Below are positions 1-32,080 of a stretch of DNA of 32,080 bases, in pieces. The translations under genes were made by a program, and so were the position numbers. How positions within the stretch are numbered: position 1 is the first letter of the stretch; the number at the start of each line of letters is the position of its first letter. The stretch covers positions 1 through 32,080 of the IMG/VR virus record IMGVR_UViG_3300048930_000059. One strand, 5' to 3'. The DNA comes from a virus. The notes under the pieces are model-generated. The model saw nothing but the letters and a program-made list of their open reading frames with translations, was not told the DNA's origin and ran no database searches.

Positions 1-11
1 ATTCTTGGGAC

Positions 12-34
12 AGCGCCATTTTTCAGGCGCTTTT
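12..34 (+). terminator. Rho-independent terminator, plus strand
   Basis: A perfect 6-bp stem, AGCGCC (12-17) and GGCGCT (26-31), encloses an 8-nt loop and runs into TTTT (31-34). The T run is on the plus-strand side, so it would end a plus-strand transcript arriving from outside the left edge, possibly the end of the plus-strand operon if the genome is circular. Confidence 0.6.
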
Positions 35-68
35 CAATGCTCGCAAGTTACTGAATACAAACGGTATT

Positions 69-140
69 TGGTGGGCCGTGATGGATTCGAACCATCGACC
101 AATTGGTTAAAAGCCAGTCCCCACTAAGGCGCTGCAGCCC
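69..140 (-). tRNA. tRNA-Lys(UUU)-like element, 3' half intact, 5' half degenerate; probable attachment-site core
   Basis: On the minus strand, 119 to 69 reads as the 3' half of a tRNA-Lys. It has an anticodon loop CTTTTAA (anticodon UUU), a 5-nt variable loop, a perfect T arm GATGG-TTCGAAT-CCATC, and a 3' acceptor strand ending in ACCA. The 5' half is poor: the D arm does not fold, although GGGCTGC at 140-134 could pair with six of seven acceptor bases. A functional tRNA is therefore unlikely. The best reading is the tRNA 3' end carried by the phage as its attachment core, with integration restoring a host tRNA-Lys. A decayed phage tRNA is the alternative. Confidence 0.5.
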
Positions 141-276
141 AAGCGTGGCGCGGCTTCCAGCATTTTTGCTGTCCCATTCATTTTTTTCATAGATGCCTCG
201 CAAGCCACGAACGGCGCGGGGTCTGTTTTCCATTGGGACAGTTTTAGACCGGTCAAACCCGGTAGCGCTACGCCCC

Positions 277-299
277 ATGCCGGGGTATATTCCGGGCAT
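277..299. repeat. 23-bp near-palindrome overlapping the start of the 57-aa gene
   Basis: The sequence from 277 to 299 is a hyphenated palindrome centred on 288, with outer arms ATGCC and GGCAT and a TATA centre. Most of its symmetric positions match. Two smaller perfect palindromes lie just upstream: GACCGGTC (247-254) and GTAGCGCTAC (262-271). It covers the start codon at 298, so a DNA-binding dimer there could control that gene. Confidence 0.4.
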
Positions 300-471
300 G
301 GTTCTGGAAAACGTCATCGTGTTATTGGTCCTGGTAGTGTGCACTATCCTTGCTGCACCGCGTGTCGATGACAGTCGCTTCGGCCAGCCCTGGGTGCCAG
401 AATGGCTGTACCTCATCGCCATTGCCGGCATGGTTGGATCCCTCGGCTACATGGCCTGGTCAGTCCTCTAA
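298..471 (+). CDS. Small two-helix membrane protein, 57 aa
   Basis: Unrecognised. From the ATG at 298 the product begins with a hydrophobic helix (about residues 4-19, VIVLLVLVVCTIL), then a short polar loop with DDSRFGQPWVPEW, then a second hydrophobic helix (about 35-56), ending in WSVL. This helix-loop-helix layout is what a small inner-membrane protein looks like. An in-frame ATG at 277 would add seven residues. No good ribosome-binding site precedes either start, which lowers confidence. It is the only plus-strand gene at this end and converges on the 2001-aa gene, overlapping its stop by 12 bases. It may be a lysogeny or host-range accessory gene, or a holin-like protein; the function is unknown. 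Confidence 0.5.
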   Translation: MVLENVIVLLVLVVCTILAAPRVDDSRFGQPWVPEWLYLIAIAGMVGSLGYMAWSVL

Positions 472-3400
472 CTCCTGACGCTGGCTGTACGGCGTGCCAA
501 ACAGGACGTGACTCACCGCTTCCCCAAAATCATCCGCTGTTGCCAGCGCCTCGGTGTACATCACCACCTGGTAGGCCGGCAGCCAAGTAACCAGCGTCAT
601 CGCTTTTGCAATGTTCCTGATATCCGTCCAGTTGCCCTCGCCGGTCAGCCAGTCGTAAGCGCCACCGGATGCGCCGACCAGTGATTGCACCACCTGATCC
701 AGCGGCGTGCTGGGCGCTTGCCAGTCTCGCGTGGCCGCAGAGTAGACATCCCTGAAGATTGGTACACCCGCCACATAGCTGGAGGCGATGCGCGTGGCCA
801 GGTACGGCACGAGGTCGTCGTCATCGTCCTCGTCGTATTTCAACAGGGCTTCCACCAGTGCCGGCACCAGCACGATGTACAGGTTAGCCGCGGCGAACTT
901 GCCCAGGGATTTGGCGCGACCGTTCGGGCCTTCTCCCTTGATGAAACCCTTGATCAGATCCTGGCGCCCGGTCATGCGCAGCTGGTTGTGCTGCACGCTG
1001 AAGTAGGTGTAGAACAGCGTCACCAGCTTGGCCAGTTCATTGCCCTGCTGCAGGCCGGCCAGATCCTTCAGGCCACCACCGGACTGCGTCTGGCGCACGG
1101 TGGCGTCGGCGTACTGCACGGACTCCGCAACAGTCCTGCCCTCGCCCTGCGCCTTCTCGTGGGCCGCCAGCCAGGTTGCAGCGTTGATGTGCTTTTGCAC
1201 GGCGATGATCAAGTAAAACGCCTGGTCTTTCACCCAATGCAGCGCCTCGGTGCCGGGATTGCGCCGCATGATCTCGACGGCGTTGTCGGTGAACTCTCGG
1301 ATATCGCGGTCGATCTGGCTATCCAAATGCCGCAGCTCCGGGCTGGCGTCGAGCGCACGCTGGTAATCAGGGTGGACCTTGGCCTGCCCCATGGTGCCGA
1401 CACGGCCATAGGACAGCTTCAGCAGCCAGCTGGCCATGTTGAGCGCGCCTACCTCCTTGGCCGCGGGCCCGGCGCCGAGTACCTGCATGGCGGCGCTGGA
1501 TACCTTCCAGCCCAGGCCCAACAGGGATCCGCCGAACCGCGCGCGGCGGAAGATGGTATCCATCGTCTTGCTGGCATCGTGCGAGGTCTGCGCGATGGTG
1601 CCATTGGTGGCGATGTTCTGCAGCCAGGAGCGCAGCTGCTTGTAGCCATTGGCATCGAAGTAGGACTCATACATCGCACGGAATTCAGACTTGCGGCGCA
1701 GCTTGTCGAAGTTGCGCACGCTCTCGTAATGGGTGATGTAGTGCACGACCTGGTGCAGGTGCTGGGGCAGGCCGGCAAAGTCGAGACTGATCACACCCCC
1801 GGCGCCGGTCATCCGGCTTTTGGTCATGGACTTGGACACCTGCCCGGTGATGGGGCTCGGGCCCATGTCGATGCTGTTGGACTCCTCGAGCACGGAAGCC
1901 TCGCGGGTGCCGATCGCATCCTGGTACTTGACCGGGTAGTACCACCCCGACAGCTCGACGCCGTACTTGGCCAGGTACAGTGGCTTGGCTTCCACCTTGG
2001 GCGGGCGGACACCGTCGACGCGCTCGGACACCGCGGCCATCGGTTCGTACATCCTGTCGATCATCTGGCCCAGCGCTTCGATGCGCCGGAAATCCTCCAG
2101 CGTCAGTTCGTCCTGCAGTTTCGCCAGCACCTCGCGCTCCTGCCCCTTCCAGCGCCGGGAGAACAGGCGATCCCAGTTGCCCTGGTTGCCCATGTTCAGC
2201 GCGACCACGTACAGGTCGCCGCGGTTCAGCGTGGTGCCCAGGAAGTTGATCGACTGGTTCAGGCGCTGCGCATCCTTGCGCGTGAGCGTTCCCATGATGG
2301 ACTGCAGTTCAGCCACGGAGGTCGAGAGCATTTCCTCCTTCGCGTTCTGTGCGTCCACGAACGGCTGGAAGATAGTGCGGTGCCACTTGCCGACGATATC
2401 CCCATCAGCGAACCGGCATTCAAACTCGATCTTTCGCAGGCTGGCCAGGAAGGAGGAGAACGCCTTGGTCAGCGGCGAGCGGTGGTCGACGTCGTATTGA
2501 TTGATCTGCTTGGCCGTGAGGTTGGCCGAGGCGACCGCGTCCAGATCCTCGATGACCTGTGCCATCTCGACCAGTTCACCTTCAACGCGCACCTTGTTGG
2601 CATCCCGGCCCTGCTTGGCCAGTGCGGCCACAGAGCTGTCCAGCGCCTCCAGCTGCTCCAGCGTCATCTCCTTGTAGTTGACCAGGTCGGCACCGTCGTA
2701 CAGGGCGGGATCGATCAGCACGGTCTCGCCCTGCGCTTCCATCGCCTGCACGTACTGCGCCAGCCGGTTGCGGGCATCGATCTTGGTGAGCGCGGTCTTT
2801 TTCAGCTCGACGCCGGCCAGCAGCGCCTCGATGCCATTGGCGGCCATCGGGTCGCCCTTGCGGATCGCCTGCATCACAGTGGCAGAATCGTACTTCTTCA
2901 GCTTGCGCCGGATGAGGTCCGCCCGATCGACGGCCATGCGCGCCTCGCGGTACAGGTGGTGATTCAGGAGCTGCTGCTGCTTGAGCTGTGCGGCTTCCTC
3001 AAACTTGCCCGCTGCTACGGCCTCCTGTGACGCTCTGGCGGCTTTCAGTTCTGCCTGATAGTAGGAGTGGGGCCTGATCTGGCGCAGCTTCAGGCGCGCT
3101 ATGTGACGCCGTGCGGCCTCCTTCGTGGCCTGGTTCAGAGTGACGTTGTCTTTCCTGCCCAGCTTGCGGTTCATCGCCCGGGCCTCGGCCACCAGAAAAT
3201 TGGCCATGGCATTGTTGTGCAGCGCCAGGGCGGCGCGCTCAATGGTCTCGGTGTCCTGCGCCATGTTGCCGAATTCTTCATCCAACTGGGCCTGCACCTG
3301 GTTGCGGATGACCTCGGAGCTCGGAGGTGCAGCGATTATCTGCTGGACCATCTGGTATCCAGACTCGAACCCGTACAGATCCGCGAACACATCCGGGTGC

Positions 3401-6400
3401 ACGCCGCCCTCCTTGCGGGTGAGTCCAGGTATCCGGCGCAGGACTTTGGAATCCAGGAACAGGTCGATCACTGCACCGCTGGACAGCTTCTTGCCCAGCA
3501 GGTGCTCGGGCACGGTCATCCGTTCATCGTTGCCGGTGCGCAGCAGGCGCTGGACAGCGTACACAGGCTGAGCGTCGATCTTGGCGGTGATCTCTTGCGT
3601 CAGCGCATCCCTGCGATTGCGGTACGCCTCGGTGCGCATGGCGCGGATCTCGGACTGGGCTTGCGCCTCCATCTCATCCTGACCGGCGCGCAGGGCCTGC
3701 CGCTGCAATTCCATCAGCGCATTGATCTCAGCGTCGGACAGGTCTGTGCCGCCCTTGAACGCAGGTACAATGTCATCGGCAGCGCGCTCGATTGACGCCT
3801 CGGCCACCAGCATGCGGTCGAACACCGCGCGGATGTCGTCCGTCAGCTGCACATCCAGTTTGTTCAGGGTTTTGTAGACGCCGATCAGCCAGGACTTGAA
3901 GCGGCTGAACAGGCCAGCCAGTTCTTTGGTGGGCGCTTTGCCCTCGAACAAGTACGCCTCGAAGGATCGGGCATACGTCTCGTGCTGCTCGCGGGTGAGG
4001 TTGCCATCACTGCCGAGGTACGCCTTGACGGTCTCCCAGTCGGCCAGCAGCTGCGGGTCCACGTCGGCCAGTGTCGCAGCGTCCTTCATCAACTCCAGGA
4101 ACAGGTGCCCAGATTCATGGATGAAGGTTGAGAGATTGGCAGCCTTGGTAAGGGTGACGGCCAGGCGCTGCGGCGATACCTCAAGGTAGCCGCGTGGTTT
4201 GGTTTTATCGCCGGGCTGCTCCAGCTCAGTAATCCCCAGCCGGTCCATGATCTCCTCATTGGTCATGGCGTCGAGGTCCAATCCCTCGCGGTCGATCAGC
4301 TCGCGCAGCTGCTCCAGAGCTGTGTCCAGTTCCTGCGCGCCGACTGATATCTGGTTGGGCGAGTACACCCGGTCGCCACCGAGCTCGCGATCAATGGCAG
4401 CCAGCAGGGCATTCTCCTCGCTGGTGTTTTCGCCAATGTCCAGATACCCGGCATCGCGCGCGCGCTCGAACGCCTCACTCATGGGGATGCCGCTTTCGCG
4501 GGCAAGACGCCTGCGGCCATAGGCAGGAATCTGCTTCTCGAGGTCGCGGGCAGACAGTTCGCCGCCCTCATCGAGAATACCTGTGCCCATCAGGAACTCG
4601 ATTAGCGACGGTCCGAAAACATCCTTTTGCTGTGGGCCCCGGCCTTCACGCAGCAGGTTGATCAAGCCGCCCGTTGCGGTGGGCACATCGATGCCTTCCT
4701 GCTGTATCAGTTCGCCCCGGATGCTGATTTTCTTCGAGCGGTAGTATTCCTCGGGGTCCATGCCAACACGTTCAGCCATGCGGCGGATCATGGTGGTGAA
4801 CAGCATGGCCTCTTTTTCGGCGACGTCGGCCTTGCGGCCAGCGCCCAGCAGCTCGGTATACACCTGCCCGTACACGGGATCCTCGGCGCTATCGATCTGC
4901 CCCTGGGTTTTCTCGTACCAGTCCTGTAACTCCTTGGCCTTCGATTCGATCTCCTGGTACTGGCGCTGCGTCGGGGTCAGCGGATCAAAGGTGATGTCCT
5001 GCGACACGTCCGCCATGTTGGGCGCAACGTAGGTGACGAACTCATCCAGTGGGATCGCGACGTAGCCGCCGGTGTCCATTGCCTCGCGCAGCGCGATGGC
5101 GGTTTCCGGCATATCCTTTTCCAGCGTCTGCGGCTCGATGTTCTGGAAGTAGGTTTGGGCTGCCTCTGCATCCATGTACACGGTATCGACCGTGCCATGC
5201 CGGGTCTGAATGTTGCGGATGAACTCCTGGAACTTCTTCGGTGCGTTGCTGTACAGCTTCGAGGTTTTGATGTCCTCGCCCAGGGCCGCTATCGCGTCCT
5301 GCTGCTGCTTCTGCTTGCGGTTATCCAACGTGACATTGGTGGTCCTGATGGCCGCGCCCGGTGCGGCAATACCCGCCGCGCCGCCAGCGCCCGCCTGGAA
5401 GGATTCCCACATGCGCGCACCATAGGCTTCGATGCCACTGTACGAGCCCTTCAGCAGATCGCCGAAGCCAATCACCGCGAGTTCCTGCAGCGCCTCAGTG
5501 GTACCCTCGGTCATCACGCCCGCTGCGTAGTCCTGCCCGATCTTCGAGAATGCATCGCGTGCAGCCGGGTTGTTGAGCAGGTTCTTGACGCCACCCTTGC
5601 CCAGCGACTTGATCAGCTGCGGCAGACCATAAGCGTGCAACACTGCCTGGTTGAAGCCGATAAACTCCAGTCCAGCGTTGATGCCGCCGACCAGGATTGC
5701 AGCGCCCACCGCTGCGTTACGATCAACAGGCAGCCCAGTGGCGTCGAACTTGAGCGCCCTGAATTCATCAAACGCCCAGCCCGCTTCGACTTCAAACATC
5801 TCCTTGGTGGTGCCGATCTTGAACCCGGCAAAGGCCCCTGCGGGCACTGCTTCTGGTCCTGCTGCCATGCCTGCGCCAGCACCGGCATAGGCCGCCGCCA
5901 TACCTGCATCCGGCAACATTCCGGAATAGAGGCCCACCATCTCTGCCGTGTAGCCCGGTACACGCTGCGCCCAGTTCAGGTCGCCGTACTGCACGCGATC
6001 CATGCGGTCGTTGTAGGCCTTCATCGTGGTGTCGTAGGTCGCGTCATCAGAACCAGACACCATCATCTGGAACGCCTGCTTGCCGCCCGCATGCACATCC
6101 TGCCCCTTGCGGTAGCTGGGCGACACGTTGCCAAAGGTCGTAATGGAGCCCTCGATCTTGGCCAGGCTCTCGGCATCAGGCAGGCTGGCGCGCTCGCGGG
6201 GATCCGACAGGATATTGCGCGTGACCGAATCAGCCGGCAGTGCGTTGTACAGTCCGCGCGTGCGGGCGCTGCGCTCTACCGTGGCATAGTTGCGCTCGAC
6301 GAAATCCACATCGGGCTCACCGATCACTTGCGCCAGGTGCTCGGCCTTCAGGCGCTTTTCGGCATCGGTGTTCAGCGACATGCGGACATTGTCCTCCAGC

Positions 6401-6465
6401 CGCATCTGTGAGTTTTGTTCCTGCTCCGCAATTAACTCAGCGGCAACATCATCGACTCGGGACAT
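460..6465 (-). CDS. Giant internal virion (ejection) polyvalent protein with zinc-protease motif, 2001 aa
   Basis: Last and largest gene of the virion operon, in the place of T7 gp16. Residues about 173-215 and 250-271 are Gly/Ala-rich and hydrophobic, suited to inserting into a membrane during DNA ejection. Residues 783-787 are HESGH, an HExxH zinc-protease motif. About 45 residues later comes ARSFEAYLFEGKAP (about 832-845), the block that follows HExxH in many phage polyvalent proteins. The middle is helical and charged. The C-terminal quarter (from about 1635) resembles large-polyvalent-protein-associated domains and has an acidic run near 1876-1884. No lytic transglycosylase motif is seen, unlike T7 gp16. 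The start overlaps the upstream stop as TAATG. The ejection role is inferred from position and size; the protease motif is directly visible. Confidence 0.75.
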   Translation of the reverse strand: MSRVDDVAAELIAEQEQNSQMRLEDNVRMSLNTDAEKRLKAEHLAQVIGEPDVDFVERNYATVERSARTRGLYNALPADSVTRNILSDPRERASLPDAESLAKIEGSITTFGNVSPSYRKGQDVHAGGKQAFQMMVSGSDDATYDTTMKAYNDRMDRVQYGDLNWAQRVPGYTAEMVGLYSGMLPDAGMAAAYAGAGAGMAAGPEAVPAGAFAGFKIGTTKEMFEVEAGWAFDEFRALKFDATGLPVDRNAAVGAAILVGGINAGLEFIGFNQAVLHAYGLPQLIKSLGKGGVKNLLNNPAARDAFSKIGQDYAAGVMTEGTTEALQELAVIGFGDLLKGSYSGIEAYGARMWESFQAGAGGAAGIAAPGAAIRTTNVTLDNRKQKQQQDAIAALGEDIKTSKLYSNAPKKFQEFIRNIQTRHGTVDTVYMDAEAAQTYFQNIEPQTLEKDMPETAIALREAMDTGGYVAIPLDEFVTYVAPNMADVSQDITFDPLTPTQRQYQEIESKAKELQDWYEKTQGQIDSAEDPVYGQVYTELLGAGRKADVAEKEAMLFTTMIRRMAERVGMDPEEYYRSKKISIRGELIQQEGIDVPTATGGLINLLREGRGPQQKDVFGPSLIEFLMGTGILDEGGELSARDLEKQIPAYGRRRLARESGIPMSEAFERARDAGYLDIGENTSEENALLAAIDRELGGDRVYSPNQISVGAQELDTALEQLRELIDREGLDLDAMTNEEIMDRLGITELEQPGDKTKPRGYLEVSPQRLAVTLTKAANLSTFIHESGHLFLELMKDAATLADVDPQLLADWETVKAYLGSDGNLTREQHETYARSFEAYLFEGKAPTKELAGLFSRFKSWLIGVYKTLNKLDVQLTDDIRAVFDRMLVAEASIERAADDIVPAFKGGTDLSDAEINALMELQRQALRAGQDEMEAQAQSEIRAMRTEAYRNRRDALTQEITAKIDAQPVYAVQRLLRTGNDERMTVPEHLLGKKLSSGAVIDLFLDSKVLRRIPGLTRKEGGVHPDVFADLYGFESGYQMVQQIIAAPPSSEVIRNQVQAQLDEEFGNMAQDTETIERAALALHNNAMANFLVAEARAMNRKLGRKDNVTLNQATKEAARRHIARLKLRQIRPHSYYQAELKAARASQEAVAAGKFEEAAQLKQQQLLNHHLYREARMAVDRADLIRRKLKKYDSATVMQAIRKGDPMAANGIEALLAGVELKKTALTKIDARNRLAQYVQAMEAQGETVLIDPALYDGADLVNYKEMTLEQLEALDSSVAALAKQGRDANKVRVEGELVEMAQVIEDLDAVASANLTAKQINQYDVDHRSPLTKAFSSFLASLRKIEFECRFADGDIVGKWHRTIFQPFVDAQNAKEEMLSTSVAELQSIMGTLTRKDAQRLNQSINFLGTTLNRGDLYVVALNMGNQGNWDRLFSRRWKGQEREVLAKLQDELTLEDFRRIEALGQMIDRMYEPMAAVSERVDGVRPPKVEAKPLYLAKYGVELSGWYYPVKYQDAIGTREASVLEESNSIDMGPSPITGQVSKSMTKSRMTGAGGVISLDFAGLPQHLHQVVHYITHYESVRNFDKLRRKSEFRAMYESYFDANGYKQLRSWLQNIATNGTIAQTSHDASKTMDTIFRRARFGGSLLGLGWKVSSAAMQVLGAGPAAKEVGALNMASWLLKLSYGRVGTMGQAKVHPDYQRALDASPELRHLDSQIDRDIREFTDNAVEIMRRNPGTEALHWVKDQAFYLIIAVQKHINAATWLAAHEKAQGEGRTVAESVQYADATVRQTQSGGGLKDLAGLQQGNELAKLVTLFYTYFSVQHNQLRMTGRQDLIKGFIKGEGPNGRAKSLGKFAAANLYIVLVPALVEALLKYDEDDDDDLVPYLATRIASSYVAGVPIFRDVYSAATRDWQAPSTPLDQVVQSLVGASGGAYDWLTGEGNWTDIRNIAKAMTLVTWLPAYQVVMYTEALATADDFGEAVSHVLFGTPYSQRQELED

Positions 6466-8042
6466 TATTTGTCTTGCTCCAGCAGCCTGCGGTAGACGCG
6501 CTCAACATTTTCCTGGGTGGGGGGCAGCTTCGCCTTGGCCAGCACGGCTTGCACTTCGCCGACCATCTCGGGATCGCGGGCTTCGATTGCTGCCCAGATA
6601 TTGTTACCCTCGGCGTCACGGGAGAACATGCCTGGCCGGGCGATTTCAATCTCACGGGCGGGGCCATATTCGAGCACGATACTGTCGATCTTCGTGTCGA
6701 TCTCAGCAGGCGTCAGCGGCTTGCCAGCGCCGGCAGCGGCCTGAATCTCATTGTCCAGCCAGGCCGACAGTGTAGCCTTCAGGGCCGGCTGATCCTTGTC
6801 GGTGATGCCATACGGTTTCAGCCGGGTATCCAGCTTCGTCTGTGGGGCCATAGCACCCTTCACTTCCACCACCTTGTCACGCTCGGCGATCTTCTTATCC
6901 AGCGCGTCGGAATCGGACTGTGTGTAAGAGCCACGATTCTGCTCGAAATGCTTGAGCACCTGGTGCGTCGGCACGTCAGGGTCGCGGATCATGCGCACAG
7001 TTTCGTTGTACACCTCAGGATCGCGGTCCTCCAGGTAGCCAGTGGTGCCATCGCTTTTGACGTAATTGCTCCAGGCTTTGGCCAGGTACTTCGCGTGCGT
7101 GGCATCACCTCGCTCGGCAGCTGCTGCACTCATCTGGTTGATCTCGCCGACAGTCAAATCCTCGCCATTGCGGAGCTTGGTTTCGATGTAGTTCACGTCC
7201 GCAGCAGCAATCGCTTTGTTGGCTTTGGTCGCGCTGACCTCGGAGCCATCCATAAGGCCCTTGGCCGTCGCGTCAGCCCGCGCTGCCCACTGGTCGAGCG
7301 CTTCAGGCCCGACACTGAACACTTCGGAAGCCTCATCGCTGCGCAGGTACTTGGCGTACTCAGCCAGGCCACCCGCGCTCTGCTTGTCCGTCAGCGCCTG
7401 TACTTCGTCGCGGATCGTGTTCTCGTCGCGGCCAGCGGTGATCTTGAGCAGCATTTCCTGCTTTTCGGAGGGGCGCATATCGGTAGCGGAATTCACAGCC
7501 ATCACTGCAGAGTCCCAGTTGCCGCGTGCCATGTAGGTATCGATGTCAGCGCGCACCATGGCCTGGTGTTCCTGCATGGCCTCACGCTGCGCCTGCTCGG
7601 TCTCGCGCGCGAGAATCTCGGAATTGGTGTTGCCGATATCCATGTCGAAGGCAGCGCGCGCCATCGGTGAGCTGATCTTCTGGCCGTACTCTTGCCGGGC
7701 TTTGTCCTGAACGCGCTGCAGTGCCAGCGGATACCATTCATCGCGGTAGAACACGTCCTTGCTGTCGACATCGATCTCGTCATCAAGGCCCCAGGCGATG
7801 ATCTTTTCCTTGCCGACCGCGAACTCCTTGGCTGCTTCTTTTCGGAATGACGCCATATGGTCTGCATACTCCGCGTAGGCTTTCTTGGTCTGGTACTCAT
7901 TGCGCGCGGTGGCGATCTCGCTGGCCCCCGCCTGCGCCTGGTTCACCAGTTCCAGCTTCTGTGCGGACTCAACAACCGCCTCACCCGGGCCGGTGAGTTG
8001 TGCGGCACCAACGGCGGCGAATTGCAGATCAGGTAGTCTCAT
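6465..8042 (-). CDS. Internal virion protein, T7 gp15-like position, 525 aa
   Basis: A soluble, mostly helical protein rich in Glu, Ala, Lys and Gln, without signal peptide or membrane segment. It has long runs of predicted helix, for example around residues 35-75 and 140-210, and ends in LLEQDK. No enzymatic motif was found. It sits between a short Gly/Ala-rich internal protein and the giant polyvalent protein, the order gp14-gp15-gp16 in T7-like phages, so it is probably the middle component of the ejection apparatus. Start and stop overlap the neighbours by four bases and one base (ATGA and TAATG), indicating translational coupling. Family membership beyond position and size cannot be shown here. 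Confidence 0.65.
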   Translation of the reverse strand: MRLPDLQFAAVGAAQLTGPGEAVVESAQKLELVNQAQAGASEIATARNEYQTKKAYAEYADHMASFRKEAAKEFAVGKEKIIAWGLDDEIDVDSKDVFYRDEWYPLALQRVQDKARQEYGQKISSPMARAAFDMDIGNTNSEILARETEQAQREAMQEHQAMVRADIDTYMARGNWDSAVMAVNSATDMRPSEKQEMLLKITAGRDENTIRDEVQALTDKQSAGGLAEYAKYLRSDEASEVFSVGPEALDQWAARADATAKGLMDGSEVSATKANKAIAAADVNYIETKLRNGEDLTVGEINQMSAAAAERGDATHAKYLAKAWSNYVKSDGTTGYLEDRDPEVYNETVRMIRDPDVPTHQVLKHFEQNRGSYTQSDSDALDKKIAERDKVVEVKGAMAPQTKLDTRLKPYGITDKDQPALKATLSAWLDNEIQAAAGAGKPLTPAEIDTKIDSIVLEYGPAREIEIARPGMFSRDAEGNNIWAAIEARDPEMVGEVQAVLAKAKLPPTQENVERVYRRLLEQDK

Positions 8043-8608
8043 TTCCAGGTCCCCATGCCGCCCGCTTTGAACGGGTCAAACGTCGTGCCGGTGGGCTTTG
8101 CGGCTGCGGGAGTAGTCGAGCCAAAGCCGCCGCCCACATAGGCGCTGCCAGCCGAGGTAAGCCCGCTGATCATCTGCCCAAAGCCTGCGTTTTGAATCTG
8201 GTTTGCCGCCGCCTGCCCTGCCTGCCTGACAGCTTCTGCGTTCTGCTGCGCTGTCTCGTAGTTGTAATCAATCGCCCGCCGGTATTCCGACTCCAGCACA
8301 GCGCGGTACTTGCGCGTGCTGCCGGTGTCCATGATGTTGCTGGCGTAGGTCCGGGCCCTGGCAGTGGCCACCTGGATATTGGCGTAGCGCGTTTCGTTGC
8401 GCTTGTTCTCGTTGGCCTGGCGCATGATGGCCTGGGCCTGCTTCTTCGCTGCCCGCTTGGCCTTCTTCTCGCCACCACCGCCGAGGAAGCCGCTGATGCC
8501 ACCAATGACGCCGCCAATGATCGCACCAGGAACACCACCAACAGCTGCCCCGGTAGCCGCGCCCTGCGCTGCACCCCCAATTCCGCCAGTGATCTGTGAC
8601 TGTTCCAT
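8039..8608 (-). CDS. Internal virion protein, T7 gp14-like, 189 aa
   Basis: The N-terminus (about residues 8-46) is a Gly/Ala-rich hydrophobic glycine zipper with repeated GG and GA pairs, a common membrane-inserting element of small ejection proteins. A basic helix follows (KKAKRAAKKQAQ), then a long amphipathic helical region, then a Gly/Thr/Pro-rich tail ending in GMGTWK. Length and layout fit the smallest of the three T7-type internal core proteins (gp14, 196 aa). The start ATG at 8608 has a GGGAGA ribosome-binding site that includes the end of the preceding gene. The last four bases overlap the next gene as ATGA. Confidence 0.65.
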   Translation of the reverse strand: MEQSQITGGIGGAAQGAATGAAVGGVPGAIIGGVIGGISGFLGGGGEKKAKRAAKKQAQAIMRQANENKRNETRYANIQVATARARTYASNIMDTGSTRKYRAVLESEYRRAIDYNYETAQQNAEAVRQAGQAAANQIQNAGFGQMISGLTSAGSAYVGGGFGSTTPAAAKPTGTTFDPFKAGGMGTWK

Positions 8609-8610
8609 CG

Positions 8611-9225
8611 TTATCTCCCGCGCACATCCACCAGCGAACTGGACCGGAAGCGCTCATTAGCACCCTGCTGGCCATCGCGCACAGCGGCGTCTGCCAGCTT
8701 GGCCTGGTAGAGCTGCCACATGGTTGCCTGCAGCGTGGCGTTCTCGGTGAAGGGTATGGCCGAATCCGCTGCGATGCGCGCGGCCAGCGCTTGCGTGAAC
8801 AGCGAGGAGAATGCCCCTGTATTCGTCACCCGCTTGAGCCCCCACAGGTACACCGTGGCGTCGTAGGCGAGCACCCTGGACCCTTCCCGGCGCCACCCTT
8901 CGGACTTGGTCCAGCAAGCAGGATCAGAACCGCTGACATCGGTGTACACCCGGTAGACCGATAGCCACTCGATGGGTATCGGGTGCGCGTAGTAGGTATC
9001 CCACTCATCGCGGTCGGCAGTGGTTGACAGTGCGCGCGCCGTCGCAAACGTCCACATGCGCTCCTCGATCACCGCATCGCGGATGAACGGGTAGTTGTCC
9101 CGCATCCACTCCGCTTTATCGCTGCGGTCATCCAGTGAATCAATGGGCCGCTGCCCGAGCCAGCGCAGCGCCTGGTTGCAGATGCTAACCTCGGAGACCA
9201 TGGACTTTGTTTCTTGAGTGGGCAT
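8611..9225 (-). CDS. Tail tubular protein A (T7 gp11-like adaptor), 204 aa
   Basis: Recognised from its N-terminus, SEVSICNQALRWLGQ followed by a SLDD patch, then ARALSTTADRD. This is the typical opening of gp11-type proteins: a conserved helix and a loop that docks on the portal. In T7-like phages this dodecameric ring joins the portal to the tail nozzle. The length, 204 aa, matches T7 gp11 (196 aa). The frame is open to 9423, but the ATG at 9225 is preceded by TAGGAGG at good spacing, where the TAG is also the stop codon of the fibre gene upstream. The gene lies downstream of tail protein B, separated from it by two fibre genes, which is not the T7 order. Confidence 0.85.
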   Translation of the reverse strand: MPTQETKSMVSEVSICNQALRWLGQRPIDSLDDRSDKAEWMRDNYPFIRDAVIEERMWTFATARALSTTADRDEWDTYYAHPIPIEWLSVYRVYTDVSGSDPACWTKSEGWRREGSRVLAYDATVYLWGLKRVTNTGAFSSLFTQALAARIAADSAIPFTENATLQATMWQLYQAKLADAAVRDGQQGANERFRSSSLVDVRGR

Positions 9226-9235
9226 GGCGCGCCTC

Positions 9236-11164
9236 CTACGGCGGGAAATCTTTATACGGATGATCGGATGGAAGCAGGGGATCGAGGCCCCACTTGTGCG
9301 CCAGATAGCCTTCGCACAGTTGCCGGTTTGTCGTCGTGGTGTTGGCATCGCCTTGCAGCACGATGATCTCAGCGATGTCGCCGTCAAACAAGGCGGTCGG
9401 GCTTGTTGATGTTCCTGCGCCAATCCTGAATCGCGCTGACGTGGTGTTGCTGGTATTCCCTGGTGTTTGCCATGTCAGATTTTCTGATTCCATTGTGCCG
9501 TTGCTATAGAACCTTGCGTCACCATTTGTTGAATCCAGCAACCCGGCAAGCACGCCCCATTCTGTGGCGCTATTGAGCCCTGTAACGGATACAAACGAAT
9601 CCGAATCAAGTCGCCGTCCACCGGAACTTTTCATCGTCATGTTTGCTCTGGCAGAAGTGCCGTCGATGGCAGCGCCGAATATCACACCGGCGTTATCGGC
9701 GTCCTCGCGCGCAACAGCTAACATCAGAATGCTGCCAACATCCTGCCCAACAGCGCTTGCCGTCAGGTATTCAAGGTTGTCGGTCGTCCCATCAAACCGG
9801 ATGACAGGCAGCCCATTCAGCACGCTGGCAATGATGGATGGCCTTTCGCCCGCGGTGCTGTTGGTGGCATCGTAGGCTGAAGGACCGTCACCAATATTCG
9901 CCCAGGTAGTAACAACACCAGCGGACTCTGTGATCGATGCCGCGTTGCTCGCGTCAAACCGCAGGTATGTCGGTATCTGCGCCGGTGTCCAGGTGTGCGT
10001 GGAAATGCAGGCCGGATCAGGATCAACGTAATATGGTGACTGGCGGGCGTATCCCTCCAATAAAGCATTTATTGACGCGTCGAGATTACCAAAACCAAAC
10101 TGGGAGACATACGCATTACCTGAACCGGTGGCTGCGCCCAAAAGGAACGCGGCGGGCTTGGTAAGTACGATACCAAACCCGCTTGATACAATCGCTGTTA
10201 TAAGACCAGAGGACACGCCATTCCGCCACACCTCTGCAGTCAACTCATGGATTTTTGGTGCAATTTCGACAAAGTTAAATCTTACAATTATGTGTGTCGG
10301 ATCGCTCATTGAACTGGCATAGATAAGCTCAAAGCTATCACCGGCACCACCAAGGTCAGCGTATATTTCGATGCCAGGCCCACCCTTTTGTAACGATATC
10401 CCGGGCGAATCACCAATAAACGACGTCCATCTGCATATAACCATGCCGCCATCAGTGCCGGGCGAAACATACCCAGCCATCACGCCACCTGTCACATTGG
10501 TATTTACAACAGCTGGGTTGCTCCAGCCAGCATTGTGGAAGATTCTTGCTGACTTAGCCCCAGCACAGGCGCCTGGGATAATGTTCGGATGATTAAGAGT
10601 ACCCGGCGCAGGTCCGCCAGGCCCCGTCGCTGCAATTAATCCCAATCCACCTGGTATAAGCGAGCTGTTAGCAAGCCCGCCGATTATGTCGTCACACGCC
10701 CAGAAATGCTGTAGCTCATTCCTTGCAGCCTCGGACCATGCATCGCATGAGTAAGCCCTGCAGAAACTTTTCACGATTGAACTGCAGTCGCACTTGGCCG
10801 CGTTGATCTCCTGCAGGATCATCGTCAGCTTGTCGCACTGGAACTCGAACGACTCCGCATTGAACGGCTGGCCGGTGGTGAATTCCTGCTCGTCAGTGAT
10901 GTCTGATTTGCGCTGGATAGAAACTGCCACGACGCTGGCATCCAGCGGGTCATTGAATGTCACGCGCCCACCCTTCGATATTGGGGCAATGAAGGTGCCG
11001 ATCGTCACGGTGTAATCACCAGGATCGGCCAGCACGTACAGGCCAGTCGCGTCGATGGTAAAGACTTCGAGATAGGTCGGGTCGATGATTTCAAACCCGA
11101 ACTGGTACACCGTGCCGCCGTGGTTGTTGCGCTTCTCGGGCCAGTAGGCTGAATCAATGGTCAC
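9236..11164 (-). CDS. Tail fibre/receptor-binding protein: T7-type N-domain and LamG-like C-domain, 642 aa
   Basis: Residues about 20-120 match the virion-attachment domain of T7-type fibres: a YTVTIG strand, SIQRKSDITDEQEF, a FNAESFE turn and the closing helix CDKLTMILQEI. The middle is Gly-rich with several cysteines near the N-domain. Residues about 395-642 look like a concanavalin/LamG-like sandwich: DASN with TWANIGDG, PVIRFDGTTDN, FDGDIAEIIVL and a terminal CEGYLAHKWGL, a signature often seen at the end of phage and secreted LamG modules. This part probably binds host sugar. The start is GTG directly after the upstream stop (TAAGTG). Parts of the central region (about 10040-10600) look richer in A and T than the neighbours, hinting at domain exchange. 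Confidence 0.8.
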   Translation of the reverse strand: MTIDSAYWPEKRNNHGGTVYQFGFEIIDPTYLEVFTIDATGLYVLADPGDYTVTIGTFIAPISKGGRVTFNDPLDASVVAVSIQRKSDITDEQEFTTGQPFNAESFEFQCDKLTMILQEINAAKCDCSSIVKSFCRAYSCDAWSEAARNELQHFWACDDIIGGLANSSLIPGGLGLIAATGPGGPAPGTLNHPNIIPGACAGAKSARIFHNAGWSNPAVVNTNVTGGVMAGYVSPGTDGGMVICRWTSFIGDSPGISLQKGGPGIEIYADLGGAGDSFELIYASSMSDPTHIIVRFNFVEIAPKIHELTAEVWRNGVSSGLITAIVSSGFGIVLTKPAAFLLGAATGSGNAYVSQFGFGNLDASINALLEGYARQSPYYVDPDPACISTHTWTPAQIPTYLRFDASNAASITESAGVVTTWANIGDGPSAYDATNSTAGERPSIIASVLNGLPVIRFDGTTDNLEYLTASAVGQDVGSILMLAVAREDADNAGVIFGAAIDGTSARANMTMKSSGGRRLDSDSFVSVTGLNSATEWGVLAGLLDSTNGDARFYSNGTMESENLTWQTPGNTSNTTSARFRIGAGTSTSPTALFDGDIAEIIVLQGDANTTTTNRQLCEGYLAHKWGLDPLLPSDHPYKDFPP

Positions 11165-11713
11165 TTACGCGCCCTCCGGGTTGGTGCGGCAATCAGTCCC
11201 GCCAGTGAGGATGGCGTTAATCAGAGTCGTGACGTTCAGCAGGGCAGCGTCCACAACGGTGGCCGACAGCACAGTGTATTCATCGAATCGGTACGGCTGG
11301 GCGATGGGGTCAGGGTAAAGAAACCCGCACTTTCGGTACGCCAGCTCCTGAATGATCATCACCATCTTGTCCAGCATGAATTCCAGCGTCGGCATTTTGA
11401 ATGGGCCGAAGTTCTTGAGGTCAGCCAGTTGCGTGATGGGTGTGTTGCGCTCGATGGAGATGCGGTCAACGGTGGACGCTATCGCGCCGGTCAGCGTGAC
11501 AGTGCCGGCGAGGAATGTGGGCGCGCCACCCCCGAACACGACGTAATACTCCTGCGGGGCCAGCTGCACCCGGTCATAGGTTCCGGGTGTGTCCGTTTCG
11601 GTCTCTGCCCACACCTCAAGCGCCTGCAGTCCAAGGCACTCCCAGGGGAACGTGAAAGCCGTCTGCCCTGTGAACGCGGTCTTTACTGCGGAATATTCAA
11701 CGGTAATCGTCAT
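11165..11713 (-). CDS. Short tail fibre/adaptor protein with T7-type N-domain, 182 aa
   Basis: This protein has essentially one domain, of the same fold as the N-terminus of the next gene: TITVEYSA, an AFTFPWECLGLQ strand, ISIERNTPITQLAD, a FKMPTLEFM turn and the helix DKMVMIIQELAYRK. The remaining ~45 residues hold no receptor-binding module. It is therefore likely to be the baseplate-side adaptor that bridges the tail tube to the longer fibre, or a fibre that has lost its distal domain. It overlaps tail protein B by ATGA upstream and its TAA abuts the GTG start of the long fibre, so the three genes are translated as a coupled set. Confidence 0.75.
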   Translation of the reverse strand: MTITVEYSAVKTAFTGQTAFTFPWECLGLQALEVWAETETDTPGTYDRVQLAPQEYYVVFGGGAPTFLAGTVTLTGAIASTVDRISIERNTPITQLADLKNFGPFKMPTLEFMLDKMVMIIQELAYRKCGFLYPDPIAQPYRFDEYTVLSATVVDAALLNVTTLINAILTGGTDCRTNPEGA

Positions 11714-14097
11714 ACTGAACTGCTCGATAGTTTGCCGAAGATGCCGACCACCTCAACAGGTACCGGCAGGGTTTCTTCCACGCGAATCGACAGCAGCTCA
11801 GCGGATTCAGGTGGTGAAACATCGCAGTCGTAAAGGTAATCAGGGTACTGGCTGCGCCCCAGGGGGACGAGTGGGTCTCGATCAGGTGAGCGCTCGCCGT
11901 TGATGATGGGCCGCGCGGATCCCAGTGTTCGCACTGTCAGCGAGGTGTAGCGCTTCTTGCTGGCCGGGTCTTTCGTGATCATGGGCAGCGTGCCCAGTGC
12001 GCACGGGGCGGACAGGCCTGCGATAGCACCGATGAAATTGATCGGGGCCCCCAATTGGTCCACCAGTGTCACGTTGCCGCTGACCACCTGATAAACGCCC
12101 AGATAGTTATAATCCGCGAGCACCTGCACATACTGGCCTTCGAGGTGCCCCATGCCGGTGATCACATTGGTGGCGCCGGCAGTGTTCAGCTGCGCCACGT
12201 AGGAGTTCATGTGGATCCAACCTGCGCGCGCGGCAAACGTGAAATTCACAACCGCCTCCAGGCACAGCTTGATGGTACCGCTGGAACTGGAGCGCTTCAC
12301 CAGCACGTACAGAATGTCCTCGCCCTGCGCGCCAACACTCACGCACGCATCGATCACCTGGCCGCCAACATCGATCCGCGACCAGGCATCCATAGGCACC
12401 TTCTCGTCGAAGTGCTTGAGCGCCAGCTGGCCATTGCCGAGCACCACCACCACCATCTGGTGCGGGTTGCGCATACGCGCCATGCGCACGATCTTGCTGT
12501 TGAGAATCGAGGGGTGGGCAAGGGTAAGGTCGGGCGCTACCCAGCCACTCACCTGGTCGAGAAACTGCATGGCGCGCATCTTGGTGCCAGCCTCGCCAGG
12601 GAACATGATGTAGGAGCCCATGACAACCGGCTGGACGCGGTTGCTGCCATGGGTAGAGTGCATCTCCACGCCGATATCGTTCGGGGCTGGCAGCACTTCT
12701 GCGCTGGCCGTGTATTCAAAGTTTTCAGCACCCAGCAGCAGTGTCTTACTGCCGACGGCCCAGCGTATCTGTGAACGGTAGATGCTGGTGAACGTAATGG
12801 AATCTGTCGGCAATGCCTCAGTGGCATCCGGGTCCGTGAACTTGCCCCAGTCTCCCACCTCGGTGCACCACACCGTCTCCGCGCTGCTGCCCTTCGGCGA
12901 CACCACTGTACCCTCGGTACTGCCAGCCAGCACGAGCCTGCCAAAATAACTTGTGCAAGTTGCCGGGTAGCCGTTGGTTGTCCAGTTCCATTGGTCATAG
13001 AACTGCGTGGCGTCGGTCTGGAATATCTCCTGGAACTGGTACACGGTGCCATCGAAATACAAGCGCCGTGGCGGCAGGTTAGGCTGGGTCATCACCAGCT
13101 CTTTGCCGACGCCATGGCCGGTGATCGCCTGCGCGGTGTAGGGCGACTGCACATAGTGCACATCCTTGAGCTGCGCCTCGGAGTATGGCACCACCGCAGT
13201 CAGCAGGTTGCTGCCAATCGTTGTGGTGACCAGTGACAGCACGTTCAGATCGTGCACCTGAAACACAGGATGGTGCGTTGCATTGCCATCGCTGCCCGGA
13301 CCAGGGTTTGCGGATATCTCCAGCGTGAGATAGTACGTTACCCCGGCAGTGAACGTGCCCGTGATCACGCTCGTGGTGTTGTACGTTGGCGCTCCCAGGC
13401 TTAGATTGGTGACCTCAATCGATCCCTGCTCTGATCCGTTCCAGGTGGTGCCCACGCGAATCCGCACGGTCACGGGGTAGTTCTTGCCGTTGCCCCTGCC
13501 GTAGTTTGCCACGTAGCGGATGTCGGGCTGGATAATGACTTGTGTCGTGGTCTCCGGGATCACAAAGCCCTGCGCAACGGTGGCCACGTTCGGGTCACTG
13601 GCCGGGATGTCGTGCCCACGGCGCAATTGCAATGACAGGTAGTTTGGTTCCACATGGAACCCCAGCAGAGCGCTGTTCTTGCTGGAGACGTAATCAACCG
13701 GCAGTGCAGACCAGCCGGATAAGCCATCCACAAAACTGCCATTGGTGCCAACGTAGTTATTGAACAGCGACTTGGTAGGCGCATTTGCCACGCCGTTGAT
13801 GTTGTCCAGCACGGTCAGGTTGCCATTGGTGCCGCCTACCTTGGGGGTGAGCAGGGCGACCGCGTAGGCACCAGAGGGTGTGATGTAGGGGATTATGCGC
13901 GCAGATGGCGCGGCCACTTCCTGGATGAACTTGGTGCCCGGCGTGCGTGCTGCGGTGCCCTGTTGTGTCGGGAAAAAGTTGCGCATCTCCAGCACCGACC
14001 GTTTGTGCAGCGCGGTGTCCTCGCGCATGAACATCTGCACGCCTATCTCGCCGCCACTGAAATCCTGCTGCAGGTGGTTCCCTTCACGGTCAGACAT
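11710..14097 (-). CDS. Tail tubular protein B (T7 gp12-like nozzle), 795 aa
   Basis: The N-terminal signature is clear: QQDFSGGEIGVQMFMRED, then LEMRNFFPTQQGTAARTPGT, the conserved opening of gp12-type tail nozzle proteins, followed by a FIQEV strand. The length, 795 aa, is nearly that of T7 gp12 (794 aa). The rest is beta-rich, with no enzymatic motif and no membrane segment. In T7-like virions a hexamer forms the nozzle below the gp11 ring and contacts the fibres. It starts inside the end of the lysozyme gene (8-base overlap) and ends with ATGA overlap into the short fibre gene. Confidence 0.85.
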   Translation of the reverse strand: MSDREGNHLQQDFSGGEIGVQMFMREDTALHKRSVLEMRNFFPTQQGTAARTPGTKFIQEVAAPSARIIPYITPSGAYAVALLTPKVGGTNGNLTVLDNINGVANAPTKSLFNNYVGTNGSFVDGLSGWSALPVDYVSSKNSALLGFHVEPNYLSLQLRRGHDIPASDPNVATVAQGFVIPETTTQVIIQPDIRYVANYGRGNGKNYPVTVRIRVGTTWNGSEQGSIEVTNLSLGAPTYNTTSVITGTFTAGVTYYLTLEISANPGPGSDGNATHHPVFQVHDLNVLSLVTTTIGSNLLTAVVPYSEAQLKDVHYVQSPYTAQAITGHGVGKELVMTQPNLPPRRLYFDGTVYQFQEIFQTDATQFYDQWNWTTNGYPATCTSYFGRLVLAGSTEGTVVSPKGSSAETVWCTEVGDWGKFTDPDATEALPTDSITFTSIYRSQIRWAVGSKTLLLGAENFEYTASAEVLPAPNDIGVEMHSTHGSNRVQPVVMGSYIMFPGEAGTKMRAMQFLDQVSGWVAPDLTLAHPSILNSKIVRMARMRNPHQMVVVVLGNGQLALKHFDEKVPMDAWSRIDVGGQVIDACVSVGAQGEDILYVLVKRSSSSGTIKLCLEAVVNFTFAARAGWIHMNSYVAQLNTAGATNVITGMGHLEGQYVQVLADYNYLGVYQVVSGNVTLVDQLGAPINFIGAIAGLSAPCALGTLPMITKDPASKKRYTSLTVRTLGSARPIINGERSPDRDPLVPLGRSQYPDYLYDCDVSPPESAELLSIRVEETLPVPVEVVGIFGKLSSSSV

Positions 14098-14554
14098 ATT
14101 GAACAGCCCTAAGCATTAATGCGTAGTGAACTGCCAGAATTCTGGCTTTGATCCCCGCTGACGTGTCTGGATCTTGGAATTCTTTGTGGTTGATAAACTC
14201 GATTGCGGCTTCTTCCCACTTGCGGGCGCGGATCAGGGTGCAAGTTTTCTTCGACTTCCCAAGGTCACCCCGATATTCAATCTGGACAAGTTCTATCTTG
14301 AGATGCGGAGGGAATAGTCGCCACTCTGGAAACCGGGCGGCAGCCCTGTCAGCGTGGTAGTTGAAGCACTCCCGGAACGGTTTTCCAATCCAGTGGCCTG
14401 TCTGCCCACACCCGGAAGTTTTCACACCGTTCTCGCAGTAGTATTCTTTGGTGGCATATCCTTCGCACCAGACAGTACGCCGCTCCAATTCGGTGAGGAG
14501 AATGCGCTCTGCGGACTCCAGGGCGTCAATAGCTGCCTGCCCGTGATAGATCAC
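14090..14554 (-). CDS. Endolysin, GH24 (T4-type) lysozyme with Cys in the catalytic triad, 154 aa
   Basis: Residues E31, C40 and T46 fit the GH24 pattern E-8aa-(D/C)-5aa-T exactly, and TSGCGQTG (46-53) corresponds to the usual TIGYGHTG. It would cleave the glycan bond between N-acetylmuramic acid and N-acetylglucosamine in peptidoglycan. Cysteine in place of the middle aspartate also occurs in P1 Lyz. There is no signal peptide or SAR anchor, so export to the periplasm should depend on the holin gene just upstream (14560-14757). The protein has several cysteines (C30, C40, C49 and others). The start is GTG at 14554, and the stop overlaps tail protein B by 8 bases. Confidence 0.8.
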   Translation of the reverse strand: MIYHGQAAIDALESAERILLTELERRTVWCEGYATKEYYCENGVKTSGCGQTGHWIGKPFRECFNYHADRAAARFPEWRLFPPHLKIELVQIEYRGDLGKSKKTCTLIRARKWEEAAIEFINHKEFQDPDTSAGIKARILAVHYALMLRAVQYV

Positions 14555-14559
14555 GATTT

Positions 14560-14757
14560 TTATCTCTTGAGCTTCTCGGCAGCAACTTGTTCGGCATTCT
14601 TTGCGTGGCCAGAGTTGAGCGCGAGCTTGTTGATTACCTGGTGAACCACGGCAAGCACACCATCATCAACCGGCGTCGGAGTGAATCGAGCGATGATGCT
14701 GGCTATCGTCACAATGCTGCTGGCAATGATCCAGATCTGATCGGGGGTAATGTCCAT
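14560..14757 (-). CDS. Holin-like membrane protein, 65 aa
   Basis: One clear membrane helix (about residues 7-24, QIWIIASSIVTIASIIARF) is followed by a PTP turn, a weaker hydrophobic stretch (DGVLAVVHQVI) and a charged, Lys-rich C-terminus ending in KLKR. Small size, a basic tail and direct placement before the lysozyme are typical of phage holins, which form inner-membrane pores that release the endolysin. AAGGAG precedes the ATG, and the start directly follows the upstream TAG. No specific holin family was recognised. It could instead be an antiholin paired with the next gene upstream. Confidence 0.6.
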   Translation of the reverse strand: MDITPDQIWIIASSIVTIASIIARFTPTPVDDGVLAVVHQVINKLALNSGHAKNAEQVAAEKLKR

Positions 14758-15081
14758 CTATTTCTCCTTTGGCGCTCGTTCGAGCAGTCGATCCAGCTTT
14801 CCATCAAGGCGGTTGTGCCGCTCCTCGCTGCGGTCCCACAAGGCTTTAACGTCGCTTTTCATGTCGGTGCGCAGGCCGTGGATGTCGTCCTGTATCTCCC
14901 GCAATTTCTGGTCGTGTGCCTTCTGCAGGTTCACGATGTCCTTCTCTGCTGCAGCTATCCTGGCAATCATGGCATCATCCTTTGCCGCCTGTTTGGCAGC
15001 TCGGTTTGCCCAGGCTGCGACAGCGCTTCCTGCCGCAAGCATTCCGGCCAGCCACTTTTCTACAATCGTAAGGTCCTCCAT
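14758..15081 (-). CDS. Membrane-anchored coiled-coil protein of the lysis cassette (i-spanin-like or holin accessory), 107 aa
   Basis: An N-terminal membrane helix (about residues 8-25, WLAGMLAAGSAVAAWA) is followed by about 75 residues of charged heptad-rich helix, from AAKQAAKDD to LDRLLERA. This is the layout of an Rz-type inner-membrane spanin and also of XhlA-like holin accessories, except that the membrane helix is N-terminal. It lies immediately upstream of the holin and lysozyme genes. No lipobox-bearing outer spanin was found overlapping or next to it, which weakens the spanin reading. Best described as a lysis-cassette protein of uncertain class. Confidence 0.5.
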   Translation of the reverse strand: MEDLTIVEKWLAGMLAAGSAVAAWANRAAKQAAKDDAMIARIAAAEKDIVNLQKAHDQKLREIQDDIHGLRTDMKSDVKALWDRSEERHNRLDGKLDRLLERAPKEK

Positions 15082-15106
15082 TCATGCTCTACTCCGCAGG
15101 CTAATC

Positions 15107-16306
15107 TTATGGCGCAGTAACGGACGGCGCTTTGGTCTGGCACACTGTCCAGTACCAGGTTTCACCGGCAGTTCCGGCTATATTCAGCGACCCAAAAAGT
15201 CCTATGAAGTCCCCAACTGTGTATGTGAATCCAGATTCACCGGCTGTTGCCAGAACAGCAGTGCCCAGCCTCCCGGTATATTGGTACCAGTACATCACGG
15301 TTGCCGACAGGAACTTGGAGTTATCCGCGTTTCGGGCGTAGATGAGCAGCTGGCCATTACCGATGAACCCAGCTTCAATGGTAAATGCTGCTGTGCCTAC
15401 TGATGATCCCGAAAGAAATGCTTGATACACATGGTCCTTTCTTTGAGCCACAGACACAGGCCCAACAAGGGCGGCTTGCGCGCAATCCTCACCGATGAAG
15501 CAAGAGGCGTCACCGAGGAAGTGGACTCCATCCTCTTCTCGGCCTTGTGTGCTGACAAAACTGCTGTGTGGAGCCAGCAGCTGTGCGAGCTGCCAGTGAG
15601 CGCTCCAGGGTCCCCAGTCATCGCCAATATTCACGATGATGTTGTGGGTGTAGTTCGGGGTAGACCATCCACCAGCCCAGGCATGGGTTGTTAATATGGT
15701 TTTCACGGTGTCGGCGTAAGAAAACGCGGGTGCTCCTGCGGTCTTATCCGACTCGCCTTGCAGCCACACCAGAATGTCGACTTTGGTGACGCCTGCCGCT
15801 GCCATGGCGGGACCGATTTGCGCGGCCAGTTCGACGTTGCAAGTGCCTGCCGGTTGCCATTTGGAGGCGTTGGCACCGTACTCGGTGACGCTCAGAACAT
15901 AAACCCGGCGACCCGTTGCCTTTTGCAGCATGTTCGCCATGGCCCATGCTGGACTGCCGGCAGGGTTGCCACCTATGGCTCCGCGCATACCGACGGCTGC
16001 CGTTCCGCCTACAGGAGGAACCCAGCCTCTCGATGGGTCGGACACATTCCAGGTGTAGGATGAGGAGCCAGTCGGGGCGTTCCAGTCAAACACCTCGGGA
16101 TTGATTGTCGTGTCATAGGTCAGCGCTACATTCTGGCCCAAGGCGTTGGATTGGCCGGTGAATAAAACAAATATGGGCTCACCCACAGGCTTCAAGCGCA
16201 GCCGGGAAGCGCCCAGCGCAGCCCGATACAACTCGTCTGTATTGCCGTTTATCTTGTTTCGGACAACAAGCCCATCTTCACCGTTGTTGATTGTTTGCCT
16301 GGTCAT
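15107..16306 (-). CDS. Tail protein with SGNH/sialate O-acetylesterase domain, 399 aa
   Basis: The N-terminus (QTINNGEDGLVVRNKINGNTDELY in two blocks, residues 4-27) is the short leader found on many phage tail-fibre proteins. Residues 45-263 form an SGNH hydrolase of the sialate-O-acetylesterase type: block I TGQSN (nucleophile S53), WLQGESD (181-187) and the Asp-His block DGVHF (D259, H262). It would remove O-acetyl groups from a surface polysaccharide. The last ~110 residues are beta-rich and may form the attachment or carbohydrate-binding end. The ATG at 16306 follows AAGGGA. It is the first long gene after two small tail-associated genes, and probably acts on the virion surface against capsule or O-antigen. 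Confidence 0.8.
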   Translation of the reverse strand: MTRQTINNGEDGLVVRNKINGNTDELYRAALGASRLRLKPVGEPIFVLFTGQSNALGQNVALTYDTTINPEVFDWNAPTGSSSYTWNVSDPSRGWVPPVGGTAAVGMRGAIGGNPAGSPAWAMANMLQKATGRRVYVLSVTEYGANASKWQPAGTCNVELAAQIGPAMAAAGVTKVDILVWLQGESDKTAGAPAFSYADTVKTILTTHAWAGGWSTPNYTHNIIVNIGDDWGPWSAHWQLAQLLAPHSSFVSTQGREEDGVHFLGDASCFIGEDCAQAALVGPVSVAQRKDHVYQAFLSGSSVGTAAFTIEAGFIGNGQLLIYARNADNSKFLSATVMYWYQYTGRLGTAVLATAGESGFTYTVGDFIGLFGSLNIAGTAGETWYWTVCQTKAPSVTAP

Positions 16307-16318
16307 TTCGGTGTCCCT

Positions 16319-16675
16319 TTAGTCAATCCAAACTGCGCCGTCGAGCCACACGCCCGCGTCGTTCCACGCACCCGATAGCAGTATCCAAACAGAGGCCAGA
16401 GAGCCGCCGCCAAGGCACCAGAAATCCTTCTCCATGTCGGCCAGAGAGCCGGTGTACCCGAGAGACCGCAGCAGCGCCCACCAGGCGTCTTGCACGGACC
16501 CGTAGGTACTCAGCGGAAAGCCCTGCACGGTGAGCATTTCCACCCACGCATCGTTGACGGAATCCGAGGTCGCACCGCCTTCTGCCTTGAGCCACGCCAG
16601 CAGCATGTCCGAAGTGGTGCCGGTGTGGCCCAGCAAGCGGAGCGCAGCGAAGCGGCAATCAACCATCGCGGTCAT
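16319..16675 (-). CDS. Small tail-associated protein of unknown function, 118 aa
   Basis: No function recognised. The sequence is rich in Trp, Gly and Leu, with repeated short helices of the type DAWxxxL: NDAWVEMLTVQGF and VQDAWWALLRSLGYTG. Similar small proteins often sit next to tail-fibre genes in phages of this group. There is no membrane helix, signal peptide or catalytic motif. It lies 12 bases before the SGNH tail protein and four bases after the previous gene, in one transcription unit. The chosen start at 16675 is not backed by a strong ribosome-binding site; the ATG at 16666 is an alternative. Confidence 0.6.
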   Translation of the reverse strand: MTAMVDCRFAALRLLGHTGTTSDMLLAWLKAEGGATSDSVNDAWVEMLTVQGFPLSTYGSVQDAWWALLRSLGYTGSLADMEKDFWCLGGGSLASVWILLSGAWNDAGVWLDGAVWID

Positions 16676-16678
16676 CGG

Positions 16679-17071
16679 CTAGACTCGCTTCGCCAGCTCA
16701 AGATAGCCCTCAAAAAGCCGTGTGAGCGTGCGGTTAATGAAGTGCGTCTGCTGCTTTGTGGCCAGCGTTGAGCCGACATGAATCGATATGTGAGTAGCGC
16801 CGGGTGAGCCATTGACGACGATAGCTGTGTCGTTGGTGGCGGTGTACGGCAAGTGGACCTTCGTCACGCCGCTGCGGGCATTGCTTTTCAGGTACGCCTG
16901 CAGGGTTTTCAGGATGCCAAGATTGATCTGCGATCGGTACTGCGGGACGCTGGAGCCGAACCAGATGGCCATGTCATTAACACCGACCGTGGGCGCGCCA
17001 GTTGCGATGACGATCTTTGATTTTGCGCTGTGCGCGTCGAGCCTAAGTGATCTGTTTGCCGCGATAGTCAT
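16679..17071 (-). CDS. Unknown small protein at the head of the tail operon, 130 aa
   Basis: Not recognised. It begins MTIAANRSLRLDAHSAKSK, contains beta-like stretches (KIVIATGAP, MAIWFGSSVP, THISIHVGS) and ends in a basic helix (LTRLFEGYLELAKRV). It has no membrane segment. It is the first gene after the capsid-operon terminator (17121-17141) and has a good ribosome-binding site (GAGGAAG) before the ATG at 17071. It is probably a minor virion or tail-associated protein by position only. Confidence 0.55.
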   Translation of the reverse strand: MTIAANRSLRLDAHSAKSKIVIATGAPTVGVNDMAIWFGSSVPQYRSQINLGILKTLQAYLKSNARSGVTKVHLPYTATNDTAIVVNGSPGATHISIHVGSTLATKQQTHFINRTLTRLFEGYLELAKRV

Positions 17072-17120
17072 GCTGCACTTCCTCTTTCATCTCGCCCTTG
17101 GGCGTCTCATCTCAGAAGTA

Positions 17121-17141
17121 GAAAAGGGGCCGAAGCCCCTC
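17121..17141 (-). terminator. Rho-independent terminator after the capsid genes
   Basis: On the minus strand the stem AGGGGC-TTCG-GCCCCT (17140 to 17125) has a stable TTCG tetraloop and is followed by TTTTC. It lies 15 bases after the E3-binding-domain gene and should separate head genes from tail and lysis genes, or reduce expression of the latter. Confidence 0.85.
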
Positions 17142-17155
17142 GTTTGTAGGGTGCG

Positions 17156-17464
17156 TTACTCGCCGCCTTCGTCTCGTGCGGCAATGAATGCCTCGACATC
17201 ACCCTTGGTTATATTGCCGTTGGCACCGGTACCAGTGACCAGCGCCAGGTCCACACCGTTGTCATACGCGAGCTTTGCAGCGGCATCGCTGGCCAAAAAC
17301 TCGACCGGCTCCTCCTCCACTGCAGACACCTTGGCTGGGTCCAGATCCTCAACAAGCTGCTGCTCGATGTTGGTCTGGTCGGAGATGTCGGCAGGTGACA
17401 GGCCCTCAGCGAACAGGGACACGATCAGCATCACATCGGCTTGAAACGCAAAATTCCTCTTCAT
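17156..17464 (-). CDS. Small capsid-linked protein with E3-binding-like domain, 102 aa
   Basis: Residues 58-95 (ASDAAAKLAYDNGVDLALVTG and GNITKGDVEAFIAA) closely match the peripheral subunit-binding (E3-binding) domain of 2-oxoacid dehydrogenase E2 subunits, including the ASxAAxKLA helix, the VTGTG loop and ITKxDVEAF. Here it stands alone, behind an acidic N-terminal half, with no lipoyl or catalytic domain. It is the gene directly after the major capsid protein and before a terminator, the place of head-decoration or capsid-completion proteins. The frame opens at 17482, but the ATG at 17464 has GAGG at proper spacing and avoids a hairpin at 17482-17509. A decoration role is inferred from position. 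Confidence 0.7.
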   Translation of the reverse strand: MKRNFAFQADVMLIVSLFAEGLSPADISDQTNIEQQLVEDLDPAKVSAVEEEPVEFLASDAAAKLAYDNGVDLALVTGTGANGNITKGDVEAFIAARDEGGE

Positions 17465-17481
17465 GTCGTTTACCTCGATCA

Positions 17482-17509
17482 TGCCGCCAGGGCGCGAACC
17501 CTGACGGCA
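17482..17509 (-). promoter_or_regulatory. Strong RNA hairpin between capsid gene and downstream gene
   Basis: Arms 17499-17509 and 17482-17492 pair over 11 bases with a single G-U in the minus-strand RNA, closing a 6-nt loop TTCGCG. No T run follows, so it is not an ordinary terminator. Its place right after the capsid stop suggests mRNA 3'-end protection or dampened read-through translation. Confidence 0.6.
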
Positions 17510-17518
17510 TTGGATGGA

Positions 17519-18379
17519 TTAGAGAACTTCGTTCAGCGGGATTTTCACCAGCTGCTCATCCTCGACACGAATCGCACCGGCTTCGAGGTAGCTGTACACG
17601 CGCCACGCGAAGCTGATAGAGGGGTCTTTCGCGACCTCGGTGCTCACGTCCTGGTTCATCTGCAAACCAATCGCCGAGCGAGTCATCGCGAAGTTGTCCT
17701 TGATGTTGGTGCCAGAGGTCGGCAGACCGGTGTGAACGATCCAGGTGAAGCCCATCCACGAATCGACGTAGCCTTTGCGCAGGGCGTCCATCATCGTGTA
17801 GTCCTTGCTGGTCGCCTCGGTCAGCTGCAGGAGCCTGCGCTGTTGCGCCGGGGTGATCACGAACACCTTGGGCTCTTCCGGGTCCACGTTGTTGTTGGCG
17901 AACTTCTCCTGAACCTGCGTGACAAGGTCGAAGGTGATGGGCGTAGCGCCAGCACCGATGATCTGACCAGCGGGGAACGTGACTGATGCACCAGCACCGT
18001 CGCGCGATGCGCCGACAGCGGCAGCGATGATTTCTTTGTCGATGGCGCGCTTCATCGCCATGCCCTGCGCTTTCACGTAGGAGGAGTTGGGGTCGACCAG
18101 CATCTGGTTGATGTCAGCTTTTTCGTAGACATCACCGCGATGGTAGATGACAGGAATGGACTTCCTGCGCGACCACGGCGTGTCATCGTCAGGCGTTGCG
18201 GTTTTGCGGGTAGTTTTGAGCACCGCTTCGGCGACGCCCAGGCGTTCGAAGTTATGCGCTTCGCCGCCTTCCGTATTTTCCATTACCCAGGGTCGCAGGC
18301 GTGCGATGCCTTGCTGGGCGAGAAAGCGCACGCGGCGCTCGAAGGTGGTTACTTTTACCAGGTCTGCTGATGCGCCCAT
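17519..18379 (-). CDS. Major capsid protein, 286 aa
   Basis: The sequence fits a short HK97-fold capsid protein of the Phage_capsid_2-like type: SRRKSIPVIYHRGDVYEKAD, INQMLVDPNSSYVKAQ, AMKRAIDKEIIAAAVG, then VFVITPAQQRRLLQL, KDYTMMDALRKGYVDSWMGF and a C-terminal beta strand set ending in EDEQLVKIPLNEVL. It directly follows the scaffold gene, as expected for the head cluster. The ATG at 18379 is preceded by AAGGAGG, the strongest ribosome-binding site in the head cluster, suiting a very abundant protein. RNA hairpins stand on both sides of the gene (18464-18480 and 17482-17509). No separate delta domain or protease gene was seen. Confidence 0.85.
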   Translation of the reverse strand: MGASADLVKVTTFERRVRFLAQQGIARLRPWVMENTEGGEAHNFERLGVAEAVLKTTRKTATPDDDTPWSRRKSIPVIYHRGDVYEKADINQMLVDPNSSYVKAQGMAMKRAIDKEIIAAAVGASRDGAGASVTFPAGQIIGAGATPITFDLVTQVQEKFANNNVDPEEPKVFVITPAQQRRLLQLTEATSKDYTMMDALRKGYVDSWMGFTWIVHTGLPTSGTNIKDNFAMTRSAIGLQMNQDVSTEVAKDPSISFAWRVYSYLEAGAIRVEDEQLVKIPLNEVL

Positions 18380-18463
18380 GTTGGCGGCCTCCTTAGCGAA
18401 ATTGAAAGTTCATTTCGTCTTAAGGCGACCCGGCCATCCGGACCTGTGTGACTTGGGAGTTTT

Positions 18464-18480
18464 ACATCAGCCCCTGATGT
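18464..18480. repeat. Perfect 7-bp inverted repeat in the capsid leader
   Basis: ACATCAG-CCC-CTGATGT is a perfect 7-bp stem with a 3-nt loop, in the 195-base gap between the scaffold stop (18575) and the capsid start (18379). It lacks a T run on either strand. No convincing promoter was found in this gap; it may act as an RNA stability or processing element in the capsid mRNA leader. Confidence 0.4.
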
Positions 18481-18574
18481 TTGTGGTCTGGCAAGGGACC
18501 GTTACCGGCGATCCAACCACGTTCGGGCGAATCCTAACCAGAGAGATTCTGATCAGGCAAATACTTTTTGCTGG

Positions 18575-19453
18575 TCAGGTTTGAACGAACCGCATCAAAT
18601 CTGGCGGCGGACGCTGCCCGGCTGCCATGTATTCGTAAGCCTCGGCCTTCTTCTGCAGGATGATCATCTCGTCGCGTGATGGCCTGTTGGGTCCGGTGTC
18701 CATGATGCGTTTGGTGATCTCGTCGGCGCGTGCGGAGGCTTCTTGCGGAGCCAGCATGGCGGGCGCTTTGTTCGGGTCCTGCTGGTGAAACTGGCCGTCC
18801 TCATTGCTGACCGTGGCGGCGATTGAGTGCAGCCAGCGCACCTGGTCGGCAGGCAGATTGCCCTTCTCCAGTTGCTCGATGATGTACGGTGGCGTGGTGG
18901 TGTTGGTCTTGAGCAGCGCGGCGATCTGCCCGACGTTCTGGTCGTAGGCTGCGCCCCACTCACCCCGGAGGGTAGACATGGCTTCCGCGTGCGCGGCGAT
19001 CTGCGCCTCGGTCTGCGCCTTGCTGGTCTCGGATACCGTGGCCACATACGCTGCAAACTGCTGCTGCGTGAGGTTTGACTTAAACGCGAGTGACTTGAGC
19101 TGCCCCAGCGCTTCGCCCTCAATGCCAGCGCCTTCCGGCACTGCGTAGCCGTCAGCATTGTCCGGCCTGCCCAGCTTGGCGTAGATGGACTGCATGCCCT
19201 CGGCATCTTCGAGGTTGGGGGTGACCATCAGGCCAGGCACCCGCTCCATGACTTTGGAGTAAAACGCCTTCTTGTCATCGTCGCCCGCGTCATTGCTCGG
19301 CAGGCGCAGGCTGTTGCCCATGTACTGGCCGGCATCCACCAGGCGCTGCTTGAATGTCTCGGGCGAGTCCGCATCCTTCAGGAACGGCACATCGTGCAGC
19401 GCTTCGGGAAGGCTGGCTTTCGCCCACTCAGGTACTACGGCTTCATCGGCCAT
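18575..19453 (-). CDS. Capsid scaffolding protein, 292 aa
   Basis: An acidic, helical, Gln/Glu/Ala-rich protein immediately upstream of the capsid gene. Visible blocks include DSPETFKQRLVDAGQYMGNSLRLPS, in residues 29-53, YAKLGRPDNADGYAVPEG and a long C-terminal charged helix (DEMIILQKKAEAYEYMAAGQ). LGRPDxADGYxxPEG is a pattern often seen in scaffolding proteins of podophages with this gene order. The protein guides capsid assembly and is lost from mature virions. Its start overlaps the end of the 80-aa gene by 11 bases. No protease motif is visible. Confidence 0.75.
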   Translation of the reverse strand: MADEAVVPEWAKASLPEALHDVPFLKDADSPETFKQRLVDAGQYMGNSLRLPSNDAGDDDKKAFYSKVMERVPGLMVTPNLEDAEGMQSIYAKLGRPDNADGYAVPEGAGIEGEALGQLKSLAFKSNLTQQQFAAYVATVSETSKAQTEAQIAAHAEAMSTLRGEWGAAYDQNVGQIAALLKTNTTTPPYIIEQLEKGNLPADQVRWLHSIAATVSNEDGQFHQQDPNKAPAMLAPQEASARADEITKRIMDTGPNRPSRDEMIILQKKAEAYEYMAAGQRPPPDLMRFVQT

Positions 19454-19685
19454 CGGCTTCCTCCAACAATTCTTTGATGTAACTCACGAGTTCATGCTGG
19501 CCGACGGCGTAGGCCATCTTGACAGGCGACTCATTCAGCATAGTGTTGCGCTGAAATGTGTCCTCCAGCATCTTCAGACACGCTTGGCCCTGCGGGTTCG
19601 ACGGCCCGAATACAGCCTTGAACGTCTCGGACTTCTTGCGCAGCACATCGCGCCAATCACCACGTTTCTCAGCCACCTGCTGCAT
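19443..19685 (-). CDS. Bbp19-like small head-cluster protein, 80 aa
   Basis: The core KKSETFKAVFGPSNPQGQACLKMLEDTFQRNT, in residues 17-48, resembles the small Bbp19-type proteins found between portal and scaffold genes in BPP-1-like podophages; the biochemical role is unknown. The frame opens at 19715, but ATG 19685 has CAGGAGG at ideal spacing, so MQQVAEKRGDW is the likely N-terminus. It overlaps the end of the portal gene by 17 bases and the start of the scaffold gene by 11 bases, so the three are probably translationally coupled. Confidence 0.7.
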   Translation of the reverse strand: MQQVAEKRGDWRDVLRKKSETFKAVFGPSNPQGQACLKMLEDTFQRNTMLNESPVKMAYAVGQHELVSYIKELLEEADGR

Positions 19686-21321
19686 TTGCTGCCTCCTGGT
19701 TCGCCAGCGCGGCATTGCCCTGCTGTTCAGCGATCACCGCGTCCTGCATGGCCTGCTCGCGCTCAAGTCGTTCGTCGCGGATGTCGTCCACGGCTGCTTC
19801 GTCCCGGACAATCTCAGCCGGTACGGACATGCGGCGACCGATCAGGCGCATCGCTGCGTCCAGGTCGATGTTGTCCATCGGGTTGGGTTGCCCTGTTGCT
19901 ATTGCGACCTCGGCCATGCCGCCGCCGAAGCCGACGAAGTCCTTGATCACATTGGCCTCGGCCATGCGCATTGCGCGGGCAAGAGGGCCGATGTACTCCA
20001 CGTCCATCTGCGCGTTGCTCTCGACCACTGCAGGCGGCGGGGGTGGCAACACGCCTTCCCTGGCCATCATCTTGAAGGCCCTGGCAATGATCGGTGAGAG
20101 CAGGTCATTCTGGATGCGCCCCATCGTCGGCCCCAGCATCTGCAAGACTTCCTCCTGCATGCGGGCGATCTCGAACGCGGTGCGCTCCTTGTTGTCGGTG
20201 AGCAGCGCCTGCAGGCCCGGCACGAAGAAGTATTCCTCAATGCGACCCTCCAGCTGGCTGATGCGCTCGAAGGTGCTGAACGCGGGCTTTTGCGGGAACA
20301 GTTCCTTGATGCCCTCGATGCTGCGTACCACTGAGACGCCGCCAGCACGCAAGTCCATATCGGTGATCATGGCGCGCTCTTCGACGGCCATCGGTGGATC
20401 CACTTCCTTCTCGGCCCGCACCAGGTCCAGCTGCACCAGCCGGTTCAGGGTTTTGATGTCGCCCATCGCCATCATGCCGGGCGAGTTGCCCCACACAGAG
20501 CCGCTGGTTTTGCGCCAGCGCGGGATAAACACGGACATCTCGTAGTAACCGCCCTTCTTGCCCAGGCATTCCTTGGTGTCGTGCAGGATGTAGCAATGGC
20601 CCCAGGGTCGCTTGGAGGGCGAGGCTTTCTGGCCCACCGCCACAATGCGGTTGTTGGCCGGGTAGACGCAATACAGCACCTTGAGTTTCTCAGTGCGCCC
20701 AGCGCTTTCCAGCTCCTTGATCGACTGCGGCACATCGTCGCCGAACTTGCTGATGATCTCGGCAGGGGTCCACATGATCTCGCGGTAGAAGCGCAGCACG
20801 CGGCCCGTGAAATCCTCCTCGAAGAAGCACTCCTTCAGCGGCACAGCGGTGAACAGCAGGCCATTCCACTGGCCACTGGGCCCGGGTGTCTCCTCCAGCG
20901 TGATGCACGCGGTGCCGAAGCCGCACAGGTCTTGATAGGTCTCGTTGATCTGCAGGTCAAGGTTGGAGTCTTGCAGGGCGTTGTACACCAGATCAGACAC
21001 ATCGTTCAGCCACACAGCGGCCTGCTGGGTCTCGTTAAGCGATTTGTCGCGGAATTTCATATCGAACCAGCGGATGCTGGGGCTGGTCACTGCGCCATGA
21101 ATCTTCGCCGCCAGCTTCTGGTGCGAGACCACGGCCACGCTGCTGTAGTCGCTGCCATAGCGATCCCACTCGACGGAGGTTTCTCCCGCATCCTCTTTGA
21201 AGAAGTCGCCGCGATACGGGGTAACAAACCGCTCGATGTCATCCCATTGCTTTTGGACGACAGCGCGGTTGCTTTTGAGCTGATCAAACCTCTTGCAGAG
21301 GTCGACTTCGAGGCTGGACAT
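19669..21321 (-). CDS. Portal protein (T7-type head-tail connector), 550 aa
   Basis: Clear T7-type connector. The N-terminus has KSNRAVVQKQWDDIERFVTPYRG, residues about 15-37, then HQKLAAKIHGAVTSPSIRWF; the middle has LCGFGTACITLEE and FTAVPLKECFFEED, and further on GVSVVRSIEGIKELFP, KERTAFEIARMQEEVLQMLGP and LLSPIIARAF. Twelve copies form the ring through which DNA is packaged. The C-terminal tail is Ala/Gln-rich. The frame opens at 21360, but ATG 21321 is preceded by GGGAG at 6-base spacing and gives the normal N-terminus. That ribosome-binding site lies within one arm of a 12-bp inverted repeat (21326-21373), described separately. Confidence 0.85.
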   Translation of the reverse strand: MSSLEVDLCKRFDQLKSNRAVVQKQWDDIERFVTPYRGDFFKEDAGETSVEWDRYGSDYSSVAVVSHQKLAAKIHGAVTSPSIRWFDMKFRDKSLNETQQAAVWLNDVSDLVYNALQDSNLDLQINETYQDLCGFGTACITLEETPGPSGQWNGLLFTAVPLKECFFEEDFTGRVLRFYREIMWTPAEIISKFGDDVPQSIKELESAGRTEKLKVLYCVYPANNRIVAVGQKASPSKRPWGHCYILHDTKECLGKKGGYYEMSVFIPRWRKTSGSVWGNSPGMMAMGDIKTLNRLVQLDLVRAEKEVDPPMAVEERAMITDMDLRAGGVSVVRSIEGIKELFPQKPAFSTFERISQLEGRIEEYFFVPGLQALLTDNKERTAFEIARMQEEVLQMLGPTMGRIQNDLLSPIIARAFKMMAREGVLPPPPPAVVESNAQMDVEYIGPLARAMRMAEANVIKDFVGFGGGMAEVAIATGQPNPMDNIDLDAAMRLIGRRMSVPAEIVRDEAAVDDIRDERLEREQAMQDAVIAEQQGNAALANQEAANAAGG

Positions 21322-21325
21322 GCGT

Positions 21326-21373
21326 GTCTCCCGACAGGGCATGGCGCATTGATACCGCAAACTGCCGGGAGAC
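21326..21373 (-). promoter_or_regulatory. Hairpin that would mask the portal ribosome-binding site
   Basis: In the minus-strand RNA, GTCTCCCGGCAG (21373 to 21362) can pair with CTGTCGGGAGAC (21337 to 21326): twelve continuous pairs with one G-U, closing a 24-nt loop. The 3' arm contains the GGGAG ribosome-binding site of the portal start at 21321. When paired, portal translation would be blocked. Opening could come from ribosomes finishing the large terminase gene (stop at 21399) or from a bound protein. Confidence 0.6.
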
Positions 21374-21398
21374 GGTAGGATTTTTTGCTGGTTTGGTC

Positions 21399-22886
21399 TT
21401 ACGTGCTGCGCTTTGAGCGCGGTGGCGGTCTGAAATCGCCGTTACTGGTCGCTATCGGTGTGCGCTCTGCCGCGAGCAGCACTGCATCAGCGTAATCCGT
21501 GGACCTGCCCAGCCGTTTGATGATGTCCTCCTTGCTCTCGACCTTGATGCCGTTGGCCTGCAGCCAGTAGCGCGGCGCGCACAGTTCGGACTTGAGGCGC
21601 TGGTTCCTGGGTAGCGCGACCCTGCGACCGTTCGCCGGGTTTAGCAGGTCGCGGAATTGCCACCAGAGCCGCGCGCGCTCGTTCACGAACTTGAAATTGC
21701 CGGACCAGTCGGTAGCGCCACTGCACCCGGCCGCCGCATTGACCGGCACGCACCGGGTCTCGATGTACGCCTCCAGGTGATCCACTGCGCTGGCACCGAT
21801 GCCGATCACGTCCACATGCACCGGGCACATGGAGCTGCCCACCAGTTCGATCACCTTGCCGCAGACATCGCCACCCGTGCGTATCTGGTGGCCTGCAAAG
21901 GTTGCCAGCTCGTGGTAGTACCAGTCCTCACGCATGGCGATCACGGTATCGTCCTTGCCGCCCCGAGATGGATCCACACCTGTGCTGGTGATGCGGTGCG
22001 GGACGAATTCGCGCGGCTCCCATCTGGCCATAGCGATCTCCACCCACTCGCTGGGGATGATCTGCCACTCGCCATCCTCTTGGCCTGCGGTGAAGTCGCC
22101 GTAGAGCATCTGGGAGCGCAGGGGTTCGGGTAGGGCCTGCAGCACTGCGACGTAGCCGGTATCGCGTAGGAACGGGTTGTCAGTGACCTTGGCCGGAATG
22201 AACGTGCGGGACTGTGGTATCACCTCCTCGCCGTTATGCATGAAGCGATCCGGGCCGCTGACGATCTTTTCCTGCCCATCCATTGCCGCGTACCACAGCA
22301 GCTCGCCGGGAGGGTACGGATACAGCGGGTGGTGAGGGTCAAGCCACGGCGCGAACCAGGTGATCAGCCATGTGCCGTCGGAACTGGTTGGCGGGTTGGA
22401 GCACAGCAGCGTACGACATCGCTGGCCGGGCACTGTCGATCGCACCCAGCCGCGCAGGAAGTGCACCTGTGATTCCAGCATGTTGGCTGCTTCATCGACC
22501 ACGAGCAGATCACGCGCGCGGCCCTGGTACTTGGTCTCGTCGCCGACATGAGGCGTGGACCCGAATACGATCTTGCGCTGTACGCCGTCCCACGGTCGCA
22601 GCCTGAAAATCTTGTCCGCCCCATTGAGACCGTCGCGAGTCTTGTTGAAGATCGCCACCTCGTCGATTACCGCACCCAGCTGCGTGGCTTCGCGCCGAAT
22701 GAACAAGGTCTCGCGGTGCTCGCACATGGCAAGCCCAATGGCGAGCGCGGTCTTTCCGCCGCCGGCTGCACCGCCGTACAGCATCAGGTCGGCGAGGGAG
22801 TCATAGGCTGCTGTCTGAGGGTCGGAGCGAGGAAACCAGGGGGTGTTATCAGCGAACCAGATCAGCTGTTCATCAGTGAGTGACAC
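21399..22886 (-). CDS. Terminase large subunit, 495 aa
   Basis: ATP-driven DNA packaging motor with nuclease. The N-terminal ATPase has a Walker A GGAAGGGKT (38-46, K45) and Walker B LLVVDEA (127-133, D131 and catalytic E132), followed by a motif III-like LLCSNPPT. The C-terminal RNase H-like nuclease shows its acidic residues in STGVDPSRGGKDD, VDVIGIGASAVD and DYADAVLLA. The length is usual for the family. It begins 14 bases inside the small terminase gene. This TerL looks related to those of BPP-1-like podophages rather than T7 gp19, but that is an impression needing alignment. Confidence 0.9.
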   Translation of the reverse strand: MSLTDEQLIWFADNTPWFPRSDPQTAAYDSLADLMLYGGAAGGGKTALAIGLAMCEHRETLFIRREATQLGAVIDEVAIFNKTRDGLNGADKIFRLRPWDGVQRKIVFGSTPHVGDETKYQGRARDLLVVDEAANMLESQVHFLRGWVRSTVPGQRCRTLLCSNPPTSSDGTWLITWFAPWLDPHHPLYPYPPGELLWYAAMDGQEKIVSGPDRFMHNGEEVIPQSRTFIPAKVTDNPFLRDTGYVAVLQALPEPLRSQMLYGDFTAGQEDGEWQIIPSEWVEIAMARWEPREFVPHRITSTGVDPSRGGKDDTVIAMREDWYYHELATFAGHQIRTGGDVCGKVIELVGSSMCPVHVDVIGIGASAVDHLEAYIETRCVPVNAAAGCSGATDWSGNFKFVNERARLWWQFRDLLNPANGRRVALPRNQRLKSELCAPRYWLQANGIKVESKEDIIKRLGRSTDYADAVLLAAERTPIATSNGDFRPPPRSKRST

Positions 22887-23397
22887 GGGCGTCCTCGCGC
22901 CGCTTGCGTAGCTCCCGGATCATGGCCTTGTCGTCGTCGGTGACGCTGGTATTTTCCACTGTGAGATTACCGCGCACGTTGTGGTCGTGCTCCTGCTTGT
23001 CGCGCCATAGCTCTGGCCTGCGGTTCTTGAGCCAGAAAATCATGCTGGTAGGATCAGGCGGGTACACCTTGACAAGATCAACCGTGGTGACTTGCCCTTC
23101 TGCATTGCAGAATACTTTCGTTTCTGGGTGTGAGTACCCCATGGCGCGCTCGAATAGCGACCGCTCTACTTTGGCGTCCACTATCGCCTTGGCGTTTTTT
23201 AGGGCCTCCGAAAACTCTGGGTAGTCGAGTTTCCACTTGCTGACAGTTGACTCAGTAACCTTGAACACTTTGGCGAGGTCTCGATCTGTGGCGCCGAACG
23301 CGCACAACTCCGCAGCCCGTTGCACGAATTCGGGCTTGTACTTGGACGGCCTGCCGCCTTTGGCTTTCGCCTTCGGTTTGGTTTTGGCCTTGGTCAC
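22873..23397 (-). CDS. Terminase small subunit, 174 aa
   Basis: After a Lys-rich N-terminal tail (KAKTKPKAKAKG) comes GRPSKYKPEFVQRAAELC, a helix-turn-helix ATDRDLAKVFKVTESTVSKWK (about residues 36-56), then LFERAMGYSHPE and PPDPTSMIFWLKNRRPELWRD. This is a standard phage TerS pattern: DNA recognition at the packaging site and recruitment of the large subunit. The start is GTG at 23397 with TAGGAGG upstream; its first bases overlap the preceding stop (GTGA). The C-terminus overlaps TerL by 14 bases. Confidence 0.85.
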   Translation of the reverse strand: MTKAKTKPKAKAKGGRPSKYKPEFVQRAAELCAFGATDRDLAKVFKVTESTVSKWKLDYPEFSEALKNAKAIVDAKVERSLFERAMGYSHPETKVFCNAEGQVTTVDLVKVYPPDPTSMIFWLKNRRPELWRDKQEHDHNVRGNLTVENTSVTDDDKAMIRELRKRREDARVTH

Positions 23398-23840
23398 ACA
23401 CTCCTCCTAACGCCCGGCTTCCCAGCCTGCAGTCCTCGACGCCTGGCATACACCGGCGCGTGCAGTCCGGGGATGTTATCAGGCACGGTCTCAGTGATTA
23501 AGTAGGGCTCCATCTCCTTCCGCCAGTTCATCGCACGCTGCTGGAATCCGAAGTCCCTGGGCTTGAACTCACTGCGGTGCTTGCGCTGCGCCAGTCGGCT
23601 GGGCTCAGGTATCGACAGCGTAGCGCCGGTGCTGCTGAACGTCACGGTTGCCACCAGCTCATTGTGCTTGAGCGCCTTGATTTCGCTCACGTCGATCACA
23701 GCCCATTCCTCATCGTAATCACCCCGGAACTTCTCGGCCATCGTGCCCATGCCCAGCGTATGGCTGCAGAACTGGTTCAGCACTGCGGCTGCCGTGCGGC
23801 GCGCGATGATGACAGGAGTTGGTGGAGTTTTTTCAGACAC
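23394..23840 (-). CDS. Unknown protein upstream of terminase, 148 aa
   Basis: Not recognised. It has a mixed alpha/beta sequence with DEEWAVIDVSEIKALKHN and LVATVTFSSTGATL in the middle, and a basic, Arg-rich C-terminus (APVYARRRGLQAGKPGVRRSV in two runs). There is no membrane helix or known motif. The start is a GTG at 23840 with GAGGAGG 12 bases away, and it lies 64 bases inside the preceding small gene; an ATG further in, at MGTMAEK, would avoid that overlap. It is coupled to the small terminase gene by a 4-base overlap and so is probably linked to packaging or late functions. Confidence 0.55.
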   Translation of the reverse strand: MSEKTPPTPVIIARRTAAAVLNQFCSHTLGMGTMAEKFRGDYDEEWAVIDVSEIKALKHNELVATVTFSSTGATLSIPEPSRLAQRKHRSEFKPRDFGFQQRAMNWRKEMEPYLITETVPDNIPGLHAPVYARRRGLQAGKPGVRRSV

Positions 23841-23962
23841 TGTGCGTCAGCCTCCTCGGAGTGGGATTTATCATACACATGTTCAATGCGCGTTGGGCCT
23901 TTTTGCTCCAGCGCCTCGATTGCGCGCCGGATTGTCTGCGGCTTTGCGATCATTTTTTGCAT
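23777..23962 (-). CDS. Small basic protein, 61 aa, unknown
   Basis: The product MQKMIAKPQTIRRAIEALEQ continues with HVYDKSHSEEADAQCLKKLHQLL and ends in a basic tail. It is helical and soluble, with no recognised family. Support comes from an excellent ribosome-binding site, GGAGG followed by TGAC and the ATG at 23962, which uses the last codons of the 30-aa membrane peptide gene. The 64-base overlap with the next gene is longer than usual, so one of the two starts may be wrong. Confidence 0.5.
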   Translation of the reverse strand: MQKMIAKPQTIRRAIEALEQKGPTRIEHVYDKSHSEEADAQCLKKLHQLLSSSRAARQPQC

Positions 23963-23963
23963 G

Positions 23964-24056
23964 TCACCTCCACCACACGCCAATAACAATAGCGACCAAC
24001 AACAGCCCCGCCGACAGAATTAATAAAACTGCAGCCAGCGGCACAATCAGGCTCAC
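23964..24056 (-). CDS. 30-aa single-helix membrane peptide
   Basis: A tiny gene starting with GTG at 24056 and ending TGA at 23964. The product is MSLIVPLAAVLLILSAGLLL followed by VAIVIGVWWR: one unbroken membrane helix with an aromatic-basic end. Its GTGA start overlaps the rusA stop exactly, and its last codon and stop form the ribosome-binding site of the next gene (GGAGGTGACATG), so it fits neatly into the operon. No homologue can be named. Small phage membrane peptides of this kind include holin-like, antiholin and superinfection-exclusion proteins. Confidence 0.6.
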   Translation of the reverse strand: MSLIVPLAAVLLILSAGLLLVAIVIGVWWR

Positions 24057-24673
24057 AGTAGCGCCGCCTGGTTGTGCGCACTGTGCGGCGCGCTGATTGG
24101 TGTGAGGGTCACGACGACGCGCCCGGGCGCAAGTTTCGGGTGCATGCGAATGTGCAGGTCGATGATCTGGCTGTCGTCGGTGTACAGGCCGGCAGCGCCC
24201 AGCGCATCGAGCAAGCCCTTGCAGTAGTTATCGCAATCCCGGCGACGGTTGCAGGGCGGGTGCAGGTCCACTGTGCAGGCGATGGGCCCGGAGAACTTGT
24301 GTGTGATGTTCTCGACCAGGAACTGCTCGTGCACGGCCTGTTTGTAATTTCGCCCTTTCTCGGAAATCAGCGTGCGTGCGCGCTTGCCGATTGTGATGTG
24401 CCGCCAGTAGGTATTCACGCTGGGCGGAAATGGCAGCTCGATTGTCAGCCCTTGCGCTTGCGCTCCCCCGCGATCCTGATGTGCGTCTCGACCATCGCCC
24501 GCAGGTGCGGGGGAACTTGCTCCAGTGCTGCGCGGCGCGCTTCCAGGCTGGGCAGTGCCATGATCTGAGCTGCCCACTGCCGTGGCCTGGTCTCCGGTGG
24601 TGTATCCATGCGCCTCCGCTATCCGGTCGATGACGCTGGGCAGGATTTCGCTGATGTGTCGCGGGCCCATCAT
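24053..24673 (-). CDS. rusA: RusA-family Holliday junction resolvase with N-terminal extension, 206 aa
   Basis: The C-terminal ~125 residues are RusA: LPFPPSVNTYWRH near the start, then RDCDNYCKGLLDAL and YTDDSQIIDL. Counting from ATG 24673, D146, D148, K152 and D167 have the same spacing as the catalytic D70, D72, K76 and D91 of E. coli RusA. The enzyme cuts four-way DNA junctions symmetrically. The N-terminal ~75 residues are odd: the first 25 (MMGPRHISEILPSVIDRIAEA) look like real protein, but the next 50 are low-complexity Gly/Ala/Ser/Pro, because the DNA there encodes another protein in a different frame (24445-24609). Translation could start at 24673 (ATGA overlap with the helicase gene), or a shorter RusA could start at the CTG overlapping the stop of the internal gene. 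Confidence 0.75.
   Translation of the reverse strand: MMGPRHISEILPSVIDRIAEAHGYTTGDQATAVGSSDHGTAQPGSAPRSTGASSPAPAGDGRDAHQDRGGAQAQGLTIELPFPPSVNTYWRHITIGKRARTLISEKGRNYKQAVHEQFLVENITHKFSGPIACTVDLHPPCNRRRDCDNYCKGLLDALGAAGLYTDDSQIIDLHIRMHPKLAPGRVVVTLTPISAPHSAHNQAALL
24445..24609 (-). CDS. 54-aa gene overlapping the rusA frame
   Basis: A different minus-strand frame, from ATG 24609 to TGA 24445, encodes MDTPPETRPRQWAAQIMALP then SLEARRAALEQVPPHLRAM and VETHIRIAGERKRKG. This is a well-formed helical, Arg-rich protein resembling small phage proteins with a repeated ALP/VP...R pattern. In contrast the overlapping rusA frame is low-complexity there. GCGGAGG precedes the ATG at good spacing. Its stop is embedded in a CTGA, just where RusA proper (LTIELPFPPS) begins. 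Function unknown. It may also be joined to the upstream peptide (MMGPRHISEILPSVIDRIAEA) by a +1 shift. Confidence 0.6.
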   Translation of the reverse strand: MDTPPETRPRQWAAQIMALPSLEARRAALEQVPPHLRAMVETHIRIAGERKRKG

Positions 24674-25629
24674 TGTGCAGCCCTCGCTCTCTGGATATTT
24701 AGGGGAACAGCTGCGCGATCGGATCGAGCCGTAAACTGCATGCTCGGGTGTATCCACAAACTGATCTTTCCTTCAAAACTCCCGTGTCGCTGTTTGGCAA
24801 CAATCAACAACTGGTCAGGCTCGTTGTCGTACTGATCCTGCTCCGCTGACGATAGTGTTCCGCCATGATCCAATCGATTTTGCAAATCACGTTTTTTCTT
24901 GTTGTTCCAGCAAATGAACAGGGTTGACGCGAGATCGACAATCGCGCCATTGCCCTTTACGTCGAATCGAGAGGGTACGTGCGTGTCATCCCCTTTCTGC
25001 GGCTTACGGACGTGATGAACCAATGCGACATGAATTTTCAGGGACTTGGCCAACGCTGTCAGCTGAGCCATGAATTTGCGCTCACGTTCCATGTCGTCCG
25101 AGACGCCGCACATCATGAGCGAATCGACCACCACGAGCTTGCATCCCAGCGCCTCGCCCATGTACAAAACGCATGCCAGCACCCTGGCTGCCGGCACAGT
25201 GTCCAGGCGGTTGTAAAACCACATCCGGTCACTGGCCCATGCGATGAAGCGCTCCGCGTATTCGGGTGATGTTTTGGTTGTGCAGGATGCCTGCTGAACC
25301 ATCCGCCGAAGTGTAGCGGCAACAGGCATCTCGAAGGAGGCAATTCCAACAGTCACATCCTGCGCGGCATGTATCGCGACCTGCCCCAGCAGCATGGATT
25401 TCAGGTGGCCATTGATCCCGGCCCATACGGAAACCTCTCCGTCACGGAGCCGGACCTTGTCGTGTGTCTTGCTCCAGGGCAGTGTGATCCCGGTCAGCAC
25501 TTCGCCGCTCTCAAAGAATTTCACTACATCCGCGCGAAACGTGTCTGGCCTGACGATGTCCTGCGACTCCTGCTCGGCCAGGAATTGCGCGACACGGTTA
25601 TCATCAAAATCCCACTCTCGGATGTTCAT
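24670..25629 (-). CDS. DnaB/RecA-fold replicative ATPase (helicase-like), 319 aa
   Basis: RecA-like ATPase core. The P-loop region VSVWAGINGHLKSMLLGQ (67-83) is in the Walker A place but has Leu76 where the conserved glycine is expected before K77-S78. The catalytic-Glu strand is SFEMP (E100), Walker B is LVVVDSL (D169), and HVALVHHVRKP follows as the sensor-like strand. There is no N-terminal primase or DnaB N-domain: 60 residues precede the core. It follows the DUF1376 initiator gene with a 4-base overlap, the initiator-helicase pairing common in temperate phages, so it probably acts as the phage replicative helicase or its loader. Confidence 0.75.
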   Translation of the reverse strand: MNIREWDFDDNRVAQFLAEQESQDIVRPDTFRADVVKFFESGEVLTGITLPWSKTHDKVRLRDGEVSVWAGINGHLKSMLLGQVAIHAAQDVTVGIASFEMPVAATLRRMVQQASCTTKTSPEYAERFIAWASDRMWFYNRLDTVPAARVLACVLYMGEALGCKLVVVDSLMMCGVSDDMERERKFMAQLTALAKSLKIHVALVHHVRKPQKGDDTHVPSRFDVKGNGAIVDLASTLFICWNNKKKRDLQNRLDHGGTLSSAEQDQYDNEPDQLLIVAKQRHGSFEGKISLWIHPSMQFTARSDRAAVPLNIQRARAAQ

Positions 25630-26300
25630 AGGGCTCCTGCAAATGGCGTGTTTTGGGTTGATAATGATTCAGCCTTGCGCCGCGAATCCCATGTGCGCAC
25701 AGCAGCCTTCCAGTCGGACATCTTCGTACCGCTGCTGAGCTTCCAACCTCGTGCCTGGTAGAAATCCACGAAATGCTCTGCCGTGAAGTGCGTGATGGAC
25801 TTCTCGCGAAGATATTCGCTGACGGTTTCAGTGGTTGGTGGTGTGAAGTTTTTCCGGGGTGATGCGCCAGCATCACTATGTATATTGGTTATTGGTTTAT
25901 GGTTATTGGTTAGCTTTGCGTCCGCTTTTTTCTGGGTTAGGGTTGGGTTAGCTAAATTAACCACCTTGGTTTTTTTGGGTTTCGGTGGCCTGCCGCCCTT
26001 GCTACCATTGACTCTCGCGGCTTCTGACTTTCTGTGAAAATATGAGATTTCGCGCTCGATTCTGCCATGCACCCAAAATTCACCCTCTAAAACAAAGAAT
26101 TCTTGCAGCACATTTATCAACGAATTTTCATTTTCAGAACCCAGACGTAACCTACGCAAAACCCCTGGGTTATTTTGGGTTATCGGCTTCTCGTCAAGGT
26201 AATACCAGTCGATTAATTCGCGGTAGATGTAATGCTCCATCGGAGACAGGTGTCCCGTGTCTTTCCGGTAGTCGGCAATGTTGAATTGGTAGTAGTGCAT
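25626..26300 (-). CDS. DUF1376 (YdaU-like) replication initiation protein, 224 aa
   Basis: Residues 1-95 are a DUF1376 winged-helix-like domain: MHYYQFNIADYRKDTGHLSP, MEHYIYRELIDWYYLDEKPI, VLRRLRLG and a long helix to SYFHRKSEAARVNGSKGG. A basic linker (RPPKPKKTK) and an Asn/Thr/Lys-rich stretch (ANPTLTQKKADAKLTNNHKP) follow. The C-terminus, TAEHFVDFYQARGWKLSSGTKMSDWKAAVRTW over two short runs, resembles the C-terminal domain found on several phage initiator proteins. The DNA under the Asn-rich linker contains tandem repeats (25880-25962), as expected for an origin inside the initiator gene. It is coupled to the downstream helicase by ATGA. Confidence 0.75.
   Translation of the reverse strand: MHYYQFNIADYRKDTGHLSPMEHYIYRELIDWYYLDEKPITQNNPGVLRRLRLGSENENSLINVLQEFFVLEGEFWVHGRIEREISYFHRKSEAARVNGSKGGRPPKPKKTKVVNLANPTLTQKKADAKLTNNHKPITNIHSDAGASPRKNFTPPTTETVSEYLREKSITHFTAEHFVDFYQARGWKLSSGTKMSDWKAAVRTWDSRRKAESLSTQNTPFAGAL
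25880..25962. repeat. Tandem A/T-rich repeats inside the initiator gene; candidate replication origin
   Basis: GGTTATTGGTT occurs at 25887-25897 and 25901-25911, with a 14-bp period, preceded by a partial copy. GGGTTAG follows at 25934-25940 and 25945-25951 (11-bp period), then an inverted pair GGTTA/TAACC (25946-25962). The patch is much richer in A and T than its surroundings. Lambda-type phages keep their origin as iterons within the initiator gene, so this is a reasonable origin candidate. Confidence 0.45.
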
Positions 26301-26304
26301 AAGG

Positions 26305-26664
26305 CTATTTGGATGCCTCTTTTTTGGACTGCCATTGCCTGCGAAGCGCCTCCGCCTCCGCCTCCAATTGCCAGGGCTCTAGCGTCTTACCTTGCGCCCT
26401 GTCGTACGCGCACATTTCCAGCGCGAGGCGGTCCAATTCGTCACCAGCTTCACGAGCCACATCCTCATCAGCTGCTGGTTCACCCAGATCATTCACGATC
26501 AGAAAACCCGTCTCAGAATCGGTGTAAAACGCCGGAATGTCGGCAAAAGCCTTGTGTCTGCGCATCATGAATAACCCCTCTTCGCCCCTAATCCGCCGAC
26601 GCACAAACGCCTTCACTTCGCTCTGCAACTGTTGGCGGGTCAGCGCGCCAGCTTCGTTGGCCAT
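26305..26664 (-). CDS. Unknown early protein, 119 aa
   Basis: Not recognised. It is a charged, soluble, helical protein with an Arg-rich N-terminal third (VKAFVRRRIRGEEGLFMMRR), a beta-like centre (ETGFLIVNDLG) and an acidic C-terminal helix (DEDVAREAGDELDRLALEMC). It starts with TAATG overlap from the CII-like gene and ends two bases before the DUF1376 gene, so it belongs to the replication operon. It may help replication or host takeover, but nothing in the sequence proves it. Confidence 0.6.
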   Translation of the reverse strand: MANEAGALTRQQLQSEVKAFVRRRIRGEEGLFMMRRHKAFADIPAFYTDSETGFLIVNDLGEPAADEDVAREAGDELDRLALEMCAYDRAQGKTLEPWQLEAEAEALRRQWQSKKEASK

Positions 26665-27023
26665 TAGGATTTCCCCCTCAGCGCGGCTAGCCTGGCTTCC
26701 AGCTCCGCGATCTCGTCGCTCTTATCCCCGCCGAATTTGTCCAGCAGGTAGTACAGCGGCTTCAAGTCCTTTTGCGTTTCCAAGTACCGCTCCAAGTCCT
26801 CGATAGTGAAGTTGCGCGGGTCGTTCGGATTGTCGGACAGCTTGCGTGTCAGTTCGGAGGGGCTCAGATCCATGTCTGCAGCGACGTGCTTCTTCGGCAC
26901 ACCTTTGTCGCGGTACAACCCGGGTATTGCCTCTTCCCGCATGTACTCCTTCAGCGTCGCGCATTGCGCGCTGATTCCAGCTTCGAAATTCAGCGTCATT
27001 TGGGTAGTGGAAAGTACTGGCAT
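26664..27023 (-). CDS. CII-like transcriptional regulator, 119 aa
   Basis: Residues about 40-70 form a helix-turn-helix: GVPKKHVAADMDLSPSELTR then KLSDNPNDPRNFTIEDLERY, followed by LKPLYYLLDKFG and a short coiled C-terminus (ELEARLAALRG). The DLSPSELTRKLS core is typical of CII-type regulators and relatives in temperate phages of Proteobacteria. It is the first gene after the terminator that follows the cro-like gene, the same place as lambda cII, so it probably helps switch the phage to lysogeny by activating a repressor or integrase promoter. The annotated ATG lacks a good ribosome-binding site; M9 is an alternative start. Confidence 0.65.
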   Translation of the reverse strand: MPVLSTTQMTLNFEAGISAQCATLKEYMREEAIPGLYRDKGVPKKHVAADMDLSPSELTRKLSDNPNDPRNFTIEDLERYLETQKDLKPLYYLLDKFGGDKSDEIAELEARLAALRGKS

Positions 27024-27057
27024 AAATTATTCCGATAGTTTCCGGTAGATGTTTCGT

Positions 27058-27086
27058 TACAAAAAAACCCTCAAAGCAGAGGGTTT
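27058..27086 (-). terminator. Rho-independent terminator between cro-like and cII-like genes (tR1-like)
   Basis: The minus-strand RNA forms a perfect 8-bp stem AAACCCTC/GAGGGTTT with a 6-nt loop, followed by a run of T (27067 to 27061 in the complement). It lies three bases after the cro-like stop and before the cII-like start. In lambda the terminator tR1 holds the same place, so later genes probably need anti-termination or leak-through. Confidence 0.85.
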
Positions 27087-27088
27087 CG

Positions 27089-27286
27089 TTATGCCGCAGC
27101 TTCTTCGCCGTACTTCGCTGACAGGTAGGCGTGTAATTTTTCGATCTTGGTCACGCCCGGGTCAGCGATGAGCCCTTGCGACAGCTTGGAAATCCACTCG
27201 CGACCCAGCCCAGTATCGGCAGCAGTCTGCGGCCACTGGCCTTTATCGCGATCAAGTAGCTCTATGGTTTCAGTCAGCATGCTCAT
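27089..27286 (-). CDS. Cro-like DNA-binding protein, 65 aa
   Basis: First gene of the minus-strand early operon, divergent from the repressor. The product MSMLTETIELLDRDKGQWPQ continues with TAADTGLGREWISKLSQG, a short helix-turn-helix, and ADPGVTKIEKLHAYLSAKYG, which resembles the end of Cro/CI-type headpieces. The frame is open to 27346, but ATG 27286 has AAGG at suitable spacing and lies just after the promoter TTGACC-18-TATACT. It would bind the same GTAA-N4-TTAC operators as the repressor to shut down early transcription. Confidence 0.7.
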   Translation of the reverse strand: MSMLTETIELLDRDKGQWPQTAADTGLGREWISKLSQGLIADPGVTKIEKLHAYLSAKYGEEAAA

Positions 27287-27296
27287 GGTGTACGCC

Positions 27297-27324
27297 TTGG
27301 GTAAACTTTTACGCAGAGTATATG
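27297..27324 (+). promoter_or_regulatory. Possible repressor promoter (PRM-like)
   Basis: TTGGGT (27297-27302), 16-base spacer, TATATG (27319-27324) on the plus strand, with O1 inside the spacer. It overlaps the early promoter on the opposite strand. The match is modest, but this is where a repressor-maintenance promoter is expected. Confidence 0.4.
27301..27312. promoter_or_regulatory. Operator O1, GTAA-N4-TTAC
   Basis: GTAAACTTTTAC, a 12-bp dyad fitting GTAA-N4-TTAC. It lies just downstream of the -10 of the minus early promoter and within the spacer of the proposed repressor promoter, so binding would block the early promoter and also affect repressor transcription. Confidence 0.7.
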
Positions 27325-27346
27325 GACGCAACCACAGTGCGGTCAA
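27317..27346 (-). promoter_or_regulatory. Early (PR-like) promoter of the minus operon
   Basis: On the minus strand: -35 TTGACC (27346-27341), an 18-base spacer, -10 TATACT (27322-27317). Operator O2 abuts the -35 on its upstream side and O1 lies directly downstream of the -10. The next gene start is the Cro-like ATG at 27286. This is a strong sigma70-type match and the obvious start of the operon leading to replication genes. Confidence 0.75.
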
Positions 27347-27358
27347 GTAACTTTTTAC
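27347..27358. promoter_or_regulatory. Operator O2, GTAA-N4-TTAC
   Basis: GTAACTTTTTAC, adjoining the -35 box of the minus early promoter. It is 46 bp centre to centre from O1, allowing co-operative binding across the promoter. Confidence 0.7.
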
Positions 27359-27384
27359 GCAGTGTTGGTGTTAGTGTTTTTTCC

Positions 27385-27744
27385 ATGCCGCCCAAGCGCC
27401 CCAATACCAGCGACACGCTCGCCAGGAATCTAAATTTCCTGATGGATCACTACGGGTACAGTGAGCGCGAAATGGAAAAGCGATCCGGTGTGTCAGCCAA
27501 AACCATCAACAACATGCGCAACGGCAAGCACAAGGCCACGATTGAAAATACCGATAGTGTCGCCGCCGTGTTCGGGCTGGACGGCTGGCAGATGATTATC
27601 CCTGGCCTGCCAGACGACCTAATCGGCTCGAAAACACTAAAGGTCACGATTGCAAACTACGTGTCATCTGATGAGGATGGCCGTAAGAGCATTGATAAAA
27701 TGGCCGAACGCGAAGCCCTCTACAACACCACGAAAAAGCATTAA
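27385..27744 (+). CDS. CI-like repressor, short form, 119 aa
   Basis: Residues about 10-70 make a helix-turn-helix of the XRE type: LARNLNFLMDHYGYSEREME, KRSGVSAKTINNMRNGKHKA, then SVAAVFGLDGWQMIIPGLP. The C-terminal ~45 residues are charged and helical (SSDEDGRKSIDKMAEREAL). No S24/LexA-type Ser-Lys peptidase domain exists, so RecA-triggered self-cleavage is not expected. The frame is open from 27322, but MPPKRPNTSD (ATG 27385) is the likely start, though its ribosome-binding site is weak. It stands between operator pairs and is divergent from the Cro-like gene, the layout of a lysogeny repressor. Confidence 0.75.
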   Translation: MPPKRPNTSDTLARNLNFLMDHYGYSEREMEKRSGVSAKTINNMRNGKHKATIENTDSVAAVFGLDGWQMIIPGLPDDLIGSKTLKVTIANYVSSDEDGRKSIDKMAEREALYNTTKKH

Positions 27745-27758
27745 TCCCACCTTGAACT

Positions 27759-27792
27759 CGCCGCCTTTTCGGGCGCGCTAAAAACTTTTTTT
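27759..27792 (+). terminator. Possible terminator after the repressor gene
   Basis: A GC-rich hairpin (CGCC and GGCG arms around a TTTTC-containing loop, about 27760-27776) is followed after about eight bases by TTTTTTT (27786-27792). The stem is short and the T run somewhat distant, so it is a weak candidate. Confidence 0.35.
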
Positions 27793-27801
27793 GCATCCCG
27801 C

Positions 27802-27813
27802 GTAAAAAATTAC
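27802..27813. promoter_or_regulatory. Operator O3, GTAA-N4-TTAC
   Basis: GTAAAAAATTAC, directly abutting the -35 TTGACG of the plus promoter. Flanked by GCG on the left, as are O2 and O1 on the other strand. Confidence 0.7.
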
Positions 27814-27842
27814 TTGACGACCTCGGATTCCTTGCGTAATTT
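27814..27842 (+). promoter_or_regulatory. Promoter of the plus-strand accessory operon
   Basis: TTGACG (27814-27819), a 17-base spacer, TAATTT (27837-27842). O3 abuts the -35 and O4 overlaps the -10, matching the layout of the minus early promoter. The first gene begins at 27874 behind AAGGAGAG. Repressor binding should silence this operon in a lysogen. Confidence 0.65.
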
Positions 27843-27847
27843 GTTAC
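27836..27847. promoter_or_regulatory. Operator O4, GTAA-N4-TTAC
   Basis: GTAATTTGTTAC, overlapping the -10 box of the plus promoter; 34 bp centre to centre from O3. Binding would directly exclude RNA polymerase. Confidence 0.65.
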
Positions 27848-27873
27848 TCAACACCACCGGCAAGGAGAGCAGC

Positions 27874-28086
27874 ATGAACCGCCGCAGCAACTGGACACAG
27901 CACAAACTGAACGACGGCCAATTGATCCGGCTTTCGCAGCTCGCTAACGGACGACCGAATAACGCAGGTATGGCAATGGTCGCCCTGGTAAACAAGGGGC
28001 TGGCAATTAACAAAGGGCGCGGTCGTGCCGAGGTAACTGAGGCTGGACGCGAGGCACTTGCTCAAGCGCGCAAGGAAGGCTGGTGA
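27874..28086 (+). CDS. Small winged-helix-like protein, 70 aa
   Basis: MNRRSNWTQHKLNDGQLIRL begins the product, then LSQLANGRPNNAGMAMVALVNKG in two helices, LAINKGRGRAEVTEAGREAL as a likely wing, and a final basic helix. The NKGLAxxxxGRxExTEAGxxAL pattern is typical of small MarR-like winged helices. The frame opens at 27814, within the promoter; ATG 27874 has AAGGAGAG before it. First gene of the plus operon. It may regulate early transcription, but the partner is unknown. Confidence 0.65.
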   Translation: MNRRSNWTQHKLNDGQLIRLSQLANGRPNNAGMAMVALVNKGLAINKGRGRAEVTEAGREALAQARKEGW

Positions 28087-28217
28087 TGAACCGCCGCCAG
28101 TCACACAACCCGCACAACTTCGATCCCGAATTTGATGTCGCCTTCTTCCCGCTGCTGATCACGTTCGTGTTCGCGGCCACCGGAGCATGCGTCCTGCTTG
28201 CGAGCGTGCTGCTATGA
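28086..28217 (+). CDS. 43-aa membrane protein
   Basis: A short gene, ATG 28086 to TGA 28217. The polar start MNRRQSHNPHNFDPEFDVAF leads into a single membrane helix, FPLLITFVFAATGACVLLAS, ending VLL. It overlaps the previous stop by one base (TGATG) and the next gene by four (ATGA), which strongly supports translation. No family was recognised. Confidence 0.6.
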   Translation: MNRRQSHNPHNFDPEFDVAFFPLLITFVFAATGACVLLASVLL

Positions 28218-28486
28218 GACTCCCCGACCTGATTGAAATGACCGGCGCTGTAGCCAGTGGTGACTGCCAACTGTCCTGCGCCTTCGACTTCCAACCCGCA
28301 GAGCCCGAAGTCAATTGCCCTGCGTCTGTGACGCTGACTGCCGCGTATCGCGTAGGCCAGGGCGACGTAATGGGGGCCATGTCTCAGGACGAGATTGAAG
28401 TTCTTGAGGAAGCACTGCTGATAGAAGTGCAGGCCCTCATCGCCGAGGACTACGAAATGCAGCAGGACTGGAGGTACTACGCATGA
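28214..28486 (+). CDS. Unknown acidic protein, 90 aa
   Basis: Not recognised. It has a beta-rich first half (MRLPDLIEMTGAVASGDCQL, VNCPASVTLTAAYRVGQGD) and an acidic helical second half (SQDEIEVLEEALLIEVQALI). Four-base overlaps on both sides place it firmly in the operon. There is no membrane segment or catalytic motif. The acidic, small, accessory nature would suit a DNA-mimic or inhibitor, but this is speculation. Confidence 0.6.
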   Translation: MRLPDLIEMTGAVASGDCQLSCAFDFQPAEPEVNCPASVTLTAAYRVGQGDVMGAMSQDEIEVLEEALLIEVQALIAEDYEMQQDWRYYA

Positions 28487-28671
28487 TTGTTGCACGCACA
28501 GTGGAACCACAGATCGGCGGCTATTGGCTCGCAGCCGGTGAAGCCTACGGGCGAGTCATTCTGGCCGAGGGCGAAACGCGCGTCGAGGCTATGAAGGCAT
28601 GGACGAGCAGCGCCGCCGACCGGCAGGCAAAGATGATGGAATTGGAATTTCGGAAAAGGAGAGTGTTGTGA
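28483..28671 (+). CDS. Unknown small protein, 62 aa
   Basis: A short protein with a beta-like start (MIVARTVEPQIGGYWLAAGE) and a basic helical end (KMMELEFRKRRVL). No family was recognised. It is linked to its neighbours by ATGA upstream and GTGA downstream overlaps. The gene for the exonuclease begins within its last codons, so it may be co-translated with that enzyme. Confidence 0.55.
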   Translation: MIVARTVEPQIGGYWLAAGEAYGRVILAEGETRVEAMKAWTSSAADRQAKMMELEFRKRRVL

Positions 28672-29573
28672 CTGCTATTGAAACAATTGATGCACCCGTA
28701 CAGCGCCCGCAGTACACACCAGGCTGGTACCGCGACCTGACCAACGAGGAATACCACGGCAGCAGCGGCTACTCCTCAAGCCAGATCAAGACACTGATCG
28801 AGCAGACGCCCGCTCACTTGCTGCACAGCTTCACTGTGCAGAAGGAATCCACGGCCAACATGCTGCTGGGTACTGCGGTCCACGCGCTGATACTGGAGCC
28901 GGAAAAGTTCCACGGTGAGTTTGCCATTTCGGAGAAGTACGACGGCCGCACCACTGCCGGGAAAGCGGCTAAGGCGCACTTCGAGGCGGGCGCTGTCGGC
29001 AAGACGATCATCACCGAGGACATCTACGAGAAGGCGCAGAAGATGGCTGCGTCCGTCCTGAATCACCCGATTGCCGGCCTGCTGGTGCAGGACGTGATTA
29101 CCGAGTCATCCGTGTACTGGTGGTACAAGTCAATGGATGCCGACGACGACACGCGCTACAAGATCATGGCCAAGGTGCGGCCCGACATCCTGTGCCGCGG
29201 CTACCCGGTGATCGCCGACATCAAGACCACTGCCGATGGCTCCTACTCGGGGTTCATCAAGTCCATCCAGAATTTTTACTACCACGTCAGCGCCGCCATG
29301 TACCTCGAGGGCGTCAACCAGTGCAAGCCGCTGCTCGACGAAATGGGCCGCATGGCGTTCACCAAGTTCGTGTTCATTTGCGTGGAGAATTTCGAGCCCT
29401 ACTTGACCAGCGCCTACGAGCTGTCACCGGAGTACCTGGACATCGGCAAGCTGCTGTATCGCCGATCCATGCGCACGCTGCGTGATGCGCTGGAGGAAGG
29501 ATTCCCTGGCTACCCCGAGGAGGTGCGCATCATCGAGCCGCCCACCTGGGCGTCGCGCGGATTTGTTGTTTGA
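28668..29573 (+). CDS. RecE-like 5'-3' exonuclease (PD-(D/E)XK), 301 aa
   Basis: A nuclease of the RecE C-terminal/YqaJ-like PD-(D/E)XK superfamily. Motifs: YSSSQIKTLIEQTPAHLLH near residues 35-53; GTAVHALILEPEKF (68-81, H72); KVRPDILC with D173; IADIKTT with D184 and K186, the D-x-K pair. A Tyr-rich helix (FYYHVSAAMY) follows, as in this family. The reaction is degradation of one strand of linear duplex DNA from its 5' end to expose 3' single strands for annealing. The ORF is open from 28599, but the GTG at 28668 has GGAGAG before it and a 4-base overlap with the preceding stop. Confidence 0.8.
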   Translation: MTAIETIDAPVQRPQYTPGWYRDLTNEEYHGSSGYSSSQIKTLIEQTPAHLLHSFTVQKESTANMLLGTAVHALILEPEKFHGEFAISEKYDGRTTAGKAAKAHFEAGAVGKTIITEDIYEKAQKMAASVLNHPIAGLLVQDVITESSVYWWYKSMDADDDTRYKIMAKVRPDILCRGYPVIADIKTTADGSYSGFIKSIQNFYYHVSAAMYLEGVNQCKPLLDEMGRMAFTKFVFICVENFEPYLTSAYELSPEYLDIGKLLYRRSMRTLRDALEEGFPGYPEEVRIIEPPTWASRGFVV

Positions 29574-29604
29574 TCACCACCCCAACCACAGGAAGGAAAC
29601 CGTT

Positions 29605-30729
29605 ATGAACTTACCAGCAGCAAGAGCAGAGAACCCCTTCGGCAACCAGGTCGCTACCGAAAACCAGAACGCCCTCGTGCAGTCAGGATCGCAGCGCGAG
29701 ATACAGGAAGTGCAGGCCGCTATGGTGATCGCCAAGAAATTCCCGCGCGATTCCATGCGGGCGATGGATCGCATCATCAATGCCTGCACCCGGCCCACGC
29801 TGGCGCAGAGCGCGCTGTATTCATATCCGCGTGGCGGGCAGGAAGTCACCGGCCCCAGCATCCGGCTGGCCGAGGCGATGGCGCAGGAGTGGGGCAACAT
29901 TCAATTCGGCATCCGCGAACTGTCAGCGGAGAACGGGAACAGCACCGTGGAGGCGTTCGCTTGGGACATGGAAACCAACACCCGTCAGGTGAAGGTATTC
30001 CAGGTTGGGCACACGCGGTACAGCCGCAACGGAGGCAACCAGAAGCTCACCGATCCGCGTGATATTTATGAGCTGGTGGCCAACCAGGGCGCACGACGAT
30101 TGCGCGCCTGCATCCTCGGCGTGATACCCGGCGATGTGACCGAGGCCGCAGTGCAACAGTGTGAGGTCACACAAGCCAGCACCATCGAGGTCACGCCCGA
30201 AGCGATCAAGAAAATGCTGGAGTATTTCGCTGATAGCTGGGGCGTCCCGCAGGAGTTGATCGAGAAGCGCATTGGCCGGCGCGCTGATGCGATCAATGCC
30301 CCGCTGATGCTGAACCTGCGCAAGATCGTGCAGTCGCTCAAGGATGGCATGAGCAAGCCCAGCGACTGGTTTGACATCGACGCGGCCACTGAGACTGTAG
30401 CTCCGAAGGTCAGCGATCTGAATGCCGACCTTGGCGCGAAGAAAGCGGCGAAGAAGAAGGCCCCTGCTGCCACTGATCCCGACAAGCCCGCCGACGAAGC
30501 ACCAGCCCCGAAGCCCGAACCCGAGCCCGAGGAATTGCCCCTGGCCGCAGAGACCACCTACGCCGACGTGATGGCCGCGATCAATGCGGCTGACTCTCCG
30601 GAGACGATGGAAGCCGCCAAGAAACTGATGATGGACTTCTGCAGCATCGAGGCCAACGAGCAGTTTCAAACAGAACTCGGCGCGCACTACCGCTGGAAGC
30701 TGTCGGAGTTGAAGGGCAAGCAGTCGTGA
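29605..30729 (+). CDS. Probable phage recombination protein, exonuclease partner, 374 aa
   Basis: A conserved phage protein with a recognisable core: REIQEVQAAMVIAKKFPRDS, DRIINACTRPTLAQSALYSYP, VTGPSIRLAEAMAQEWGN, then ELVANQGARRLRACILGVIP and AAVQQCEVT. The core (about residues 25-200) is followed by a lysine-rich then Glu/Pro-rich linker (278-314) and a ~60-aa helical C-terminus. The family has no firm function that I know of. Direct placement after a RecE-like exonuclease suggests a single-strand annealing or ssDNA-binding role like RecT or Red-beta, with the C-terminus contacting host SSB or similar. The start ATG 29605 has AGGAAGGAAA before it; the ORF is open from 29482. Confidence 0.7.
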   Translation: MNLPAARAENPFGNQVATENQNALVQSGSQREIQEVQAAMVIAKKFPRDSMRAMDRIINACTRPTLAQSALYSYPRGGQEVTGPSIRLAEAMAQEWGNIQFGIRELSAENGNSTVEAFAWDMETNTRQVKVFQVGHTRYSRNGGNQKLTDPRDIYELVANQGARRLRACILGVIPGDVTEAAVQQCEVTQASTIEVTPEAIKKMLEYFADSWGVPQELIEKRIGRRADAINAPLMLNLRKIVQSLKDGMSKPSDWFDIDAATETVAPKVSDLNADLGAKKAAKKKAPAATDPDKPADEAPAPKPEPEPEELPLAAETTYADVMAAINAADSPETMEAAKKLMMDFCSIEANEQFQTELGAHYRWKLSELKGKQS

Positions 30730-30902
30730 ACAAAGTGCAACGCAAGTTCGTTTTGGATGCTCTCGATTAGGAGCACAAGTTGAGCGAGTGGGAGCACCAA
30801 TTCATCAACGACCTTGCCGAGCGCGATGAACGCAATCCCGACATGGTTTTGTCGGAGAAGCAGAACGAAATTTTGAACCGCATCCAGCGGAAACTTGACT
30901 AG
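30726..30902 (+). pseudogene. Small gene split by an in-frame amber codon (58 codons plus stop)
   Basis: One continuous frame from GTG 30726 (GTGA overlap with the preceding stop) reads MNKVQRKFVLDALD, then TAG (30768-30770), then EHKLSEWEHQFINDLAERDE and onward to RIQRKLD and TAG at 30902. The parts before and after the amber read as one helical protein, so the TAG looks like an interruption of codon 15. The downstream part also has its own ribosome-binding site and TTG start (30780). It may be a broken gene, a readthrough gene, or two coupled short genes. Confidence 0.55.
30780..30902 (+). CDS. 40-aa charged protein from a TTG restart
   Basis: Starts at TTG 30780 with TAGGAG eight bases upstream, in frame with the 14-codon reading frame before the amber. 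Product: MSEWEHQFINDLAERDERNP, then DMVLSEKQNEILNRIQRKLD. It is a two-helix, strongly charged protein with the LSEKQNEILNRI pattern common in small phage proteins. This is the only part likely to be made if the amber is not suppressed. Function unknown. Confidence 0.5.
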   Translation: MSEWEHQFINDLAERDERNPDMVLSEKQNEILNRIQRKLD

Positions 30903-30912
30903 GAGCAGCAAC

Positions 30913-31275
30913 ATGCGACAACTCGACGACCACAAGGTAAACCCCGCGAACGACACGCTGACTGTGACAGTGTTGGATGAGCCAGGGCAAGGAGGCGCCT
31001 GCCACGAGTATGAAGTCAGTCACCCCGGAATGCCCTCAACCCGTATCAGTTTCCAGAACGGGCCGATTAATGCGGACGGTAACGGCGTAAACGGTTTGAC
31101 CCACGAGGCGCTGCTGGCGATTGTCGCCGACAGGCTGCGCAGTTTCCAGAAAGGGCCGTACTCCTGCAAGGCAAACGCCTGCGCGCTGACCCACATCGAA
31201 GAAGCCCAGCATTGGTTACAGCAACGCACACTCGAAAGAATGCGACGCGGCGTCGAGGGAACGCACACAGTATAG
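30913..31275 (+). CDS. Acb2-like anti-CBASS protein (cyclic-nucleotide sponge), 120 aa
   Basis: Residues about 44-120 match the Acb2 (Acb2/Tad1-type) domain: RISFQNGPI (44-52), GVNGLTHEALLAIVADRL (58-75), a FQKGPYSC loop (78-85), ALTHIEEAQHWLQQRT (91-106) and the terminal RRGVEGTH (111-118). In that family, small helical hairpins assemble into hexamers that bind the cyclic di- and trinucleotides made by CBASS and so stop abortive defence. The first ~40 residues (DDHKVNPANDTLTVTVLDEP and on) are an extension also common in phage homologues. ATG 30913 has GGAG before it; the frame is open from 30895. The assignment rests on pattern recognition without alignment. Confidence 0.75.
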   Translation: MRQLDDHKVNPANDTLTVTVLDEPGQGGACHEYEVSHPGMPSTRISFQNGPINADGNGVNGLTHEALLAIVADRLRSFQKGPYSCKANACALTHIEEAQHWLQQRTLERMRRGVEGTHTV

Positions 31276-31325
31276 CCCCAGCTTCTTATAATCAGTTTTG
31301 GTGGGCCGGTTTAACCCCAACCGTG

Positions 31326-31353
31326 CCGGTGAATGGCGCCGGTCCGCTTTTTT
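31326..31353 (+). terminator. Possible terminator/leader region after the Acb2-like gene
   Basis: CCGGTG (31326-31331) and CGCCGG (31337-31342) form a 6-bp stem with one T-G pair and a 5-nt loop; after TCCGC comes TTTTTT (31348-31353). A perfect TATAAT (31287-31292) lies further up in the same gap, but its -35 region is weak. The gap may therefore end one transcript and begin another for the gene at 31369. Confidence 0.4.
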
Positions 31354-31368
31354 ATTCAGGAGAACACC

Positions 31369-32080
31369 ATGTCAGAAGCAGCAGTAGTCATTGAGCAAAC
31401 CACCTCGACCGGCATAGTCGAGTTCAACCAGTTCGAGCACGACCTGGCCGAATACAAGAAGCGTTATGAACTGGTCGTTTATGACATGACCGTGCCTGCG
31501 CAGGAGAAGCAGGCCCGCTCTGATCGCCTGTCTATCGGCAAGAAAGTTGCCGAGCTGGACCGGGTGCACGCAGCTATCAAAGCGCCACTGAAAGCGAAGG
31601 TGGATCTGTTGGATGGCGAACGCAAGCGGATCAAGGACGGACTGCTGCAGGTACAGGAGGGCATCAAGTCGCAGATCGCCGCGCACGAAGCGAAGCTGCA
31701 GGCGATCGAGGACGCGCTGGTTGCGCGCGTGGATGCGATCAAGGCGCTGGCTGTGTTTGAGTTCCCGCCCACTTCCGACCAGGTAATGACGCGCCTGCGA
31801 GAGCTGGGCAAATTGGTGATAGATGAATCGTTTGCTCACCACGCAGCGGACGCGCTGGCGGCGCGCAAGAGTAGCGCTGTCTTGCTGGATGCACTGTATG
31901 ACCAGGTATCACAGCGGGAAGCCGAGGTTGAGGAGCTGGCCCGACTGAAAGCAGAGGCCGAGATCCGTGAACGCGAGGAGCGCGAGGCCAAAATCGCTGC
32001 TGATGCTGCCGCCAAGGCGAAGCAGGAAGCGGAGGCTGCTATTGAGAGCGCGCGTCAAGCCACGCTGGCAGCTCAACAGG
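31369..32080 (+). CDS. Coiled-coil phage protein, partial (runs off the window), at least 237 aa
   Basis: ATG 31369 follows CAGGAGAACACC and the frame stays open to the window edge. After a short start (MSEAAVVIEQTTSTGIVEFN) the product is almost entirely helical and charged: EHDLAEYKKRYELVV, RLSIGKKVAELDRVHAAIKA, KVDLLDGERKRIKDGLLQVQ, and later a Glu/Ala/Arg-rich coiled coil (EIREREEREAKIAADAAAKA). Proteins of this appearance lie next to recombination genes in many temperate phages and are often called nuclease-inhibitor-like or TolA-like, without proof. The function is unknown and the end is missing. Confidence 0.7.
   Translation, partial: MSEAAVVIEQTTSTGIVEFNQFEHDLAEYKKRYELVVYDMTVPAQEKQARSDRLSIGKKVAELDRVHAAIKAPLKAKVDLLDGERKRIKDGLLQVQEGIKSQIAAHEAKLQAIEDALVARVDAIKALAVFEFPPTSDQVMTRLRELGKLVIDESFAHHAADALAARKSSAVLLDALYDQVSQREAEVEELARLKAEAEIREREEREAKIAADAAAKAKQEAEAAIESARQATLAAQQ

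Follow-up and report, generated by a model that had tools for sequence, protein, structure and literature searches.

Does the gene at positions 30913 to 31275 (plus strand) of the window, the 32,080-base virus record analyzed here, encode an Acb2-type anti-CBASS protein, as a sequence-only reading had proposed, or a member of another family, and how is it controlled? The open reading frame is a real gene: it has 120 codons and an AGGAG site, and phage and prophage DNA encodes more than 65 relatives along its full length. All three motifs highlighted by that reading (GVNGL-THEALLAIV, FQKGPYSC, and RRGVEGTH) are present in it. An alternative TTG start is listed six codons 5′ of the ATG. The ATG at 30913 is favored because the Shine-Dalgarno-like AGGAG (30903 to 30907, plus strand), recognized from the sequence, lies a few bases 5′ of it and because most relatives start with M-R-x-[LI]. 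Just 5′ of the gene is a 40-aa open reading frame, orf30780 (30780 to 30902, plus strand; TTG start; LSEWEHQFINDLAERDERNPDMVLSEKQNEILNRIQRKLD), which weakly resembles phrog_7521 (E = 0.002). A megablast search with window positions 24001 to 32080 gave no match in a set of 50,697 named phage records.

Relatives of the protein are encoded on 6 bacterial and 65 viral contigs, the closest of them full length and up to 82% identical. Named phages contribute 108 more relative records, all below 60% identity, one of which is a Bacillus protein annotated as Tad1 (Thoeris anti-defense 1). The best PHROG match is PHROG 2428 (2.2e-31), a family of unknown function, and an NCBIfam search of the protein returned no match. 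The Pfam model PF24729 (Acb2_Tad1_hairpin) scores the protein at 16.2 bits, under its 27-bit gathering cutoff, and 37 of 40 relatives match the same model at E values up to 1, the best at 2e-6. The placement in the Acb2/Tad1 hairpin superfamily of phage nucleotide-signal sponges was borne out by the Tad1 matches described below, the sponge role itself being putative.

Within this superfamily, the protein is almost certainly of the Tad1 type. A phmmer search of the PDB with the window protein retrieved Clostridium botulinum prophage cbTad1 (1.7e-19), CmTad1 (9.5e-17), and phiKZ gp184 (6.7e-10), and all credible matches were Tad1; a profile built from 40 relatives gave the same three proteins at 6e-28, 9e-27, and 3e-21, respectively, and nothing else credible. 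Neither the sequence nor the profile matched any Acb2 chain in the PDB at E values up to 10. The search was able to find such chains, as a positive control with T4 Vs.4 retrieved 7uq2, the structure of T4 Vs.4 itself, and gave weak matches to 8ixz and 8h2j, both of p26. We take T4 Vs.4 to be an Acb2 homologue, in keeping with its score of 71 bits against the Pfam hairpin model. By hhalign, the window family paired with the Tad1 of Bacillus phage SPG24 at 99.8% and with T4 Vs.4 at 0.7%. The Acb2 label therefore found no sequence support, and membership in Acb2 was rejected, sequence, profile, and hhalign all being negative with the positive control working.

Structure prediction led to the same family. 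The AlphaFold (AF2) model (pLDDT 88.4) has strands at residues 2 to 4, 17 to 20, 32 to 37, and 40 to 47 and helices at 64 to 80 and 86 to 111, i.e., a beta domain at about residues 1 to 47, a helical hairpin, and the conserved C-terminal tail RRGVEGTH. Four N-terminal strands and two long helices are the Tad1 fold, in contrast to that of Acb2 (PMC12043709). In Foldseek searches of the PDB, the 20 best matches were all Tad1 chains (E = 9e-10 to 5e-7), the next match had an E value of 0.39, and no Acb2 was among the credible matches; in searches of viral proteins, several matches were named Acb2/Tad1 hairpin. The TM-scores of the model to Tad1 structures were 0.69 to 0.78 with an rmsd of 3 to 5 Å, and the domain packing of the single-chain model is therefore uncertain.

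The part of the protein that had been read as a 43-residue N-terminal extension is the ordinary beta domain of Tad1, since both the family and the fold are those of Tad1. The homology to cbTad1 spans window residues 17 to 119, that is, both domains; residues 17 to 53 align with cbTad1 chain residues 16 to 60, and the N-terminal DEPGQGGACHEY pairs with cbTad1 GSEGPGGAYHEY. A new domain was likewise considered for the N-terminal part and was rejected, as both alignment and model make it homologous to the Tad1 sheet. Across 40 aligned sequences of the family, 31 of the 120 residues are invariant, and these include H7, D22, G27, A29, H31, and Y33, which means that the N-terminal part is constrained too, besides the hairpin.

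Comparison with proteins of known structure shows where the window protein is typical and where it diverges. It has the two-domain fold of cbTad1 (PDB 7uav, 7uaw, 8smd, and 8kbe to 8kbh) at about 36 to 45% identity, but the N-terminal 16 residues differ. CmTad1 (8kbb to 8kbd, with cAAA and cAAG) is about 30 to 35% identical in the fold match and has a similar tail, G-[VI]-E-G-T. The C-terminal half of phiKZ gp184 (8y6v) is homologous to the window protein, and the family profile extends to the N-terminal strands of gp184 as well; unlike the window protein, gp184 is 230 aa long with a long additional N-terminal region. With the Acb2 proteins (PaMx33 p26, 8h2j/8ixz; T4 Vs.4, 7uq2), the window protein has in common the Pfam hairpin model, the two-helix hairpin, and the type of phage signal sponge, but these proteins are 88 to 93 aa without an N-terminal sheet, whereas the window protein is 120 aa with one.

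Residues of the ligand site in cbTad1 include F82, N92, R109, and R113 (native numbering, which differs by one from that of the 7uav chain). They align with window residues F78, N88, R105, and R109, which are invariant in 57 distinct family sequences. Arg57 of cbTad1, presumably also part of the ligand site, has no counterpart in the window protein by alignment and none in the loop of CmTad1 (FQEGPIKEYGING); both proteins carry an FQ-x-GPI-...-x-NG loop lacking this arginine. Because CmTad1 was nevertheless solved with cAAA and cAAG, the absence of Arg57 is no argument against binding of cyclic trinucleotides. Tad1 binds the gcADPR made by TIR enzymes as well as cyclic oligonucleotides (PMC12043709). 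The expected ligands therefore change, and Thoeris becomes a target no less likely than CBASS.

What other explanations could account for these data? An Acb2 protein with an added N-terminal extension, which would counter CBASS by sequestering cyclic di- and trinucleotides and would have no gcADPR site, is consistent with the weak match to the common hairpin superfamily model. However, the Acb2 entries 7uq2, 8ixz, and 8h2j were searched yet unmatched, the hhalign pairing with T4 Vs.4 and the fold matches were also unfavorable, and the N-terminal domain is a homologue of the Tad1 one; we regard this explanation as very improbable. We are just as skeptical of a virion or structural function unrelated to immunity, "structural" being a label that some databases attach to phage members. 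Several phage relatives are indeed annotated as "structural protein," and some adjoin head, connector, or terminase genes, but the window gene belongs to an early operon of recombination genes, the structural genes being on the other strand, and its context is very variable among relatives, as expected for an accessory gene. In addition, solved relatives contain gcADPR, cA3, or cAAG. One such protein, phiKZ gp184, is labeled "structural" although the orf184-encoded Tad1 is credited with blocking CBASS (PMC12043709). Among the structural genes of the window, a SASA-family carbohydrate esterase gene was also seen (15107 to 16306, minus strand), perhaps encoding a tail enzyme.

A third possibility is a subhypothesis within the Tad1 assignment rather than another family: the protein could be a Tad1 by descent that has become specialized in a proteobacterial clade so that it chiefly binds one class of ligand, either cyclic oligonucleotides (CBASS and type III CRISPR) or gcADPR, and not both. 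This clade has its own N-terminal signature, H-x-[VI]-N-P-A-N-D, which is nearly invariant and is absent from cbTad1 and the Bacillus proteins; it has no Arg57 equivalent, and its beta-hairpin and loop are variable. Of five genomes carrying relatives, one, from Psychrobacter, was found to encode a CBASS-type SMODS cyclase, and no ThsB was found in any of the five. On the other hand, all four ligand-site residues are invariant, five genomes are too few, and the controls of the STALD (ThsA) search were silent, making that search uninformative. Moreover, the host of a prophage need not carry the system that the prophage disarms. Such specialization is conceivable but, in our judgment, unlikely. 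A more speculative suggestion, to which we give less credence, is that the ligand range of the proteobacterial clade (PHROG 2428) differs from that of the studied Tad1s and perhaps includes the signal of an undescribed defense in Burkholderiales and sphingomonads.

Turning to the control of the Tad1 gene, it was confirmed to lie in an operon with recombination genes. Upstream on the same strand are an exonuclease VIII-like gene (28668 to 29573; DUF3799, PDDEXK-like; phrog_412, 8.2e-73; PF12684) and a gene identified by its PHROG match to phrog_3657 (29605 to 30729), whose product, judging from its position, probably works with the exonuclease as its annealing partner. In a distant relative, L100, a RecT-like gene occupies the position of the phrog_3657 gene. 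The recombination region of this related phage also encodes a protein (L100:4164-5081) that consists mostly of near-perfect GGSIEAG-type repeats and has no PHROG match. Further upstream in the window are a CI-like helix-turn-helix regulator gene (27385 to 27744, plus strand; HTH_3, phrog_8), for which an internal ATG start was judged likelier than 27322, and a divergent Cro-like regulator gene (27089 to 27286, minus strand; phrog_9425 transcriptional repressor, 6e-8), for which an internal ATG start was also judged likelier.

The promoter that the sequence-only reading had placed at 27814 stands in part. Its −35 element, TTGACG, is present (27814 to 27819, plus strand), followed by a 17-nt spacer, but the −10 element, TAATTT (27837 to 27842), is poor and matches the consensus at only three of six positions, which is why a consensus scan missed this promoter; 27814 to 27842 is thus a candidate early promoter. 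The regulatory part of the claim fared better. The dyad GTAA-N4-TTAC occurs four times in the entire 32-kb window, compared to 0.06 expected, and the copies form two pairs. One pair is at the 27814 promoter, with GTAAAAAATTAC (27802 to 27813) abutting the −35 and GTAATTTGTTAC (27836 to 27847) overlapping the −10. The other is between the divergent regulator genes, with GTAACTTTTTAC (27347 to 27358) abutting the −35 of a divergent minus-strand promoter and GTAAACTTTTAC (27301 to 27312) downstream of its −10 (all given on the plus strand). Around the sites at 27347 and 27802 are two 18-base stretches with 17 bases in common; they are inverted relative to each other, and each abuts a TTGAC −35. 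In lambda, operators are found at pR and pL with the CI gene in between, and by analogy the operator-like layout here follows the pR/pL plan, with the CI-like gene between the two control regions. The operon is probably repressor controlled, as supported by operator-like dyads common to both of these regions.

Downstream of the Tad1 gene is a strong, intrinsic-terminator-like hairpin followed by TTTTTT (31302 to 31354, plus strand). In a sister contig, L077, the sequence covering this hairpin, the T run, and the opening codons of the next gene is 97% conserved, and the hairpin directly follows the phrog_3657 gene. It is possible that the hairpin acts as a terminator or as a control point for antitermination; Rfam gave no match in 30700 to 31500.

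Comparison with the sister contig also showed that the Tad1 gene is an accessory gene, sited just before the operon's candidate terminator. A 564-base block (30725 to 31288, plus strand) containing orf30780 and the Tad1 gene is absent from L077: the contig matches the window to 30724 and resumes at 31289, both points being adjacent in L077, and the flanks are 91% and 97% identical. The L077 phrog_3657 protein is 95% identical to that of the window, and no Tad1 relative was found anywhere in this contig, a 24-kb piece. A second junction is also present, within the gene after the terminator, which is thereby cut to a 69-aa fusion frame (L077:7201-7410); L077 could therefore have arisen by deletion or reflect faulty assembly. 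This frame comprises about 28 first codons of the phrog_1376 gene followed by an apparent exonuclease C terminus. In the sister contig (L077/L101), sequence corresponding to window positions 257 to 732 follows the phrog_3657 gene at a distance of about 5.7 kb, a placement that makes the window look circularly permuted and a few kilobases short, including an rdgC-like gene.

Elsewhere, the Tad1 gene is not tied to these operon neighbors. When nine neighboring window proteins were searched at the 71 loci of relatives, a single exonuclease relative was found (L053), and at other loci with the phrog_3657 gene or the downstream gene, no Tad1 relative was within reach (tblastn, E ≤ 1). Instead, the relatives have as neighbors genes for thymidylate synthase, DNA polymerase, exonuclease, connector, and major head or terminase proteins, a scatter that points to a moving accessory gene. 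One relative lies directly 3′ of a reverse transcriptase gene (phrog_1423; L024:3570-4991).

Taken together, we consider it very likely that the gene encodes a Tad1 that is made early from a CI/Cro-controlled pL-like promoter and works as a hexameric sponge of Thoeris and CBASS messengers. It would be produced with the recombination genes from a lambda pL-like promoter under the phage's CI/Cro-type regulators. By analogy with the solved Tad1s, three dimers of it would come together as a hexamer, and, as in the rest of the family, glycocyclic ADP-ribose (gcADPR) from Thoeris TIR enzymes would be bound uncut in the interprotomer pockets, which may also hold cyclic dinucleotides, with cyclic trinucleotides at the trimer interfaces. 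With the messengers sequestered, ThsA and the CBASS effectors would stay inactive. The Tad1 hexamer has been described with gcADPR and cyclic dinucleotides in interprotomer pockets and cyclic trinucleotides at trimer interfaces, shielding phage from Thoeris and CBASS (PMC12043709). Sponges can also be sensed, as CbTad1 triggers the Panoptes system (PMC12657218), and this may help to explain why a phage would lose such a gene or keep it regulated.

The window protein is thus a new, divergent Tad1 of a structurally known family that falls in a PHROG of unknown function and below the Pfam cutoff. This is a solid correction of annotation with modest novelty. The change from Acb2 to Tad1 alters the expected ligands and the defense systems to be considered. 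PHROG 2428, found in phages of several proteobacteria and given no function in PHROGs, would gain one, the predicted Tad1 function, from the identity of the window protein. Finally, presence or absence between close relatives, together with operator-like sites common to two promoters, makes this locus a tidy natural case of a regulated accessory counter-defense gene.
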